A stretch of DNA of 64,000 nucleotides from Paenibacillus sabinae T27 (GTDB taxonomy: Bacteria > Bacillota > Bacilli > Paenibacillales > Paenibacillaceae). The DNA is taken from positions 1,538,001 to 1,602,000 of the forward strand of contig NZ_CP004078.1 in assembly GCF_000612505.1 (NCBI RefSeq), given 5' to 3'. The first letter of the stretch is position 1. Every line of letters starts with the position of its first letter. Position numbers and translations under genes: made by a program. The notes beneath the pieces are model-generated. The model was not told the DNA's origin. It made no database searches and worked only from the letters and a program-made list of their open reading frames with translations. Positions 1 to 64,000 of this stretch are shown here, piece after piece.

Positions 1-1
1 C

Positions 2-760
2 AAGCTTACTTCCATCCAGGGTATTAAGGACATCGCGCTGACAACAAACGGCGTGCTGCTCCCTAAATATGCCGCGAGCTTGCAGGCTGCGGGACTGAAA
101 CGCGTATCGGTAAGCCTCGACTCGTTATCGGACGAGCGATTCGGTCATATTAACGGCAGAGGGGTCGGAGTCGAACCGGTTCTTCAGGGAATTGAAGCGG
201 CTTCACGGGCCGGGTTGAAAGTGAAGATCAACATGGTTGTTCAAAAAGGCGCCAACGATCAGGATATTGTTCCGATGGCGAAGTATTTCAAGGACGCTGG
301 ACATACGATCCGCTTCATCGAATATATGGACGTGGGAAACACCAACGGATGGAATCTTGACAAGGTCGTAACCAAGCAAGAGATCATTGACAGGATTGAC
401 CGTCATGTGATGCCGCTTGAGGCTGTTCCCGGCCAATACTTCGGAGAAGTGGCTTCCCGTTACCGGTATAAAGGAACGGAGCAGGAAGTCGGCATTATTT
501 CGGCGGTTTCGGACGCCTTCTGCGGAACATGCACAAGAGCGAGAATTTCAGCGAGCGGCTCCTTGTATACTTGTCTCTTTGCCACTGAAGGAACCGACCT
601 CCGGGAACTTTTGCGGTCCGGTCTGTCGGACGATGTACTGGCGGGCAAGATAGCGTCCGTCTGGAATAACCGGGACAATCAGTACAGCGCGAAGCGGGGG
701 CGGGATACGAATGAAGCGAGCGGCAAACAGAAGATTGAAATGTCTTATATCGGAGGATAG
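2..760 (+). CDS. moaA: GTP 3',8-cyclase MoaA, 3' part (5' end outside window)
   Basis: This is a radical-SAM enzyme for the first step of molybdopterin synthesis. The frame is already open at base 2, so the N-terminal Cx3CxxC cluster lies outside the window. The visible part begins with the family's TTNG stretch. It keeps the second Fe-S site ([11 protein letters not shown], with a further Cys about 14 residues on) and ends in the Gly-Gly tail typical of MoaA. It lies just upstream of a molybdenum hydroxylase locus, which fits a role in cofactor supply. The family assignment is firm. Only the start is missing. Confidence 0.95.
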
Positions 761-918
761 ACTTGGCCGATGAATCCCGAGCTTTTACGAAAAAACCATA
801 ATCTGCTATGATAAAGGCAGAGTGTTTCAATGATTGTCTAATATTCGCGCAGAAGCCGATCCCGCTCTTATGAATAAGGGCGGGTAAAGCTGTTCTTATC
901 GCCTGGAGGGAAGACTCT

Positions 919-1614
919 ATGGACTTAGCTAATAAGCTTATTAAAGAAACGACAACCATGGCTGTATACAGACGGTTATATGATCTGGTGCTGAGCGGGA
1001 GATTTCAGCCGGGTGAATGGATCAGGGAACGCGAGCTAAAGGAGATGCTGGGTGTAAGCAGCACGCCGATTCGTGAAGCGATGCGCATGCTGGTGCAGGA
1101 ACGTATTCTGGAATCTGTTCCCCATCACGGTGTTCGGGTCAAGGAGCTGTCAGTGAAAGAGCTGAAGGATTTATATGAGCTTCGCGCCGAACTGGAGGGA
1201 ATGGCGGCCCGGCTTGCCGCCGAGCGGGGGAGCAGCTCGCATTTCAAGCAGATGGAGAATCTTCTGAACCTTGAGCAGGCTCATCGCGGGAATACCGCGG
1301 ATGCCATGGAATTAAATAATCGGTTTCATGATTTGGTGGTGGAGGCTGGCGGGAATCTTGCGCTAAAGAGCACCCTGCATCATTTGCGTGCGGGAATTAG
1401 CTGGATACAGGTGATGGCATGGAACCGGAATAAAGAACGCCATGCACTTACCGACCACCAGCACCGCGGGATTTGGGAGGCGCTGGTGAACAGGGACCCT
1501 CAGCTTGCCCAGACCAGAATGCACGAGCATGTATGGGATACGATCAGCTTAATGCTAAATTCCCGGCAAGAAGAAGCAAGCGAGCAAGCGGGAGAATCGG
1601 ATCAAGCCGATTGA
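919..1614 (+). CDS. GntR/FCD-family transcriptional regulator (copy 1)
   Basis: The protein has 231 residues: a winged helix-turn-helix at about 12-75 (IRERELKEMLGVSSTPIREAMRMLV) and a C-terminal all-helical FCD ligand domain at about 85-215, with a conserved Asn-Arg-Phe-His-Asp stretch and further His residues of the metal/ligand pocket. A GGAGG site precedes the ATG. It is clearly paralogous to the regulator at 9266, with long identical blocks such as KEMLGVSSTPIREA and ELRAELEG. FCD regulators usually sense carboxylic acids, so nicotinate or a breakdown product is a reasonable guess. A terminator follows. Confidence 0.9.
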   Translation: MDLANKLIKETTTMAVYRRLYDLVLSGRFQPGEWIRERELKEMLGVSSTPIREAMRMLVQERILESVPHHGVRVKELSVKELKDLYELRAELEGMAARLAAERGSSSHFKQMENLLNLEQAHRGNTADAMELNNRFHDLVVEAGGNLALKSTLHHLRAGISWIQVMAWNRNKERHALTDHQHRGIWEALVNRDPQLAQTRMHEHVWDTISLMLNSRQEEASEQAGESDQAD

Positions 1615-1624
1615 ACGAAGTTAG

Positions 1625-1680
1625 ACATGTACCAAGACCAGAAGTTTAAAGCTTATGGTCCACGTGTACATGTTTTTTTG
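1625..1680 (+). terminator. Rho-independent terminator after first GntR gene
   Basis: ACATGTAC (1625-1632) pairs with GTACATGT (1666-1673). An inner GACCA/TGGTC extends the stem, and a run of seven T follows. Confidence 0.8.
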
Positions 1681-1717
1681 TTGTTGACATTCAGATTCTT
1701 TATCTGGAGATAAGTAA

Positions 1718-1750
1718 TTGATATTTAACATTATATATAATATATTTTAA
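1718..1750. promoter_or_regulatory. AT-rich palindromic site, copy 1 (upstream of niaP)
   Basis: TTGATATTTAACA is followed by the perfect palindrome ATTATATATAAT (1730-1741). The same block recurs at 4294 and 9181, and in part at 4139, each time in front of a gene of this locus. TTGATA (1718-1723), 17 bases, then TATATT could be a promoter, so a protein bound at the palindrome would overlap it. One of the two GntR proteins is the most likely binder, but that is inference. Confidence 0.65.
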
Positions 1751-1841
1751 AATTTAAATAAGTATACGATGGCCATTCATCGTTGCGAAAAAGAAGGTAT
1801 ACCGAGACGAATCGGGTCCCTAACCAACGAGGAGGAATGAC

Positions 1842-3086
1842 ATGGGCACTACCATAATCAAACCGGTGGCTAAAAAGAAACTGTTGTTCGTTGCAGGACT
1901 TGGCTGGCTCTTTGATGCAATGGATGTGGGCATTATCGCATTCATTGGTGCGGCTCTAATGAAAGATTGGAATTTGTTGCCCCAGCAAGTAGGATGGATC
2001 GGGAGCGTCAACTCTCTAGGAATGATGGTCGGCGCTCTGTTAGCAGGAATATTTGCCGATCGTGTTGGACGTAAGCCGATATTATTGGCTACTGTGTTAT
2101 TGTTTTCTCTGGCGAGTGGCTTCTCCGCGTTAACAACTACATTCGCGGCATTTCTTACTCTCCGTTTTTTCATCGGTCTGGGACTAGGAGGAGAGCTTCC
2201 CGTATCAAGCACGTTAGTATCCGAAAGTATTCCTGAGAAGCATTCCGGTCGAACGATCGTTTTGTTAGATACCTTTTGGGTTGCCGGATGGATTCTGGCG
2301 GCGGTTATATCCTATTTTGTAATACCTAAATTTGGGTGGCAATCGGCTTTGCTGATTTGCGCGTTACCAGCCCTCTATACCGTATATTTAAGGCGGGAAA
2401 TTCCGGATTCACCATCGTTTCGGCAACCAAGGAAAAAGAAGCCTTCCATTAAAGAAAATATGAAAGCCATCTGGTCGAGTAAATATGCCAAATCCACGAT
2501 AATGCTTTGGCTCTTATGGTTCTGTGTCTTCTTCGCCTACTATGGCATGTTTCTCTGGCTGCCGTCAGTGATGGTTCTGAAAGGCTTTGCTCTGGTCAAA
2601 AGCTTTGGATACGTTCTTATTATGACGCTGGCTCAATTACCTGGCTTGCTAAGTGCTGCCTGGTTGATTGATAAAGTGGGACGCAAGTTCGTTATTATAA
2701 CCTATTTAATCATGGCAGCCATTTGCGGCTATTTCTTCGGCAATGCGGATTCGCTGGCTATGCTTATGATATGTGGAATTCTCCTTTCCTTCTTCAATGT
2801 AGGAGCAATAGGCACCATTTGGGCCTATACCCCGGAGCAATATGAGTCTAAAATTCGTTCAACCGGTACTGGAATGGCTTCAGCTATTGGACGCATAGGA
2901 GGGATTTTGGGGCCGTTGCTGCTTGGGTATCTTGTAGCGGCAGAGGTAACCTTCGGTATTATCTTTGCTATATTTTGCGGCTTTATTGTCATCGGTGCTC
3001 TCAGTGTACTTCTTCTGGGCAAAGAGACTCGCCCTGATGCATTGGACATGGACGAAGGAGAGACATCTCTAGATCATGCGCTATAA
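1842..3086 (+). CDS. niaP: MFS transporter, NiaP-type niacin/nicotinate permease
   Basis: The protein has 414 residues with 12 predicted membrane helices. It closely resembles Bacillus NiaP throughout: GLGWLFDAMDVGI at the N-terminus, GSVNSLGM, the MFS loop ADRVGRKP, GLGLGGELPVSSTLVSE, WLPSVMVLKGF, TLAQLPG, AYTPEQY and GRIGGILGPLL. NiaP imports nicotinate and nicotinamide, so this gene is the main substrate clue for the locus. GAGGAGG precedes the ATG, and the palindromic site lies about 90 bases upstream. It appears monocistronic, with a terminator just after it. Confidence 0.85.
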   Translation: MGTTIIKPVAKKKLLFVAGLGWLFDAMDVGIIAFIGAALMKDWNLLPQQVGWIGSVNSLGMMVGALLAGIFADRVGRKPILLATVLLFSLASGFSALTTTFAAFLTLRFFIGLGLGGELPVSSTLVSESIPEKHSGRTIVLLDTFWVAGWILAAVISYFVIPKFGWQSALLICALPALYTVYLRREIPDSPSFRQPRKKKPSIKENMKAIWSSKYAKSTIMLWLLWFCVFFAYYGMFLWLPSVMVLKGFALVKSFGYVLIMTLAQLPGLLSAAWLIDKVGRKFVIITYLIMAAICGYFFGNADSLAMLMICGILLSFFNVGAIGTIWAYTPEQYESKIRSTGTGMASAIGRIGGILGPLLLGYLVAAEVTFGIIFAIFCGFIVIGALSVLLLGKETRPDALDMDEGETSLDHAL

Positions 3087-3096
3087 GCTTCCACAC

Positions 3097-3136
3097 AAAA
3101 GGCCATGTTTCTACTTTGTAGAAACATGGTCTTTTA
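3097..3136. terminator. Bidirectional terminator between niaP and the lysR gene
   Basis: GGCCATGTTTCTAC (3101-3114) pairs with GTAGAAACATGGTC (3118-3131), with AAAA before and TTTT after. It can serve both convergent genes. Confidence 0.85.
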
Positions 3137-3166
3137 TAATACCTTTCGTTAAGTATATCTTGACAG

Positions 3167-4039
3167 CTAGACAACCTCTTCGAAGGTCCAGTTGTCCTGA
3201 TTCAAACGAATTCCTTTTTTCAACAGATTCTCTTTATTGCAGGTTAAATAGTAGTTGATTTTATTCAATTGAATATTCTCCGATAACGGAATGCTGACCA
3301 TTTCGTTATTTTTTATTTCCTTCTCAAGAATCATAGGGGGAAGAAAGCAGACTCCGTGCTGTTCATGGATCAGGCTTTTGATCACTTCGACCTGGTTGGA
3401 ATAAAGCTTCTTTTTAAAATCCAGATCCGTTAAATCCGCAATGTTGTTCTTGTAGGGTTCATAGAAGATGATATTCTCTTCTTTCATGCATGTGAAGTTC
3501 TCCAGCAAGGGCTGATTCGATAACGGGTGCTCAGTGGGGAGGATCAGGTTGAACTCCTCAGAGCCAAGCGGATAGCTCTGATAGCAGGTGTTCATCATTA
3601 AATCGGTTGTAAAGGCGACGTCCACTACATTATCAACCAGTGCTTTCAAAATGCTGGAAGATTCCAGGAAGATCAAATGGATATTTAAATGCTCGTTCAG
3701 ATTGGTAAGATCCTGAATGACATTATAGATGAGAGGGTGGCTGAGGGGAACCGAGCTTCCGATCGACAACGAGGTGGTATGGGTAATTTCCTGCTTGGCC
3801 ATCTTGAGCGTATCAATGACGGATTGGGCATGAGGCAGGAATCTTTCTCCGGCACGCGTAAGCTGAACATTTCGCTTTCCTGACTTTCCTCTGGCAAAAA
3901 GCTCTTGACCGAGCTCATCCTCCAACTGATTGATGCGGTTGGTTACGGTTGGTTGAGGAACGTAAAGATGCTTGGCCGCCTCTGTAAAATTACCGTATTT
4001 ACACACGATGATGAAAGTCTCCAGATGCACGATGTTCAT
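3167..4039 (-). CDS. LysR-family transcriptional regulator
   Basis: The protein is about 290 residues. The N-terminal helix-turn-helix (residues 1-60: HLETFIIVCKYGNFTEAAKHLYVPQPTVTNRINQLE) is classical LysR, followed by a periplasmic-binding-like effector domain. The ATG at 4039 is preferred because the GGGGGG ribosome site is well spaced from it. A TTG two codons upstream (4045) is possible. The gene is divergent from the hydrolase operon, with two copies of the AT-rich palindrome between them. It may be a pathway-specific activator of the nicotinate-like locus; its ligand is unknown. Confidence 0.85.
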   Translation of the reverse strand: MNIVHLETFIIVCKYGNFTEAAKHLYVPQPTVTNRINQLEDELGQELFARGKSGKRNVQLTRAGERFLPHAQSVIDTLKMAKQEITHTTSLSIGSSVPLSHPLIYNVIQDLTNLNEHLNIHLIFLESSSILKALVDNVVDVAFTTDLMMNTCYQSYPLGSEEFNLILPTEHPLSNQPLLENFTCMKEENIIFYEPYKNNIADLTDLDFKKKLYSNQVEVIKSLIHEQHGVCFLPPMILEKEIKNNEMVSIPLSENIQLNKINYYLTCNKENLLKKGIRLNQDNWTFEEVV

Positions 4040-4138
4040 GGTCAAGAATTCCCCCCTGATAACACAATGTGGAAATATTAGTAATATGAGTTACAACCTG
4101 CAAATCCTTCACGACAGCCTCGAAACCTTATTCTATGT

Positions 4139-4166
4139 AACAATATATATCATATATAATATTTAG
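4139..4166. promoter_or_regulatory. AT-rich palindromic site, copy 2 (upstream of lysR gene)
   Basis: AACAATATATATCATATATAATATT matches the block at 9190-9214 with few mismatches, and shares ATNATATATAAT with the copies at 1730 and 4303. It lies about 100 bases upstream of the lysR start, in a 350-base divergent intergenic region that holds nothing else recognisable except the site at 4294. Confidence 0.6.
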
Positions 4167-4293
4167 TCCACGGTTTATTAACAATTCAGCCTGATAAAAT
4201 AGTTATTGCGTAATATAAAGTGACATTTATCACAGCTTTTTGTCAGGGAATTGTACATAACATGCATAATGTTTATATGGAAATAAGGGATTC

Positions 4294-4326
4294 ATATTTA
4301 ACATTATATATAATGCATTTTATAAT
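4294..4326. promoter_or_regulatory. AT-rich palindromic site, copy 3 (upstream of hydrolase/ABC operon)
   Basis: ATATTTAACATTATATATAA is the same core as copy 1, with the perfect palindrome ATTATATATAAT at 4303-4314. It ends in TATAAT (4321-4326), a possible -10 element for the downstream operon. Confidence 0.65.
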
Positions 4327-4388
4327 CCGACTATACTAACTTTTCAAAACTTAATTTCACAAGTGCAGAAGGGGGATGGGCAAGGAAT

Positions 4389-5519
4389 TTGAATTACCAA
4401 AAAAAGAAGAATGAGTATGCGGAACTGCTGTCGCTTGTCAAAGAACAAACAGTCAAGCAATTTAAAGACGGATACGACTTTGTCGTTAAAAAAATTCCGG
4501 ATTCGGATAACGCAGGCGAACTTGATCCGAGAGTGTTAAGTGTACAACAGCAGCAGCGTCAGAGTAAAAATTCGGCCGATGAGGGTCAGCCGGAGCCTGC
4601 GGATCTTACGGCATTTGAAAAGATTGCCCTCCGGATGAGATCCGGCATGCAGGTCTCGGGCAGCAAGGATATTACGGATACGGAAATTGTAACCTCCAAG
4701 CTTGTCATTAACGGAACGAACGGCACTATCCCCATCCGTATATATAGACCCGGGAACGGAGAGAAACTGCCTGTAGTTGTATTTTTTCATGGAGGGGCAT
4801 TTATCGGCGGAACGGTGGATGGCGCGGAGAATGTTTGTAAAGCTTTATCGGAGAAGGCTGACGCCGTTGTTATCTCCGTGGATTACAGGCTTGCACCCGA
4901 GCACCCTTTTCCGGCGGGATTTGTCGATTGTCTCGATGCGGTGAATTGGACCTGGCGGAGTGCCGAACAACTTGGCATCAACAGGAATCAAATTACGGTT
5001 GCGGGCGACAGCGCCGGCGCAAACCTAGCAGCCGCCTGCGCCCTGAAAGATAAGGAATCGGGGACGGGAATGATCAAGTATCAGGCATTGATTTATCCCG
5101 TCGTCAATAATGCCGAAGCCGTCACGGACGATTTCAGCTGGAGCATTGACGAGTATATCATTAACAGACATCACGAGTATATAATGCCGGGTATTCAGGA
5201 AATAAAGGACAACCTTGAAATCATTAGGCAGGTATACGCGAAAAATTTAGAAGCATCCATACCCTATATCTCTCCATTATTAGCTGAACAGCTAAACGAT
5301 CTGCCGGAAGCTCTGATCCTGACAGCCGAATACGATTATTTAAGATTGGAAGCTGAAGCCTATGCCAGAGAGCTGTCAAGATGCGGAGTCAAAACCAGGC
5401 TGATCCAGTACAACGGCACGAATCACGGTTTTCTGGATAAGCTCGGACTGTACCCTCAAGCTGAAGATTGTCTTGATGAAATTGCCGAAGGAATTAGAAA
5501 ATGCTTCGAACTTAATTGA
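4389..5519 (+). CDS. Alpha/beta hydrolase, HSL-type esterase/lipase
   Basis: The protein has 376 residues. It carries the hormone-sensitive-lipase oxyanion motif HGGAF (about residue 133), nucleophile motif GDSAGA (about 206-211), acid region AEYDYLR and catalytic His in NHGF. The first 75 residues are hydrophilic and longer than usual for the family. The start is uncertain: a TTG at 4389 follows GGGGGA at a wide spacing, and no in-frame ATG occurs near it. It heads an operon with a maltodextrin-type ABC importer, so it may cleave an ester or conjugate brought in by that importer. The substrate is unknown. Confidence 0.8.
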   Translation: MNYQKKKNEYAELLSLVKEQTVKQFKDGYDFVVKKIPDSDNAGELDPRVLSVQQQQRQSKNSADEGQPEPADLTAFEKIALRMRSGMQVSGSKDITDTEIVTSKLVINGTNGTIPIRIYRPGNGEKLPVVVFFHGGAFIGGTVDGAENVCKALSEKADAVVISVDYRLAPEHPFPAGFVDCLDAVNWTWRSAEQLGINRNQITVAGDSAGANLAAACALKDKESGTGMIKYQALIYPVVNNAEAVTDDFSWSIDEYIINRHHEYIMPGIQEIKDNLEIIRQVYAKNLEASIPYISPLLAEQLNDLPEALILTAEYDYLRLEAEAYARELSRCGVKTRLIQYNGTNHGFLDKLGLYPQAEDCLDEIAEGIRKCFELN

Positions 5520-5542
5520 ACAATAAGGAGTAGTGATCGGGA

Positions 5543-6838
5543 ATGACGAAGAAAATGGGATTGGTAGTATTGTCTCTCATGCTGATGTTTGCTTTGGCCG
5601 CTTGCGGCGGAAACTCCACGAATTCCGCTCAACCATCCGAAACCCCAAATTCCAGCAGCGCTCCAGCGGAAGCGGCAACGGACGAGCTTACCCCCGAGCC
5701 CGGCGCCAAGCTTGTATTCTGGCACCCCAAGACTCCTTTCTCCGAATATGCGGTACAAGAATTCGAGAAAAAATACAACATCCCGGTAACGCTTCAAGAT
5801 GTCGGTTACGACGCCGTCATGAATAAATATAAAGCCGACGGCCCAGCCGGTAAAGGCGCCGACGTTTTTGTTCTAGGTCACCTTGAATTAGGGGACGCGG
5901 TAAAATCGGGAAGTGTGCTGCCGAACGATTACTTTGAAGAAGATACGAAAAACATGATGCTTGACGAAGCAATTAAATCGTTCTCTTGGGACGGTATTCT
6001 TTACGGATACCCAAGCTATGCTTACTTGCCTGCGATGTTTGTCAATAAAGATTTGGTGAAGGATGCCAAGCTGGACACGTGGGATGACATTATCGCGTTT
6101 GCCAAATCGTTTAATGATATTCCGAATAACAAATACGGCTTCTTCATGGAAGCTAACGGTTATGGAAATGCTTTTCCATTCATGGCGGCCGAAGGCGGTT
6201 ATATTTTCGGCAAAGACGGTACAGACGCAAGCGACATTGGGCTTAATAACGAGGGTGCATTAAAAGGGCTGGAATACTTCAAGTCTCTGAAAGAAATTTT
6301 GCCGCTAAAAGCTGCTGATACGACGGGCGATATTAAAACGAGCCTCTGGGAGCAAGGGAAAATTGGCATAATTATAGATGGTGCATGGAACGCAGGCCGA
6401 TTCCAAAAACTCCCTTTTAAAGTGGAGTCTATGCCGCTGCCCAAAATGCCGGACGGTAAAGTTCCGCCTGTATTGACCGGCGTAGGCGGATTCTTCGTAG
6501 GGTCGTATACGCAATATCCTAACGCTGCCAAGCTGTTTGCCAACTTCTTAATGTCGGAAGAAATGCAGATGAAAATCAATGAAGTGACGGGGTTCCTTCC
6601 ACTGGCCAAAAATCTGCAAAATGAAGAGCTGTATAAAGACGATCCGGTTACTCTTGGTTTCATTCGCCAATTGAAGCAGTCGGTGTTTATGCCTAATATT
6701 CCAGAAATGAAGTATTTGGCGTATAACGATACGATTGTTTCACCGGCAGTTGAACAAATTTGGGACGGCGCCGATGCCAAATTAACGATGGATAAAGCTG
6801 TACAAGGCTTGAAGGATGCCATTGCCGGAAGTCAGTAA
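5543..6838 (+). CDS. MalE/MdxE-like extracellular solute-binding lipoprotein (CUT1)
   Basis: The protein has 431 residues: a signal peptide ending in the lipobox ALAAC, then a Ser/Ala/Pro-rich linker and a MalE-type binding domain (KLVFWHP, GADVFVLGH, YGYPSYAYLPAMFVNKDL, WEQGKIGIIIDGAW). It belongs to the maltose/maltodextrin branch of CUT1 proteins. Downstream permeases match that branch. It shares an operon with the esterase and lies under the same palindromic site as niaP, which is unexpected for a sugar importer. AAGGAG precedes the ATG. Confidence 0.88.
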   Translation: MTKKMGLVVLSLMLMFALAACGGNSTNSAQPSETPNSSSAPAEAATDELTPEPGAKLVFWHPKTPFSEYAVQEFEKKYNIPVTLQDVGYDAVMNKYKADGPAGKGADVFVLGHLELGDAVKSGSVLPNDYFEEDTKNMMLDEAIKSFSWDGILYGYPSYAYLPAMFVNKDLVKDAKLDTWDDIIAFAKSFNDIPNNKYGFFMEANGYGNAFPFMAAEGGYIFGKDGTDASDIGLNNEGALKGLEYFKSLKEILPLKAADTTGDIKTSLWEQGKIGIIIDGAWNAGRFQKLPFKVESMPLPKMPDGKVPPVLTGVGGFFVGSYTQYPNAAKLFANFLMSEEMQMKINEVTGFLPLAKNLQNEELYKDDPVTLGFIRQLKQSVFMPNIPEMKYLAYNDTIVSPAVEQIWDGADAKLTMDKAVQGLKDAIAGSQ

Positions 6839-6875
6839 CTAACACGGATTGCCGATAGGCTTGACAGCAGTAAAG

Positions 6876-6900
6876 CCCCCCGGCAAGATTTTGCCGGGGG
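6876..6900 (+). terminator. Intercistronic hairpin after binding-protein gene
   Basis: CCCCCGGCAA pairs perfectly with TTGCCGGGGG around a four- to five-base loop. There is no T-run, so it more likely stabilises or attenuates the message between the binding-protein gene and its permeases than ends it. Confidence 0.7.
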
Positions 6901-6932
6901 TATCCATTACAGATTTTAAAGGAGTTGGCTAC

Positions 6933-8288
6933 ATGTACGAGCACCGCAAGACGCTGGAAGGGGTATATCAGCCTCACAAGGTTGTCGAACATCGTAAGGT
7001 TGCGGCAGTCTTGTCTGTTCTTCTCATGGGTCTTGGCCAATTGTACAACCGTCAGTACGGGAAAGGGATTGTACTCCTGATCTTCTCCTGTCTGGGAATC
7101 TATACGGCGGTTACCCGGCTTCCGGATGCAATTTGGGGCATTGTCACTCTGGGCGAAAAAGAAAGGCATCTGGAAAAGGTAGGTAAAATATACAAGCAAG
7201 TTATGGGCGATCATTCCATCTTCCTTCTGGTCGAGGGTCTGATTACCATATTTTTGTTGATTGTGTTTGTTTGGATGTATTTTTTGAACATTAAAGATGC
7301 GTACCGTACCGGAAAAGTAAGAGAAGAAGGCGGAGCAACGAACACGTTCAAGCAAAGCCTGCAATACGTTGCCGATTACCGGTTCCCGCAGATCGCAATC
7401 TCCATCCCTATGCTCGGCATTCTGTTTTTCACCATTATGCCTATTATATTCATGATATTGCTGGCTTTTACGAATTACACGATCAACAATCAGCCGCCCG
7501 CACATTTGATCGATTGGCAGGGCTTCAAGACCTTTAAGGATATTTTCGTGATCAAATCGTGGAGCCATACCTTATATTCTGTGGCGCTATGGACATTTGT
7601 ATGGGCGCTGCTTACGACGCTGACCAGTTTTATCGGCGGATTTGCCGTTGCTCTTGTGGTGCAGCGCAAAGAGGTGCGTTTGAAATCATTCTGGCGGACT
7701 CTTTTCATTCTGCCCTACGCCATTCCGGCGTTTGTTTCTACCTTGATTCTGAAGAACATTTTTAACGGTCAGTTCGGTCCGATCAATCAATATTTGAAAA
7801 TGTTGGGACTTCCCGTCGTGCCCTGGCTTTCCGACCCGACGATTGCGAAAGTAACGCTGGTTATCGTGAACTTCTGGCTGAGCTTCCCGGTGATGATGCT
7901 GATGATTATCGGAATCCTGTCCACCATTCCAAGCGATATGTATGAAGCGGCCGATATCGATGGAGCAAGCGGCTTCCAAAAGCTTCGGCTAATTACGTAT
8001 CCGGCTGTTATGTTCTCGATGGCGCCGCTGCTCGTCATGCAGTTCGTCGGCAACATTAACAATTTCAACCTGATCTTTCTGCTCACGGGAGGAAAGCCCG
8101 GAAGCTCGGATTTCAGATTCGCCGGCCATACCGATATTTTGATTACCTGGATCTATAAACTGACCATTGATCAGGGCCAATACAATTTTGCCTCGGTTAT
8201 TGGAATTTTTATCTTCATTATATTGTCGTTCTTTGCCGTCTGGAGCATACGCAACACGAAAGCGTTCAAGGAAGAGGAGGTTAAATAA
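6933..8288 (+). CDS. MalF/MdxF-like ABC permease
   Basis: The protein has 451 residues when started at the ATG at 6933, behind AAAGGAG; upstream in-frame codons lie within the hairpin. The N-terminal 130 residues carry a TM2-like GLGQLYNRQYGKG segment and extra membrane helices, as in Bacillus MdxF. The core permease has the EAA loop YEAADIDGASGFQKLRLI that docks the ATPase. It forms the importer with the proteins at 5543 and 8289. No ATPase gene is nearby, so a shared MsmX-type ATPase is expected. Confidence 0.88.
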   Translation: MYEHRKTLEGVYQPHKVVEHRKVAAVLSVLLMGLGQLYNRQYGKGIVLLIFSCLGIYTAVTRLPDAIWGIVTLGEKERHLEKVGKIYKQVMGDHSIFLLVEGLITIFLLIVFVWMYFLNIKDAYRTGKVREEGGATNTFKQSLQYVADYRFPQIAISIPMLGILFFTIMPIIFMILLAFTNYTINNQPPAHLIDWQGFKTFKDIFVIKSWSHTLYSVALWTFVWALLTTLTSFIGGFAVALVVQRKEVRLKSFWRTLFILPYAIPAFVSTLILKNIFNGQFGPINQYLKMLGLPVVPWLSDPTIAKVTLVIVNFWLSFPVMMLMIIGILSTIPSDMYEAADIDGASGFQKLRLITYPAVMFSMAPLLVMQFVGNINNFNLIFLLTGGKPGSSDFRFAGHTDILITWIYKLTIDQGQYNFASVIGIFIFIILSFFAVWSIRNTKAFKEEEVK

Positions 8289-9125
8289 ATGGGTGGTGTA
8301 AAACCGAAAAAAATCGTCAGCATCACATCTGTTTATTCCTTTCTGATCATCGTTGGCGTCATCTCCATCTATCCCGCCATATGGGTCATCATGTCCTCAT
8401 TGCGCGTCGGAGGCTCGCTATTCAGTGAGTCGCTTATTCCACGGCAGGCAACTTTTATTCACTACAAGGAACTGTTTGCCAAATATGATTTCGGGCTCTG
8501 GTATTTGAATTCGCTCAAAATTTCAGTAATCAGCACGATTTTTATGACGATTCTGATTTTGCTGACCGGATATATATTCTCCACCTTCCGTTTTGGCGGC
8601 CGTAAAACCTTGATGAGCACCTTGCTGGTTCTCGGGCTGTTTCCCTCTTTTATGAGCATGATCGCCGTTTACATTTTGCTGAACATGATGAACCTGCTGG
8701 ACACGCATCTGGCTGTCATCATCGTCTATGTAGCAGGCTCGCCGGTGTTCTTCCTGTTTGCCAAAAGCTACTTCGATACGATTCCTAAAGGGCTGGTTGA
8801 AGCTGCCCGGATCGACGGAGCGAATCATCTGGGCGTTTTTTTCCGGATCGTCGCACCGCTGTCAACGCCAATGATCGTGTATATGGCGCTCCTCAGTTTT
8901 ACAGGCACATTCACGGATTTTATTTTCGCGAGACTGGTATTAAGCTCAACCGAGACGAAGACGCTTGCTGTCGGGCTGTACGATATGATCACCACGAATT
9001 TCTCAAACGACTTTACGGTGTTCGCTGCTGGATGCGTACTGATCGCCATACCGATCACGCTCTTGTTTATGATCATGCAACGCTTTCTGGTGGATGGTTT
9101 GACCGCAGGAGGCGAAAAGGGCTGA
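8289..9125 (+). CDS. MalG/MdxG-like ABC permease
   Basis: The protein has 278 residues and six predicted helices, with EAA loop VEAARIDGANHLGVFFRIV and the C-terminal RFLVDGLTAGGEKG typical of the MalG branch. It begins directly after the MdxF-like gene (stop TAA, then ATG), so the two are co-translated. Confidence 0.9.
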   Translation: MGGVKPKKIVSITSVYSFLIIVGVISIYPAIWVIMSSLRVGGSLFSESLIPRQATFIHYKELFAKYDFGLWYLNSLKISVISTIFMTILILLTGYIFSTFRFGGRKTLMSTLLVLGLFPSFMSMIAVYILLNMMNLLDTHLAVIIVYVAGSPVFFLFAKSYFDTIPKGLVEAARIDGANHLGVFFRIVAPLSTPMIVYMALLSFTGTFTDFIFARLVLSSTETKTLAVGLYDMITTNFSNDFTVFAAGCVLIAIPITLLFMIMQRFLVDGLTAGGEKG

Positions 9126-9180
9126 ACCGCCGGAGTCCCGGTATATCTAACATTCATCAACTTTATCGGAACATAAGCAA

Positions 9181-9216
9181 TTGATATTTAACAATATATA
9201 TTATATATAATATAGT
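9181..9216. promoter_or_regulatory. AT-rich palindromic site, copy 4 (upstream of second GntR gene)
   Basis: ATAAGCAATTGATATTTAAC is nearly identical to the sequence before copy 1 (ATAAGTAATTGATATTTAAC). It is followed by ATATATATT and the palindrome ATTATATATAAT (9200-9211), about 55 bases before the GntR start. This suggests autoregulation of the operon by its own first gene. Confidence 0.65.
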
Positions 9217-9265
9217 TTTTTTAGGGACAGGAAACCGAACCCGGACAGGCAAGGAGTGAATACAA

Positions 9266-9958
9266 ATGACGCAGCAGCCCGACAGGCTAGTTAAAGAAAC
9301 AACAACCATGGCCGTCTATAAAAGATTGTTTGACTACGTAATGAGCGGCCAGTTTGAACCGGGCATATGGATCAGGGAGCGCCAGCTCAAGGAGATGCTT
9401 GGTGTCAGCAGCACACCGATCAGGGAAGCGCTGAGAATGCTTGTACAGGAGCAGGTGCTTGAATTGGTCCCCCATCACGGCGTCCGTATCAAAGAATACT
9501 CTACTAAAGAAATTCAGGATTATTACGAGCTTCGCGCCGAGCTTGAGGGCCTGGCTGCGGAGATGGCGGCCGAGCGGGGAAGTAGGCTTATGTTCGGCAA
9601 GATGGAGGAGATTCTACGCCAGCACCGGACATTTGAGACGGAACGCTCCGATGAAGCGATTGAGCTAAATAACCAGTTCCATGATCTCATCGTGGAGGCC
9701 AGCGGAAATCTCTCATTAAGAAATACGCTGCAGCATTTAAGAGTGGGGATTAACTGGATTCAAGTCATGGCATGGAGCCGCAATAAGGACCGGCATTTCA
9801 GCACTTTCCATCAGCACGAGGGCATTCTGGATGCATTGATGGCCCGGAACCCGAAGCTGGCCCGTTCCCGGATGCAGGAGCATGTTTGGGATTCCATTAA
9901 ACTCATCATAGAGCCGCCAGGCACGCTGCAAGTGGCAGGAGAACTTCGAAAAAGTTAA
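9266..9958 (+). CDS. GntR/FCD-family transcriptional regulator (copy 2)
   Basis: The protein has 230 residues and the same architecture as the regulator at 919: winged helix at about 12-75 and FCD domain at about 85-215. Long blocks are shared with copy 1 (KETTTMAVY, KEMLGVSSTPIREA, VPHHGVR, YELRAELEG, WIQVMAW). It heads the long catabolic operon that continues 33 bases later with the flavin monooxygenase. AAGGAGTGA precedes the ATG. Two close paralogues probably bind the same or related operators and may sense different intermediates. Confidence 0.9.
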   Translation: MTQQPDRLVKETTTMAVYKRLFDYVMSGQFEPGIWIRERQLKEMLGVSSTPIREALRMLVQEQVLELVPHHGVRIKEYSTKEIQDYYELRAELEGLAAEMAAERGSRLMFGKMEEILRQHRTFETERSDEAIELNNQFHDLIVEASGNLSLRNTLQHLRVGINWIQVMAWSRNKDRHFSTFHQHEGILDALMARNPKLARSRMQEHVWDSIKLIIEPPGTLQVAGELRKS

Positions 9959-9991
9959 ACGGATGGTACGGAAGGGAGAGGTGACGCATCT

Positions 9992-11257
9992 ATGGAGACG
10001 CCCAAGAACGAAGTGAAGACAGACGTATGCATCGTTGGAGCCGGCCCTGCCGGAATGCTGCTCGGCTTGTTGCTTGCTAAACAGGGAATTAACGTGATCG
10101 TACTGGAGAAGAATGCAGACTTTCACAGGGAATATCGCGGAGAAATTACCCAGCCGCGTTTTGTCCAGATGATGAAGCAGCTCAACCTGCTTGACTATAT
10201 CGAAAGCCAAGACCATGTAAAGATCAATGAAGTGGTTGTATTCCATGATCATAAGGAAATCATGCAGCTTTCCTTTGATACCTTAATTGACGAGGAAAGC
10301 TACTGTGCCAGACTGACCCAGCCGACGATGCTTGCAGCCCTTTTGGAGAAGGCCCGGCGCTACCCGAATTTTAAGCTGCTGTTCAATACGAAAGTGAAAG
10401 ACCTGATTAAAGACGGCGACAAAATCATCGGCGTTCATGCGGTGAGAACAGCAGGGGATTCTACAAACGCGGAGGAGCTGGCAGAGGAAGGAGATTTCGA
10501 TATCCGCGCGGCGGTTACGGTAGCTGTGGACGGACGGAACTCAACGATGGAAAAACTCGCCGGCTTCGAACTGGACCTCGACTATTATGTGAATGACCTG
10601 CTGTGGTTCTCTTTTGAGAAACCGGAGTCATGGGACTATAACATATACCACTTCTACTTCCAGAAAAACTACAATTATCTCTTCCTGCCCAAGCTGGGCG
10701 GACTCATCCAATGCGGAATTTCGCTCACAAGGGGCGAGTTTCAGAAAATCAAGGAGGAAGGAATCGAAGCCTTCAAAAGCCGGATTCTCGAAGACCTGCC
10801 CATTCTTAAACCTTATGTCGAGCCGATGGAAGACTTCAAGTCCTTTGTTCTGTTGTTATGCAAAATGCGGTATGTCAAGGATTGGGCCAAAGACGGCTGC
10901 CTGCTGATCGGCGATGCCGCCCACTGCGTCACTCCCTGGGGAGCGGTTGGCAGCACACTAGCGATGGGGACTGCAATTATTGCGGCGGATGTTATTTATA
11001 AAGGGTTCCGTACCGGCGATCTGTCGCTTGAAACGCTGAAGCAGGTTCAGGCCAGACGCAAGGATGAGGTGAAGATGATCCAGAATCTTCAGGTAACCCT
11101 CGAAAGATTCCTGACCCGGGAGCCTTTCAAGAAGGATCTGGCCCCTCATATTTTCAGTATTTGTACCAAGCTCCCGGACATCACGGACACGTACAAGCGC
11201 CTTTATACGCGAGAGAAGCCGCTCGACATTGATCCATCGTTTATATTTGCCGATTAA
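9992..11257 (+). CDS. FAD-dependent aromatic-ring monooxygenase (group A flavoprotein)
   Basis: The protein has 421 residues. The N-terminal dinucleotide fold VGAGPAGMLLG (about 12-22), the VAVDGRNSTME motif near residue 180, and the ribityl-binding motif GDAAHCVTPWGAVGSTLAMG (near 308) define a para-hydroxybenzoate hydroxylase-type enzyme. In nicotinate degradation an enzyme of this class hydroxylates, and often decarboxylates, a hydroxynicotinate. The neighbouring molybdenum hydroxylase and amidohydrolase fit that, but the exact substrate cannot be read from sequence. GGGAGAGGTG precedes the ATG. Confidence 0.85.
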   Translation: METPKNEVKTDVCIVGAGPAGMLLGLLLAKQGINVIVLEKNADFHREYRGEITQPRFVQMMKQLNLLDYIESQDHVKINEVVVFHDHKEIMQLSFDTLIDEESYCARLTQPTMLAALLEKARRYPNFKLLFNTKVKDLIKDGDKIIGVHAVRTAGDSTNAEELAEEGDFDIRAAVTVAVDGRNSTMEKLAGFELDLDYYVNDLLWFSFEKPESWDYNIYHFYFQKNYNYLFLPKLGGLIQCGISLTRGEFQKIKEEGIEAFKSRILEDLPILKPYVEPMEDFKSFVLLLCKMRYVKDWAKDGCLLIGDAAHCVTPWGAVGSTLAMGTAIIAADVIYKGFRTGDLSLETLKQVQARRKDEVKMIQNLQVTLERFLTREPFKKDLAPHIFSICTKLPDITDTYKRLYTREKPLDIDPSFIFAD

Positions 11258-11279
11258 CCGCTGAAAGGGAGAGTCATTT

Positions 11280-12095
11280 ATGTTCATTACAAAATATGAT
11301 GGGCATCTGCACATTGTCAATCAATACGATCACTCCGTTCAGGCCGGACAGGTTGCGCGCCGCTGGGGAAATGAGAGTTTCCGGCGTCCGGATCATTTTG
11401 AGTCGATGTGTCTGGCCGTAGAGAAGCATGATATCGGCTGGGTTGAATCGGATACGAAGGTGCTGTTCAATTCGGAAACGGGACAACCCGTTCCTTTTCT
11501 AAGCGTCAATCTGTTGCAGCATGTCGAGTTTTACGGCAAGGGATATGAGCAAGTCAGGGATGAGGACCTGTATGCCGGACTGCTTGTAGGCATGCACTGG
11601 ATCGGTCTGTACACCAACCGGTTCGGGTATGATCCGTCGTTTACATTCAAAATTCCAGGCGAACTGGCTCCGTTTATTAACGAGAATACGATCAAACAGC
11701 AGAAGGAATGGGTCGATCTGAAGATGGCCCTATGGAACCGGGCGGAGCAAAGAAGCCTGTTTGAAGATAACCTGTGGATGAACTATGAGCTTGTGCAGGT
11801 AATGGATCGTTTGTCCCAGTATGTATCCATGCTTACGCCGGACACGAAGGAGCAGTGGACCATTGGTCCGGTTCGCCGGACGCTTGGGTCTGAAGGCGAA
11901 ATGATTACGGTTCAGGGGCAGGGGGACGGCAGCGTTGCCGTCGATCCGTTCCCGTTCGATTCGGTGGTAGAAACGACCGTGCTGCGGCGCAAAATTCCCG
12001 ATGCCCGCTACCGTTCACATAAGGAAGTCTATGAAGTTATGGAGAAGGCCGAGACCGAGCAGATCGTCTGGAAGCTGGTTCCGGCAAAAGGTTGA
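11280..12095 (+). CDS. DUF3891 family protein
   Basis: The protein has 271 residues. His and Asp residues are spaced as in DUF3891 proteins: QYDHSVQAGQVARRWG near the start, then VEKHDIGW (about 44-51) and a later GMHWIGLY. The pattern suggests an HD-like metal-binding helical fold, so a hydrolase or ring-opening role is possible. No function is established for the family to my knowledge. It starts 22 bases after the monooxygenase stop behind GGGAGAG and is well inside the catabolic operon. Confidence 0.75.
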   Translation: MFITKYDGHLHIVNQYDHSVQAGQVARRWGNESFRRPDHFESMCLAVEKHDIGWVESDTKVLFNSETGQPVPFLSVNLLQHVEFYGKGYEQVRDEDLYAGLLVGMHWIGLYTNRFGYDPSFTFKIPGELAPFINENTIKQQKEWVDLKMALWNRAEQRSLFEDNLWMNYELVQVMDRLSQYVSMLTPDTKEQWTIGPVRRTLGSEGEMITVQGQGDGSVAVDPFPFDSVVETTVLRRKIPDARYRSHKEVYEVMEKAETEQIVWKLVPAKG

Positions 12096-12127
12096 TCATC
12101 ATTGAAACCGACAAGGAGGGAAATGGC

Positions 12128-12499
12128 ATGGCCAAAATTTTAATTCATCTTACTCATGGACCTGAAGCGCCAACTCAGGCCGACCGCGCGTTTCTTATCG
12201 CCAAAACCGCCATTCAGGAAGGGCATTTCGTCTCCATGTTTCTTGCGGGGAGCGCCGTACAGCTTCTGCGCGACGACATCCTGGACAGCGTAATCGGAGT
12301 GGGAGACGGCGTGACGAAAGTCCGCGAATCCTATGATGCGATTGTCGGAGGCGGGGGGGTTATTTATCTCTCCCGAATATCCTGCGGCGCGCGGGGTATG
12401 ACGGAGAAGGAACTAAGCGGCAAGCAGATCGAGCTTGCGGAACCGAACGTGTTGGTGCGTCTGACCGTCGATCATGACCGGGTTATTACCTACGGATAA
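12128..12499 (+). CDS. DsrE/YchN-like small protein
   Basis: The protein has 123 residues. MAKILIHLTHGPEAPTQADRAFLIAKTAIQEGHFVSMFLAGSAV is a DsrE/DsrF-type fold start. A Cys is present at the usual region (SRISCGARG). The ATG at 12128 is chosen because AAGGAGGG lies just before it; an upstream TTG has no ribosome site. Members of this family act in sulfur relay or remain unassigned. Its place between the DUF3891 gene and the amidohydrolase suggests an accessory role in the same pathway. Confidence 0.75.
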   Translation: MAKILIHLTHGPEAPTQADRAFLIAKTAIQEGHFVSMFLAGSAVQLLRDDILDSVIGVGDGVTKVRESYDAIVGGGGVIYLSRISCGARGMTEKELSGKQIELAEPNVLVRLTVDHDRVITYG

Positions 12500-12512
12500 G
12501 GAGGGATTGCTC

Positions 12513-13208
12513 ATGGCAAGAATCTGGGACAACTATCTGGATGAACGCGACAAGAGGGTATATGCGCAGGCCGGTCTTGGCCACACGATGGGGATCGGCA
12601 GCCGTCCGGCCCTGGTCATTGTGGATGTGCAATACGGATTCACAGGCGATTCGCCGGAGAGTATCGAGGCATCCATTCAGAAATATCCGACAAGCTGCGG
12701 CGAGAGCAGTTGGGCAGCGATTGCACGCATCAAGGAATTGCTGGCGGCTTCAAGGCAAGCCGGGATTCCAGTGTTCTTCACCATTATTGAAGGGAGCAAG
12801 TCCGCTCCGAATGACCGGATTGCCATTAAGGGCAACATTTTCGATCACCCCGAGCTTCTTGAAGGCGCAAAGGGAGCGCAAGTGGTCAAGGAGCTTGAAC
12901 CGCAATACGGCGAAATCGTCATCTCCAAAAAGAAGCCGAGCGCGTTCTTCGGAACGCCGCTGATGTCGTATTTGACGGCGCGCCATGTCGATTCAGTCAT
13001 TGTGACAGGTTGTACAACAAGCGGCTGTGTGCGCGCTTCCGTCATTGATGCGTTCTCTTACAATTTTAAAGTCATTGTGCCAGAGGAATGCGTGTTTGAC
13101 CGCGGCATTGCCTCCCATGCGATCAATCTTTTCGATATGCAGCAGAAATATGCGGATGTCGTGCCGGTAGCCGAAGTAATCGCGGAACTGAAACCATTAA
13201 GCGTTTAA
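12513..13208 (+). CDS. Isochorismatase-fold amidohydrolase (maleamate / N-carbamoylsarcosine type)
   Basis: The protein has 231 residues with the cysteine-hydrolase triad: Asp38 in IVDVQYGF, a Lys near 106 in IAIKGNIF, and Cys172 in GCTTSGCVRASVIDAF. The GCTTSGCVRA signature is that of N-carbamoylsarcosine amidohydrolase and the maleamate amidohydrolase NicF. In nicotinate catabolism NicF hydrolyses maleamate to maleate and ammonia, which would place this enzyme late in the pathway. Start ATG at 12513 follows AAGGAGG that overlaps the previous stop. Confidence 0.85.
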   Translation: MARIWDNYLDERDKRVYAQAGLGHTMGIGSRPALVIVDVQYGFTGDSPESIEASIQKYPTSCGESSWAAIARIKELLAASRQAGIPVFFTIIEGSKSAPNDRIAIKGNIFDHPELLEGAKGAQVVKELEPQYGEIVISKKKPSAFFGTPLMSYLTARHVDSVIVTGCTTSGCVRASVIDAFSYNFKVIVPEECVFDRGIASHAINLFDMQQKYADVVPVAEVIAELKPLSV

Positions 13209-13263
13209 TAGGACAAGCAGCCGTTTAATCAACAAATCTTGGGCAGCGGAATTGGAGGATACT

Positions 13264-13698
13264 ATGGAGGTTCAGGGTCAAGTAAAGGTAAAGGCCGGTA
13301 AAGAAGCGGTGTGGAAAGCTCTTAACGATCCGGATGTTCTGAAAAAGGCCACACCGGGCTGCAATTCGATTACTGAGACGGAGCCGGATACGTACAAGGC
13401 CGATATTACGATCGGAATTGCGGCGGTGCGCGGCAGTTATGAAGCGGAGATTAAAATTCTCGACAAGGATGAGCCGGAGAATTACCGCCTTGTTATGAAG
13501 GCGAACAGTCCGGCCGGATTCATTGAAGGCGACGCCCGCGTTGAGCTTCAGGCCGAGAGCGATTCGGTAACGATTATCAAATATGACGGAACGGCCCAGG
13601 TGGGCGGTCTGATTGCAGGAGTGGGCCAGCGCATTCTGTCCGGGATCGGCAAGTTGATTGTGAAAGACTTCTTCAATAAGCTTGCGAAGGAAGTGTAG
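13264..13698 (+). CDS. CoxG-like SRPBCC protein
   Basis: The protein has 144 residues. EVWKALNDPDVL-type SRPBCC start (here EAVWKALNDPDVLKKATPGC) and the later GTAQVGGLIAGVGQR are typical of CoxG, a membrane-association and maturation partner of molybdenum hydroxylases. The ATG at 13264 follows GGAGG; the TTG at 13252 overlaps that site. It lies directly before the FAD, Fe-S and large subunit genes. Confidence 0.85.
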   Translation: MEVQGQVKVKAGKEAVWKALNDPDVLKKATPGCNSITETEPDTYKADITIGIAAVRGSYEAEIKILDKDEPENYRLVMKANSPAGFIEGDARVELQAESDSVTIIKYDGTAQVGGLIAGVGQRILSGIGKLIVKDFFNKLAKEV

Positions 13699-13719
13699 GG
13701 AAGGGAGGAGCCTATCAGA

Positions 13720-14592
13720 ATGAAACCTGCGGCGTTCGATTATTATAAACCGGAAACATTGGATGAAGCCCTGTCGCTTCTGGACGAGTTCGGCTATGAC
13801 GCCAAAGTTCTGGCGGGAGGCCAAAGCCTGATTCCGATGATGAATATGCGGCTGGCCAGGCCGCCGGTTCTGATTGATATTAACGGGGTTCAGGGAATGA
13901 CCGGAATTGAAGTCGGCGAAAGCGAGATTGTGATCGGAGGGTTGACCCGTCATTACATGGTGGAGCACTCCCCCGAGATTCAGAATAGCTGTCCGATGCT
14001 TGCGGAAGGCATCAAGCTGATCGGGCATTCGCAGATTCGTTCCCGCGGAACGATTGGCGGCAGCATCGTTCATGCAGACCCTACGGCTGAGCTTCCGGTT
14101 ATGCTGACAGCGCTGGGCGGGAAGGTCACCGTCGTATCGAGCAGCGATGAACGGGAGCTGACTCCGGAAGAACTGTTTCTTACCTATATGACGACGACGA
14201 TTGAACCGAATGAAATTGTCAAATCCGTGCATTTTCCTGTAATCGCGGAACGGACAGGCCATTCGATCGAAGAGTTTACTTTGCGGAGCGGCGACTTCGC
14301 GATCATTATCGCCGCGGCTTCCGTTACGCTGGATGAGGAAGGCCTTATCGAGAGCGCTGCGCTCTGTATCGGCGGAGTGGACGGCATTCCGGTCAAGCTG
14401 GAGGATGTCACCGACGAATTGATCGGCGAGGCCCCGAGTGAAGAAATATTCGCGGAGAAATGCGCGCAGATCGTGGATCTGGTCGACCCGGAGAAAGACA
14501 TTCACGCCAGCGCGGAGTACCGCAAGGATTTGTGCGTGGCGCTAAGCCGCCGTGTGTTAAAGAAAGCTGCGGACCGGGCGAAACAGGCCTGA
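13720..14592 (+). CDS. Molybdenum hydroxylase FAD-binding medium subunit (CoxM-like)
   Basis: The protein has 290 residues. FAD-binding motifs AGGQSLIPMMNMRLARP (about 31-47) and SRGTIGGSIVHADPTAELP (about 107-125) identify the xanthine dehydrogenase-family medium subunit, with the C-terminal CO_deh_flav_C domain after about 180. It passes electrons from the Fe-S subunit to an acceptor. There is only one copy although two large subunits follow. Confidence 0.93.
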   Translation: MKPAAFDYYKPETLDEALSLLDEFGYDAKVLAGGQSLIPMMNMRLARPPVLIDINGVQGMTGIEVGESEIVIGGLTRHYMVEHSPEIQNSCPMLAEGIKLIGHSQIRSRGTIGGSIVHADPTAELPVMLTALGGKVTVVSSSDERELTPEELFLTYMTTTIEPNEIVKSVHFPVIAERTGHSIEEFTLRSGDFAIIIAAASVTLDEEGLIESAALCIGGVDGIPVKLEDVTDELIGEAPSEEIFAEKCAQIVDLVDPEKDIHASAEYRKDLCVALSRRVLKKAADRAKQA

Positions 14593-14618
14593 CAGGAAGA
14601 AAGGGAGGATGAGCGTCC

Positions 14619-15128
14619 ATGACGGAAAAAACCGCGGAATCGAGCCGGTTGAAGACGATAACGTTGAAGGTCAACCATAAGGAATATACGGTCGATGTGG
14701 AGCCTCGCATGCTGTTGTCCGATGTCCTGCGTGACGAACTAAGGCTGACGGGAACGCATGTGGGCTGTGAGCACGGCGTATGCGGAGCCTGTACAATTAT
14801 GATAGATGGCCGACCCGTCCGTTCCTGTCTCGTATTTGGCGTTCAGGCGGATCAGGCGAACTTAGTGACGGTTGAAGGCCTGGAAAGCGAGGACGGGGAG
14901 CTTCATCCGCTGCAGAAGGGATTCTGGGAGAAGCACGGACTGCAATGCGGATTTTGCACGCCGGGTATGCTGATGACAGCTTGTCACCTGCTTGAGCACA
15001 ATCCGCACCCTAGCCGTGAAGAAATCCGCGAAGCGATCTCCGGCAACTTGTGCCGCTGCACAGGATACCAGGGAATTGTCGATGCGGTGGAATACGCGGC
15101 CAAAGAAATGAGGGAAAGGGCGGAGTGA
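14619..15128 (+). CDS. Molybdenum hydroxylase [2Fe-2S] small subunit (CoxS-like)
   Basis: The protein has 169 residues. A plant-type ferredoxin domain binds one cluster (CEHGVCGACTIMIDGRPVRSC, from about 48) and a four-helix domain binds the second (CGFCTPGMLM, then CRCTGY). It is followed immediately by the first large subunit, whose ATG is one base past this stop. It relays electrons from the molybdenum centre to FAD. Confidence 0.95.
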   Translation: MTEKTAESSRLKTITLKVNHKEYTVDVEPRMLLSDVLRDELRLTGTHVGCEHGVCGACTIMIDGRPVRSCLVFGVQADQANLVTVEGLESEDGELHPLQKGFWEKHGLQCGFCTPGMLMTACHLLEHNPHPSREEIREAISGNLCRCTGYQGIVDAVEYAAKEMRERAE

Positions 15129-15129
15129 C

Positions 15130-17451
15130 ATGTCGATTGGCGCAAGTCTGAAACGGCTGGAGGATTACAATCTCTTAACGGGAAGAGGACAATATGTCGG
15201 AGATCTGCGATTTCCGGATCAATGCGAAGCCGTGATCATCCGATCTCCGCATGCGCATGCGATCATTCGTTCTATCGACGTAGAAGAAGCCCGGCGTTTG
15301 GACGGAGTTCTCCTGATTCTGACGGCGTCCGACCTGCCAGGCGACCTGCGCCCGATCCCGATGCGGCTGTCTCCGGACCCGATACTCGAAAAGGCTCTGC
15401 AATATCCGCTCGCGAAAGACCGCGTCCGATACGTCGGCGACCCGGTGGCTCTGATTGTCGCGAAGAATCGCTATATGGCCGAGGACGCTGCGGATTTCAT
15501 CAAGATTGAATATGATGTGCTGCCTCCGGTTACGGATGCGGTTCAATCGCTAGAGCCGGGGGCGCCGCTCCTTCATCCGGATGCGGGTACGAATGAAATG
15601 TACCTGATCCATGGCAAGAAAGGGGACGCGGCAGAGCGGCTGAAGACATGCGAGCATGTGCTGAAAGAGGAACTATACGTACAGCGCCATTCCGGTATTC
15701 CGATGGAAACGAGGGGGCTTCTTGCGTTGTGCGACGAGGACGAGCGGCTGACGGTATACGGCGCTGCAAAGGTTGTCCATTTCAATCATCAACTGATGGC
15801 CCGTCTCCTCAATAAGAATATAGAAGAAATCCGGTTAATCGAAACGGATTGCGGCGGCGGATTCGGGCCTCGGGGCGAGTTCTATCCGGAAGACTATTTA
15901 ATTCCGTTCGCCGCCATGCGGCTGAAGCGTCCGGTCAGATGGATCGAGGACCGCCTGGAGCACTTCAAAGCGACGAACCACTCCAGAGAACAGAAGCATC
16001 AGGTAACGGTCGGCTTTGACGGCGACGGACGGATTTATGCGCTGCGGGATGAAATCTTCTTTGATCAGGGCGGGTATATCCGCACGCATGGTACGACCGT
16101 GCCGTCTCTGACCCAGGCTATGTTCCCCGGGCCATACGATTTCAGCGACATTGAAATCGTAACGCATCTGGTATTGACCAACAAGACGCCGGTCGGAACG
16201 TACCGGGGGCCGGGACGGTTCGAGGGGACGTTTGTCCGCGAGCGGGTGATTGATATGGTCGCTGCACATTTGAAGCTGGACCCTACCGTTGTCAGGGAAC
16301 GAAATTACATTCGTCCTGAACAGATGCCTTACAGCAACGGGCTGTCTGCTCTCGGCCAGGTGATTGAATATGACAGCGGAAACTATGCCGAAACGCTTGA
16401 CTACGCCCGGAAGTTCATGGGCTGGGAACAGTTTGCCGGGAAGCAGGCCAGGGCCAGGGAGGAAGGGCGCTTTATTGGTCTAGGCTTTGCTTCCTTTGTG
16501 GAAAAGTCGGGCTTTGGCCCATGGGAATTTGCCGAGGTGGAGATGCGACCGGATGGCCGGGTGATTTGCAAGACCGGACTGACGGAAGTCGGTCAGGGGA
16601 TTACAACGACGCTGGCGCAAATTTGCAGCGATCAGCTTGGCATTCCTTACGAATATGTCAGTGTCGTTCATGGCGATACCGATCTTGTGGAGAAGGGTAA
16701 CGGTTCATTCGCGACCCGCGGAGCTGTTGTCGGCGGTTCGGCCGCGTGGCATGCCGCCGGATTGCTGAAGGAGAAGCTGCTAGAGGTTGCGGCCGGGCAG
16801 CTTGCGGTGCCGGTGGACATGCTCGCCCTCAAGCATGGGAGCGTGGTGTATGCCGAAGCGGAGCAGGTCGCCATGCCGCTGGATGAATTACTGCAAATTT
16901 GCTCGGATCGCGGCATTACGCTGTGTGAGAAATATACGTTTCATATTGAACATATGACTTACCCTTACGGCTGCCATGCGGCCGAGGTGGAGCTTGATCC
17001 CGGCACGGGGGCGCTGCATATATTGAACTACTATATTGCCTATGATCTCGGAAAGGCGATCAATCCGATGCTCGTGGAAGGCCAGCTCATTGGCGGAATG
17101 GCCCAGGGACTGGGAGGCGCCATTTACGAGGAACTGAAGTATGACGAAATCGGACAGCTTGTGTCCGGCAGCTTCATGGATTATCTGATTCCAACCTCGA
17201 TGGAAGTTCCGGAGGTTCGTGCCGAGATTTTGGAGAACTATCCTTCACCGCTCAATCCGCTCGGAGTCAAAGGCGCGGGAGAAGGCGGAACGGTAGCCGT
17301 AGCTCCCGCGATTGCCAATGCCATCGTGAACGCGCTGCAGGAATACGCCATTCCGATAACCTCTCTCCCCCTTCGCCCCGAACACATTCGCAAGGCGTTG
17401 AAACAAATGAAGCCAAGGACGGAACGGCGGAGCGCTGGTCCGACCGGATGA
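15130..17451 (+). CDS. Molybdopterin-binding large subunit of a xanthine dehydrogenase-family hydroxylase (copy A)
   Basis: The protein has 773 residues, full length for the family. Cofactor-binding glycine motif GGGFGPRGEFYPED starts near 241, the substrate-loop motif is TYRGPGRFEG, and the catalytic Glu is E718 in KGAGEGG. It lacks the AYRCSFR loop of true carbon monoxide dehydrogenase, so it is a hydroxylase. In context it should hydroxylate nicotinate or a hydroxylated derivative. It is translationally coupled to the small subunit gene. Confidence 0.9.
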   Translation: MSIGASLKRLEDYNLLTGRGQYVGDLRFPDQCEAVIIRSPHAHAIIRSIDVEEARRLDGVLLILTASDLPGDLRPIPMRLSPDPILEKALQYPLAKDRVRYVGDPVALIVAKNRYMAEDAADFIKIEYDVLPPVTDAVQSLEPGAPLLHPDAGTNEMYLIHGKKGDAAERLKTCEHVLKEELYVQRHSGIPMETRGLLALCDEDERLTVYGAAKVVHFNHQLMARLLNKNIEEIRLIETDCGGGFGPRGEFYPEDYLIPFAAMRLKRPVRWIEDRLEHFKATNHSREQKHQVTVGFDGDGRIYALRDEIFFDQGGYIRTHGTTVPSLTQAMFPGPYDFSDIEIVTHLVLTNKTPVGTYRGPGRFEGTFVRERVIDMVAAHLKLDPTVVRERNYIRPEQMPYSNGLSALGQVIEYDSGNYAETLDYARKFMGWEQFAGKQARAREEGRFIGLGFASFVEKSGFGPWEFAEVEMRPDGRVICKTGLTEVGQGITTTLAQICSDQLGIPYEYVSVVHGDTDLVEKGNGSFATRGAVVGGSAAWHAAGLLKEKLLEVAAGQLAVPVDMLALKHGSVVYAEAEQVAMPLDELLQICSDRGITLCEKYTFHIEHMTYPYGCHAAEVELDPGTGALHILNYYIAYDLGKAINPMLVEGQLIGGMAQGLGGAIYEELKYDEIGQLVSGSFMDYLIPTSMEVPEVRAEILENYPSPLNPLGVKGAGEGGTVAVAPAIANAIVNALQEYAIPITSLPLRPEHIRKALKQMKPRTERRSAGPTG

Positions 17452-17491
17452 TGGAAGAGCTATTCGGTCTATAGACTGTGGAGGTGAAGGT

Positions 17492-19834
17492 ATGAAGTAT
17501 ATAGGTCAGCCCATGAAACGGAAAATTGATCCCCGATTGATCAGGGGACAGGGACGATATGTCGCCGATATTCACATGGACGGAGCACTGAGCGCGGCTT
17601 TTCTGCGCAGCACGCACGCACATGCCAATATTACGGAAATTGACCTGGAGCAGGCGAGAAAACTGCCGGGCGTGGTAGCGGTATTCGGCCCCGATGAGGC
17701 GGCGGAGCTTCCCTGCTTGCCTGTTGTGTTTCCCAATCCCAACCTGATATCCGTTACCCAGCGGCCGCTTGACAGAACCGTTCACCATGTAGGCGAGCCG
17801 GTTGCCATGGTAATCGCAACCTCCAGATATATAGCCGAAGACGCAGTCGATCTGATCAAAATCAAATATGAGAAGCTCCCTGCCGTTTCCTTTCTGGAAG
17901 ACGCCGCTCGTCCCGGAGCGCCGCTGGCTCACAGGCATTTGGAATCCAATGTGGCGATGAGCATCAGTCAGTCGATCGGCAACGCCCATGAGAGAATGAA
18001 GGAGGCCGATGTCGTCGTCAGCCACCGGTTTGAAATCGGCCGGGTGAGCTGTCTGCCGATTGAGACGCGCGGACTGCTCGCGAAGTGGAGCCATCACCAA
18101 CCCGAACCTATGCTGGAAGTGTATGCCGCGACTCAGAGTCAGCATGAAATGCGCAAAATTCTGTCGGAAACGTTCCGGATCTCGGAACATCAAGTTCGGG
18201 TCATTGCCCCGGATGTCGGAGGCGCTTTTGGCGCCAAAGCTCCGTTCTACGTGGAGGACATGCTTGTTCCCTGGGCGTCGCTTCAGGTGGGCGCGCCGGT
18301 AAGCTGGATCGAAGACCGGATGGAGCATATGATGAGCTGCATTCATGAGCGCGAACAGATTCATGAGGCTACGCTCGGAGTGACCCGGGAAGGCAAGATT
18401 GTGGCGGTAATCGATAAAGGCCTGGCGAGCACGGGCGCATACGTGCCCTGGGGCGTTATCGTTCCCATCATTACATCTTCATTAATCCCCGGCCCGTACC
18501 GCGTGACCGACTATGCCTGCGATATCGACGTCTTCTATACGAATACGGTGCCGCTCGCGCCATACCGGGGAGCGGGAAGACCGCAGGCGGCCATGATTCT
18601 GAACCGGCTGCTGGATGAGGCGGCCCATGAACTGAATATGGACCCGCTTGAAATTAAACGAAGCAATCTGATTCAGGCTGATGAATTTCCTTACCGCACC
18701 GGTCTTTTGTCAAGAGACGGGAAGCCGCAGATTTACGATAGCGGCAATTTCCCCAAGCTTGTGGAAACCGTTAAGTCGGAAGGGGAGTATGAGCATTGGC
18801 GCGAGCTTCAGGAAGAGTACCGGAAGCAGGGCAGAAATGTCGGAATCGGCACGGTTGTCTGTATCGAGAACACCGGCTTCGGCAATTATGAAGGGGCGAC
18901 CGTCCGCGTGGAAGATACGGGCGAAGTGACGGTGTTTACAGGCGCCGCTACCCAGGGGCAGGGACATGAAACGTCTCTAGCCCAGGTTGCGGCTGAAGTG
19001 CTGGATGTCCCGCTTGAGAAGGTGATCGTCCGGGAAGGCGACACAAGCCTCTTTCCGTATGGCACCGGTACATTCGCCAGCAGGATTGCGACCATTGCGG
19101 GCAACGCGGTGTACAAGGCTGCCCAGAAAGTCAAGCAGCATGCGCTCCGGCTCGCTGCGCATGAGCTGAATGTTCCGGAAAGCGCACTTGAATTGGCTGG
19201 CGGATATGTCCGCAAAAAAGACGAGCCCGGTATGCACATTTCACTGGGAGCCTTGTCCCATGCGGCGAAGGGGGGCGCTCCAGGTAAAACCTACGATCTT
19301 CCAACCGATCCGATGCTGGAGGCAACCGATTATTTTGCTCCCGAAGGTGCGGCCATTACATCGATGTCCGATATGGCAGTCGTCGAGGTGGAACCCGAGA
19401 CGCTGCAAATCAAGGTTTTGCATTACTTATCGGTCCATGACAGCGGCAAGCTGCTTAATCCGCTGATTGTAACCGGGCAGTATCAGGGCGGCATATCGAA
19501 CGGAATCGGCAACGCCCTATATGAAGAAATTGTCTACGACCGGGAAGGGCAGCTTCTTACGAGCAGCCTGATGGATTACCTCGTCCCTTCTTCCACGGAA
19601 ATTCCGGAAATGACGATTCATCATATTGAAACGCCATCCCCGCTCAATCCGCTTGGCGTCAAGGGAGCGGGTGAAAGCGGGTCGATACCGGTTCTCGCCG
19701 TTATTCAATCGGCCGTTCAGGATGCGCTTCGGCACACCGGCGTCAAAATTCATAAAATTCCTGTTAAGCCTTTGTATCTGAAGGAGCAATTAAGCAAAGC
19801 GGCGTTAGAAGAAGACGAAGTTGCGATTCAATAA
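17492..19834 (+). CDS. Molybdopterin-binding large subunit of a xanthine dehydrogenase-family hydroxylase (copy B)
   Basis: The protein has 780 residues with the same domains as copy A (GGAFGAKAPFYVED, substrate loop APYRGAGRPQA, catalytic Glu E728 in KGAGESG). The substrate-loop sequence differs from copy A, so specificity probably differs. It starts 40 bases after copy A behind GGAGGTG. With only one FAD and one Fe-S gene present, both large subunits may share the same electron-transfer partners and carry out two successive ring hydroxylations. Confidence 0.9.
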   Translation: MKYIGQPMKRKIDPRLIRGQGRYVADIHMDGALSAAFLRSTHAHANITEIDLEQARKLPGVVAVFGPDEAAELPCLPVVFPNPNLISVTQRPLDRTVHHVGEPVAMVIATSRYIAEDAVDLIKIKYEKLPAVSFLEDAARPGAPLAHRHLESNVAMSISQSIGNAHERMKEADVVVSHRFEIGRVSCLPIETRGLLAKWSHHQPEPMLEVYAATQSQHEMRKILSETFRISEHQVRVIAPDVGGAFGAKAPFYVEDMLVPWASLQVGAPVSWIEDRMEHMMSCIHEREQIHEATLGVTREGKIVAVIDKGLASTGAYVPWGVIVPIITSSLIPGPYRVTDYACDIDVFYTNTVPLAPYRGAGRPQAAMILNRLLDEAAHELNMDPLEIKRSNLIQADEFPYRTGLLSRDGKPQIYDSGNFPKLVETVKSEGEYEHWRELQEEYRKQGRNVGIGTVVCIENTGFGNYEGATVRVEDTGEVTVFTGAATQGQGHETSLAQVAAEVLDVPLEKVIVREGDTSLFPYGTGTFASRIATIAGNAVYKAAQKVKQHALRLAAHELNVPESALELAGGYVRKKDEPGMHISLGALSHAAKGGAPGKTYDLPTDPMLEATDYFAPEGAAITSMSDMAVVEVEPETLQIKVLHYLSVHDSGKLLNPLIVTGQYQGGISNGIGNALYEEIVYDREGQLLTSSLMDYLVPSSTEIPEMTIHHIETPSPLNPLGVKGAGESGSIPVLAVIQSAVQDALRHTGVKIHKIPVKPLYLKEQLSKAALEEDEVAIQ

Positions 19835-19840
19835 TTCATA

Positions 19841-19880
19841 AAAACAGCAAGCATCCGTGCCGCCGGAAGCTTGCTGTTTT
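19841..19880. terminator. Bidirectional terminator between catabolic operon and lacI gene
   Basis: AAAACAGCAAGC pairs perfectly with GCTTGCTGTTTT (12 bp) around a 16-base loop. The A and T ends let it serve both convergent transcripts. Confidence 0.88.
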
Positions 19881-19917
19881 GCCGATTGGGGAATGTCCAG
19901 AGTTATTTCCGTAATTC

Positions 19918-20919
19918 TCAGTTCGTGCTTTCGCGGATCGCCAGGTAATGGGTGACGTTCGAGTGCTGCGGAATATCCGAGGCGCCTCTGATCATTTTGA
20001 TGAGATTGCGGGTGGCTGTCATGCCGATTTCAGATGCGGAATATTCCACTGTCGAGAGCTTGGGGCGGATGACCGATGACAAATAGCTGCCGTCAAAGCC
20101 GAATACGGCCACATCCTCGGGGATGCGCATGCCGTGATCCAGCAAATAATTTATCGCTCCGAGCGCCATCCAGTCCGTTGAGCAGAAGACGGCGCTTGGC
20201 ATGTCGCCAGTCTCAGCAAGTCTCTGCATGGCGTTCATTCCGTCATCCACAGACAGCTCGCTCTCCGCAACCCAGTCTTCTCTGACCGGGAGGCCCGCGT
20301 CGCTCATCGCCTGCTTATAGCCCTTGAAGCGGTCGCTTCCGATGCCCGAATCGCCGGTTCCGCGGATCATCGCGATGCGGCTGTGCCCCTTTTGAATGAG
20401 ATGGGTCACGGCTTCGTAAGAGGCGGTGACGTTATCTACATGGACGGAAGGGATGGACGGGGTATTGGAGACTTGTCCAATCACTACGCAGGGGATTTCC
20501 GTCGCTTCTATTGTTTCAATATGCCTGTGTTCCAGAATGGAGCCGACAAAAATGATCCCCTGCGACTGGATATTCCCGAATCTTTTGAGATGATCCAGCT
20601 CGCTTTCAACCGTTCCGTCGGTCAGCCCGATCAGCAGCTCGTAGCCGTACAGCCGGGCAACCGACCCGATTCCCGCCACCATATCGTTAAGCACGGTGTG
20701 GCTGAACTGCGGCGCAATGACTCCGATGAGCTGGGATTCAGTTCTGGCGCTGTCGTCTTTGATGGAGCCGGAACGATAGTTGGTGCGTTTGATGGCTTCC
20801 ATGACCCGCATCCGGACTTCCTCTTTAACCGGTTTGCTGTTGTTGATAACCCGGGAGACGGTCGAGATCGAAACCCCGGCCATTTGGGCGATATCGTTAA
20901 TCGTTACTTTCATGAGCAT
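19918..20919 (-). CDS. LacI-family transcriptional repressor
   Basis: The protein is about 333 residues. The N-terminal helix-turn-helix TINDIAQMAGVSISTVSRVINNSKPV is followed by a sugar-binding core (QLIGVIAPQFSH, DNVTASYEAVTHLI, AVFGFDGS). The ATG at 20919 is preferred, with GGAG five bases upstream; the ATG at 20913 is possible. It is divergent from an alpha-glucosidase gene, and the intergenic region carries two GGAAAA/TTTTCC palindromes, so it most likely represses that gene and itself. Confidence 0.9.
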   Translation of the reverse strand: MLMKVTINDIAQMAGVSISTVSRVINNSKPVKEEVRMRVMEAIKRTNYRSGSIKDDSARTESQLIGVIAPQFSHTVLNDMVAGIGSVARLYGYELLIGLTDGTVESELDHLKRFGNIQSQGIIFVGSILEHRHIETIEATEIPCVVIGQVSNTPSIPSVHVDNVTASYEAVTHLIQKGHSRIAMIRGTGDSGIGSDRFKGYKQAMSDAGLPVREDWVAESELSVDDGMNAMQRLAETGDMPSAVFCSTDWMALGAINYLLDHGMRIPEDVAVFGFDGSYLSSVIRPKLSTVEYSASEIGMTATRNLIKMIRGASDIPQHSNVTHYLAIRESTN

Positions 20920-20950
20920 CACAACTCCGAACATTTATATGGATGGAACG

Positions 20951-20964
20951 GGAAAATATTTTCC
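20951..20964. promoter_or_regulatory. Putative LacI operator, copy 1
   Basis: GGAAAATATTTTCC is a perfect 14-base palindrome close to the lacI start. A near-identical palindrome lies at 21046. Confidence 0.65.
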
Positions 20965-21007
20965 TGATATATATCATATCATGCCGAAATCCGCCTGCCA
21001 ATTCCAC

Positions 21008-21037
21008 TTGACTAGGAAAAAAGAGTTGTTTTATACT
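21008..21037 (+). promoter_or_regulatory. Promoter of the alpha-glucosidase gene
   Basis: TTGACT (21008-21013), 18 bases, TATACT (21032-21037). The operator-like palindrome at 21046-21059 lies at the expected transcription start, a repressing position. Confidence 0.6.
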
Positions 21038-21045
21038 CCGAATAA

Positions 21046-21059
21046 GGAAAAAATTTTCC
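21046..21059. promoter_or_regulatory. Putative LacI operator, copy 2
   Basis: GGAAAAAATTTTCC matches the palindrome at 20951 at 13 of 14 positions and lies just downstream of the -10 element of the alpha-glucosidase gene. Confidence 0.65.
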
Positions 21060-21084
21060 TACCTAGTTGGAGGAGCTGACGGAA

Positions 21085-22764
21085 TTGGAAAGAGTCTGGT
21101 GGAAAGAAGCGGTGGCCTATCAAATATACCCCCGCAGCTTTATGGATGGCAACGGAGATGGAATTGGTGATTTACGAGGGGTTATTACAAAGCTGGATTA
21201 CCTGAAAAATTTGGGCATCGACGTGATCTGGATCTGCCCGATCTACAAGTCGCCCAATGACGATAACGGTTACGATATTTCCGATTATCACGACATTATG
21301 GAAGAATTCGGCACGATGGAGGATTTTGATAAGCTTCTGGAAGAGGTTCACAACCGGGAGATGAAGCTGATCATGGATCTGGTCATCAATCACACCTCGG
21401 ATGAGCATCCCTGGTTCATCGAATCCCGCTCAAGTAAAGACAACCCGAAACGGGACTACTATATATGGTCCGATCCGAAAGACGGCGCGGAGCCGAATAA
21501 CTGGGACAGCATCTTTGGCGGGTCCATCTGGGAATATGACATGGTCACGGACCAGTATTTCATGCACGTGTTCTCCAAGAGACAGCCGGATCTGAACTGG
21601 GAGAACGCGGATGTGCGCCAGGATTTGTACGAAATGGTCAACTGGTGGCTGGATAAAGGCATTGACGGCTTCCGGATCGACGCGATCTCGCATATCAAGA
21701 AGCTGGCCGGATTTCCCGACCTGCCGAACCCGGAAGGCTTGCGCTATGTGAGTGCATTTGAAGGACATATGAACCGGGAAGGCATTCATGATTTCCTTGA
21801 GGAACTAAAGCGCGAAACGTTCGACAAGTACGACATTATGACCGTCGGCGAAGCGAGCGGGGTCACGGCGGAGGATGCGGATCTTTGGGTCAGCAAGGAA
21901 AAAGGCAAGTTCAACATGGTGTTCCAATTCAATCATATGCATCTATGGGACATAACCCTGCATCAAGGCTTCGACCTTCCGAAGTTCAAGAAGGTGCTGA
22001 CCGAGTGGCAAAAAGGGCTGGAGGGCACCGGCTGGAACGCGCTGTTCATGGAGAATCACGATAGACCCCGCTCGGTGTCCACTTACTGTGATGACGGACC
22101 GCTGCGGGTGCAATCGGCCAAGGCGCTGGCCACGATGTATTTTCTGATGCAGGGAACTCCCTTCATCTATCAAGGACAGGAAATCGGCATGACGAACGTC
22201 CAATTTCCTTCGATTGAAGATTACGACGATGTGCATATGAAGAACTGGTACCGGCTGGAAAGAGAAGAAGGCAAGGAACATGAGGATCTGATGCCGGTGA
22301 TCTGGAGAACGGGGCGGGACAATTCGCGAACGCCGATGCAGTGGAACGCCGGGGAGCAGGCCGGATTTACGACGGGAACGCCGTGGATGAAGGTGAATCC
22401 AAACTGCAAGGAAATCAATGTGGAAAGCGAGCTTGCGAATCCCGATTCGGTCTACCATTATTACAAAGAGATGATCCGGCTTCGCAAGAGCAATCCGGTC
22501 GCCATCTACGGTGTCTACGATCTGATTCTGCCGAAGAACAAGCAAATCTATGCGTATACCCGAACGCTGGAGGATGACCAATGGCTGATCATCACCAACC
22601 TGACCGCGGACGAGGCGCTGTTCCATCTGCCTAAAGGCATTCGTTACAGCACCGCCGAGCTGCTTCTCTCGAACTATGAGGCCCCTGCGGGAGGCAGCAT
22701 CCGGACGATTAACCTGAAGCCGTTCGAGGCCAGGGTGTACCGGCTTCATGGTAAGCCATTGTAA
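21085..22764 (+). CDS. GH13 alpha-glucosidase
   Basis: The protein has 559 residues: a GH13 barrel with nucleophile Asp199 (GFRIDAIS), acid/base Glu256 (TVGEASG) and Asp326 (ENHDRP). The residue after the nucleophile is Ala, which in this subfamily goes with alpha-1,4 rather than alpha-1,6 specificity; Val is usual in isomaltases. It is cytoplasmic, with no signal peptide. The start is probably the TTG at 21085, behind GGAGGAG; a TTG at 21067 overlaps that site. A terminator follows, so it is a single-gene unit under the divergent LacI. Confidence 0.9.
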   Translation: MERVWWKEAVAYQIYPRSFMDGNGDGIGDLRGVITKLDYLKNLGIDVIWICPIYKSPNDDNGYDISDYHDIMEEFGTMEDFDKLLEEVHNREMKLIMDLVINHTSDEHPWFIESRSSKDNPKRDYYIWSDPKDGAEPNNWDSIFGGSIWEYDMVTDQYFMHVFSKRQPDLNWENADVRQDLYEMVNWWLDKGIDGFRIDAISHIKKLAGFPDLPNPEGLRYVSAFEGHMNREGIHDFLEELKRETFDKYDIMTVGEASGVTAEDADLWVSKEKGKFNMVFQFNHMHLWDITLHQGFDLPKFKKVLTEWQKGLEGTGWNALFMENHDRPRSVSTYCDDGPLRVQSAKALATMYFLMQGTPFIYQGQEIGMTNVQFPSIEDYDDVHMKNWYRLEREEGKEHEDLMPVIWRTGRDNSRTPMQWNAGEQAGFTTGTPWMKVNPNCKEINVESELANPDSVYHYYKEMIRLRKSNPVAIYGVYDLILPKNKQIYAYTRTLEDDQWLIITNLTADEALFHLPKGIRYSTAELLLSNYEAPAGGSIRTINLKPFEARVYRLHGKPL

Positions 22765-22803
22765 GCCAACTGCAAATTTGACCTGAATAAAAAAGCGAGA
22801 AAA

Positions 22804-22833
22804 GGGGACGGAGACATCCGTTCCTCTTTTTTT
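22804..22833 (+). terminator. Terminator after alpha-glucosidase gene
   Basis: GGGGACGGA pairs with TCCGTTCCT (two G-T pairs), followed by seven or more T. Confidence 0.75.
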
Positions 22834-22979
22834 GCTGCCGTAGAAAGAGCCTTAGGACCTTCTCTAAATGTGATCATATCTGACACGTAAATCCTTGGAA
22901 AACATGCTAACTTCATGAAAAAGGAGTGGAATTCAATCAAATAAAAGAGTAATCCTCCATTTTATAAATAAAAAAAGTG

Positions 22980-23008
22980 TTTACTTTTATTTTGGAATCG
23001 AATATGAT
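22980..23008 (+). promoter_or_regulatory. Promoter of the amino-sugar ABC operon
   Basis: TTTACT (22980-22985), 17 bases, TATGAT (23003-23008), 30 bases before the binding-protein gene and its AAGGGGGG ribosome site. The rest of the 270-base gap holds only the terminator of the upstream gene. Confidence 0.65.
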
Positions 23009-23037
23009 AGGAACAAGTTAATCAAGGGGGGATTTGG

Positions 23038-24402
23038 ATGAAAGGTTTGTTAACTCGTTGTGTTACTTTGGCATTGTCTTTGACCGTCGTTCTAACGGGC
23101 TGCGGCTCGAACCAGGGCGGTTCCGCTGATGCGGGCGGCGCTTCCGGCGGAAGCGGACCATCGGGAACGTCCAAGGTGTCCATGGTGTACTGGCCGGGAC
23201 CGGAGAGTGACGCCATGCAGAAAGTGGTGGATGCCTATAACAGCGGGCAGGGCAAGACCGACGGCGTGAATGTCGAGATGGTGCTGCTGAGCCGCGACGG
23301 AACTTACGAGAAGGAAGCGGCGATGATGAGCTCCAAATCGGATGAAGTAGATATGTACTTTACAGCAAGCTATATTATCGGCCAGCATGCGCCGAGTCTG
23401 GACGCTCTGGACGGCAAGGTGAACACGGACGGTTATCTGAAATCCTCGGTCGATTCCCTGCGAATGAACAACGAAACCCTGGCGATTCCAATGGACGTCA
23501 GCAACCATTTCCTCCTGTACCGGAAGGATTTGATCGATCAGTTGCTGAGCGACTCCACCTGGAAGAGCAAATATGGCGAAGTCAGCCAAAAGGTGCTGGG
23601 CCAAGTCCTTCAGCCCAAAGATCCGAAGGACTGGACATGGGATGACTTTATCGCGGCCGCGGCGTTCTTCAGCCAGGAGTACAATCCGGATTCCCCGACG
23701 AAATACGGCACCGCGCTGCAAATGAAGAACCTGATTTTTAACGTCATGATTTGGGACGACTTCCTGTGGTCAAATGGCGGCTCCTGGCTGGATGAGAGCG
23801 GCAAGCCGCAGCTGAATTCCGAAGCGGCCAAGAAAGCGATGGGTATTTACTCGACGATTTATGACGGCAAAATGACATCCCCGAACTCAACCGTTGCGGA
23901 GTACCCCGAAACCCAGGCGGCTCTACAATCCGGCAACGCGGCCTTTGCCGTTCAATGGGGAGCGGCGTATGACGAGTTGAACGATCCAGAGCGTTCTCCG
24001 AATATTGCTGGTAAAATAGCGGTTGCGCCGATTCCGGGCGAGCACAAGACGCATGTTCACGCCCTTGGGGTGGGACTGAACAAATACGCCAAGAACAAGG
24101 AAGCCGCGCTGAAATGGATGAATTATTTGACGACGAAAGATGCCATGCAGATCTACGCCGATGGCGGCGGTATTCCTCCGATTGCCGAAGTGCTGAAAGG
24201 TCTGGGCGAGAAAAAGCCGGTGCTGCCGCTGATCGCGGAGCATGTGGACAAGTACGGTTATTCCACACCGATTATTGCCGAAACCCAGCCGATCATGCTG
24301 AAGCTGGCAGAAGATTTGAGCGGAGCGTGGGCAGGAAAGGTCGATATCAATAAAGCGCTTGAAAAAGCGCAAAGCGATGTAAGCGAGACGCTGTCCAAGT
24401 AA
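23038..24402 (+). CDS. CUT1 extracellular solute-binding lipoprotein
   Basis: The protein has 454 residues: signal peptide with lipobox VLTGC, a Gly/Ser-rich linker, then a binding domain (SMVYWPGPESDAMQKVV, DMYFTASY, WTWDDFIAAAAFFSQEYN). It heads an operon with two permeases, an RpiR regulator, NanE and a sugar kinase. The ligand is therefore likely an N-acetylated amino sugar or an oligosaccharide containing one. Confidence 0.88.
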   Translation: MKGLLTRCVTLALSLTVVLTGCGSNQGGSADAGGASGGSGPSGTSKVSMVYWPGPESDAMQKVVDAYNSGQGKTDGVNVEMVLLSRDGTYEKEAAMMSSKSDEVDMYFTASYIIGQHAPSLDALDGKVNTDGYLKSSVDSLRMNNETLAIPMDVSNHFLLYRKDLIDQLLSDSTWKSKYGEVSQKVLGQVLQPKDPKDWTWDDFIAAAAFFSQEYNPDSPTKYGTALQMKNLIFNVMIWDDFLWSNGGSWLDESGKPQLNSEAAKKAMGIYSTIYDGKMTSPNSTVAEYPETQAALQSGNAAFAVQWGAAYDELNDPERSPNIAGKIAVAPIPGEHKTHVHALGVGLNKYAKNKEAALKWMNYLTTKDAMQIYADGGGIPPIAEVLKGLGEKKPVLPLIAEHVDKYGYSTPIIAETQPIMLKLAEDLSGAWAGKVDINKALEKAQSDVSETLSK

Positions 24403-24463
24403 GCCGCAGCCGGTAAAGGGGAGGGGCTCCCCTTTACCCTATTTTTTAAAAAGAGGTGTTGAA

Positions 24464-25315
24464 ATGGGCTATTCGGAAAGGGCGGCAAAGTGGGTTTTGT
24501 CTTTCCCGCTGCTGTTATTCTGGGTTGTCATGGTTGTATTCCCTGCGGGATATGCGATTTATTTGAGCCTTCATGATGTATCCATGGGCCAGGGAATGTC
24601 CTCTTTTTCCGGGTTCGGCAATTATCTGGAAATTTTGCGGGATGCCGACTTCTGGCACTCCATCGGCTTTACCCTAAAGTTCGCTCTGATTACGACGGTT
24701 ATTGAACTGGTGCTCGGATTTTTGCTGGCGCTGCTGTTTAACCGGTCATTTCCCGGGAAGCGGCCGCTTCTGAGCATGGTGCTGCTGCCGATTATGGTCG
24801 CTCCTTCGCTTATGGGCATTATGTTCCGCCTGATTTTGAATGAGAACAACGGCGTCGCAACCTATTTTCTATCCCTGCTGCATATCCAAGTCAACCTGTT
24901 CGATCCCGATCTCGTCGTGCCATTGATGATCGTACTTGACATTATCCAGTGGGTGCCGTTCACGTTTCTGATCATTTACTCCGGGCTGCAAGGTGTCGAT
25001 CCGGGACTTTATGAGGCGGCTTCGGTGGACGGGGCTTCATACTGGAGAACCGTTGTGCAGATCATTCTTCCCGTGATTGCTCCGATCTTTTTTATCGCGG
25101 CGTTTCTGCGGGGGATCGATGCGTTCCGCACGTTCGACGTCATTTATGTCCTGACGAATGGCGGACCGGGCAATGTCACGAAGACGGCAAGCATTTACAT
25201 CTATGAGGCGGCGTTCAAATCCGGCCAAATCGGGCAGGCGGCCTCGGCCTCCGTCATTGTCGCTGTGTTCCTGCTGCTGCTCATTCCATTCTTCGTGAAG
25301 AGATTATCCAAATAA
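24464..25315 (+). CDS. CUT1 ABC permease (MalF/UgpA type)
   Basis: The protein has 283 residues and six predicted helices. EAA loop YEAASVDGASYWRTVVQIILPVIAP and the following RTFDVIYVLTNGGPG are hallmarks of this subunit. It is preceded by AAAGAGGTG and lies 62 bases after the binding-protein gene; a GC-rich hairpin may sit in that gap. Confidence 0.9.
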   Translation: MGYSERAAKWVLSFPLLLFWVVMVVFPAGYAIYLSLHDVSMGQGMSSFSGFGNYLEILRDADFWHSIGFTLKFALITTVIELVLGFLLALLFNRSFPGKRPLLSMVLLPIMVAPSLMGIMFRLILNENNGVATYFLSLLHIQVNLFDPDLVVPLMIVLDIIQWVPFTFLIIYSGLQGVDPGLYEAASVDGASYWRTVVQIILPVIAPIFFIAAFLRGIDAFRTFDVIYVLTNGGPGNVTKTASIYIYEAAFKSGQIGQAASASVIVAVFLLLLIPFFVKRLSK

Positions 25316-25339
25316 AGCGCAAGGGAGGGCCGTCCTCTT

Positions 25340-26161
25340 ATGAAAGCAAGAAAGCCGTGGCTTACAACGATCGCCGTCAGTGTCATCGCCGTGTTTCTGC
25401 TCCTTCCATTGCTCAACACACTGATGACCAGCTTGAAAACGACGGGCGATATCAATTCCTTCCCTCCGAAATTTACGTTCGCTCCGACGCTGGAGCATTA
25501 CCGGAATGTGATGTTCGCGGCGGGGTATGATTTTACCGGATATTTCAGGAATAGCATCCTGCTGTCCGTGTTTACCAGTCTATTTGTCATCTTGATCGCG
25601 TTGCCGTCCGCCTATTCCGTCATCCGGCTGGGCTTTAGCTCCGGGAGGCTGCTGACTCTTTCCATGGCGCTGAGGTTGTTTCCGCCGATTGTATTTGCCA
25701 TTCCCTACTATTTAATGTTTCAATATTTGGGACTGCTGGATACGGTAGCCGGACTGATTCTTATTAATATTTTCCTGAATATTCCGCTTGGGCTGATTTT
25801 AATGGTAGGTTTTTTGCAGGAGCTGCCCTATGAGATTGAGGAATCGGCCAAAATCGACGGCTGCAACGTGTACCAGATATTGTGGAAGATCATCCTTCCG
25901 CTGATGGCGCCAGGCATCGCTTCCGTGGCCATCCTTGCGTTCATTTTTTCATGGAACGATTATTTGTTTGCCGTTATTATATCTCTTAACAAGGCTACTC
26001 CCGTTACCCTCGGTTCGACGATGTTCATTACAAGCTGGGGAATCAAATGGGGAGATATTTCAGCCGCCACCGTATTATCGATACTGCCGCCGCTTCTGTT
26101 CACCTTTTTTGCCCAGCGTTATCTGGTCAGCGGATTGTCGATGGGTGCGGTTAAAGGCTGA
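25340..26161 (+). CDS. CUT1 ABC permease (MalG/UgpE type)
   Basis: The protein has 273 residues and six predicted helices. EAA loop IEESAKIDGCNVYQILWKIILPLMAPG and C-terminal RYLVSGLSMGAVKG are typical. It pairs with the permease at 24464. Confidence 0.9.
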   Translation: MKARKPWLTTIAVSVIAVFLLLPLLNTLMTSLKTTGDINSFPPKFTFAPTLEHYRNVMFAAGYDFTGYFRNSILLSVFTSLFVILIALPSAYSVIRLGFSSGRLLTLSMALRLFPPIVFAIPYYLMFQYLGLLDTVAGLILINIFLNIPLGLILMVGFLQELPYEIEESAKIDGCNVYQILWKIILPLMAPGIASVAILAFIFSWNDYLFAVIISLNKATPVTLGSTMFITSWGIKWGDISAATVLSILPPLLFTFFAQRYLVSGLSMGAVKG

Positions 26162-26189
26162 ACAGATGCAATGAGGAGGAACTGCCGGG

Positions 26190-27041
26190 ATGGAAAAAAT
26201 AAATATACCCACCGGAAATGTAATCGCGTTTATCCGAAGCGTTTATCCGACACTGACCAAGGCCGAGAAGAAGGTGGCCGACGTCGTTCTCAGCGAAGTT
26301 AAAAATATTATTTTCGACTCCCTCACCGATCTTGCGGAAAAAGCCGGGGTTGGGGATACCTCCGTCCTCCGGTTCTGCCGGCATATCGGGTACAAGGGAT
26401 TCCAGGAGTTCAAATTGGCCCTTGCCCAGGAGCTGGACTCCGGCCAAGAGCAGCAGGGAGATTCGATCGGGGACGGCATTACCGAACAGGTCAGACAAAA
26501 AAATCTTCATATAATCAATGAAACGACCGCCCTTCTGAAAGAAGCGCAAATCCGGGAGGCGGTGAATATGCTGCTCCGCGCCAGGCAAATTGTGTTTTTC
26601 GGCGTGGGCTCCTCGGGATTTACGGCGGAAATCGCAAAATACCGGTTTATCCGTACGGGCCTGCCTGTTGAAGCGGTAACGGACGGGCATCTCGGGCCTG
26701 TTAAAGCGACTTTGATGACGGAAAGCGATGTCGCCGTATTGCTGTCGGTGTCGGGCAGCACGGTAGATATGGTGGACATTGCCCGAATTGCCAAAGAAGA
26801 AGGTAAGGCAGGCGTCGTGTGCATCACGAGCCACATCAAATCGCCGGTTACCAAATATGCCGATGTCGTATTGCTCAGTTCATCGCGGGAGAAGCCGACG
26901 GAAGGCAGCGCCTTTACGTCAACGATTCCGCAGCTATATATTCTGGATATTATTTTTGCGCATGTGATGCAGGAGCTTGGCGAGACCGCCGAGGGAACGA
27001 TCCGGAAAACGGCAAGGGCCACCAGTAAAAACTTATACTAA
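26190..27041 (+). CDS. RpiR/MurR-family transcriptional regulator
   Basis: The protein has 283 residues. An N-terminal RpiR helix-turn-helix (about 1-80; LTDLAEKAGVGDTSVLRFCRHIGYKGFQEFK) is followed by a SIS phosphosugar-binding domain (about 120-260; VFFGVGSSGFTAEIAKYRF, LLSVSGSTVDMVDIA). Such regulators sense sugar phosphates. Lying between the importer and nanE, it probably responds to an N-acetylated hexosamine 6-phosphate. Confidence 0.92.
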   Translation: MEKINIPTGNVIAFIRSVYPTLTKAEKKVADVVLSEVKNIIFDSLTDLAEKAGVGDTSVLRFCRHIGYKGFQEFKLALAQELDSGQEQQGDSIGDGITEQVRQKNLHIINETTALLKEAQIREAVNMLLRARQIVFFGVGSSGFTAEIAKYRFIRTGLPVEAVTDGHLGPVKATLMTESDVAVLLSVSGSTVDMVDIARIAKEEGKAGVVCITSHIKSPVTKYADVVLLSSSREKPTEGSAFTSTIPQLYILDIIFAHVMQELGETAEGTIRKTARATSKNLY

Positions 27042-27058
27042 AAGGAGTGGCAAAATCA

Positions 27059-27766
27059 GTGGATAACAGCATGAAGCACGGACTCGTGGTATCCTGCCAA
27101 GCGCATTTTGACCATCCGTTGAATCATTCGCTTCACATCGCGGCTTTGGCGAAATGCGCGGAGCTCGGGGGGGCGGTCGGAATCCGGGCCGACAGCCCCG
27201 AGCATATTAGAGAAATCAAGAAGAATGTAAACGTTCCCGTAATCGGGATCAATAAAGTATTGCAGCACGGACACCGCTTCTTTATTACACCGACGTTCGA
27301 GCACGCCAAGGACATCGTCGAAGCCGGAGCGGATATCGTTGCGCTGGAAGCGACCTTCCAGAATCAGCCTGACACCGAAGCGCTGAAAGAACTGATCCGA
27401 GAGATCAAAGAAGAGCTGAATACGCCGGTTATGGCGGATATTTCCACATTTGAAGAAGGCGTCAGAGCCTGGGAGCTCGGGGCCGATTATGTAGGGACCA
27501 CGCTCTCGGGTTATACGGATATCAGCAAGAACCGCCAGACGCCGGATATCGAGCTGGTTAAGGCGCTGGCGGATGCTGGGATACGGACGATTTGCGAAGG
27601 GCATGTCTCTTCGCCGGAGCAGGCGCTTGCGGCGGTTGAAGCCGGCGCTTACTTCGTTGTTGTCGGAACGGCAATAACCGATACGGTAGCTATTACCAAA
27701 GGCTATACGGGAATTTTGCACAATCACGGTGTAGGAAGTGATGGCGATGCTAATTGTATGCGTTGA
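27059..27766 (+). CDS. nanE: N-acetylmannosamine-6-phosphate 2-epimerase
   Basis: The protein is about 235 residues, a TIM barrel with NanE motifs: GLVVSCQA start, GAVGIRADSPEHI, PVIGINK, DISTFEEGVRAWELGADYVGTTLSGYT and VVVGTAITDTVAITKGYT. It converts ManNAc-6-phosphate to GlcNAc-6-phosphate. The GTG at 27059 is chosen because AAAGGAG sits upstream; the GTG at 27047 overlaps that site. It overlaps the kinase gene by 20 bases. Confidence 0.9.
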   Translation: MDNSMKHGLVVSCQAHFDHPLNHSLHIAALAKCAELGGAVGIRADSPEHIREIKKNVNVPVIGINKVLQHGHRFFITPTFEHAKDIVEAGADIVALEATFQNQPDTEALKELIREIKEELNTPVMADISTFEEGVRAWELGADYVGTTLSGYTDISKNRQTPDIELVKALADAGIRTICEGHVSSPEQALAAVEAGAYFVVVGTAITDTVAITKGYTGILHNHGVGSDGDANCMR

Positions 27767-28661
27767 CGGAGGACAGACGAAGACCTCGATTGATCTGTTC
27801 AACGGGAACGCCGGGTTAATCCGGAACTGGAAGACAGATCCGGTTATCCATTATGCCCGGCCGGGCGGTCTGGACAGCTACTACCACATCGCGGCGGGGG
27901 TGTGCGAGGAACTGAACGGGATGAAGCTGGCCGAGCCGGTCTCCGTATGCTTCAGCCTGAGCGGCTACCACGGAGACGTATCCATTATTCCCGAGACGAT
28001 TGAGCGCGGGATGAGCGGCCGGAGCTTTGCCCTGGCCGGGCTGCTAGTGGTGCCCGACTACTTGGGCAACTGGCGGGCCGTAACGGGCGGGAAGCCGGGG
28101 ATCGTCGTCATCAGCGGCGGCGGCACGGTGGCTTACGGCAGGAATGCGGCGGGAAGCTCGGCCCGTCTGGGCGGCTGGGGACACCATCTGGGAGACGAGG
28201 GCAGTGGCTACTGGATCGGTCTGGAAGCGGTCAAGGAAGTGCTTAAAGCACGGGCCGGCATTTCGGCTGGGACGGCTTTGGAGCAGGCGGCTATGTCCGT
28301 GCTGGATTGGAAAGAGGAAAGCCGGCTTCTGGCCGGTTTCTACTCGGGCGCAATCACCGACAAGGATCTCGCCTTGCTCGTTCCGGCGGTTAATGAACTG
28401 GCCGAGCGGGGCGACCCAACCGCACGCCGGATTATGGAAGAGGCGGCGGGGCATCTGTTCCGGCTGGCATCCGCCGCGCTGGGGCGGCTCGGCGAAGAGC
28501 TTCCCATCTATTTGTCCGGCGGGGTCTTCAATGCTTCGGTTCTTCGGACAAGCCTCGGGAGCCTCTTCGAGGCGGCCGGGATTTCCCGGCTCGTATCGAT
28601 CTGCAAGGGGAATCCCGCGCAAGGCATCTACAGCCTGGCCAGGGAGAATGCAGCTTTATAG
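27747..28661 (+). CDS. BadF/BadG-type N-acetylhexosamine kinase
   Basis: The protein is about 304 residues. ASKHA-fold phosphate motif VDGGQTKTSIDLF near the N-terminus, the second phosphate motif ISGGGTVAYG, GDEGSGYWIG and the adenosine motif LSGGVFNAS identify an N-acetylglucosamine or N-acetylmannosamine kinase of the BadF/BcrA type. It would make the phosphosugar used by NanE. Start ATG at 27747 follows AGGAAG; overlap with nanE indicates coupling. Confidence 0.85.
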   Translation: MLIVCVDGGQTKTSIDLFNGNAGLIRNWKTDPVIHYARPGGLDSYYHIAAGVCEELNGMKLAEPVSVCFSLSGYHGDVSIIPETIERGMSGRSFALAGLLVVPDYLGNWRAVTGGKPGIVVISGGGTVAYGRNAAGSSARLGGWGHHLGDEGSGYWIGLEAVKEVLKARAGISAGTALEQAAMSVLDWKEESRLLAGFYSGAITDKDLALLVPAVNELAERGDPTARRIMEEAAGHLFRLASAALGRLGEELPIYLSGGVFNASVLRTSLGSLFEAAGISRLVSICKGNPAQGIYSLARENAAL

Positions 28662-28697
28662 GCGGGCTTAAAGCCTGGCCATTTGTTATTGCCCAAC

Positions 28698-28733
28698 AAA
28701 AAGGGAGGACCGGTGAGCGGCCCTCCCTTTTTC
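28698..28733 (+). terminator. Terminator after amino-sugar operon
   Basis: AAAAAGGGAGG pairs perfectly with CCTCCCTTTTT around a 13-base loop. Confidence 0.88.
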
Positions 28734-28810
28734 GTCCATACGGGGAAGAACGCAGTTCCGTCCATTTTTTTGTCTCTTCCGGCAAGCTTCCTTTTCGTTG
28801 TATACTTGAT

Positions 28811-28841
28811 CAAAGTTATTTGGACCAAAGTTATTTTGACC
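28811..28841. repeat. Tandem direct repeat upstream of modA
   Basis: CAAAGTTATTTGGACC and CAAAGTTATTTTGACC are adjacent copies sharing their boundary C, with one difference. They lie between a TATACT (28801-28806) and the modA ribosome site, a place where a repressor would act. Confidence 0.6.
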
Positions 28842-28859
28842 TTGGAAGGATGAAACAGG

Positions 28860-29702
28860 ATGGCCATCAAGTGTAAGCATCGTTGGATCGTTTATGTGTT
28901 ACTGTTGTCCCTGTGTCTGCCCGTGATTGCCGGCTGCGCCCGGAATACAGCGCCCGGCGGTGATTCCGCCACCTCAAGCCCGGCAGCCGGGTCGTCAGCC
29001 GGACAGACGGAGCTGCTGGTATCGGCGGCCGCAAGCCTTAAAGATGCTTTAAACGAACTGGTCCCGAAATTTCATGCCGCGCATCCGGGTGTTGCCGTGC
29101 GCCTGAACCTGGCGTCTTCGGGATCGCTTCAGCAGCAGATCGAGCAGGGCGCTCCGGCAGACGTGTTCATTTCGGCGGGTGCCAAACAAATGAACGCACT
29201 TGCGGACAAGCAGCTGACGAATTCCGCTCTGACCGGAACCCTGCTCACCAATGATCTGGTGCTGATCGTTCCCGCAGATTCGGCGGCTGCAGACGTTAAG
29301 GCCGAAGATTTAACCGGTTCCGGATTCGCGAAGATTGCGGTCGGTCAGCCCGAATCGGTTCCGGCGGGCATGTACGCGAAGCAATTTCTGCAACATGCGG
29401 GCCTCTGGGATACGCTGCTGCCCAAAATCGTCTTTGCCAAGGATGTCCGACAGGTTCTGACCTACGTATCGTCCGGCAATGTGGAAGCGGGCTTGGTGTA
29501 CGGCAGCGACGCAGCTGGGGAACCGAAGGTGAAAGTCGCCATGAAGGTTGATCCGTCCACCCACGATCCGATTAGCTATCCGGCCGCCGTTCTAGCGGAA
29601 AGCGCACATCCGGAACAAGCGAAAGTCTTCTACGATTACCTGTTTACGAAGGAAGCCGGAGAGGTGTTTGTCAAATACGGCTTCAAGCTGGCCGGAAAAT
29701 AA
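28860..29702 (+). CDS. modA: Molybdate-binding lipoprotein ModA
   Basis: The protein has 280 residues: signal peptide with lipobox VIAGC, then the ModA fold (LLVSAAASLKDALNEL, SSGSLQQQIEQGAPADVFISAG, VGQPESVPAGMYAKQFL, GLVYGSDA). It captures molybdate for ABC import. No modB or modC follows, and a MarR gene comes next, so the permease and ATPase must lie elsewhere. It is about 9 kb from the molybdenum hydroxylase operon, which would raise molybdate demand. GGAAGGA lies nine bases before the ATG. Confidence 0.9.
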   Translation: MAIKCKHRWIVYVLLLSLCLPVIAGCARNTAPGGDSATSSPAAGSSAGQTELLVSAAASLKDALNELVPKFHAAHPGVAVRLNLASSGSLQQQIEQGAPADVFISAGAKQMNALADKQLTNSALTGTLLTNDLVLIVPADSAAADVKAEDLTGSGFAKIAVGQPESVPAGMYAKQFLQHAGLWDTLLPKIVFAKDVRQVLTYVSSGNVEAGLVYGSDAAGEPKVKVAMKVDPSTHDPISYPAAVLAESAHPEQAKVFYDYLFTKEAGEVFVKYGFKLAGK

Positions 29703-29790
29703 AGCTTTATTTTCCGCATAAGCCGTTCCTCTTGTAAGGCGATCTGTTCCGGTGCATTCGGGCAGGTCGCTTTCAAATTTTTCCTTGATT

Positions 29791-29833
29791 ATAGATGATG
29801 CATCATCTATAATAGGATCAAATGATGTATCAT
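29791..29833. promoter_or_regulatory. Two MarR-type operators upstream of marR gene
   Basis: ATAGATGATGCATCATCTAT (29791-29810) is a perfect 20-base palindrome, followed at 29822-29833 by ATGATGTATCAT. A third copy, ATGATGTGTCAT, lies at 30426-30437 before the oxidoreductase gene. Confidence 0.75.
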
Positions 29834-29870
29834 CTACTTCTATAACAAATGAATCAAAGGTGATTTTTAG

Positions 29871-30341
29871 ATGGATAGAAATAAGTATTCCAAAGCAGAA
29901 ACCTTTCGCTACGAAATTCTGGCCGTTCAGCGGCAGGGAAACAGGCTGCTCAATAACTTACTGAAGGAAATCGGGTTAACCGCATCGCAAGCAGAAGTTC
30001 TTAGAATATTGGATGAATGGAAGACCCTTTCTCTGAAAGATCTTGGGCATTTATTGATCTGTGAGTCTGGCAGTCCTTCACGGCTTCTGGAACGAATGTG
30101 TGCGGACGGTCTTGTTGAAAAAGTAGTCGATCCGAAAGATTCGCGGTATGTAATCCTTCAACTCACAACTCAGGGATTGGAGAAAGCCAAATTAGTCGAA
30201 GGCATCGAGCAGGGACTATACGAACAGTTCATGCAGCTCTATTCCGAGGAGGAGCTTGAGACCATTAATTCTTTGTTGTTTCGTTTTTTAAAGGGGCAGT
30301 CTTTGGCGGACACGCTCAAACGGCGCGGATACGAACCTTAA
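29871..30341 (+). CDS. MarR-family transcriptional regulator
   Basis: The protein has 156 residues: a winged helix-turn-helix with MarR-type features (LTASQAEVLRILDEW, LKDLGHLLICESGSPSRLLERMCADGLVEKVVDPKDSRYVILQLT). Operator-like palindromes lie in its own promoter region and before the next gene, so it probably represses itself and the quinone reductase gene and responds to an electrophile or oxidant. Confidence 0.9.
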   Translation: MDRNKYSKAETFRYEILAVQRQGNRLLNNLLKEIGLTASQAEVLRILDEWKTLSLKDLGHLLICESGSPSRLLERMCADGLVEKVVDPKDSRYVILQLTTQGLEKAKLVEGIEQGLYEQFMQLYSEEELETINSLLFRFLKGQSLADTLKRRGYEP

Positions 30342-30370
30342 TCGCGGACATTATGCCGGAAGAATCTACG

Positions 30371-30416
30371 AGAAACGGTACCGTCCCTAAAAGGACGGCG
30401 CAGACGTTTCTTTTTA
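30371..30416 (+). terminator. Terminator after marR gene
   Basis: CCGTCC pairs with GGACGG inside an outer GAAACG/CGTTTC pair, followed by five T. Confidence 0.7.
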
Positions 30417-30422
30417 CCCTAT

Positions 30423-30440
30423 TAAATGATGTGTCATTTA
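30423..30440. promoter_or_regulatory. MarR-type operator upstream of oxidoreductase gene
   Basis: TAAATGATGTGTCATTTA is a near-perfect palindrome sharing ATGATGNNTCAT with the two sites upstream of the marR gene. Confidence 0.7.
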
Positions 30441-30466
30441 TTTTCTGAATCGAAGGAGAGTTTTAA

Positions 30467-31042
30467 ATGAACGTACTGATCATCTATGCGCACCCCAATC
30501 CGGCAAGCTTCAATCATGCCACCCTGGAAAAAGTAAAGCAAGGACTGAAAGAGAAAGGCCATGCATTCACTGTTATTGATTTGTATCAAGAACAATTTAA
30601 TCCCGTTCTGAAGTTCGGCGAGACCTCCAAGAGAAGGGATTTAAAGAATGATCCGGAAACGGAACGTTATCGTAATCTTGTGAAACAGGCAGATCATTTT
30701 ATCTTTGTGTACCCTGTCTGGTGGTACGGTACGCCTGCGATCTTAAAAGGTTTTTTTGACAGAGTGTTCGTATCCGGCTTTGCCTATATCTATGAAGGAT
30801 TGATGCCTAAGGGATTACTGGCGGGAAAATCTGCATGGGTGATCTATACGATCGACTCCCCTTCCTGGTTTGTGAGGCTTTTAAGAGGAAGCACCGAATG
30901 GAAAGTCATCAAGACTTCCATCCTGAAGTTTTGCGGCATTCGTTCTGTGAAGAGAATGATGTTTGCGGGAATGAAGGGCAGCAGTATCCAGCGAAGAGAG
31001 AAGTGGCTGCAAAATGTCTACCGTCAGGCGCGTCAACTTTAA
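30467..31042 (+). CDS. NAD(P)H-dependent flavodoxin-like quinone oxidoreductase
   Basis: The protein has 191 residues of flavodoxin-like fold: IIYAHPNPASFNHATLEKVK binds FMN phosphate, and FVYPVWWYGTPAILKGFFDRVF is the KefF/MdaB/NQO1 family signature. It should reduce quinones or nitro/azo compounds by two electrons. GAAGGAGAG precedes the ATG. The operator before it points to MarR control, as in many stress-type quinone reductase systems. Confidence 0.9.
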   Translation: MNVLIIYAHPNPASFNHATLEKVKQGLKEKGHAFTVIDLYQEQFNPVLKFGETSKRRDLKNDPETERYRNLVKQADHFIFVYPVWWYGTPAILKGFFDRVFVSGFAYIYEGLMPKGLLAGKSAWVIYTIDSPSWFVRLLRGSTEWKVIKTSILKFCGIRSVKRMMFAGMKGSSIQRREKWLQNVYRQARQL

Positions 31043-31083
31043 AGCTTAGCAAATACCTAAAATATAAGAAAGCGGTGCTGTTC

Positions 31084-31449
31084 ATGAAGGTGTTGGATAC
31101 ATTAATTCGAGTATTTGTTGAAAGAGATGCCCTGGATCAAACCATTCGCTTCTATGAAGATTTGTATCAGGAAAAATGCAAAGCTCGCGTATTTTATGAG
31201 GAATTGAATTTGGAACTGGCGATGATTGCCCGTACTGTCATTATTGCAGGAGATGCGGAGTCCAGACGGCTATATGAGTCTGCAAGTGCAACTATTTTGG
31301 TTGATTCCATCCAGGAAGCGGCCGTTTATTTGCAGCAGCATGGAGCAGTCTGTTTGACGGAACCCAAGCGGACCCCCGGAAGCTGGATTATGCTTGCCAA
31401 ACATCCGGACGGCTTGATTGCGGAATATGTGCAAGTCGTTCCGGTATGA
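31084..31449 (+). CDS. VOC (glyoxalase/bleomycin resistance) family protein
   Basis: The protein has 121 residues. LIRVFVERDALDQTIRFYEDLYQEK at the start and GSWIMLAKHPDGLIAEYVQVV at the end give the beta-alpha-beta-beta-beta pattern of VOC proteins. The start ATG at 31084 lacks a strong ribosome site (AGCGGTG). Probably co-transcribed with the quinone reductase gene 42 bases upstream. Its substrate is unknown. Confidence 0.75.
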   Translation: MKVLDTLIRVFVERDALDQTIRFYEDLYQEKCKARVFYEELNLELAMIARTVIIAGDAESRRLYESASATILVDSIQEAAVYLQQHGAVCLTEPKRTPGSWIMLAKHPDGLIAEYVQVVPV

Positions 31450-31475
31450 TACAGGTTTTTCTGCTCCCCTTCTTA

Positions 31476-31514
31476 AGCGGTCTGTTCCGGCGATCCGGAC
31501 AGGCTGCTTTTTTT
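31476..31514 (+). terminator. Terminator after VOC gene
   Basis: AGCGGTCTGTTCCGG folds onto CCGGACAGGCTGCT around CGAT, followed by seven T. Confidence 0.85.
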
Positions 31515-31527
31515 GTTAAAATAAATA

Positions 31528-31567
31528 CTTAAAAACACTTAACAAATTGCTTAATAATGCTTATAAT
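31528..31567 (+). promoter_or_regulatory. Promoter with CTTAA direct repeats (deoR-type gene)
   Basis: TTAACA (31539-31544), 17 bases, TATAAT (31562-31567). Overlapping it are CTTAA at 31528, 31538 and 31550 and CTTAT at 31560, spaced about one helical turn apart (10, 12, 10 bases). Direct repeats of this kind are typical DeoR-family operators. Confidence 0.65.
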
Positions 31568-31592
31568 GAGGATGAGAAGGGAGGAGTTTTCC

Positions 31593-32357
31593 ATTTACCA
31601 GGAGGAAAGGCTGCTCAAAATTTTGGATCAACTAAAGACCCATACCCAGCTATCGAATGCGGACATATGCGAGCTGCTGGACATCTCCAGAGATACGGCG
31701 AGAAGGGACATTATAAAGCTGGTGGAGGAAGGCGCTGCCATAAGGACGCATGGCGGAATTGCTTTGCCATTTTTTAAGGAAGAAATTAAAGCCTACAAGG
31801 AGCGCGCGGCCGCCGCTTCCGCACAGAAGCTTGAAATCGCCCGGACGGCCAACGCCTACATTGGCAAAGGGGAGGTCATCTTTATGGATGTCTCCACGAC
31901 GGTCCGGGAGCTGTGCGCGGAGATTCGGGAAAAGATTACGGTATATACCCACTCGCTCGACAACGCGGAGGTTCTTGCGGGCAATACGGACGTGGAGCTT
32001 CATCTGCTCGGCGGAAAGTTTAACTACGAAAATCGGTTTTTTTATAACGAATCCCAAGCGGAGCAGCTCAGCGAAATTTACTTTGACAAGGTCTTTCTGG
32101 GGGCGGCAGCGATTATGGAGGACGGCATTTATTTTGCGAACCGGGAAGACGCACTGGTCAAAAAGCTTGTAGCTGGGCGGGCCGGAAAAGTATTTGTGCT
32201 GACGGACAGCCAAAAGTTCAATCTGACCGCTTCATTCAGGGGCATGGAGTTCTCCGATATCGACCTATTGATTACCGACGAAAGCCCGCCGGAGCACCTG
32301 CTGCCTGTCCTGCGCGAAAGCGGGATTGAACTGATCCGGACGGCCGGGGAAGAGTAA
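31593..32357 (+). CDS. DeoR-family transcriptional regulator, probable ATT start
   Basis: The protein is about 254 residues. DeoR helix-turn-helix (YQEERLLKILDQLKTHTQLSNADICELLDISRDTARRDIIKLVEEGAAIRTHGG) and a sugar-phosphate-sensing C-terminal domain (ending VFVLTDSQKFN, IDLLITDES) are clear. The ribosome site AAGGGAGGAG (31577-31586) is ideal for an ATT codon at 31593, which gives the family's normal N-terminus. The upstream in-frame ATGs (31557, 31566, 31572) lie at or before the expected transcript start. It probably controls the adjacent phosphatase gene. Confidence 0.85.
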   Translation: MYQEERLLKILDQLKTHTQLSNADICELLDISRDTARRDIIKLVEEGAAIRTHGGIALPFFKEEIKAYKERAAAASAQKLEIARTANAYIGKGEVIFMDVSTTVRELCAEIREKITVYTHSLDNAEVLAGNTDVELHLLGGKFNYENRFFYNESQAEQLSEIYFDKVFLGAAAIMEDGIYFANREDALVKKLVAGRAGKVFVLTDSQKFNLTASFRGMEFSDIDLLITDESPPEHLLPVLRESGIELIRTAGEE

Positions 32358-32385
32358 GCCAAAAATTGTCAAGGAGCGATGCGCT

Positions 32386-33210
32386 ATGATCAAAGCGATT
32401 TTTAGCGATATTGACGGTACTCTGCTGAATTCGCGGCACCAGATTACGCCGAGCACCAAAACCGTTATTCAGGAGGTTAAGGAACGCGAGATTCCGTTTG
32501 TCCTCGTTTCGGCCCGGATGCCGAGCGGCATTCTGTCGCTGCAGCAGGAGCTTGAAATCAATGCGCCCGTCATATGTTACAGCGGGGCTCTCGTTCTTGG
32601 CGGAAGCGATGGCGGTGGCAGGGAAACGCTTCACAGCATTGGACTGAACAATAACAGCGTGAAGGCTATCCTCCATATCGCTAGTACGGGCTTTCCGGAC
32701 ATCAGCATCAGTCTTTACAGCCACGACCAGTGGATTGTTGCCGACCGCTTCGACCCGTGGGTCATTCAGGAGCAGGAGATTATCAAGGTCGATCCGGCCG
32801 AGCGCGAGTTGTCCGCGTATGTTGACGAAGATCCCGAGATTCACAAAATATTATGTATGGGACATCCGGAGGAGATTAACCGGCTTACGCGAACCCTGCA
32901 AACCGTGGTCCCGGGCATCAGCCTGTACAAATCCAAAGATACTTATCTGGAAATCATGGACGAAATGGTGTCCAAATCATATGCGATCCGCGAGCTGGAA
33001 GAGGTGTTTCACATCTCCAACCAGGAACTGATGGCGATCGGCGACAATTACAACGACATTGACATGATCCTGTACGCGGGGCTGGGGATTGCGATGGGGA
33101 ACGCGCCGGACGAAGTCAAACAAATAGCCGACAAGGTTACGCTCAGCAATGACGAGGACGGTTTGAAGGACGGGATCAAGCGGTTTGTTTTATCCCCTGA
33201 ATTGCAGTAA
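32386..33210 (+). CDS. Cof-type HAD-superfamily sugar phosphatase
   Basis: The protein has 274 residues. HAD motif I FSDIDGTLLNS (nucleophile Asp), motif II VLVSAR, the long C2 cap of the Cof subfamily, and motif IV GDNYNDIDMILYAGLGIAMGNA are all present. It lies 28 bases after the DeoR gene, so it may dephosphorylate the sugar phosphate that the regulator senses. AAGGAG precedes the ATG. Confidence 0.9.
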   Translation: MIKAIFSDIDGTLLNSRHQITPSTKTVIQEVKEREIPFVLVSARMPSGILSLQQELEINAPVICYSGALVLGGSDGGGRETLHSIGLNNNSVKAILHIASTGFPDISISLYSHDQWIVADRFDPWVIQEQEIIKVDPAERELSAYVDEDPEIHKILCMGHPEEINRLTRTLQTVVPGISLYKSKDTYLEIMDEMVSKSYAIRELEEVFHISNQELMAIGDNYNDIDMILYAGLGIAMGNAPDEVKQIADKVTLSNDEDGLKDGIKRFVLSPELQ

Positions 33211-33315
33211 GGCAGGATTTCCCTCCCCGGTTCAATCTCTAGTTAATATGCCCTTAACATAAGTTACTTATAGTAGAATCAAGACTTCATGACACTAAAA
33301 AGGGTGGCTGAACCG

Positions 33316-33945
33316 ATGGGAATCCATGCATATTTCCGGTCTCTGGGCGGACTTGAACGGATTATCCGCTGTCCGGGGAAGTTCAAATTCGAGGAACACA
33401 GTGTAGCGGCCCACTCCTGGAAAGTGGTGCAGTACGCCAAGACGCTGGCAGATATCGAAGAGCAGCACGGCGTGAAGATCGACTGGAAGAAGCTTTACGA
33501 GATTACGAGTAGCCATGATTACGGCGAAATCTTTATTGGCGACATCAAAACGCCGGTCAAGCATTCCTCCCCGCAGCTTCGGGCGCTGATCCAGCAGGTC
33601 GAGGAGGGGATGGTGCACCATTTTATCGAAGAAAACATCCCGTCCGAATTCAAAAGCATCTTCTATAATCAGCTTCGCGAAGGCAAGGATCAATCGGTGG
33701 AAGGGCGCATTCTTGAAGTCGCCGACAAGCTGGACCAGGTGTACGAGGCGTTCGCCGAGCTGCAAAAGGGCAATACGGAGAAGGAATTTATCACGATGTA
33801 CCGCAGCGCCCTGACGAAGATCAAGGACATCCCGCTGCACTGTGTCGGTTATTTTCTTAAATACATCCTGCCCGATCTTGTAAACGAAGAGACGATTTCC
33901 CCTGTCGACATCAGACGGATTACGGAGGAAGTACTGGCTAATTAA
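33316..33945 (+). CDS. HD-domain 5'-deoxynucleotidase, YfbR-like
   Basis: The protein is about 209 residues. Metal ligands follow the YfbR pattern: His in EEHSVAAHSWKV, His-Asp in SSHDYGEIFIGDIKTPVKH, and a distal Asp in EVADKLDQVYEAFAE. YfbR hydrolyses deoxynucleoside monophosphates. The ATG at 33316 (MGIHAYFRSLGGLERI) is chosen with AAAAAGGG upstream. It is a single-gene unit. Confidence 0.82.
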   Translation: MGIHAYFRSLGGLERIIRCPGKFKFEEHSVAAHSWKVVQYAKTLADIEEQHGVKIDWKKLYEITSSHDYGEIFIGDIKTPVKHSSPQLRALIQQVEEGMVHHFIEENIPSEFKSIFYNQLREGKDQSVEGRILEVADKLDQVYEAFAELQKGNTEKEFITMYRSALTKIKDIPLHCVGYFLKYILPDLVNEETISPVDIRRITEEVLAN

Positions 33946-33989
33946 GATGATGAGCCATGAGCGTCTACGCGCTGCAATAACGGACGAAG

Positions 33990-34018
33990 AGCCTGAGCCG
34001 GCTGGTTTAGGCTTTTTT
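33990..34018 (+). terminator. Terminator after YfbR-like gene
   Basis: AGCCTGAGCC pairs with GGTTTAGGCT (two G-T pairs) around GGCT, then six T. Confidence 0.8.
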
Positions 34019-34089
34019 CTTGATCTTCTGACCCCTAATCGCGATGTTTTCCCTTCTGAGATTCCCCGATATAAAATAATAATTCATAC

Positions 34090-34118
34090 TTGACCCATTG
34101 GATTTATCATGATATAGT
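34090..34118 (+). promoter_or_regulatory. Promoter for a short leader or small RNA
   Basis: TTGACC (34090-34095), 17 bases, TATAGT (34113-34118). The transcript would begin near 34125 and meet an intrinsic terminator less than 90 bases later. Confidence 0.6.
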
Positions 34119-34124
34119 TTCTCC

Positions 34125-34212
34125 AATGAAACTTTCAATTTCATAACGAAGAGCCCACTGGACAAACCAACGGCCTGCCGAACTCGATTACGAGTGAAGT
34201 GGGCCTTTTTCT
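34125..34212 (+). ncRNA. Candidate small RNA or attenuator leader
   Basis: Between a good promoter and a terminator lies about 88 bases without a credible reading frame. It can fold into ATGAAA/TTTCAT near the 5' end, an ACTCG-ATTA-CGAGT hairpin, and an outer GCCCACT/AGTGGGC stem followed by TTTTT. It could be a trans-acting small RNA or an attenuator for the lacI-type gene 90 bases downstream. No known RNA family was recognised. Confidence 0.4.
34151..34212 (+). terminator. Terminator upstream of second lacI-type gene
   Basis: GCCCACT (34153-34159) pairs with AGTGGGC (34198-34204) and encloses a smaller hairpin. TTTTT follows. Confidence 0.65.
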
Positions 34213-34250
34213 ATCTAAATGAAGGGAGTGGATGAAATTTCATTACGAGA

Positions 34251-34270
34251 AACTGAAAAGCTTTTCAGTT
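34251..34270. promoter_or_regulatory. LacI-type operator upstream of its own gene
   Basis: AACTGAAAAGCTTTTCAGTT is a perfect 20-base palindrome 30 bases before the lacI-type gene. A second copy lies before the ABC operon at 35382. Confidence 0.75.
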
Positions 34271-34300
34271 TGGCAAGGCGCTCTGTGAAAGGTGATTGAG

Positions 34301-35329
34301 ATGAAAGCGACGATCAAAGATGTGGCCCGGCTCTCCGGCGTATCCATAAGCACGGTATCGAGAGTAATGAACAATCCCGAATTGGTCGTTCCCAGGAAAC
34401 GCCAGAGGGTTCTGGAAGCCATCCGCGAGCTGCACTATTCGCCCAACGCGCTTGCGAGGGGACTTATACATAAGCGGACCGGGACTTTAGGAGTTTTGAT
34501 TCCGGATATCTCCAATCTTTTTTATCCCGCTGTACTTAGAGGCATGGAGGATGCGGCCCACCAGTCGGACTACAATCTGATTATTTGCAACACGGACGCA
34601 AGCGCCGGGCGGAGAAATTCCATCCTGAAGGTACTGTATGAGAAGCAGATTGACGGCGTCATTTGGACAAGCGAGCCGCTTCCCCGCGATAGTTATGAGA
34701 TGTTTGAGACGCTTGATTTTCCGGTGGTGCTGGCGGCTACCCATAGTCCGGAATTTGAAATTCCATCCGTCAAGGTCGACGATGAGCAGGCCGCCTACGA
34801 TGCGACGGTGTATCTGATTGGCAGGGGGCATACCCGAATCGGCATGATCAGCGGTCCTCCTAACGATCCCATCTCCGGCTATCCGCGGATTCAGGGATTT
34901 CTTCGGGCATTGAGGGATTATCAGATCGAATCTGACGAGGCGGTCTGCGTGGAATTCGGGAAATATCATTTTGAGGACAGCTACGAGGCGATGAAACGTC
35001 TGCATGGCAAATTTCCGGAAATGACGGCTGTATTTGCATCCAGCGACGAGCGGGCTTTGGCCGCCATATCGTACTTACATGAGAATCAGATCCGGGTCCC
35101 GGACGATATCTCGGTTATCGGCTTTGACGACACCCGGATGGCGGGAATGAGCTTTCCCCGGCTGACAACGGTAGCCCAGCCGCTGTATGAGATCGGTTTT
35201 TCGGCGGTGGACAAGCTTCTGAAAGTGATCAATGGGGAGCCAATCGAGGAACTGCGAACCTGTGTGCCTCACCAAATTATCGAACGAAATTCCGTGATCG
35301 ACTGTACGCAGCAGGCCGTTATCAAGTAG
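34301..35329 (+). CDS. LacI-family transcriptional regulator
   Basis: The protein has 342 residues. Helix-turn-helix TIKDVARLSGVSISTVSRVMNNPELVVPRKRQRVLEAI, hinge helix SPNALARGL, and sugar-binding core (GTLGVLIPDISNLFYP, VIGFDDTRMAGMSFPRLTTV) are complete. The ATG at 34301 follows AAAGGTG. Perfect palindromes lie upstream of this gene and of the adjacent ABC/sulfatase operon, so it most likely controls both. Confidence 0.92.
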   Translation: MKATIKDVARLSGVSISTVSRVMNNPELVVPRKRQRVLEAIRELHYSPNALARGLIHKRTGTLGVLIPDISNLFYPAVLRGMEDAAHQSDYNLIICNTDASAGRRNSILKVLYEKQIDGVIWTSEPLPRDSYEMFETLDFPVVLAATHSPEFEIPSVKVDDEQAAYDATVYLIGRGHTRIGMISGPPNDPISGYPRIQGFLRALRDYQIESDEAVCVEFGKYHFEDSYEAMKRLHGKFPEMTAVFASSDERALAAISYLHENQIRVPDDISVIGFDDTRMAGMSFPRLTTVAQPLYEIGFSAVDKLLKVINGEPIEELRTCVPHQIIERNSVIDCTQQAVIK

Positions 35330-35381
35330 ATGCGGCTGCTGTGTAGTAAAGAGACGGATACGGAGTAATCTATAGGCCAAG

Positions 35382-35395
35382 CTGAAAAGCTTTTC
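35382..35395. promoter_or_regulatory. LacI-type operator upstream of ABC/sulfatase operon
   Basis: CTGAAAAGCTTTTC is identical to the core of the palindrome at 34251 and lies 55 bases before the binding-protein gene. Confidence 0.72.
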
Positions 35396-35449
35396 TATTT
35401 TGTAATAATTGTAACCTATTCATTAAATTCCATAAGGAGGAGTTAAACA

Positions 35450-36799
35450 ATGAGAACAAAAGCAGGGAAATTAAGTGTGGCACTGATTCTGACCGGGGTA
35501 CTGCTCGCGGGCTGCGGCAATTCCGGCAACAACACTTCCGGCTCAGGCAGCGCAAGCGGAGAATCCAGCGCAGCGCCTTCCGCAGCGCCTTCGGCGGCAG
35601 CTTCCGCCGCACCGGCAGCGGGTGAAAAAGTGAAAATCGTCTTCAGCCAAGGCGCGGACCAGACCGACGGCACCAAGAAGCTGGTGGCGGCCTTCGAAGC
35701 GAAGCATCCGGACATCGACGTCGAGGTCCGCGAGTTCCCGAATGATTCCTCACAAATGCATGACCAGCTTCTGACGATTCTGAGCGGCCAATCCTCCGAG
35801 ATTGATGTGCTGAATCTGGATGTGACGTGGCCGGCCGAATTCGCCCAAGCCGGATTCCTGCTGCCGCTGGACCGCTATATCGAGCAGGACGGCATTAACA
35901 CGAGCGAATACTTGAAGGGCGGTATTGAAGCGGGCTATTACAACGGCCAGCAGTGGGCGTTCCCGCGATACAACAATGCGGGTCTGCTCTATTATCGCAC
36001 CGATCTGGTGAAGAAGGTTCCGACAACCTGGGACGAGCTTCTGAAGCAGGCGGAGCAGCTGAAGGGCCAGGGCGGAACCAAGTACGGATTTGTGACGCAA
36101 GGCAAGCAGTATGAAGGGCTGGCTGTCGGCTTTACCGAGCTGGTGAACGCTTATGGCGGCAAAATCATTGACGATCAGGGCAATGTTGTCGTTAACAGCC
36201 CTGAGGCTTTGAAGGGACTCAAGAAGCTGATCGATATCCAAACCTCGAAGGCGGTTCCTTCCAACCTGAATACTTTCACGGAAAAAGAAACCTTGACCGC
36301 GTTCATCGAAGGCGACGCCGTATTTGCCCGCCATTGGCCGGCCTTGTACGCGCAGGCCAATGATCCGAAGGTCTCCAAAATTGTTGGTAAAGTAGGCATT
36401 GCGCCGCTTCCTGCCGGTGATGCCCGTTCCGCAGCTGCGCTGGGCGGCTGGCTGGGTGCCATCAGCAAATATTCCGAGCATCCGAAGGAAGCGTGGGAGT
36501 TCCTGAAATTCCTGATCAGCGAGGAAGGGGAAAAAATCGTAGCCATCAACAATACACAAACGCCGACCTACCTGAAGCTGTTCGATGATCCGGAAGTGCA
36601 GAAGGCCAGCCCGCTCTTTGCCAATCACGATTTCGTGAACGGTCTTGGCAGCGCGGTTCCGCGGACCATTACGCCGCAATACGCAAAAATCTCGGGGCTG
36701 ATTCAAGTGGAAGTCTCCAAAGCCATCGCCGGTCAGCAGACTGCCGAGCAAGCTCTGACCAACTTAGAAACGCAAATCAAGGCTGTTGTTTCTCAATAA
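35450..36799 (+). CDS. CUT1 extracellular solute-binding lipoprotein
   Basis: The protein has 449 residues: lipobox LLAGC, a low-complexity Ser/Ala/Pro linker (SAAPSAAPSAAASAAPAAG), then a trehalose/maltose-type binding domain (KIVFSQGADQTDGTKKLVAAFEAKHP, DVLNLDVTWPAEFAQAG, WAFPRYNNAGLLYYRTDLV). The operon continues with two permeases and a sulfatase, so a sulfated sugar is the likely cargo. AAGGAGGAG precedes the ATG. Confidence 0.88.
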   Translation: MRTKAGKLSVALILTGVLLAGCGNSGNNTSGSGSASGESSAAPSAAPSAAASAAPAAGEKVKIVFSQGADQTDGTKKLVAAFEAKHPDIDVEVREFPNDSSQMHDQLLTILSGQSSEIDVLNLDVTWPAEFAQAGFLLPLDRYIEQDGINTSEYLKGGIEAGYYNGQQWAFPRYNNAGLLYYRTDLVKKVPTTWDELLKQAEQLKGQGGTKYGFVTQGKQYEGLAVGFTELVNAYGGKIIDDQGNVVVNSPEALKGLKKLIDIQTSKAVPSNLNTFTEKETLTAFIEGDAVFARHWPALYAQANDPKVSKIVGKVGIAPLPAGDARSAAALGGWLGAISKYSEHPKEAWEFLKFLISEEGEKIVAINNTQTPTYLKLFDDPEVQKASPLFANHDFVNGLGSAVPRTITPQYAKISGLIQVEVSKAIAGQQTAEQALTNLETQIKAVVSQ

Positions 36800-36827
36800 T
36801 CGATAAGCGGTACGCCAAGACAGGCGG

Positions 36828-36863
36828 GTGAAGAGCCGTATTTACGGCTCCTCACTCGTTTTT
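36828..36863 (+). terminator. Attenuating terminator between binding-protein and permease genes
   Basis: GTGAAGAGCCGTA pairs with TACGGCTCCTCAC (one mismatch) around TT, then TCGTTTTT. It would keep binding-protein mRNA more abundant than permease mRNA. Confidence 0.8.
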
Positions 36864-36899
36864 GGGCGTAGCGCAACAAGAGTAAGGAGGTGTCATACC

Positions 36900-38207
36900 A
36901 TGCCGCTTAAGAACAAAAGCAAATGGAGAGAAGGAAGAGCGGCATACGCCATGATTCTTCCCGCTGTGCTGATTATCGCTGCCGTTGCGCTTTGGCCGCT
37001 GCTCCGTTCTTTCTGGATCAGCATGTTCGATCTCCGGCTGAACGATCCAACCCGCAATGCCATCCACTATTCGTATTCGGTGAATATCGAGCAGTATGCC
37101 GATCGGTTTCCCGGCCTGCTCCGGGCAGTGAAGCGGGAAGCCGGAAATGCCGGGGGAGGTGCGCCGTCCGCACTGTCCGCCGTCCAGAGTAAATTGGAGG
37201 AAGTCAGCCAAGGGCTTGAAGAGGACCCGGCATTTCGCAAGAGGCTGGGCAAGGTGAACGAGCTGTTGGATGCATTTTCGCCGATTCCGCAGGAGCTGCG
37301 GTTCATCCCGGTGGACAATGCGAAGGCTGAGCGTTTGAAGGCGGAGCTTCAAGAGATTCGAAAGGAACTGGCGGGACTCAAGGCCGGCGGGTCTTTGGAC
37401 CGCCCGGATGAGGTCATCGGGCTAACCAGTGCCCTGCTGGATACGTTTCAGGCTCCCAATTTTGTCGGATTATCGCACTATAAAGAATTGATGTCGGGCG
37501 GGCGGCTGTGGGAGTCGCTGAGCAATACCCTCTTGTTTACCGTGTTTGCCGTAGCGCTGGAAATGCTGTTTGGCCTCCTGATTGCGCTGCTGCTGAATCG
37601 CTCCTTTAGGGGGCGGGGGCTGGTTCGTGCGGCGGTGCTCATTCCGTGGGCTACACCGACTGCCGTTTCGGCCATGATCTGGCATTATCTGTACGACGGG
37701 CAGAACGGCATTGTCGCGAAGCTGCTGTACGAAGCCGGGCTGATTTCGGATATGGGAACGCTGTTGTCTTCAGGCTCACGGGTGATGGGCTCGGTCATTA
37801 TGGCGGATGTGTGGAAGACGGCTCCTTTCGTAGCTTTATTGCTACTAGCCGGTCTTCAGAACATTCCTTCCTCCCTATATGAAGCTGCATGGGTAGATGG
37901 GGGCGGAAGATGGAAGCAGTTTGTGCATGTCACCGTGCCGCTGCTGAAGCCCGCTTTTTTCGTTGCGCTGATGTTCCGTACGCTGGATGCCTTCCGCGTG
38001 TTCGATCTGATCTACGTCCTTACCGGCGGTGGTCCCGCCAATTCAACGGAATCGGTCTCCATTTACGCGTACAAAACGATGTTCAGTGAACTGGATTTCG
38101 GCAAAGGCTCGGCGCTTTCCGTCATCGTCTTTGTCTGTGTGCTGCTGATCAGCATGGCGTATGTCAAATGGCTGGGGTCCGATGTTGTCGGCCGGCGCGC
38201 CGGGTAA
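36900..38207 (+). CDS. CUT1 ABC permease with large extracytoplasmic insert
   Basis: The protein has 435 residues, against about 300 for the family. Helix 1 (about 13-38) is followed by about 140 extra, mostly charged and helical residues up to NFVGLSHYKELM, where the normal MalF-type sequence resumes (EAA loop YEAAWVDGGGRWKQFVHV, then RVFDLIYVLTGGGP). The insert would face outward, near the binding protein. Start ATG at 36900 follows AAGGAGG. Confidence 0.88.
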   Translation: MPLKNKSKWREGRAAYAMILPAVLIIAAVALWPLLRSFWISMFDLRLNDPTRNAIHYSYSVNIEQYADRFPGLLRAVKREAGNAGGGAPSALSAVQSKLEEVSQGLEEDPAFRKRLGKVNELLDAFSPIPQELRFIPVDNAKAERLKAELQEIRKELAGLKAGGSLDRPDEVIGLTSALLDTFQAPNFVGLSHYKELMSGGRLWESLSNTLLFTVFAVALEMLFGLLIALLLNRSFRGRGLVRAAVLIPWATPTAVSAMIWHYLYDGQNGIVAKLLYEAGLISDMGTLLSSGSRVMGSVIMADVWKTAPFVALLLLAGLQNIPSSLYEAAWVDGGGRWKQFVHVTVPLLKPAFFVALMFRTLDAFRVFDLIYVLTGGGPANSTESVSIYAYKTMFSELDFGKGSALSVIVFVCVLLISMAYVKWLGSDVVGRRAG

Positions 38208-38218
38208 GGAGGAAGAGC

Positions 38219-39046
38219 ATGAGACAAAAGGCAGGACTGCTGTTTTATATCGCTATTATCGTGTTTATAGGGATTATCATTTTTCCGTTTCTGTGGGTGC
38301 TGCTTGCTTCATTAAAAGCCCCCCTGTATTTATATGGAGAGTACGCTTTCAGTATTAAGGTCCCGGCATATACGCTGGAGAACTACATTTCCGTCTTTAC
38401 GAATCATCCGTTCGGCAGATATCTGCTTAACAGCTTCGTGGTCGGCGTGCTGACGATGTTTGTTTCGATCAGTATTGCGGCCTTTGCGTCGTATGCGGTA
38501 GCAAGACTTCATTTTTTGGGAAAAACATTTTTTCTCGGGATTCTGCTCGCCGTATCCATGCTGCCGCAAATCGCCACATTGTCGCCGCTGTTTCTGTTTA
38601 TGCAATCCACAGGTTTGCGCAATACGTACGCGGGGCTGGTCATCCCCTACACCACCTACGCTCTGCCGATTGCGATCTGGTATATGACCACATTTTTCAA
38701 ACAGATTCCGACTGAGCTGGAGGAGGCGGCCAAGGTGGACGGCGCTTCTCTGCTGGGCATTTTTAGCCGGGTATTGCTGCCGCTCGTGTCGCCTGGGCTG
38801 TTCACGACGGCGATTATCGTGTTCGTGGACGCGTGGCATGAGTTCCTGTTCGCGCTGACGATCAATACGAAGCAGTCGATGATGACGGTGCCTGTCGGCA
38901 TTGCCATGTTCCAGGGGGAGTTTACGTTTCCGTGGGGAGAAATTTCGGCGGCGACCGTGACCGTGACGGTTCCGGTGGTGCTGCTCGTGCTGCTGTTTCA
39001 GCGCCGGATTATTGCGGGCCTGACGTCGGGAGCGGTGAAGCAATAA
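38219..39046 (+). CDS. CUT1 ABC permease (MalG type)
   Basis: The protein has 275 residues and six helices, with EAA loop LEEAAKVDGASLLGIFSRVLLPLVSPG and C-terminal RRIIAGLTSGAVKQ. ATG at 38219 follows AAGGAGGAAG, 11 bases past the previous stop. It pairs with the insert-bearing permease. Confidence 0.9.
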   Translation: MRQKAGLLFYIAIIVFIGIIIFPFLWVLLASLKAPLYLYGEYAFSIKVPAYTLENYISVFTNHPFGRYLLNSFVVGVLTMFVSISIAAFASYAVARLHFLGKTFFLGILLAVSMLPQIATLSPLFLFMQSTGLRNTYAGLVIPYTTYALPIAIWYMTTFFKQIPTELEEAAKVDGASLLGIFSRVLLPLVSPGLFTTAIIVFVDAWHEFLFALTINTKQSMMTVPVGIAMFQGEFTFPWGEISAATVTVTVPVVLLVLLFQRRIIAGLTSGAVKQ

Positions 39047-39104
39047 TGCGGTCCAATGACATAGGAAAATTACTCTGACCGAATACAAAAGGAGGATATG
39101 ATAA

Positions 39105-40445
39105 ATGAAGCGTAAAAATATTTTGCTGATGATCTCGCACGACACCGGCCGGTATTTAGGCTGCTATGGACAATCGGTTGAAACGCCGGCGATTGACGCT
39201 TTGGCAGAGGAAGGGGTGCGCTTCAGCAATTATTTCTGCCCGGCGCCGCAGTGCAGCCCGAGCCGGGGGAGCATCCTTACCGGCCTGTATCCGCAAAGTC
39301 ACGGCATGATCGGGCTAAGCCATCTCGGCTTCTCGATAGATCCGGAGGTTACAACACTGCCGATGAGCCTTAGCGAAGCCGGATACGAGACGGCGCTGAT
39401 CGGCTTCAGCCATGAAACGATCGGCGAGGCCGGAGGCGACCGCACTTCATCTACATATAAGCTGGGATATGAAACAGTCCTCCCGGTGCCGGGCGACCGG
39501 GCGGCTGACGTCGCAGAGCGGGTCGTCTCTTTCCTGGAGGACAAAGCGTCCGGGCAGCAGGAACGGCCGTTTTTTGCTTCGGTCGGTTTCTTTGAAACCC
39601 ACCGCGATTTCGACGAATACGCGCCGGTGGCCGATCCGGCGGAGAAAATCGTTCCGCCGCCGTATCTGCCGGATACGGAGCGGGTGCGGGAAGATTTTGC
39701 CCTGCTGCACGGCTCGGTGAAGACGCTCGATCATGGCATCGACCGCATCCTGTCCCGGCTGGACGCATTGGGGCTCGCGGAAGAGACGCTGGTGATCTAT
39801 ACGACCGATCACGGCATCGCCTTCCCCCGGGCCAAGGGCACCCTGATGGATGCGGGGCTGGAGACCGCGCTCATTATGCGGTGCCCGGGGACGCTGGGGG
39901 CAAGGCAGGTCAACGGCCATTTGCTCTGCAACATTGATCTGATGCCGACTCTGCTGGAGTTTGCGGGAGCGGCGCCACCGAAGGACATCGATGGATTCAG
40001 CTTTTACAGTCTGCTGGAGAATGCGGACGGGCCCTCGACACGCGACCATTTCTTCGCCGAACTGACGTGGCATGACGATTATCATCCGATGCGGGGCGTC
40101 CGCACGGACCGGTACAAATATATCCGCAATTTCGAGGACGGGCCTGCCGTGTATTTGCCGCTCGACATTCACCTCAGCCCTTCCGGCCATGAAGTGAGGG
40201 AGCAATACTACAAGCCGAATGTCCCTGAAGAGCTGTATGACCTTGCGAATGATCCGCTGGAGGAGCGGAACCTGGCCGGCGATCCGGCATATCAAGACAT
40301 TCTACTGGAGCTGCGGGGAAAGGTAGAGGATTGGATGATCTCGGGCGCCGACCGGCTGCTAAGCGGCAAAGTACCGGGAACCGCCGCCCCCGGTTGGCAG
40401 GAAGAGTATAAGAACGGCAGAGGGTATCGCTCCAATCGGGGATAG
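39105..40445 (+). CDS. Sulfatase, N-sulfoglucosamine sulfohydrolase-like
   Basis: The protein has 446 residues. The formylglycine signature is the Cys type, CSPSRGSILTG, with Cys50 to be oxidised by a maturase not seen here. Continuation YPQSHGMIGLSHLGFSI resembles the sulfamidase branch (human SGSH has a similar run). The metal-site start reads ISHDTGRYLGCYG, so one of the usual Asp pair is His. No signal peptide is seen, so it acts in the cytoplasm on imported substrate. It ends the LacI-controlled importer operon. Confidence 0.87.
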   Translation: MKRKNILLMISHDTGRYLGCYGQSVETPAIDALAEEGVRFSNYFCPAPQCSPSRGSILTGLYPQSHGMIGLSHLGFSIDPEVTTLPMSLSEAGYETALIGFSHETIGEAGGDRTSSTYKLGYETVLPVPGDRAADVAERVVSFLEDKASGQQERPFFASVGFFETHRDFDEYAPVADPAEKIVPPPYLPDTERVREDFALLHGSVKTLDHGIDRILSRLDALGLAEETLVIYTTDHGIAFPRAKGTLMDAGLETALIMRCPGTLGARQVNGHLLCNIDLMPTLLEFAGAAPPKDIDGFSFYSLLENADGPSTRDHFFAELTWHDDYHPMRGVRTDRYKYIRNFEDGPAVYLPLDIHLSPSGHEVREQYYKPNVPEELYDLANDPLEERNLAGDPAYQDILLELRGKVEDWMISGADRLLSGKVPGTAAPGWQEEYKNGRGYRSNRG

Positions 40446-40529
40446 AGGTTTAAAAGATAAAGCGGCTTTTTCATAGGCCTTTTGCGAATACATGTCAAGG
40501 CAAACCAGGCATAGCATGAATTCGGACTG

Positions 40530-40573
40530 GAAGCAGGTCATCACGCATTGTGCGTTAACACCTGCTTCTTTTT
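40530..40573. terminator. Bidirectional terminator between sulfatase and araC-type genes
   Basis: GAAGCAGGT pairs with ACCTGCTTC, with an inner imperfect stem, and is followed by TTTTT. The two convergent genes share it. Confidence 0.8.
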
Positions 40574-40574
40574 G

Positions 40575-41438
40575 TTAATTATCATAAACCATTTTTCTAT
40601 ATTGCGACGGAGAATAGTGCTTGTACTCTCTAAATTTACGAATAAAATAGCTGAAGTTTTCAAAACCCACCATCAAGGAAATCTCTAAAACTTTTAACTC
40701 GCTATTTTTTAGCAGTTTCGCTGCTTTTTCACACCGGTATTCATTAATATACGTAACTGGATTTTTCCCTACAGCTATTTGAAAGTATTTTGAGAAATAA
40801 TTTTTATTCATTCCTACAAGCGAAGCTAAGTCCTCAAGAAAAATTTTATCATTGTAATGTTCCTCAATATATAGGATCACTTTTTTGATTTTTTCTTGTT
40901 TGACTTTTGTATGAAGTCGATTTTCCAGGAAGAGTTTTCTTTCATATAAAAGATCGATGACTTGAAGGAGAATCACTTTAATACGCAAGGATGATAGCTT
41001 GTTTTCCCCCTTTTTTATGGCAATGATATTTCGTAACTTTCCTGATAACTCCTCTTTTGATTCCTTATCTAAATGTATGGCACAAGGAAATTGCAAGGCT
41101 CCCGAGGTAATCGGCTTGATAATCGATTGCTGGCATATGTCTGGATATTCAAAATTCAATAACTGGGGATGAAAAACAATAGCATGATGAATGGATGGAC
41201 CGCTTGAGGTAACTTGATGCAAGTCTCCAGAATTGATAAAAACAAATTCTCCTCTGGAAACATGAATGATTTCTGAATTGAGCGTCACCTCCATTTCTCC
41301 TTCTTCAACATAAATAAATTCTAATTCTTCATGCCAGTGATACCCTACATAATAATCGGTTTTACGTATCTTGCTGTATATATGCAACGGAAAAGACGGA
41401 GTGCCGTGAATAGAATTTTCTTTTAAAGATGATTTCAT
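40575..41438 (-). CDS. AraC-family transcriptional regulator
   Basis: The protein has 287 residues: an N-terminal cupin effector domain (YHWHEELEFIYVEEGEMEVTL, FVFINSGDLHQV) and two C-terminal helix-turn-helix motifs (LASLVGMNKNYFSKYFQIAVGKNPVTYINEYR, VGFENFSYFIRKFREYKHYSPSQYRK). The ATG at 41438 is chosen because AAGGAG lies nine bases upstream. It is divergent from a glucosidase/PTS operon and likely activates it. The gene is AT-rich compared with the genes on its left. Confidence 0.9.
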   Translation of the reverse strand: MKSSLKENSIHGTPSFPLHIYSKIRKTDYYVGYHWHEELEFIYVEEGEMEVTLNSEIIHVSRGEFVFINSGDLHQVTSSGPSIHHAIVFHPQLLNFEYPDICQQSIIKPITSGALQFPCAIHLDKESKEELSGKLRNIIAIKKGENKLSSLRIKVILLQVIDLLYERKLFLENRLHTKVKQEKIKKVILYIEEHYNDKIFLEDLASLVGMNKNYFSKYFQIAVGKNPVTYINEYRCEKAAKLLKNSELKVLEISLMVGFENFSYFIRKFREYKHYSPSQYRKMVYDN

Positions 41439-41555
41439 TCTTATTTTCTCCTTAAAAAGTGAGAATAGTGTTATAAATTTTGAAAATGTGCAAGAAAGAA
41501 CTGCTAACATTCATTATACTGAAGACGTTTCCAATTGACAAAAAGGAGAGCAAAA

Positions 41556-43193
41556 ATGAAAGAGATTCAAAAAAAATGGTGGCACAAAAGTGTGATTTAT
41601 CAAATATATCCCCGTAGCTTCTACGACAGTAATGGTGATGGGGTTGGCGATTTACAAGGCATCATTCAAAAGTTAGACTATGTAAAATTATTAGGCGCCG
41701 ACGTCATTTGGCTAAGTCCCGTTTATGATTCCCCCAACGTAGACAATGGCTACGATATTAGTGATTATTACTCCATCTCATCGGAATTTGGAACCATGGA
41801 AGATATGAATAAATTGTTATTAGAAAGCAGCAAGCGCGGCATTAAAATTATTATGGATCTTGTTGTCAACCATACCTCAGACCAGCATCCGTGGTTTATA
41901 GAAGCAAAAAAATCAAAAGACAATCCGTACAGAGATTATTATATCTGGCGCGATCCGGTTAACGGCAAAGAACCCAACGAACTGAAATCGAATTTCGGTG
42001 GCTCAGCGTGGCAATTTGATGAAACAACCAACCAATACTATTTGCATTTCTACAGCAAAGAACAGCCCGACTTGGACTGGGAAAACAAAAAAATGCGCAG
42101 CAGCATCTGGGATATGATGAACTTTTGGATTAACAAGGGAATCGGCGGCTTCCGTATGGATGTGATTGATTTGATCGGAAAAGATCCCGATAAACAAATA
42201 AAAGAAAACGGGCCTAGACTTCATGATTATTTGCAGGAAATGAATCAAAAAACGTTTGGAACCAAAGATTTGTTAACGGTTGGAGAAACGTGGGGCGCGA
42301 CAACTGAAGACGGGAAACTGTACTCTGACCCCAAACGCAAGGAATTGAGCATGATCTTTCAGTTTGAACATATTCAGCTAGATAAAATTCCGGGCAAACA
42401 AAGATGGGATTTGAAAAAGCTAGAGCTCAATGAACTAAAGCATGTGTTAAGCAAGTGGCAATATGCTTTAAACGAAGAGGGTTGGAACAGCTTATTTTGG
42501 AACAATCACGACCTGCCCCGCATTGTATCGAGATGGGGGAATGACCGTGAATATAGGGTGGAGTCTGCCAAAATGTTGGCCACTTTATTACATGGAATGA
42601 AAGGAACCCCCTATATCTACCAGGGAGAAGAAATCGGCATGACAAATGCTGCTTTTGAGTCCATAGAAGATTATATGGATATTGAAACTCAAAATATTTA
42701 TAAAGAACGAAAAGCAGCCGGTTTTAGCGAAGAAGACATCATGGAATCGCTCTATATGAAAGCAAGAGACAATGCCAGAACCCCAATGCAATGGTCGAAT
42801 GCAGCAAATGCAGGATTTTCTTCAGGAAAACCATGGATGAAGCTTAATCCCAATTATCCTTCTGTTAATGTAGAAAGCGCTTTATATGATTCGGATTCTG
42901 TTTTTTATCATTATCAAAAATTAATTAAGATTCGTAAACAAAACAACACACTTATTTATGGGACCTATCGTCTTCTTGATTCGGAACCCAATATTTATGC
43001 TTACGAACGGATACTCGAAAACAAAAAACTGATTATTGTATGCAATTTTTACGAACCGGAAGCCACTTTTTCTTACTCTCCCGAAAGTCATTCAGCCGTA
43101 AACATTTTAATTAGCAACTACAGCCACTCGAGCAGCGATTTAAAAAACGTTACATTGCGTCCGTATGAAGCCATTATATATGAAATCATCTGA
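41556..43193 (+). CDS. GH13 glucan/oligo-1,6-alpha-glucosidase (DexB-like)
   Basis: The protein has 545 residues. Catalytic residues are Asp202 (GGFRMDVIDLIGK), Glu244 (TVGETWGATTE) and Asp319 (WNNHDLPR). Val after the nucleophile fits alpha-1,6 preference. The sequence runs close to streptococcal DexB, unlike the alpha-1,4-type enzyme at 21085. It lies in one operon with a PTS transporter, so it may hydrolyse an imported phosphorylated or plain isomaltose-type sugar. AAAGGAGAG precedes the ATG. Composition is AT-rich. Confidence 0.88.
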   Translation: MKEIQKKWWHKSVIYQIYPRSFYDSNGDGVGDLQGIIQKLDYVKLLGADVIWLSPVYDSPNVDNGYDISDYYSISSEFGTMEDMNKLLLESSKRGIKIIMDLVVNHTSDQHPWFIEAKKSKDNPYRDYYIWRDPVNGKEPNELKSNFGGSAWQFDETTNQYYLHFYSKEQPDLDWENKKMRSSIWDMMNFWINKGIGGFRMDVIDLIGKDPDKQIKENGPRLHDYLQEMNQKTFGTKDLLTVGETWGATTEDGKLYSDPKRKELSMIFQFEHIQLDKIPGKQRWDLKKLELNELKHVLSKWQYALNEEGWNSLFWNNHDLPRIVSRWGNDREYRVESAKMLATLLHGMKGTPYIYQGEEIGMTNAAFESIEDYMDIETQNIYKERKAAGFSEEDIMESLYMKARDNARTPMQWSNAANAGFSSGKPWMKLNPNYPSVNVESALYDSDSVFYHYQKLIKIRKQNNTLIYGTYRLLDSEPNIYAYERILENKKLIIVCNFYEPEATFSYSPESHSAVNILISNYSHSSSDLKNVTLRPYEAIIYEII

Positions 43194-43209
43194 AAGAGGG
43201 ATCAGAATA

Positions 43210-44658
43210 ATGACTAACCACAAATTCGAACGAGCTTCACAGCAAATTCTAGCTGCCGTTGGCGGATCGGAGAACATTATCAGTGCTGCGCATTGCGCGA
43301 CCCGCCTTCGGTTGGTGTTAAAAGACGAATCCACTGTCAAAACAGATGAATTATCAAATATTGATATGGTTAAAGGCCACTTCAGCAATGGAGGACAATA
43401 TCAGATTATTATCGGTGCTGGTACGGTCAATGAAGTGTACCACGCTTTTGTTGAATTAGCAGGTATTAAAGAATCTAGTAAAGAGGACGTTAAAAAAGAA
43501 GCCGACAATAAAATGAATGTGGTCCAAAGGCTGGTGAAATTGTTGTCCGACGTATTTGTCCCGATTATTCCGGCACTGGTAGCCGCCGGTTTATTGATGG
43601 GTATCAACAACGTTTTAACCTCCAGCGGATTATTTTTCAAAGACAGGTCTTTAGTTGATGTGTACCCGAACATAACCGATCTTGCGAACATGATCAATGT
43701 GTTTGCTAATGCAGCGTTTGTGTTCCTGCCGATATTAATAGGATTCTCCGCAACAAAAATGTTCGGAGGAAACCCTTATTTAGGAGCTGTCATGGGAATG
43801 ATCATGGTGCACCCGGATCTTTTAAATGCATATGGATACGGGCAAGCTATTTTGAATAATAAAGTGCCGGTATGGAATGTTTTTGGATTTGAAATTGAAA
43901 AAGTGGGCTACCAAGGAACCGTGTTTCCTGTTTTAGCTGCTTCATTTATCCTAGCGCGAATCGAGAAAAATTTACGTAAAATCGTTCCGTCTTTTCTTGA
44001 TAACTTATTAACTCCGTTGTTAACGGTATTTATCACAAGCATTCTTACGTTCACTGTAGTTGGCGGAATAATGAGATCCGCCGGGAATCTTTTGGCTGAT
44101 GGAATGGTTTGGCTGTATGATACACTTGGTTTCTTTGGTGGAGCCGTTTTTGGGTTGATTTTATCTCCTTTGACATTAACGGGTATGCACCATAGTCTTC
44201 TTCCGATTGACATTCAGTTAATTGCTGCTGGCGGTTCGTTTTTACTGGCACTTGTTTCATGCAATAATGTTGCCCAGGGAGGCGCGACATTTGCGGCCAT
44301 GCTGCTGACAAAAGACAAAAAAATGAAAAGCATTGCGGTTTCTTCCGGAATTTCCGCCCTGCTTGGCATTACGGAACCCGCGATGTTTGGCGTTAACCTG
44401 AAAATGAAATATCCGTTTTATGCCGCTATGATCGGTTCAGCTTTTGGATGCGCCTTTGTAGCATTCAATCACATTTTAAACGCAGCCCCCGGACCAGCTG
44501 GACTGATAGGGTTTGTCAGTATTCAAGCTGGCAGTGTGCTGAACTTTTTAGTTGCCATCTTGATTTCTTTTGTATCGGGATTTGTAATAACGATCATTTT
44601 GTCAAAATCAAAAAAACTGAATGTAGAATTAAAGCGGGTGAATAAAATCGCTTCCTAA
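43210..44658 (+). CDS. PTS glucose/sucrose-family IIBC transporter
   Basis: The protein has 482 residues: an N-terminal IIB domain with phospho-Cys29 (SAAHCATRLRLVL), then a IIC membrane domain with GITEPAMFGVNLKMKYPFYAAM. There is no IIA domain, so an external IIA is needed. It imports and phosphorylates a glucoside; the DexB-like partner suggests isomaltose, sucrose isomers or trehalose. ATG at 43210 sits behind GAGGGATCAG. Confidence 0.9.
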   Translation: MTNHKFERASQQILAAVGGSENIISAAHCATRLRLVLKDESTVKTDELSNIDMVKGHFSNGGQYQIIIGAGTVNEVYHAFVELAGIKESSKEDVKKEADNKMNVVQRLVKLLSDVFVPIIPALVAAGLLMGINNVLTSSGLFFKDRSLVDVYPNITDLANMINVFANAAFVFLPILIGFSATKMFGGNPYLGAVMGMIMVHPDLLNAYGYGQAILNNKVPVWNVFGFEIEKVGYQGTVFPVLAASFILARIEKNLRKIVPSFLDNLLTPLLTVFITSILTFTVVGGIMRSAGNLLADGMVWLYDTLGFFGGAVFGLILSPLTLTGMHHSLLPIDIQLIAAGGSFLLALVSCNNVAQGGATFAAMLLTKDKKMKSIAVSSGISALLGITEPAMFGVNLKMKYPFYAAMIGSAFGCAFVAFNHILNAAPGPAGLIGFVSIQAGSVLNFLVAILISFVSGFVITIILSKSKKLNVELKRVNKIAS

Positions 44659-44677
44659 GCATCGCGATTTTATTCAC
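44638..44677. terminator. Bidirectional hairpin between PTS and MFS genes
   Basis: GTGAATAAAATCGC pairs perfectly with GCGATTTTATTCAC (14 bp), overlapping the PTS stop codon. Confidence 0.7.
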
Positions 44678-44697
44678 TTAACAAACGACCAGCTCCC

Positions 44698-45852
44698 TTA
44701 AATGCTGCGGATGCCATACCATTTTATTTTGGCAAGCATCAGGGTGACCGCAAGCGCCAGAAACATTAAACCGCCCCAGATGATCTGGTGTGTGCCCATA
44801 TGCAATAAGAACTGGCCTCCTGAAGCGGTGCCGATCGCAATGCCCAAATTCGAGAAAGAGACGAACAGGCTGTTGGCGAACTCAGGCGCTTCAGATGCTT
44901 CGGAGGCCAACCAGTTCTGATTGATAATAAAACCCCCGGTATGAATGAATCCCCATACAACCACGATGATCATCATTGGAATGAAGTAACTTCCGCCCCA
45001 GAATACGATCAGATACGTGACGGCCAATACAGCAGGATACAGAAGGGTCGTTTTGACAACGTGTTTGCTAAGCAATCGCCCTGCCTCCAAATTTCCCAGA
45101 ACACCGCTTGCCCCAAACAGAATCAGCATGGTGCTTATTAATTTCCCGCTCATCTTTGTAATTTGTCCGAGATATTCCGCAAAATAGCTGAATACGGCAA
45201 ACATCGCGGAAATGGTCAAGCAGACGGTGGCAATGTTCAGCCATAGCTGGGGTTTTGCCAGTACTCCGAGCTGCTGCCTATAAGATAATTTGGCGGTTAC
45301 CGGCATGCTTGGAACCCAGATGAGCAGACCGATTAACGCGATCAGATTCAGCGCGGCCGAGAACAAAAAGGAGGCTTCAAGCGAAAATTGATCCGCGATA
45401 AAAGAGGTGAACGGGACACCAAGAACCATTCCGACCGTACCTCCGGTAAAAACGTAGGCTGTCGCTTTACTTTTTTGTCCGCTCGGGAAAAAACTAGCCG
45501 CAGCTACGAAAGCCAGCGAGAAATAGACCGGATGAAGAAAAGCGGGCAGGATGCGGACGATCAGCAGAACGGAAAAGTTTGGAGCGGCTGCCGACAGAAG
45601 ATTGGCGATGGCAAAAAGGCCAAGCACGGACGCCATGATCCGTTTTTTGTTAAACCCTGAGAACAGCAGCGTCATGAACGGGCCAAATATCGCAATCGAG
45701 AGCGCAAACAGGCTTACCAGCATACCCGTCTGCGAAGCGCTGATTTGGTATTTTTCTGTAATTTGTATAAACGTGCCGATGACGCCAAATTCAGTGTTGA
45801 CGATGCTGAACAGTCCGAACGCGATAATGGCAGAATAGATATAAGCTCTCAT
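44698..45852 (-). CDS. MFS transporter, DHA1-type exporter
   Basis: The protein has 384 residues and 12 predicted helices. NTEFGVIGTFIQITEKYQIS, RILPAFLHPVYFSLAFVAA and GTVGMVLGVPFTSFIADQFS are typical of the AraJ/NepI/YdhP exporters. Its ATG overlaps the previous gene's stop by four bases. It is last in the TetR-controlled operon, which suggests export of a toxic compound handled by the upstream oxidoreductases. Confidence 0.88.
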   Translation of the reverse strand: MRAYIYSAIIAFGLFSIVNTEFGVIGTFIQITEKYQISASQTGMLVSLFALSIAIFGPFMTLLFSGFNKKRIMASVLGLFAIANLLSAAAPNFSVLLIVRILPAFLHPVYFSLAFVAAASFFPSGQKSKATAYVFTGGTVGMVLGVPFTSFIADQFSLEASFLFSAALNLIALIGLLIWVPSMPVTAKLSYRQQLGVLAKPQLWLNIATVCLTISAMFAVFSYFAEYLGQITKMSGKLISTMLILFGASGVLGNLEAGRLLSKHVVKTTLLYPAVLAVTYLIVFWGGSYFIPMMIIVVVWGFIHTGGFIINQNWLASEASEAPEFANSLFVSFSNLGIAIGTASGGQFLLHMGTHQIIWGGLMFLALAVTLMLAKIKWYGIRSI

Positions 45853-46250
45853 CTGACTTTATGCCTCATTTCAGTAAGCCAGTTAACCGCATCTTCCCTA
45901 AGCTGAAAAGATTTCAACTCATACGGAAACTCGTCGATGGTGCCGACAATCCGGTTTAAGCTTGATTTGGCGACGACTTTCTCCGGCTCTACAACGGCGC
46001 AGTATTGGATGTCCGATGCCCGCTTCACCCAATTTTGGGAAACCCAGGCTTGATCCTCTTGGCTAATGACCGACATCTTGCGGTTGTCATACAGCACTTT
46101 GCTGCCATTCATTTTTCCGGCCAATTCCACTACCTTATCCATAGCGGTACGAAACTGTGCGTCTTGGGCGAAAGCCTTCCATGTCAGCTCAATGATCTGC
46201 TGCGCTTCATTCCAGGAAATCTCCACTTGAGGGGATTCATAATAAACCAT
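45849..46250 (-). CDS. Small SpoIIAA/STAS-like protein
   Basis: The protein has 133 residues from the ATG at 46250, behind GGAG. The pattern (VEISWNEAQQIIELTWKAF, KVLYDNRKMSVISQEDQAWVSQNWVKRASDIQYCAVVEPEKVVAKSS, LKSFQLREDAVNWLTEM) resembles small STAS-like or SpoIIAA-like proteins of unknown function. The assignment is tentative. It is translationally coupled to the exporter. Confidence 0.65.
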   Translation of the reverse strand: MVYYESPQVEISWNEAQQIIELTWKAFAQDAQFRTAMDKVVELAGKMNGSKVLYDNRKMSVISQEDQAWVSQNWVKRASDIQYCAVVEPEKVVAKSSLNRIVGTIDEFPYELKSFQLREDAVNWLTEMRHKVR

Positions 46251-46376
46251 ATCTATCACGCTCCATCGCTCATTTTTTAGCCTGCAAACGTCAGCGGTAC
46301 GGGCGTCCAAGGAACGCTCTGGTCACCGGCGGCGCTGGATAGCCAGTTGTCCCCGGACCCCTGCAGCTGACGAGAC

Positions 46377-46973
46377 TTATGGCAATTTGATCAGATTAAG
46401 TGTAGGGAAGGGGCCTCCCGGGAACTGATGCAATTTGCCGCCTTCGGCAAGACCGCCAAGATCAACGGTGGCGAATCCGATTTTGTCGTTTATGCGGGCA
46501 ACTTCCGCCTTTGCTGCGGCATCATCGCCGGATATGAAGATGACGCGGCGGCCAACAATTTGCGGATCGGAGCCCAGAACAGCGGGAGTTAGCGTATTGA
46601 ATCCTTTGACCACCCTTGCGCCGGGAACGAGCTCCGAAACCACCTCGCTCGACGTTTTACCACCAAGATCAGCCACGATGAATTCGGGAGTAATAATCGG
46701 GTTCATGGCGTCGATCACGATGCGTCCGTTCCATTCAGGCAAATCGGAAACTGCTTCTTTTAGATGTTTCCATGGCAGGGCAATAAACACGATATCAGCT
46801 GCTGCAGCTTCTTTAACAGTAACCGCTTTGCTCTTGCCCCCGAGTTTGGCGACGAGCGGAGCAAGCGATTCCGGTCCGCGGCTGTTGCTCAGGAGCACCT
46901 CATAACCTGCTTTCACGACATGTTTGGCAAAGGCTTGCCCGATTTCACCTGCGCCAATAATTCCAATAGACAT
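46377..46973 (-). CDS. NADPH-dependent F420 reductase-like protein
   Basis: The protein has 198 residues. MSIGIIGAGEIGQAFAKHVVKAGYEVLLSNSRGPESL is a Rossmann fold with the Arg expected for NADP binding. KGFNTL, DAMNP and FISGDDAAAKAEV are typical of the F420:NADP oxidoreductase-like family found in bacteria lacking F420. ATG at 46973 follows GAGAGGAG. It is the second gene of the TetR-controlled operon. Confidence 0.85.
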   Translation of the reverse strand: MSIGIIGAGEIGQAFAKHVVKAGYEVLLSNSRGPESLAPLVAKLGGKSKAVTVKEAAAADIVFIALPWKHLKEAVSDLPEWNGRIVIDAMNPIITPEFIVADLGGKTSSEVVSELVPGARVVKGFNTLTPAVLGSDPQIVGRRVIFISGDDAAAKAEVARINDKIGFATVDLGGLAEGGKLHQFPGGPFPTLNLIKLP

Positions 46974-47023
46974 ATAAATTCTCCTCTCAAATTTGGGTTT
47001 TGGTTTCAATTTTGGACCAAGAA

Positions 47024-47773
47024 TTAGACTGTAGTTCCGCCGTCCACATTAATGGTTGCACCGGTCACAAAAGCGGCTCCCGGAGTGGCAAGATACGCTA
47101 CCATGTCGGCGATTTCTGCTCCCGTACCGTAACGGCCGACCGGAATCATGCCCGAGACAACCGGGGCGTAAGGACCGTCGGCCGGATTCATATCGGTGTC
47201 GGTCGGTCCGGGCTGCACGTTATTGACGGTAATGCCGAGCGGAGCAAGGTCACGGGCAAGGCCGCGGGTAAGTCCGGCGACAGCAGCCTTCGACATTACA
47301 TAGAGGCTGTTGTCCGGGAACGGATTGAAGTCGGCGTTGATGCTGCCGATATTGACGATGCGTCCGCCTTCGCCCATTTGAGGCGCTGCTGCCTGTACCG
47401 CCGCGAACACGGCGCGGACGTTGACGGCAACCATGCGGTCGAATTCTTCGATAGCGAATTGATCATAGGGCTTCAGGTTTGCGAGTCCGGCATTGTTAAC
47501 CAGAATGTGAATGCCGCCGAAAGCTTTTTCCGTTTCGGCAACCGCGCCTTTCACAGCGTCAGCGTCTCCGCTGTCAGCGCGAAGTGCCAGTGCGCGCCCG
47601 CCGGATGCTTCAATTTCTTTTACCAATTCTTCCGCTTTTTGCTGTGCGCTTGCGTAGGTGAAAGCTACCGTCGCGCCGTCGTTTGCAAGCCGTTTTACGA
47701 TGGCGGCCCCAATGCCTCGGGACCCTCCGGTTACCAGTGCCACTTTTCCGGATAACGAATTTGTTGTTGTCAT
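47024..47773 (-). CDS. Short-chain dehydrogenase/reductase (FabG-like)
   Basis: The protein has 249 residues: TGGSRGIG binds the cofactor, NNAG stabilises the sheet, catalytic Ser in NIGSINADF and YxxxK in YVMSK, with C-terminal GATINVDGG. It is the first gene of the minus-strand operon behind a strong promoter and a palindromic operator. AGGAGG precedes the ATG. Confidence 0.92.
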   Translation of the reverse strand: MTTTNSLSGKVALVTGGSRGIGAAIVKRLANDGATVAFTYASAQQKAEELVKEIEASGGRALALRADSGDADAVKGAVAETEKAFGGIHILVNNAGLANLKPYDQFAIEEFDRMVAVNVRAVFAAVQAAAPQMGEGGRIVNIGSINADFNPFPDNSLYVMSKAAVAGLTRGLARDLAPLGITVNNVQPGPTDTDMNPADGPYAPVVSGMIPVGRYGTGAEIADMVAYLATPGAAFVTGATINVDGGTTV

Positions 47774-47795
47774 TATAAAAACCTCCTAAGTTTTT

Positions 47796-47858
47796 GTTTT
47801 GAAACGATTGGTTCAAAACTATGTGCTAAATATAAACTTGATTTGATTAGGTTGTCAA
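47796..47858 (-). promoter_or_regulatory. Promoter and TetR operator of the SDR operon
   Basis: On the minus strand TTGACA (47858-47853), 17 bases, TTATAT (47835-47830). Just downstream lies GTTTTGAA-ACGATTGG-TTCAAAAC (47796-47819), an inverted repeat covering the start of transcription. A related site is in the tetR promoter. Confidence 0.75.
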
Positions 47859-47993
47859 TAGGAAAAATAAAAAAAGTGAAAAAATAAAAAACATTCATCA
47901 AGGGGACATGAAGCCCTATCGATTGTTCGATAGGGGCATGTTCCGATGATGAATGTCGCGTTGTAGATATAAGCGAGGAAAAAGGGGGGCGTC

Positions 47994-48581
47994 TTACGAT
48001 GGCCAAGCTTGCATGGCAAGATCAATCACATCCTGTAATTCGTCACGGGTTGAGCCATCTGCAGCCCGAATGGACATGCCTTCGGTGACGGTCATGATAT
48101 AACGGGCAAGCGCCGCCGGATTAGAGCCAGCTGGCAGGTCACCGACGGACTTCGCTTGTTCAAACCGATGGCGCAAAGCCATTTCCGTCCCCACCCGGCG
48201 CGATGTAAGCTCTTGACGAATCACGTCCGCGTCTTCTCCGCAAGCGATGGCTCCACGAATGGTCAAACAACCCTTCGGAGTAGAAGGATTTGTCACCGAA
48301 TCGGCAGTAACATTCAAGAGTTTGTCAACAACGGCGCGGGCTGTCGGCTCGTTAAAAGCTGCGCTTGTCAGCTTCGGTGGACCTTCAAAATAAAGGTCAA
48401 GCGCCTGGTTGAATAGTTGTTCCTTGCTGCCAAAAGTGGCATAGAGACTTGACCGGTTAATCTTCATCGCTTCGGTCAAATCGGAAAGGGAGGCGCCTTC
48501 ATAACCTTTTTCCCAAAACACCTGAAGCGCACGCTCCAGTGCCTCGGTATTATCGAAGGTGCGCGGCCGTCCTGTAGCCAT
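47994..48581 (-). CDS. TetR/AcrR-family transcriptional regulator
   Basis: The protein has 195 residues. MATGRPRTFDNTEALERALQVFWEKGYEGASLSDLTEAMKINRSSLYATFGSKEQLF is a TetR helix-turn-helix, with a ligand domain to the C-terminus. ATG at 48581 follows AGGAGG. It is in line with the SDR operon, and both promoters carry TTTTGAAACG(A/T)T sites, so it probably represses itself and the operon. Confidence 0.92.
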   Translation of the reverse strand: MATGRPRTFDNTEALERALQVFWEKGYEGASLSDLTEAMKINRSSLYATFGSKEQLFNQALDLYFEGPPKLTSAAFNEPTARAVVDKLLNVTADSVTNPSTPKGCLTIRGAIACGEDADVIRQELTSRRVGTEMALRHRFEQAKSVGDLPAGSNPAALARYIMTVTEGMSIRAADGSTRDELQDVIDLAMQAWPS

Positions 48582-48653
48582 ATGAATTCCTCCTATGTGT
48601 ATGCAAATCAAACACCCCTCCTTCGATTGGATGGGGATTGATCCCGCTTATTA

Positions 48654-48708
48654 TTTTGAAACGTTCGGTACATATATGAAAAATATCACTCGGCAAGCTT
48701 GGTGTCAA
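48654..48708 (-). promoter_or_regulatory. Promoter and TetR operator of tetR
   Basis: On the minus strand TTGACA (48708-48703), 17 bases, TATTTT (48685-48680). TTTTGAAACGTTCGGTACA (48654-48672) just downstream matches the operator at 47797 at 16 of 19 positions. Confidence 0.7.
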
Positions 48709-48821
48709 GTATCCCAATTTTTTAATCAGAAATCCCGTCAGGTGTATACAAATCTCGTTCAGGTTATTATGATTATGTAATTGGTTCAGATCGTACCTGT
48801 CCGGTTTAACGGACTTTTATA

Positions 48822-48851
48822 GCGGCCTCCGGATGCGGGAGGTCTTTTTTT
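48822..48851 (+). terminator. Terminator-like hairpin upstream of iclR gene
   Basis: GGCCTCC pairs with GGGAGGTC, followed by seven T. No plus-strand gene precedes it, so it may end a short leader or act on the iclR transcript. Confidence 0.55.
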
Positions 48852-48900
48852 CAAATTCGCGAGATATGATTGCAATGGACAATAGAGGAGTCGTTGGAAG

Positions 48901-49650
48901 GTGCAGAAAATGAACGGAACACAAACGCTCAGCCGCGCGCTGGATATTCTGTTCGCCTTGGCGGAAGCCGGCGATACGCTTACGGTCAGCGAGATTGCCG
49001 AGAAGGTCTCGATACCGGAGAGCAGCACGTACCGGTTTCTCCAGACGCTGGAGCAGAACGGCATCGTGGAGAGAAGGGGGAGAAGCCGGATCGCGTTGGG
49101 GCTGCGGATTCTGGATCTGGCAAGAAGCCTCAACCTGCAGTTTCAGCGGGACCTGCTGCCCCTGGCTCTGCCGATTATGGAGGAGCTGACGGAGAAGGTG
49201 CAGGAAACGTCGGTGCTGTTCGTGCGGACCGGCAATAATGCCGTGTGCATCCAGAATGTCAAAAGCAACAGCCTGATCCAGTTCTCCATCGAGAATGGAC
49301 GGATTCTGCCGCTGCATTTGGGCGCTTCAGGCAAATGTATCCTTGCTTTTGAGAGCGACAAGGTCGCTCAGCGGATTTTTCAGACCATTGAGGATGCAGA
49401 GGACAGAGCGCGCCTGGAAGCGGAGCTGGAAGCGGCCCGGGCTCACCAATATATCATCACCAAAGGCGAGGTAGATCCCGATGTATTCGCCGTCGCCGCC
49501 CCGATTACGGACGGTCACGCCCATGCGGTAGCCAGTCTGTCCGTGGCCGGTCCAAGCTTCCGCTGCAGCCCGGAGCGGGAAGGGGTAATCATTGAAGCGG
49601 TGAAGCAGGCTGCGGCCGAGTTGTCGCGGCGGATGGGGGCTGCACATTAA
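48901..49650 (+). CDS. IclR-family transcriptional regulator
   Basis: The protein has about 249 residues: winged helix-turn-helix (LSRALDILFALAEAGDTLTVSEIAEKVSIPESSTYRFLQTLEQNGIVERR) and IclR effector domain (LPLHLGASGKCILAF, HQYIITKGEVDPDVFAVAAPI). Start is either GTG 48901, behind GAGGAG, or ATG 48910, behind GGAAGG. It precedes the proposed ergothioneine operon and is its likely regulator; an inverted repeat lies in the operon leader. Confidence 0.9.
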   Translation: MQKMNGTQTLSRALDILFALAEAGDTLTVSEIAEKVSIPESSTYRFLQTLEQNGIVERRGRSRIALGLRILDLARSLNLQFQRDLLPLALPIMEELTEKVQETSVLFVRTGNNAVCIQNVKSNSLIQFSIENGRILPLHLGASGKCILAFESDKVAQRIFQTIEDAEDRARLEAELEAARAHQYIITKGEVDPDVFAVAAPITDGHAHAVASLSVAGPSFRCSPEREGVIIEAVKQAAAELSRRMGAAH

Positions 49651-49687
49651 TTTTTTTAAATTCCGACGAAAACACTAGAATTAATAG

Positions 49688-49717
49688 TTGACAAAATGAT
49701 GTAATGAATAATAATAT
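49688..49717 (+). promoter_or_regulatory. Promoter of the proposed ergothioneine operon
   Basis: TTGACA (49688-49693), 18 bases, TAATAT (49712-49717). It gives a leader of about 300 bases before the first permease gene. Confidence 0.6.
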
Positions 49718-49806
49718 TGAAATGTGGAATTTGATTATCACATGTTAATAAATAATCCTTGATTATGGATGAATCATTCGTATCAAGCCGAAATTTTCTG
49801 GCGCTT

Positions 49807-49834
49807 ATCACAAGCATCTCATGGTGTTTGTGAT
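49807..49834. promoter_or_regulatory. Inverted repeat in the operon leader
   Basis: ATCACAAGCA and TGTTTGTGAT are inverted arms of 10 bases with one mismatch (a G-T pair in RNA), separated by eight bases. It could bind the IclR protein or fold in the leader RNA. Confidence 0.45.
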
Positions 49835-49900
49835 TTATCTTCACCCTAATTCATATTATATTGATTTGAATACTACATATTTGTGAGGTGTTCCACGGCT

Positions 49901-50008
49901 ATGAAATCCATTCTGCCTCTTCTTGTGAAAATCCTGGGAACCGGGCGATGTCGACGCTCCAACATCACGCGGCAAACGGCATCATTTGCTTTTGCCATTT
50001 TTTTTTGA
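49901..50008 (+). CDS. Possible small leader peptide (35 residues)
   Basis: ATG at 49901 follows GAGGTG by 10 bases, and the frame stays open to a TGA at 50006, just at the ribosome site of the first permease gene. The peptide begins MKSILPLLVKILGTGR and ends in a hydrophobic FAFAIFF. No homologue is recognised. Translation could couple to the downstream gene, or the frame may be chance. Confidence 0.3.
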   Translation: MKSILPLLVKILGTGRCRRSNITRQTASFAFAIFF

Positions 50009-50023
50009 AGGCGGTGACCCGGA

Positions 50024-50665
50024 TTGATTGATCAGATGCTCGAATATCTGTCCAAGAATCACGACGTCTATCTTAAAGCCGTACTGACGCACATCGGCAT
50101 CAGTCTTGCGGTTGTAACCATTGGCATATTGATCGCTGTTCCACTCGGGGTACTGTGCGCCAAGTTTTTAAAGCTGTCCCAGCCGGTCCAGGGACTGTTT
50201 AACATTTTTCGTCTGATTCCGAGCCTCGCCGTTCTCGTCGTGATGATGCCGGTGCTCGGAACAGGGCTGGCTCCCGCCATATTTGCGTTGACGCTGCTTG
50301 CTTTTCCGGCGATTTTAATCAACACGAGCATTGGCTTCACGGGGATCAATCCTTCGGTTATCGAGGCGGCCAGAGGGATGGGGATGAGCCCGCGCAGGAT
50401 TCTGTTCACGGTTGAATTTCCGCTTGCTTTTCCCATGATTATCACGGGAATAAGAACGGCTGCGGTGGAAGTGATTGCGAGCGCAGCGTTGGCCGCTTAT
50501 ATCGGCGCCGGCGGTCTAGGGGAGCTGATCATCATCGGACTCCAGGTGCCAAGCACAGCTATTTTACTTGTCGGGGGGGTGTCGGTAGCGATCCTGTCCA
50601 TAGCGGCGGACGTCATTCTTGCCATTACCCAGAAGAGACTTACGAGACATTTGTGGCTGAACTGA
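50024..50665 (+). CDS. OpuC-type quaternary-amine ABC permease
   Basis: The protein has 213 residues and five to six helices. GLFNIFRLIPSLAVLVVMMPVLGTGLAPA, VIEAARGMGMSPRRILFTVEFPLAFPMI and YIGAGGLGELIIIGL are signatures of OpuBB/OpuCB permeases. TTG start at 50024 behind AAGGCGGTGA. Ergothioneine is a trimethylammonium betaine, so an OpuC-type importer suits the downstream enzymes better than a histidine importer. Confidence 0.88.
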   Translation: MIDQMLEYLSKNHDVYLKAVLTHIGISLAVVTIGILIAVPLGVLCAKFLKLSQPVQGLFNIFRLIPSLAVLVVMMPVLGTGLAPAIFALTLLAFPAILINTSIGFTGINPSVIEAARGMGMSPRRILFTVEFPLAFPMIITGIRTAAVEVIASAALAAYIGAGGLGELIIIGLQVPSTAILLVGGVSVAILSIAADVILAITQKRLTRHLWLN

Positions 50666-50715
50666 GATTGGGCGGTAGAACTGATAAATATTTTTAGTTG
50701 GGGAGAGGAAACCAT

Positions 50716-51648
50716 ATGAAAAAATCCAAGAAGTCCATATTCACCACTACGCTACTGGCCATTGTCGTCCTTTCTGCATTGCTCTCGCTCGCCGGCTGCT
50801 CCAAGGGAAGCGCAAGCGGCCCGGCCATTACGGTAGGCTCTAAAGATTTCACGGAGTCGCTGGTTCTTGCCGAGATTTATGCAAAGGCGCTCGAAGACAA
50901 CGGATTTTCGGTGAAGAGAGAATTTAACATCAGCGGGCAAGGGCCCCACGAGGCGCTGCTGAAAGGCAGCATTGATTTATATCCGGAATATACCGGAACG
51001 GCGTTAACGGTTATTTTGAAGGAACCGGCATTGTTTGACGCCAAGGAAGTGTACGACAAGGTTGCCGCCGAGTACAAAGACAAGTTCAAGCTCGACCTGC
51101 TCGATCAGGCCAATATCAATGACTCGCAAGGTCTGGTTATCACCAAGAAAGCTTCAGATCAATACGGCATCAAGACGATTTCCGATCTGCAGAAGAATGC
51201 GGACAAGATCAGATATGCCTCCAACGGTTCGTTTGATCAACGCGAGGATGGACTGATCGGCCTGAAAAAAGTATACGGAGAGTTCAACTTCAAATCCTCA
51301 AAGGTCTATGACGACGGCATCAAGTATCAGGTGCTTAAAAATGACGAGGCCGATCTGGCCGTAGCCTACACGACAGAGGGTTCGCTGGTTGATCCGCAAT
51401 TCGTCGTGCTGGATGATGACAAACATCTGTGGCCTCCTTATTATGTAGCGCCGGTCGTCAGAGAGAACGTCATAAAGGATTCGCCGAAGGTGGCGACCAT
51501 TCTGAATGCCGTGTCGGCGAAGCTTGACAACCCAACGATTATCAAGCTCAACGCCGCCGTCGATATCGACAAAAAAGAGTATGAAGAAGTCGCGGGCGAC
51601 TATTTCGAGACCATCAAAGCCGATGTGAAAGCGGCAGCGGACAAATAA
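50716..51648 (+). CDS. OpuC-type substrate-binding lipoprotein
   Basis: The protein has 310 residues: lipobox LAGC, then the OpuAC-type domain (ITVGSKDFTESLVLAEIYAKALEDNGF, LLKGSIDLYPEYTGTALTVIL, IRYASNGSFDQREDGLIGLKKVYG). ATG at 50716 follows GGGGAGAGG. It should bind a quaternary amine. The proposed ligand here is ergothioneine, as with the related EgtU importer; that is inference from the neighbouring enzymes. Confidence 0.88.
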   Translation: MKKSKKSIFTTTLLAIVVLSALLSLAGCSKGSASGPAITVGSKDFTESLVLAEIYAKALEDNGFSVKREFNISGQGPHEALLKGSIDLYPEYTGTALTVILKEPALFDAKEVYDKVAAEYKDKFKLDLLDQANINDSQGLVITKKASDQYGIKTISDLQKNADKIRYASNGSFDQREDGLIGLKKVYGEFNFKSSKVYDDGIKYQVLKNDEADLAVAYTTEGSLVDPQFVVLDDDKHLWPPYYVAPVVRENVIKDSPKVATILNAVSAKLDNPTIIKLNAAVDIDKKEYEEVAGDYFETIKADVKAAADK

Positions 51649-51668
51649 GATTACGAACCCAATAGGAA

Positions 51669-51710
51669 ATGAAAACCACGTATCGTTTCGGGTAGTGGTT
51701 TTCATTTTTT
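51669..51710 (+). terminator. Attenuating terminator after binding-protein gene
   Basis: ATGAAAACCAC pairs perfectly with GTGGTTTTCAT (11 bp), followed by TTTTT. It likely lowers expression of the ATPase and enzyme genes relative to the binding protein. Confidence 0.85.
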
Positions 51711-51746
51711 CTTGGCGGTTGTCAGTTGAAAAGGGGTTGATCTTCG

Positions 51747-52781
51747 GTGAGCAGGATAGCGCTTGAATTTAAAAATATAAGAAAAAGGTTCCCCCATGCG
51801 GAGGCCGACTCCGTTTCCGGTGTCAGTCTTACCGTTAATGAGGGCGATTTTGTCACGATACTTGGAACGTCGGGCTCCGGGAAAACCACGCTGTTAAAAA
51901 TGGTCAACCGGATCTATGAGAGCACTTCTGGCGATATCTGCTTCTATGGCGAAAATATTAAAAAGCTGAAGGTAGAGGACTACCGGAGAAAAATCGGCTA
52001 TGTCATCCAGCAAATCGGGCTGTTCCCTCATATGACCGTGGCGGACAACATTGCTACCGTGCCCAAAATTCTTCGCTGGAGTAAGGAGAAAATCAATGCC
52101 CGCGTGGACGAGCTGCTGGAACTGGTTGGATTGCCGGGCGAGAGCTACAGGAAGAGGTATCCTTCACAGTTATCCGGCGGGCAGCAGCAGAGAATCGGGC
52201 TGGCGCGGGCCATGGCTGCCGATCCTCAGGTCATGCTGATGGATGAGCCGTTCGGCGCGATTGATGCGATCACGAGACAGAATTTGCAGGATGAACTGAT
52301 CCGCATTCAGACAAAGCTGAACAAAACGATACTTTTTGTCACCCATGACATTCATGAAGCCTTTAAGCTCGGCAACAAAGTCATCATTATGGATCAGGGG
52401 AAAGTCCAGCAGTTTGACACGCCGTACAATATTCTTTTTCATCCTGCCAATGAATTTGTGGCGCAATTGGTAGCTTCCGAGAATATCATCAACCGGCTCA
52501 AGATTCTGAAAGCAGAAACCGCTGTGCAGCCCTTAACAAGGGACCCGGATGATTCGGATATTTATATCGGCAAGGAAGAGTTTCTCGACAGTGTGCTGTC
52601 CAAGTTTTTTGAAAGCGGCAGGAAGTCTATCATTGTGAAGGATGCGGACGGTCAGCCAGTTGGTGAAATCGCGTGGGATCAGTTGAACGGGCTGCTGCAA
52701 TTACAAGCCGACAGGGTGCAGACGGGCAACCCAAGCCGAAACGGTGAGAAGGTGAACATTCATGCTCCAATCCATCGCTGA
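51747..52781 (+). CDS. OpuC-type ABC transporter ATP-binding protein
   Basis: The protein has 344 residues. Walker A GTSGSGKTT (Lys46), signature LSGGQQQRIGLARAMA, Walker B VMLMDEPFGAID and a C-terminal region (DSDIYIGKEEFLDSVLSKFFESGRKSIIVKDADGQPVGEI) like the regulatory tail of OpuCA. GTG start at 51747 behind AAGGGG. It overlaps the next permease gene by 20 bases. Confidence 0.92.
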   Translation: MSRIALEFKNIRKRFPHAEADSVSGVSLTVNEGDFVTILGTSGSGKTTLLKMVNRIYESTSGDICFYGENIKKLKVEDYRRKIGYVIQQIGLFPHMTVADNIATVPKILRWSKEKINARVDELLELVGLPGESYRKRYPSQLSGGQQQRIGLARAMAADPQVMLMDEPFGAIDAITRQNLQDELIRIQTKLNKTILFVTHDIHEAFKLGNKVIIMDQGKVQQFDTPYNILFHPANEFVAQLVASENIINRLKILKAETAVQPLTRDPDDSDIYIGKEEFLDSVLSKFFESGRKSIIVKDADGQPVGEIAWDQLNGLLQLQADRVQTGNPSRNGEKVNIHAPIHR

Positions 52782-53439
52782 TTTTCTGGCCTACTTCGTC
52801 AAATATGGTGACAAAATGCTCGAGATGACGCTTGAGCACCTGCAAATCGTTACGCTTGTGCTGCTTATTTCAATCCTGATCGCCATGCCGCTCAGCCTTG
52901 CTCTCTATCGTTCGCACAAGCTGGCAACGATTGTACTGGCTGTGCTGGGAGCGCTGTACGCCATTCCGAGCCTGGCCTTCTTTGCGATCCTGATCCCGCT
53001 TCTCGGGCTCGGCATTCCAACAGCCGTTACCGTGCTGGTCGTCTATACCCAATTTATTTTGGTGAGAAATATTCTCGCAGGTTTCAGATCGGTCGATCCG
53101 TTCTTGCTGGAAGCGGGGCGAGGGATGGGGCTCAGCGCTTCGCAGCTATTCTTCAAAGTGCAGCTGCCGCTTGCCATGCCTGCCTTGCTCGGCGGCCTCA
53201 GGCTGGCGGTCATTTCCGCTATCGGGATGGCGACCATCGCGGCCATGATTGGAGCGGGAGGTCTGGGTACGCTGCTGTTTGACGGTCTCCGCATGAATTT
53301 TGCATACAAGATCATATGGGGAACGATTCTGGCCTTTGCGCTGTCACTGATTGCCAACCGGATTCTTCTGTTCTTTGAAAAACGGGCGATGAAACGGGCG
53401 CGCGGCGAACAGTATTTGCCAAAAACGGAGGCGGCGTAA
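52762..53439 (+). CDS. OpuC-type quaternary-amine ABC permease (second)
   Basis: The protein has 225 residues. GALYAIPSLAFFAILIPLLGLG, LEAGRGMGLSASQLFFKVQLPLAMPALLGG and MIGAGGLGTLLFDGL are OpuCD-type signatures. It completes a four-protein importer with two distinct permeases, in the order permease, binding protein, ATPase, permease. Confidence 0.9.
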   Translation: MLQSIADFLAYFVKYGDKMLEMTLEHLQIVTLVLLISILIAMPLSLALYRSHKLATIVLAVLGALYAIPSLAFFAILIPLLGLGIPTAVTVLVVYTQFILVRNILAGFRSVDPFLLEAGRGMGLSASQLFFKVQLPLAMPALLGGLRLAVISAIGMATIAAMIGAGGLGTLLFDGLRMNFAYKIIWGTILAFALSLIANRILLFFEKRAMKRARGEQYLPKTEAA

Positions 53440-53457
53440 AGCCGGGAGCAGATTCTC

Positions 53458-54393
53458 ATGAACAAAATTCCTTTAATCATGGATGTCGATACCGGCACGG
53501 ACGATGCCATTGCCATTATCTGCGCGCTGATGAGCACGGAGGTGCTGGATATCAAAGCATTCACCGCCGTCGCCGGAAATGTTGGAGTCGATCTTACGAG
53601 CAGCAATACTCTTAATATTGTGGATTATCTTGGCTTTGACATTCCTGTTGCGGTCGGAGCGGCGCAGCCGCTTGCCAAGGAGCTGCATACCGCGATCAGT
53701 CATGGCCGGGCCGGACTCGGGGATGTGACTGTGCCGAAGTCGAACCGGTCATTTTACGGAAAGAATGCGGCTGACACGATCTATGAGCATGCCGCTGCCA
53801 TGGAAGGCGAGCTTGAAATTGTGGCCGTCGGCCCGCTAACCAATATTGCCGAGGCCATCCTTCGCTACCCGGATATTGTCCGCTTAATTAAACGGATTAC
53901 GATAATGGGCGGCGCGCTCCGGGGCGGCAACATGACCCCGGCTTCCGAGTTTAATCTGTATGTCGATCCGGACGCCGGGAAAATCGTGTTCGAGTCCGGC
54001 ATTCCTCTGGTGATGGTCGGGCTGGATGTGACGTTGAAGCCGCAGCTTCCGCTTGCGGTTGTGGAAACTGTCAAGCGGCTGGACAACAAATTTGCCGGCC
54101 TGGCGGCCCGGATTTTCGACTTTATGCTGCGCCGCTGCGAGCAGTTCGGCTTTGATCCGCCGAATGTCCATGATGCCATCGCTTTGGCCAGCCTGGTCGT
54201 TCCCGGGCTCGTTACGCTGAACCGGTATGCGATGACGGTCGAGACCGAAGGAACGGTAACCCGCGGCATGACTGTCGCGGACTTCAACAATGTTACGGGG
54301 AAAGAACCGAATGTGAGCGTTGCGGTTGATATCGACTGCAATCGGTTCTGGGACTGGATGACAGGCAAATTTTTAAGCGCGGAGAGAGATTGA
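53458..54393 (+). CDS. Nucleoside hydrolase-like protein (IU-NH family)
   Basis: The protein has 311 residues. The calcium-binding DVDTGTDDAIAI motif, GPLTNIAEA, MGGALRGGN, NLYVDPDAGKIVF and the HDAIALA motif identify an inosine-uridine nucleoside hydrolase fold. It starts 18 bases after the permease gene and ends 21 bases before the hydratase, so it belongs to the operon. A nucleoside hydrolase is not part of known histidine or ergothioneine breakdown; its substrate here is open. Confidence 0.88.
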   Translation: MNKIPLIMDVDTGTDDAIAIICALMSTEVLDIKAFTAVAGNVGVDLTSSNTLNIVDYLGFDIPVAVGAAQPLAKELHTAISHGRAGLGDVTVPKSNRSFYGKNAADTIYEHAAAMEGELEIVAVGPLTNIAEAILRYPDIVRLIKRITIMGGALRGGNMTPASEFNLYVDPDAGKIVFESGIPLVMVGLDVTLKPQLPLAVVETVKRLDNKFAGLAARIFDFMLRRCEQFGFDPPNVHDAIALASLVVPGLVTLNRYAMTVETEGTVTRGMTVADFNNVTGKEPNVSVAVDIDCNRFWDWMTGKFLSAERD

Positions 54394-54414
54394 AACAGAA
54401 AGGATGGGATAGCC

Positions 54415-56079
54415 GTGAGCAGAATTACGGCGGCAAGAGGAGGAGAGCTTCGCTGCAAGGGGTGGCGTCAGGAAGCGCTGCTGCGGATGCTGGAGAATGT
54501 GCTGGAGAATGGCGAGAACCAGAAGGAGCTGATTGTCTATGCATCATTGGGCAAAGCGGCGCGGAACTGGCCGTCCTACAGAGCCATTGTGGACACGCTG
54601 AAGAATCTGGAAGAGGACGAGACGCTGGTCATTCAATCGGGCAAACCGATCGGAATCTTCCGCACGCATCGCCAGGCTCCGCTCGTTGTAATGGCGAACT
54701 GCAATCTGGTGGGCCGATGGGCGACCAGTGAGAACTTCTATGAATTGCAGGACAAAGGTCTGATCATCTGGGGAGGGCTGACCGCAGCCGCCTGGCAGTA
54801 CATCGGTTCCCAGGGCGTGATTCAGGGAACGTATGAAATCTTCCAGAGCATTGCCCGCCTGCATTTCGGCGGAAGCCTGCAGGGCCGTTTCATTCTGACC
54901 GCCGGCCTTGGCGGCATGGGCGGTTCTCAGCCGCTGGCCGGAACGATGGCGGGCGCAGCGATTTTATGCGTGGAGGTCGCGGAGGAACGGATCGACAAGC
55001 GCATTTCGGCGGGGTACTTGCAGCGCAAGACCGCAAGCCTGGATGAAGCGCTGGCCTGGATCGAAGAGGCGAAAGGTAGCGGAGAGGCGCTGTCAGTCGG
55101 CCTGCTTGGCAATGCCGCCGACGTGTACCCCGAGCTGCTGGCCAGCGGGGTGCTGCCGGATATTGTGACGGACCAGACCTCCGCGCATGATCTGCTCTAC
55201 GGGTATATTCCGAGCGGCTATACCCCCGCCGCTGCGGCGGCGGCCCGCAAGACGGACCCGGCTGGACTTCAGGAAGCCGCCGGAACGTCGATTGCGGCTG
55301 AAGTCGGAGCGATGCTGGAATTCAAGGAGCGCGGCGCGGTTGTCTTCGATAACGGCAACAACATCCGTTCGCAGGCGGTGAAGTACGGCATTGCTAACGC
55401 TTTTGACATCGACATCTTCACGGAAGCCTTCCTACGTCCCTTGTTCGCCCGGGCCATCGGCCCGTTCCGCTGGATCGCCCTCAGCGGCGACCCGCAGGAC
55501 ATCCGGACGATCGACGAATATATTTTGCGGGAATTCAGTGACAACGAGATCGTGTCGAACTGGATCAAGCTGGCGAACATTCACGTACCGGTCGAAGGGC
55601 TGCCTGCCCGGATCGGCTGGTTCGGCCACCGCGATCGCAGCAGGCTGGCGCTGGCCGTGAATGCCATGGTTCGTGAAGGCAAGCTGAGCGGTCCGGTAGC
55701 GTTCTCGCGCGACCATCTGGATGCGGCCGCCATGGCCCACCCGAACATCATGACGGAACGGATGAAGGACGGCAGCGACGCGATTGCCGACTGGCCGCTG
55801 CTGAACGCGATGCTGAACTGCTCCTCCATGGCTGATCTGGTGGCCATTCATTCAGGCGGCGGAGGCTATGCAGGGTACATGACGAGCGCCGGCGTTACCA
55901 TTGTCGCCGATGGCAAGGAGGAGAGCGATCTGCGCCTGCGGACCGCACTCGATAACGATACCGGTCTGGGCGTGCTCCGCTATGCGGATGCCGGATACGA
56001 GGAGTCGCTGGACGAGGTGGAACGCAAGGGAATCGCAAGAATCGATACCCGCAGGCATGAGGAGATTGTGGCGGACTAA
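54415..56079 (+). CDS. Urocanase-family hydratase, probable thiourocanate hydratase
   Basis: The protein has 554 residues, a normal urocanase length, with the NAD-binding region TAGLGGMGGSQPLAGTMAGA. The strongly conserved urocanase block LDSGSVASPxRETE is replaced by LDAAAMAHPNIMTE (435-448), so the usual Arg-Glu is lost. HHGGGVG reads HSGGGGY. These changes argue against urocanate and for a relative such as thiourocanate hydratase of ergothioneine catabolism. GTG start at 54415 behind AAAGGA. Confidence 0.82.
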   Translation: MSRITAARGGELRCKGWRQEALLRMLENVLENGENQKELIVYASLGKAARNWPSYRAIVDTLKNLEEDETLVIQSGKPIGIFRTHRQAPLVVMANCNLVGRWATSENFYELQDKGLIIWGGLTAAAWQYIGSQGVIQGTYEIFQSIARLHFGGSLQGRFILTAGLGGMGGSQPLAGTMAGAAILCVEVAEERIDKRISAGYLQRKTASLDEALAWIEEAKGSGEALSVGLLGNAADVYPELLASGVLPDIVTDQTSAHDLLYGYIPSGYTPAAAAAARKTDPAGLQEAAGTSIAAEVGAMLEFKERGAVVFDNGNNIRSQAVKYGIANAFDIDIFTEAFLRPLFARAIGPFRWIALSGDPQDIRTIDEYILREFSDNEIVSNWIKLANIHVPVEGLPARIGWFGHRDRSRLALAVNAMVREGKLSGPVAFSRDHLDAAAMAHPNIMTERMKDGSDAIADWPLLNAMLNCSSMADLVAIHSGGGGYAGYMTSAGVTIVADGKEESDLRLRTALDNDTGLGVLRYADAGYEESLDEVERKGIARIDTRRHEEIVAD

Positions 56080-56217
56080 AATTTGTACCGGCTGACATTT
56101 GGCCGACATGATACGTGATGCAAAAAATAACGGCGGCGAGCCGGAAAAGCGCTTGAAATAGGCGGAAGATCTTTCGTACCGCTGCGCCCGGCTTGCCGGA
56201 GAAGGAGAATGGGGTAA

Positions 56218-57324
56218 ATGAGAGAGTTAACGAGAGATGATGTAAACGCCGCGGTTAGAGGCGGTTCGGTATTTGCCAGCGGCGGGGGCGGCTGGGTGGA
56301 CCACGGTCTGGATATCGGTCACGCCGCGCTCAGCGTGGGCCGTCCGAAGCTGGTGTCGGTCGATGAGCTGCCGGAAGACGCCATTATTCTGACCTGCACA
56401 GCTATTGGCGCACCTGCGGGCCGGGACTGGCAAATGCTTGGCAAAGATTATATCAAAGCCGTGCAGCTGGTCATCGACCACTATGACGGCAAAATTGCCG
56501 GGGTCATGACGCCGCAGAACGGAATGTCCAGCACGATCAACGGCTGGCTGCCTGCGGCCGCGCTCGGCCTTGTCGTTGTGGACGCCACCGGGGACATCCG
56601 AGCCCATCCCACGGGCAAAATGGGCTCGCTCGGCCTCGCCTCGTCCATTGATTACGAGACGGTCCAGGCGGTTGCCGGCGGCAAGCCGGAGCTGGGCAGC
56701 TACATTGAGCTGGTCGTCAAAGGAACCCCGGCGCGGACTTCGAACATTTTGCGCACCGCGTCGGACATGGCCGGCGGCTTCATCGCCGCGGCGCGCCATC
56801 CGCTCCCGGCGAAATATATCAAGGAGCATGCCGCGCTGGGCGGCATCTCGATTGCGATTGAGCTGGGGCGGGCGATCCTTGCGGCCGAGCCGGACGGCGC
56901 GGAGGCGGTGCTTGACACGATCGTGCGCCATACTAAGGGCAGAATTGTCGGCAAAGGTACAGTGACGAAGAAAAATGTGCACTATTCCGGCGCTTTTGAT
57001 ATCGGCACCATTGAAGTGGAAATTCCGGGGAGTTCGCTGACCCTGCACGTGATGAACGAATATATGGCGGTGGACGACCGGTCGGGCACACGGCTGACCA
57101 CCTTCCCTGATGTCATTACGACCATCGATTTGGCCACAGGCCGTCCGGTCAGTGTAGGGGATCTTAAGGAAGGGCAGGAGATTGCTGTGTTTGCCATTGA
57201 CCAATCGAATGTTCCGCTTAGCTCCAGCGTCAAGGACCCGAGCGTCTATCCCGAAGTGGAAGCGGTGCTGGGAATCGACCTTCAGAGCTACGCCTTCGGC
57301 AAGGAGAAGCAGGTTCATGCCTGA
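56218..57324 (+). CDS. DUF917-family protein, probable thiohydantoin desulfurase
   Basis: The protein has 368 residues. GGSVFASGGGG near the N-terminus, PQNGMSSTINGWLPAAALGLVVVDATGDIRAHPTGKMGSLGL in the middle and a C-terminal beta-rich part are DUF917 (now linked to thiohydantoin desulfurization). In ergothioneine catabolism this enzyme removes sulfur from 3-(5-oxo-2-thioxoimidazolidin-4-yl)propionate, the product of thiourocanate hydratase. GGAGAATGGGG precedes the ATG. The next gene overlaps its end by eight bases. Confidence 0.82.
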   Translation: MRELTRDDVNAAVRGGSVFASGGGGWVDHGLDIGHAALSVGRPKLVSVDELPEDAIILTCTAIGAPAGRDWQMLGKDYIKAVQLVIDHYDGKIAGVMTPQNGMSSTINGWLPAAALGLVVVDATGDIRAHPTGKMGSLGLASSIDYETVQAVAGGKPELGSYIELVVKGTPARTSNILRTASDMAGGFIAAARHPLPAKYIKEHAALGGISIAIELGRAILAAEPDGAEAVLDTIVRHTKGRIVGKGTVTKKNVHYSGAFDIGTIEVEIPGSSLTLHVMNEYMAVDDRSGTRLTTFPDVITTIDLATGRPVSVGDLKEGQEIAVFAIDQSNVPLSSSVKDPSVYPEVEAVLGIDLQSYAFGKEKQVHA

Positions 57325-58861
57325 GAGAAGCCGCCCGGTCTCCGTCGGCGCTCTGGTGCTGGACGGAACCGGTCTTAGTGTGTCCGATGTGGACAGCGTT
57401 GCCCGGGGTAACCGGAAGGTTGTAATCGCGCCGAGCGCCTGGGAACGGCTGGAGAAGGCTCGGCAGGTTATCTTCGAGCTGGCGGAAGAAGGACTGCCCG
57501 TATACGGGTTGAACCGGGGCGTGGGCTGGAATAAGGACAAAGTCATTTCTCCCGGCTTGTATGAAGATTACAACCGCAGCCTGCTGCTGTCCCACAGCGC
57601 GGGAATCAAGCCTGAAGCCCCGGAAGAGGTGGTGCGGGCGGCGATGCTCGCCCGGCTGAACGGCCTGCTCGCCGGGGCCACCGGCTCGCAGCCGGAAATC
57701 GCCGCGCGCTACGCCGATTTCCTCAATCTGGGGCTTCACCCCGTTCTGCCGCTGCGCGGTTCGGTGGGCGCCGCGGATATCACCCTGATCGCCCACCTGG
57801 GTCTGGCGATGATCGGGGAAGGGGAGGCGCAGCTTGGCGGACGCCGCCTACCGGCCAAGCAGGCGCTGACGGAGCTTGGACTGGCTCCGCTGCTGCTGGG
57901 GCCCAAGGACGGGCTGGCCATCGTCAGCTCCAATGCGCTCTCCGCCGGGAACGGCGCGCTGGCGCTGCATGATCTGGCCGGATTGCTGGAAGCTGCCGAT
58001 GCGGTGTACGCCCTGTCGCTGGAGGCGATTCGCGGCAATGTCAGCCCGCTGGACGAAGCCGTTCACGGTAAGCGCCCATTCCGGGGGCAGCTTGCAAGCG
58101 CGGCGAATGTCCGCAAGAACCTTGCCGGCAGCGGCCTGTGGGAGGCGTATAATCCGGACTCCCTGCAGGACCCGCTCAGCTTCCGTGATGCCTGTCAGAT
58201 CCACGGCGCCGCCCGTGACGCGCTTGCCTATACCCGGGAGCTGCTGGAGATTCATCTGAACAGCACGGACGACAATCCGTGCGTGCTGGCGGAAGAGCGG
58301 CGCATATTATCCTGCGCCAATTTTGATCCCGTGGTCTGGACGCTCGGCTTCGAGATGCTGGGCAGCGCCCTGCATCATGTCGCCAAAAGCTCCTGCTACC
58401 GCATCCTCAAGCTGGGCGATCCGGCCTTTACCGGCCTCAGCCGTTTTCTGACGCCGGATGCGGAACGCTCAATCGGCTTCGGCACCGTCCAGAAGACGGC
58501 CTCTTCGCTGGATGCGGAAATCCGCCATCTGAGCAACCCGGCCTCCACCGATTATATGTCGCTGGCGGGAGATATCGAGGACCACGGGACCAACGCGCCG
58601 TTTGTCGTCTCCAAGACAAGGGAGATCATTGACCGGCTGACCTATATGCTGGCGATTGAAGCCATTCACGCCGCGCAGGCCATCGACCTGCGCGGCGGGG
58701 TTAAGCTGGGACGGGGAACGGAGGCAGCGTACTGGCTGCTCCGCTCCGCCGTGCCGTTTCTGGATGCCGACCGCTGCCAGACGATTGATATTGAGGCGGC
58801 GTACCGGCTGATTAAGGAAGGGGAGTGGCTGGAAGCGGTACGGCAGGCGGTACGCGAGTAG
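57317..58861 (+). CDS. Histidine ammonia-lyase homologue lacking MIO triad, probable ergothionase
   Basis: The protein has 514 residues. The lyase fold is clear (VYGLNRGVGWNKD, NSTDDNPCVL, GFGTVQKTASSLDAEIRHLSNPAS). The cofactor loop reads GSVGAADITLIAH (148-160) instead of GSVGASGDLAPLAH: the Ala-Ser-Gly that cyclises to MIO is gone and the loop is one residue shorter. Ergothionase, which eliminates trimethylamine from ergothioneine, is a lyase homologue that needs no MIO. The neighbouring genes support that role. ATG at 57317 overlaps the DUF917 stop. Confidence 0.85.
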   Translation: MPERSRPVSVGALVLDGTGLSVSDVDSVARGNRKVVIAPSAWERLEKARQVIFELAEEGLPVYGLNRGVGWNKDKVISPGLYEDYNRSLLLSHSAGIKPEAPEEVVRAAMLARLNGLLAGATGSQPEIAARYADFLNLGLHPVLPLRGSVGAADITLIAHLGLAMIGEGEAQLGGRRLPAKQALTELGLAPLLLGPKDGLAIVSSNALSAGNGALALHDLAGLLEAADAVYALSLEAIRGNVSPLDEAVHGKRPFRGQLASAANVRKNLAGSGLWEAYNPDSLQDPLSFRDACQIHGAARDALAYTRELLEIHLNSTDDNPCVLAEERRILSCANFDPVVWTLGFEMLGSALHHVAKSSCYRILKLGDPAFTGLSRFLTPDAERSIGFGTVQKTASSLDAEIRHLSNPASTDYMSLAGDIEDHGTNAPFVVSKTREIIDRLTYMLAIEAIHAAQAIDLRGGVKLGRGTEAAYWLLRSAVPFLDADRCQTIDIEAAYRLIKEGEWLEAVRQAVRE

Positions 58862-58893
58862 CTCCCCTATTGCACGGCTTGCTGGCGACATAA

Positions 58894-59046
58894 GAAGAGA
58901 ACAAAGATCAACAAGGCCGTAAGCTTAAAACACCGGATGCGATTATTATCGCCACTTCTTTAGAACATCAGCTTGGTCTTGTATCCAGAGATCGTGATAT
59001 GAACTTTGTTCAGGAAGAGTTTGGTTTACCCTTAATAACGATTTAG
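58894..59046 (+). pseudogene. Remnant of a PIN-domain (VapC-like) toxin gene
   Basis: A 50-codon open stretch with no start codon and a TAA directly before it reads GRKLKTPDAIIIATSLEHQL then GLVSRDRDMNFVQEEFGLPL, the C-terminal PIN-domain pattern with its acidic residues. The N-terminal half and any antitoxin gene are missing. A terminator follows at 59050. Confidence 0.7.
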
Positions 59047-59049
59047 CTG

Positions 59050-59092
59050 ACCCACCGTAACTCCATAAGGAGATACGATGGGTTTGTTTTTA
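59050..59092 (+). terminator. Terminator after PIN remnant
   Basis: ACCCACCGTAACTCC pairs with GGAGATACGATGGGT (two mismatches) around ATAA, then a T-rich tail. Confidence 0.75.
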
Positions 59093-59147
59093 TTATGGGG
59101 CTGACCTTGGTAAATAAAACTGCCATATCCATACATGCTTCCCCCTC

Positions 59148-59172
59148 GCAGGCAGATGCCTGCTTTTTTTTC
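59148..59172 (+). terminator. Second terminator before FAD oxidoreductase operon
   Basis: GCAGGCAGATGCCTGC is a compact hairpin followed by eight or more T. Confidence 0.85.
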
Positions 59173-59189
59173 GCCTATAGCTCCCCAAA

Positions 59190-59258
59190 AAGTCAAAAAA
59201 ATACACGCCAACCGGTATGAGAGCTATACCGTATTTTTGACCGCCGGTTGCTATAATG
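59190..59258 (+). promoter_or_regulatory. Operator-like repeats and extended -10 promoter
   Basis: AAAGTCAAAAA at 59190-59200 is mirrored by GTATTTTTGAC at 59232-59242, and CGGTAT/ATACCG lie inverted between them. TTGCTATAAT (59249-59258) is an extended -10 element for the FAD oxidoreductase gene. A related AAAGTCAAAAA block lies at 62542. Confidence 0.55.
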
Positions 59259-59321
59259 GGGTCGAATAGAAGCGGCGGACCCTGCCGGGAGCGGGAATCC
59301 GCCGGGAAAGCGAGGCTCGCA

Positions 59322-60689
59322 ATGGATAGCTACAGATTGAAGAGCAGGGAAATCCCGCTGAATACTTCCTATGAGGTGATCGTCGTCGGGGGCGGGCCGG
59401 CGGGCTGCACCGCCGCGGCGTCGGCCGCGCGGGAAGGGGCGAAGACGCTGCTGATCGAGGCCACCGGAAGTCTCGGCGGAATGGGGACATCGGGGCTGGT
59501 CCCGGCATGGTGCCCGTTCTCGGATAAGGAGAAAATGGTCTATCGCGGGCTGGCGGAGAAGGTGTTCGAGTCGCTGAAGGCGCAGATGCCCCATGTGAAG
59601 CCGGACGCGCTCGATTGGGTGCCGATCGAACCGGAGAAGCTGAAGGTCGTCTACGACGATCTGGTGACGGAGGCGGGAGCCGACGTACTGTTTCTGACCT
59701 CGCTGGCCGAGGTGGAGACGGACGGGCAGGGAAACGTGACGGCGATTGTTGCCCTGAACAAGGGCGGACTGCAGGCGTTTCAGGCGCCGGTGTATATCGA
59801 TTGCACGGGCGACGGGGATGTCGCCGCCTGGGCGGGAGCGGAGTACCGGAAAGGCGACAGCGACACCGGCGATCTCCAGCCGGCCACTCACTGCTTCGTC
59901 CTCGGCAATGTTGACGATTACGCTTATCTATACGGTCCGCTTCTCCATAAGGAGAACCCGCAAAGCCCGATCCATGAAGCGGTGGCCTCGGGCCGATATC
60001 CGAATGTGCCGGACACCCATCTCTGCAACAACCTTATTGCGCCTCGCGCCGTCGGCTTCAACGCCGGCCATCTGTGGCAGGTGGACAATACGGACGCCCA
60101 TTCCGTATCCAGGGCGCTGATCCGCGGACGAAAAATGGCCGCCGCCTACCGCGACATGCTGGCTGATATTCAGCCTGCTTCTTTCGGCAACGCTTATGTC
60201 GCCAGCACCGGCACGCTGATGGGTACCCGCGAATCGCGGCGCATCATCGGGGACTACGTGCTGACGGTGGATGACTATGTCTCCCGCCGGAGCTTCGAGG
60301 ACGAGATTTGCCGCAACAGCTACTTCATCGATGTGCACGGCACCGAGAAGGAGGAGAAGAGCGAGGCGGGCTCGGCGCAGACGATTACGCTGTACGGACC
60401 CGGCGAATCGCACGGCATCCCCTACCGCTGCCTGACGCCGCGCGGGCTGCGTAATGTGCTTGTGGCCGGGCGGTCCATCTCCTGCGAGCGCCGGGTGCTC
60501 GGCAGCGTCCGCGTCATGCCGGTCTGCCTCGCGATGGGCGAAGCCGCAGGATTGGCCGCAGCTCTCGCCGCCATGACGGACGGCGATGTGCATGCGGTTG
60601 ACGTCGGCCGGCTGCGGCAGCGCCTGCGGGAAGAAGGGGCCTATCTGCCCGAGATGTCCGCCGCCGGGAACAGGGGTGACGTGAAATGA
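59322..60689 (+). CDS. FAD-dependent oxidoreductase (FAD_oxidored family)
   Basis: The protein has 455 residues. N-terminal VIVVGGGPAGCTAAASAAREGAKTLLIE binds FAD; GSLGGMGTSGLVPAW and YIDCTGDGDVAAWAGAEY follow, and the end has LVAGRSISCERRVLGSVRVMPVCLAMGEAAG. This family is common next to carbohydrate importers; substrates are mostly unassigned. ATG at 59322 follows GAGG. It overlaps the permease gene by four bases, so oxidation of an imported sugar or polyol is plausible. Confidence 0.88.
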   Translation: MDSYRLKSREIPLNTSYEVIVVGGGPAGCTAAASAAREGAKTLLIEATGSLGGMGTSGLVPAWCPFSDKEKMVYRGLAEKVFESLKAQMPHVKPDALDWVPIEPEKLKVVYDDLVTEAGADVLFLTSLAEVETDGQGNVTAIVALNKGGLQAFQAPVYIDCTGDGDVAAWAGAEYRKGDSDTGDLQPATHCFVLGNVDDYAYLYGPLLHKENPQSPIHEAVASGRYPNVPDTHLCNNLIAPRAVGFNAGHLWQVDNTDAHSVSRALIRGRKMAAAYRDMLADIQPASFGNAYVASTGTLMGTRESRRIIGDYVLTVDDYVSRRSFEDEICRNSYFIDVHGTEKEEKSEAGSAQTITLYGPGESHGIPYRCLTPRGLRNVLVAGRSISCERRVLGSVRVMPVCLAMGEAAGLAAALAAMTDGDVHAVDVGRLRQRLREEGAYLPEMSAAGNRGDVK

Positions 60690-61627
60690 GCCACCACGCA
60701 ACCGTACAGAAGCAGCTCGCCGCTGCCGAAAAAAGAACGTTCTGGACCCGCCGGAGGCGCGAACAGCTGGCCGGCTGGCTGTTCATCGCGCCCGAGGTCA
60801 TCGGCATGCTCGTTCTCGCCGTGTTTCCGCTGGTCTTCAGCCTTGGCCTCAGCCTGACCGAGTGGAATCTGGTCGGCGGCCTGTCCGCCATCAAGTTTAT
60901 CGGCCTCGATAATTTTGCCGAGCTGTTCCGGGACGACCGGTTCCTAAAGGCGCTGAAGAACAATATCGGCTTCACCGCCGGCACCGTGCCGGCGACGATG
61001 CTGCTGGGCGTCGTTTTTGCGGCTATCATACACAAGAAGTTGTACTTCAAGGATTTTTTCAAGGTGGCGTTCTTCGTTCCCTATATTTGTTCGACGGTCG
61101 CGGTTTCCGCGGTGTGGTCGGCGCTCTATCATCCGTCCAAGGGACCGCTCAACCAGATGCTGATCCATCTTGGCATCTCGGATCCGCCCCGCTGGCTGGT
61201 GGACACGAGCTGGTCGCTCGTTGCCATCATGGTGATCTATATCTGGCAGCTGCTCGGGTACCAGATCATCATTTTTCTGGCGGGAATGACCAATATTCCG
61301 GATGAGCTCTACGAGGCGGCGACGATCGACGGCGCGACCGGCTTCCAGCAGTTTCGGCGGATCACGCTGCCGCTGCTTGGGCCGACGACTTTTTTTCTGG
61401 CGATTACCAGCACCATCTCTTCGTTCAAGGTATTTGACATGATCAAGTTCCTCACCAACGGGGGACCCAATTATTCCAGCACAGTGATTGTATACCAGAT
61501 TTACGAAGAAGGCTTCCAGCACTTCCGGATGGGTTATGCTTCGGCCATGTCCTGGGTACTGTTCCTGATCATCATGCTCGTGACTTCGCTGACCTGGATC
61601 ACCCAGAGCCGGAAGGTGCATTATTAA
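60686..61627 (+). CDS. CUT1 ABC permease (MalF/UgpA type)
   Basis: The protein has 313 residues with six helices plus a basic N-terminal tail. EAA loop YEAATIDGATGFQQFRRITLPLLGPT and FKVFDMIKFLTNGGPNYSS are typical. The start ATG overlaps the oxidoreductase stop (ATGA), showing tight coupling. Confidence 0.9.
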   Translation: MSHHATVQKQLAAAEKRTFWTRRRREQLAGWLFIAPEVIGMLVLAVFPLVFSLGLSLTEWNLVGGLSAIKFIGLDNFAELFRDDRFLKALKNNIGFTAGTVPATMLLGVVFAAIIHKKLYFKDFFKVAFFVPYICSTVAVSAVWSALYHPSKGPLNQMLIHLGISDPPRWLVDTSWSLVAIMVIYIWQLLGYQIIIFLAGMTNIPDELYEAATIDGATGFQQFRRITLPLLGPTTFFLAITSTISSFKVFDMIKFLTNGGPNYSSTVIVYQIYEEGFQHFRMGYASAMSWVLFLIIMLVTSLTWITQSRKVHY

Positions 61628-61666
61628 GTTTCGATATGAAGTCTTGAAGAAAGGACATAAGCGCAT

Positions 61667-62503
61667 ATGACGATACGAAAAATCAAGCTAGGACCTATCG
61701 TGCTGACGGTGCTGTTCGGCGCTCTATCGATCTTCTTCCTGCTGCCGCTGGTCTGGATGATGTCCGCCGCCTCCAAGACGGAGAAAGAGGTCTGGACGTT
61801 TCCGATTCAGTGGATTCCTAAGGATTGGCATTTTGCCCAGAATTTCAAGACGGTCTGGATGGGGGATGTCTCCTTTGGCCTCTTCTATATGAACTCGGTC
61901 AAAATCGCTCTGATCTCCACGCTCGCAACGCTCATCGTCTCCGCCATGGCCGGCTATGCGCTGTCCAAGCTGAAATTTACGGGAAAAGGTCTCGTCTTCA
62001 GCGCCATGATGGCCTTTATGATGATCCCGGAGCAGGCGACGCTCGTTCCCCGTTATATCATGATCAAGGAAATGGGACTGTACGATACGCACGCCGCGCT
62101 CATTGTGATGGGCATGTTCTCCAGTTATTTCACCTTTTTGCTCCGGCAGTTCATGATCGGGGTGCATAATGATCTGCTGGAAGCGGCTGAGCTGGACGGC
62201 GCCGGATTCTACCGCATTTTCTGGAGCGTCATGCTCCCCTTGAGCCGCCCCATACTGGCCACTGTCGGCATCATCAAATTCATCTGGACCTGGAATGACT
62301 ATCAGGGACCGCTGATCATGCTGAATTCGACCAATCTGTATACGATTCCGCTCGGCATGCAGTTCTTCAAGGAGGAGTTTGGAACGACGATTTCCGTAAT
62401 GATGATGGCTTCGCTTGCCGCCATTATTCCACTGCTCGTGCTGTTCTTGGTATTGCAGAAGCAGGTTATCAAGGGCATTTCCATAGGCGGGGTCAAGGGT
62501 TAA
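61667..62503 (+). CDS. CUT1 ABC permease (MalG/UgpE type)
   Basis: The protein has 278 residues and six helices. EAA loop LEAAELDGAGFYRIFWSVMLPLSRPI and C-terminal KQVIKGISIGGVKG are typical. AAAGGAC precedes the ATG. It pairs with the permease at 60686. Confidence 0.9.
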   Translation: MTIRKIKLGPIVLTVLFGALSIFFLLPLVWMMSAASKTEKEVWTFPIQWIPKDWHFAQNFKTVWMGDVSFGLFYMNSVKIALISTLATLIVSAMAGYALSKLKFTGKGLVFSAMMAFMMIPEQATLVPRYIMIKEMGLYDTHAALIVMGMFSSYFTFLLRQFMIGVHNDLLEAAELDGAGFYRIFWSVMLPLSRPILATVGIIKFIWTWNDYQGPLIMLNSTNLYTIPLGMQFFKEEFGTTISVMMMASLAAIIPLLVLFLVLQKQVIKGISIGGVKG

Positions 62504-62541
62504 ACGCGCCCGGCTTGTCCGGCGGAACTTTCGAAAGACGC

Positions 62542-62610
62542 AAAGTCAAAAATGTCTACGCCCGAACCGCAAGACTGTACACGGTGCCCGCGGAGGCAAG
62601 GTAGTATAAT
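62542..62610 (+). promoter_or_regulatory. Operator-like block and -10 element before last binding-protein gene
   Basis: AAAGTCAAAAATGTCTACGC (62542-62561) matches the block at 59190 at 16 of 20 positions. TATAAT lies at 62605-62610, 35 bases before the gene, so this gene may have its own promoter under the same regulator. Confidence 0.5.
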
Positions 62611-62644
62611 TAAATTGCATCAACCAACTGAAGGGGGAAATGGT

Positions 62645-64000
62645 ATGAAGAAGCCTGCATTATGGGTGGCTGGCCTGCTGCTGACGTTCTCGGTCACCGC
62701 ATGTTCCGGAAGCGGGAATGCTCCGGCCGCGAGCGATAAAGGGACTGGCGCCGATCCTACCGCGGCAACCCAGACAAAGACACCGGAGAAAGAGAAGATC
62801 AAATTTTACACCTTTAAGTCCAATAAACCGGAGGAGCCCACATACCAGGCGGTTCAGGCCTACAACCAGTCGCAGGATAAGGTCGAGGTGGAATATGTTT
62901 CGCTTGTCCAGAACAGCGACAGCACGGAGTTCCTGAAGAAGCTGGACGTTCTCATTGCCGGGGGCGAAGTTGTAGACGCTTTCATGACCGGGAATGAGGA
63001 AGAATTGATGGAACGGGCTTCGCGCGGAGTTGTGGAACCGCTTAACTCGTATTTTGAGGCCGAGGGCGTCAAGCCAGAGGATGAATATTTCAAGGTGCTC
63101 AAGCTGGATGACAAAGTCTATGGGCTGATGCCTTCCGCGACGCAGTGGTTCACGGTCTTCAACAAACAGCAGCTGGATGAGGCTGGCCTTAAGCTTCCTG
63201 AAATGGGCTGGACCTGGGACGACTTCCGCGATTACGCCAAAAAGCTGACGACTCCGGATCATTACGGAACGTATTTCCATACCTGGGGCGAATATGCGAA
63301 CATCATCGCGTACACCGAGCATCCGAATCCTCAGCTGACCCCTGACCTGAAGCCGATCTTCGATGACCCGTCCTTCAAATATTTCTTTGGCCTCCGCCGC
63401 GCCATGGAGAAGGAAGACAAGAGCGTTGAGCCTTATGCGGATGTGCTGGCCTCGAACTATCATGTGCTGCAGCAGTTTTTTGCCGGCAAAGCCAGTATGC
63501 TGGCCGTTCCGAGCTACGCTGTCCGGGCGGGTCTCAATCTCGAGAAATTCCCGCATGATTTTCAGATGGTGTACGCTCCGCTTCCCCGTTCGGTTGATGC
63601 AACCGATGTCGGCATGACGAATATTTCCGGCGGCGGTCTGGCGGTAGGCGCCAAGTCGGCGCACAAGCAGGCGGCGTATGATTTCATCCGGTGGATGACC
63701 AAGGAATCCTACAAGTACACGAAGGAAATTCCGGCGCTGAAAAATGTCGACGGCAAGGCGCTGCTGGAACAATTTTTTAGCGAGAACAAAAACTTGATCG
63801 ATACCGACTCGCTCGCCAAAACTCTGTTCGACAGCCGCAACAAAATGCCAGAGGGCACCTTCACCGTTCCCTATGGCAGCCAGCTGAAGACCATTGTCGA
63901 AAACTCCTTCGCCAGCTTTATGCTTGATAATCGCAAATTTGACGATGTCAAGGCGGAAATGACGGCGGAAGTTGAAAAGGTAGTCGCCGCCAACAAGTAA
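62645..64000 (+). CDS. CUT1 extracellular solute-binding lipoprotein
   Basis: The protein has 451 residues: lipobox SVTAC, a Thr/Pro/Lys-rich linker, then a binding domain (KIKFYTFKSNKPEEPTYQAVQAYN, GGEVVDAFMTGNEEELMERASRGVVEPLNSYF, GWTWDDFRDYAKKLTTPDHYGTYFHTWGEY). The ATG at 62645 follows AAGGGGGAAA. It is the binding protein for the permeases at 60686 and 61667; the window ends at its stop codon. Confidence 0.9.
   Translation: MKKPALWVAGLLLTFSVTACSGSGNAPAASDKGTGADPTAATQTKTPEKEKIKFYTFKSNKPEEPTYQAVQAYNQSQDKVEVEYVSLVQNSDSTEFLKKLDVLIAGGEVVDAFMTGNEEELMERASRGVVEPLNSYFEAEGVKPEDEYFKVLKLDDKVYGLMPSATQWFTVFNKQQLDEAGLKLPEMGWTWDDFRDYAKKLTTPDHYGTYFHTWGEYANIIAYTEHPNPQLTPDLKPIFDDPSFKYFFGLRRAMEKEDKSVEPYADVLASNYHVLQQFFAGKASMLAVPSYAVRAGLNLEKFPHDFQMVYAPLPRSVDATDVGMTNISGGGLAVGAKSAHKQAAYDFIRWMTKESYKYTKEIPALKNVDGKALLEQFFSENKNLIDTDSLAKTLFDSRNKMPEGTFTVPYGSQLKTIVENSFASFMLDNRKFDDVKAEMTAEVEKVVAANK

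Follow-up and report, generated by a model that had tools for sequence, protein, structure and literature searches.

A predicted ergothioneine-utilisation operon with an added nucleoside hydrolase gene in Paenibacillus sabinae T27

In a 64,000-nucleotide stretch of the Paenibacillus sabinae T27 genome (the window), a gene set resembling a histidine-utilisation (Hut) cluster raises the question of which substrate it serves. A preliminary description had placed a urocanase-like and a HAL-like gene on either side of a DUF917 gene, which the gene coordinates bear out (Table 1), and had proposed an ergothioneine catabolic locus resembling a Hut cluster. With a probability of roughly 0.93 we read the locus as an ergothioneine-utilisation (ert) operon, in which genes for an OpuC-type importer and an IclR regulator precede those for homologues of ergothionase, thiourocanate hydratase and thiohydantoin desulfurase, and which would likely import ergothioneine and degrade it to trimethylamine, sulfide and hydantoin-5-propionate. 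The core breakdown pathway is already known and curated in NCBIfam, including the late enzymes ErtD and ErtE. What is unusual here is that ErtD and ErtE are missing and that a nucleoside hydrolase gene lies in the operon.

Gene content, borders and distribution

All genes between positions 48901 and 58861 are encoded on the forward strand. A promoter-like site and a terminator-like hairpin point to where the operon may begin and end; the genes that follow from 59256, for an FAD oxidoreductase and sugar ABC proteins, would then probably form a separate unit. Stretches resembling the operator-like site, a candidate IclR site, were found in the related loci L041, L042, L054, L057, L062 and L064. 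The core motif of the inverted repeat was present in four of five genomes of close relatives (L058, which is the same as L096; L059; L061; L181) and damaged in L056. Between 44 and 64 kb no Rfam match exceeded the gathering score, and a known riboswitch in front of the operon was rejected on this result. Among the 10 proteins scanned there was neither HutI nor HutG, as the preliminary description had stated; the nucleoside hydrolase gene was absent from that description.

Table 1. Features of the predicted ert operon (positions in the window)
Feature	Position	Strand	Evidence or remark
IclR-family regulator	48901..49650	+	PF01614 98 bits, PF09339 59 bits
Sigma-70-like promoter TTGACA-16-AATAAT	49688..49715	+	11/12 consensus positions; region conserved in related loci
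Operator-like site TTATCACATGTTAATAA	49735..49751	+	candidate IclR site
Inverted repeat ATCACAAGCATCTCATGGTGTTTGTGAT	49807..49834	+	
ABC permease A (OpuC/ProW class)	50024..50665	+	PF00528
Substrate-binding lipoprotein, OpuAC domain	50698..51648	+	PF04069 204 bits; Ser at EgtUC Glu375 place
ABC ATPase, ProV/OpuCA class	51747..52781	+	TIGR01186 296 bits, under cut-off 326.6
ABC permease B	52762..53439	+	PF00528
Nucleoside hydrolase (IUNH family), predicted N-ribosidase	53458..54393	+	PF01156 285 bits
Predicted thiourocanate hydratase (urocanase family)	54415..56079	+	NF058530 1005.9 > 930; PDB 7ned 1001 bits; tree
Predicted thiohydantoin desulfurase (DUF917, S-Me-THD)	56218..57324	+	NF058529 607.8 > 440
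Predicted ergothionase (ergothioneine trimethylamine-lyase), MIO-less HAL family	57317..58861	+	homology to 6s7j, MIO triad broken, tree; plausible ATG at 57317, end 58861
Intrinsic terminator-like hairpin plus T tract	59148..59171	+	

Similar ert loci occur in many other Paenibacillaceae and Bacillaceae. Thiourocanate hydratase scored over its cut-off in 27 of 392 sampled genomes of the order, and of 28 places fetched in addition to the window, 27 encoded a desulfurase, 26 a lyase, 27 an OpuC-type binding protein and 20 an IclR regulator. The window shares with the known ert pathway (ergothionase, NF058530, NF058529, ErtD NF058538/NF058539, ErtE NF058540) the three core enzymes, the importer and the IclR regulator in one operon, whereas it differs by the added nucleoside hydrolase gene and by lacking ErtD and ErtE, in the locus and, judged by the models, in the genome.

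Core enzymes compared with histidine utilisation

The lyase reached 498 bits against the solved ergothionase of Treponema denticola (6s7j) and 221 against the best HutH, with 48% identity to the former and 35% to the HutH of its own genome. In a HAL tree of 44 rows it fell into a 16-row clade together with 6s7j (support 98/98), while the HutH of the same genome and that of P. putida were placed in another clade (100/99). Neither the window lyase nor any of the 12 other ert lyases in the alignment has an intact Ala-Ser-Gly MIO triad, and it is likewise broken in all 95 lyase rows of related loci (some genomes being fetched twice); the own-genome HutH retains it. The solved ergothionase is likewise MIO-less, a comparison that covers the lyase alone. 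No ergothionase model was among the NCBIfam matches of the window lyase, and the predicted assignment therefore rests on homology, the tree and the missing triad. Other MIO-less forms are also included in the HutH clade, and since other types of MIO-less HAL homologue are found as well, the missing triad alone leaves the substrate unfixed. A further MIO-less 'HutH' type was encountered in 84 of 120 among the matches listed of one search.

The hydratase passed the curated thiourocanate hydratase model and, with a lower score, also the hutU model (709, cut-off 375). In a tree of 38 rows it belonged to a group of 31 thiourocanate-type rows (100/100), apart from the 7 HutU rows. Its match PDB 7ned and the hydratase of ert locus L041 show no difference across the residues compared; 7ned is named urocanate hydratase in the PDB listing, and is reported to have been studied as a thiourocanate hydratase. 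The DUF917 protein passed the curated desulfurase model, in agreement with the function predicted for it in the preliminary description.

An ordinary Hut cluster with a stray DUF917 gene would account for the Pfam names, which denote just the aromatic-lyase and urocanase families, and for the hutU match of the hydratase. The two systems have the HAL and urocanase superfamilies in common, but the window locus has no HutI or HutG, its lyase stayed under the hutH cut-off (374.8 < 539), lacks the MIO triad and groups with ergothionase, and its hydratase, with a much better score on the thiourocanate than on the hutU model, stands apart from HutU in the tree. A Hut operon is moreover located about 1.28 Mb from the window (HutH 690 > 539, HutU 982 > 375, HutI 489 > 298). 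On the separate operon, the broken triad and both trees we rejected histidine utilisation, whose probability we regard as negligible. Clustering of the enzymes with true HutH or HutU, named beforehand as one result that would speak against an ergothioneine locus, was seen for neither lyase nor hydratase, and the proposal that the lyase is an ergothionase and the hydratase of thiourocanate type thus gained support from models, trees and active-site comparison, all of them sequence-based. Degradation of S-methyl-ergothioneine instead of ergothioneine is very improbable: the S-methyl models gave 791 bits for the hydratase and 321 for the desulfurase, but both remained under the respective cut-offs (880 and 450) while exceeding those of the ergothioneine models, and this route was rejected accordingly.

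In the proposed ert route, ergothioneine would be taken up by the OpuC-type importer, and the hydrolase might cleave ribose off a conjugated substrate, which is the weakest step of the scheme. Elimination of trimethylamine by the lyase would then yield thiourocanate, which the urocanase homologue would hydrate to thiohydantoin propionate, and the DUF917 enzyme would exchange sulfur for oxygen, releasing sulfide and yielding hydantoin-5-propionate. Among the papers listed by literature searches, none dealt with a hercynine lyase, with urocanate hydratase or desulfurase in ergothioneine breakdown, with hydantoin-5-propionate or with the Ert gene names, and there was no paper on nitrogen or sulfur use.

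Late pathway steps and importer

The steps attributed to ErtD and ErtE (hydantoin to N-carbamoyl-glutamate to glutamate) would be without dedicated enzymes here. Neither gene was found in the locus, and the best genome-wide scores were 271 (cut-off 600) on NF058538 and 325 (cut-off 650) on NF058539 for ErtD, the latter from an allantoinase, and 429 (cut-off 520) on NF058540 for ErtE. By these curated models we rejected the presence of ErtD or ErtE elsewhere in the genome. In-locus ErtD was missing from 14 of 29 loci, for which reason we did not count it as essential for ert membership, and a recognisable ErtD was missing from 12 of the 27 genomes with thiourocanate hydratase.

It is possible, if on balance doubtful, that non-dedicated enzymes encoded elsewhere finish the short pathway. 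Candidates are the allantoinase with its score on NF058539, an M20 amidase gene in the own Hut operon, for which ErtE is the best-scoring model (429, cut-off 520), and a hydantoinase B gene present in the genome. The allantoinase, however, also passed its own allantoinase model (641.5 > 631), and in-locus ErtD proteins of relatives reached at least 457 bits on NF058539. The missing ErtD and ErtE make full use of ergothioneine as a carbon source unlikely; the predicted ert operon would therefore be used chiefly to scavenge nitrogen and sulfur, or its route would end in a hydrolase of lower specificity from another part of the genome. The recurrence of the short version suggests that nitrogen and sulfur use, rather than carbon use, may be its role.

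Several residues that confer ergothioneine specificity on the transporter EgtU have been published, among them Gly244, Phe293 and Glu375 of EgtUC, the last of which touches the imidazole nitrogen (PMC9732360). We mapped the equivalents by conserved motifs, with EgtUC itself outside the alignment. The window binding protein retained the equivalents of Lys242, Thr296, Asn339, Arg379, Asp381, Tyr419 and Tyr443, but carried Phe for Gly244, Tyr for Phe293, Gln for Tyr341 and Ser for Glu375. EgtU is an ABC importer with a binding protein of the same class, yet a fused permease-binding protein, whereas the window importer is encoded by separate genes. An EgtU-type importer was rejected on this residue signature. 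Of the betaine-type importer proposed earlier the OpuC class thus stands, while several published specificity residues are without counterpart.

The nucleoside hydrolase gene and a possible conjugated substrate

Aligned with E. coli RihA, the nucleoside hydrolase retained the motifs DTGTDD, GN..EFN and HD, which represent the catalytic Asp cluster and ribose-binding motifs of the IUNH family. Relatives were sought in two families, of 394 and 104 genomes, neither of which is marked as subsampled; those with at least 56% identity were counted as close. Close copies occurred in 8 genomes, and all eight adjoined genes for a MIO-less lyase and a urocanase-family protein, in at least three gene orders. 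Two of the eight lay in Hut-type operons, one of them with a divergent ribokinase. Another of the eight operons has genes for a PfkB kinase and a GH4 glycosidase, and GH4 and Gfo/Idh genes adjoined the ert operon of one relative. On plasmids, the searches found nucleoside hydrolases with at most about 41% identity and DUF917 genes with at most about 58%.

There is an even chance that the hydrolase is a passenger that salvages ordinary nucleosides and has no relation to ergothioneine. It has the motifs of ordinary ribohydrolases, more distant homologues (42-45% identity) lie in a nucleoside-type ABC/ribokinase neighbourhood, and in L056 the operon is retained with the gene reduced to a fragment. 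The tie of all eight close copies to histidine-betaine-type operons, across two families and several gene orders, argues against a mere passenger. It would be expected if an N-ribosylated (glycosylated) histidine betaine were imported, alone or with other substrates, and the hydrolase released ergothioneine from it ahead of the lyase step. This rather unlikely reading extends the explanation as an ergothioneine operon without excluding it. The sugar-related genes in or beside the operons of relatives point the same way, as does the importer: the Glu375 place was Ser or Ile in the two ert lineages with the hydrolase and Glu in 63 importer rows of loci that lack the gene. On the other hand, hydrolase genes were carried by just 2 of 80 named loci (both already in the first set), L056 has Ser at this place with its hydrolase fragment, the binding protein of the G224 operon, which like that of G871 encodes a MIO-less 'HutH', retains Glu, and homologues of 54-82% identity occur in other sources (Sporolactobacillus, Lachnospiraceae, Treponema, Mesorhizobium). 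In the papers listed by a literature search, neither ergothioneine riboside nor hercynine riboside occurred as a term; for ergothioneine, hercynine and histidine ribosides the listing showed only N-ribosylhistidine in metabolomics and ADP-ribosylation chemistry, and in one metabolomics source the N-ribosylhistidine assignment is putative (PMC11317665). As sequence patterns, the association of the hydrolase and the change at Glu375 fit an N-ribosylated histidine betaine substrate and are not proof of it.

Carried further, conjugate scavenging would mean that the importer, with its altered imidazole contact, takes up N-ribosyl ergothioneine, that the hydrolase removes the ribose and that the ert enzymes strip off trimethylamine and sulfide, with the sister Hut-type operons (MIO-less 'HutH') acting likewise on ribosylated hercynine (histidine betaine). 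We consider this quite unlikely; if true, it would reveal that glycosylated histidine betaines form a class of natural compounds, along with the enzymes that open them. The linked hydrolase and changed importer residue give a testable prediction, namely ribosylated ergothioneine or hercynine as substrate. For the ergothioneine operon itself, the locus illustrates how HAL and urocanase family names can mask a pathway that is already known, and the recurring short version suggests that ergothioneine may serve the supply of nitrogen and sulfur rather than of carbon.

Enzyme core and locus layout

The preliminary description had read these genes as an ergothioneine catabolic locus resembling a histidine utilisation (Hut) cluster and, judged by the protein sequences, this core reading is right: the hydratase and the DUF917 protein score above curated cut-offs, and the lyase lacks the MIO triad and falls in a clade with an ergothionase. 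The hydratase reached 1005.9 bits with the thiourocanate hydratase model (cut-off 930), 791 bits with the S-methyl model, below its cut-off of 880, and 709 bits with the hutU model (cut-off 375). The DUF917 protein reached 607.8 bits with the thiohydantoin desulfurase model (cut-off 440) and 321 bits with the S-methyl model, under its cut-off of 450. Among 38 hydratase rows, 31 thiourocanate-type rows including the window and PDB 7ned grouped together (100/100), apart from 7 HutU rows and with 36 fixed differences between the two sets. PDB 7ned corresponds to the hydratase of ergothioneine utilisation (ert) locus L041, identical across the residues compared.

The window lyase scored 375 bits on the hutH model, below the cut-off of 539. 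Its best solved relative was the T. denticola ergothionase 6s7j (498 bits versus 221 for the best HutH), with 48% identity compared to 35% with the HutH of its own genome. According to PMC13405746, ergothionase has no MIO cofactor. A one-residue deletion breaks the Ala-Ser-Gly triad of the window lyase and that of 12 further ert lyases, while the HutH of the same genome retains it, and none of 95 lyase rows from related loci (some genomes present twice) had an intact triad. In a tree of 44 rows, in which the P. putida row was flagged as a long branch, the window lay in a 16-row clade with 6s7j (98/98), and the HutH rows formed a separate clade (100/99) that also contained two other MIO-less groups. 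A different MIO-less lyase (GSLGV-GDLQPMA) was seen in ert loci of Brevibacillus, Lederbergia and a Bacillus sp. (L107, L112, L118, L121-L124); the four placed in the tree all stood beside HutH, not ergothionase.

The window locus itself was rejected as a Hut operon. A HutH (690 > 539), HutU (982 > 375) and HutI (489 > 298) set is encoded elsewhere in this single-contig genome of 5.27 Mb, at about 2.876-2.883 Mb, accompanied by genes for an M20 amidase and for an amidohydrolase (257 of 362 on the formimidoylglutamate deiminase model).

Features of the locus, its surroundings and two related operons (window positions unless stated)
Feature	Position	Strand	Remark
IclR regulator, OpuC-type ABC importer (4 genes), nucleoside hydrolase, urocanase-family, DUF917 and HAL-family genes	48901-58861	+	
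Promoter-like site	49688-49715		5' of importer
Operator-like site	49735-49751		5' of importer
Inverted repeat	49807-49834		5' of importer
Hairpin and T tract	59148-59171		3' of lyase gene
FAD-dependent oxidoreductase, then two sugar-type ABC permeases and solute-binding protein	59256-64000		past terminator
DUF5050/copper-amine-oxidase-N protein and IS630 transposase genes	L181 15802-18861		genome G837, between ert operon and FAD oxidoreductase
Operon of genome G224 (L173/L174)			hydrolase, OpuC-type importer, lyase, HutU, HutI, HutG-like (220 of 229), divergent ribokinase
Operon of genome G871 (L180)			hydrolase, lyase, HutU and HutI relatives, HutG-like (209 of 229), then GH4, PfkB kinase

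Single promoter and terminator sites are weak evidence, since the scans yielded only about twice the shuffle counts (12 versus 6.6 and 23 versus 11.4, respectively); conservation in relatives of the stretch 5' of the operon is stronger evidence. The FAD oxidoreductase and sugar ABC genes also adjoin the ert operon in L056, L058 and L059.

Distribution and the missing end of the pathway

In the order sample, 27 of 392 genomes encoded a thiourocanate hydratase over the cut-off, in 29 places. Of the 28 loci besides the window (26 genomes), which end at 9 kb or at contig ends, 27 had a desulfurase (matched in two pieces in L050 and L057, as if frameshifted, and absent from L055), 26 a lyase (absent from L055 and L066), 27 an OpuC-type binding protein and 20 an IclR gene. 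Paenibacillus rhizophilus was the closest named relative among the loci compared (96% desulfurase identity). When the desulfurase alignment was searched against the genomes of named species, 412 matches were confirmed; the best 80, with some contigs cut and several genomes shared with the first set, contained a hydratase in 73, a lyase in 68, an ErtE-like gene in 65, an ErtD-like gene in 67 (two types, in 59 and 8) and a nucleoside hydrolase in 2. Ten sister ert loci (L041, L042, L046, L048, L049, L054, L057, L060, L062, L064) encoded an NtaA/DmoA-type FMN monooxygenase, several of them also DUF427 proteins and EamA transporters and some lacking ErtD/ErtE, and possibly follow another sulfur route.

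Curated models exist for the last two steps, ErtD (hydantoin-5-propionate amidohydrolase) and ErtE (N-carbamyl-glutamate amidohydrolase), and relatives of both occurred in 15 of 29 ert loci. Neither was found in the window's ert locus. Nor did any gene of the whole genome exceed the cut-offs for ErtD (best 271 of 600 for NF058538 and 325 of 650 for NF058539) or ErtE (best 429 of 520), and the best ErtD-model match was a gene passing the allantoinase model (641.5 > 631). Because even an ErtD gene within an ert locus can miss the cut-off (513 of 650 in L040), presence was judged by comparing scores: 15 of 26 relatives had an NF058539 match of at least 457 bits and the remaining 11 none above 340, so that a recognisable ErtD was missing in 12 of 27 genomes, including the window's (325). 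A hydantoinase B encoded at 2.98 Mb could do part of the ErtD/ErtE job. The ergothioneine pathway itself is already known; its short form is new here.

Nucleoside hydrolase and importer pocket

The window nucleoside hydrolase retains the family motifs when compared with RihA. Close relatives (at least 56% identity) occurred in 7 of 394 genomes from the family of the window and in 1 of 104 from that of G224, neither set being marked as subsampled and one search scoring at most five candidates per genome. The phylum sample (398) added only two copies of 42-45% identity, in one genome and a nucleoside-type ABC neighbourhood. All eight close copies lay in operons with a MIO-less lyase. Six of these were ert loci (window, G187, G313, G382, G837, G282), with GH4 and Gfo/Idh genes adjoining the hydrolase in G837, and two (G224, G871) were Hut-type with an AraC regulator; an OpuC-type importer was not seen in the examined stretch of the G871 operon. 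The G224 lyase is named HutH by NCBIfam (586 > 539). Despite this name, the MIO triad is deleted in both the G224 and G871 proteins (GSVGY---LTHMAH), so they may possibly be hercynine lyases. The same form appeared in 84 of the 120 matches listed by a protein search. Counting against the hydrolase link, the gene is only a fragment in L056 and relatives of 54-82% identity also occur in other sources.

Ergothioneine contacts of EgtUC, the binding protein of importer EgtU, were taken from PMC9732360, where Glu375 hydrogen-bonds an imidazole nitrogen and its replacement by Gln costs about 500-fold affinity. Mapped through a motif-anchored alignment of which EgtUC itself was not a member, the window protein retains equivalents of Lys242, Thr296, Asn339, Arg379, Asp381, Tyr419 and Tyr443, and carries Phe for Gly244, Tyr for Phe293, Gln for Tyr341 and Ser for Glu375. 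The first two changes do not single out the window, as they are common to nearly all rows. At the Glu375 place, 63 rows from loci without the hydrolase had Glu, and the window's clade (window, L058/L096, L059, L061, L181, L056) had Ser; rows repeat some genomes and this clade is one lineage. L056 has Ser though only a hydrolase fragment is present, and the G224 operon keeps Glu with the hydrolase present. Cohnella pontilimi (L040/L120) has Ile, and the second binding protein of L044, L045 and L125 has Asp.

G+C content is 50-55% in the importer and hydrolase genes and 60-64% in the three enzyme genes. In the trees the window enzymes were nearest, G837 aside, to loci such as L054, L062 and L064, which encode an FMN monooxygenase and a different type of binding protein. 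The importer-hydrolase cassette therefore probably has a different history from that of the enzyme core. The linked hydrolase and the altered importer pocket are new here, and together with the short form of the pathway they make a testable, though unproven, case for a ribosylated substrate.
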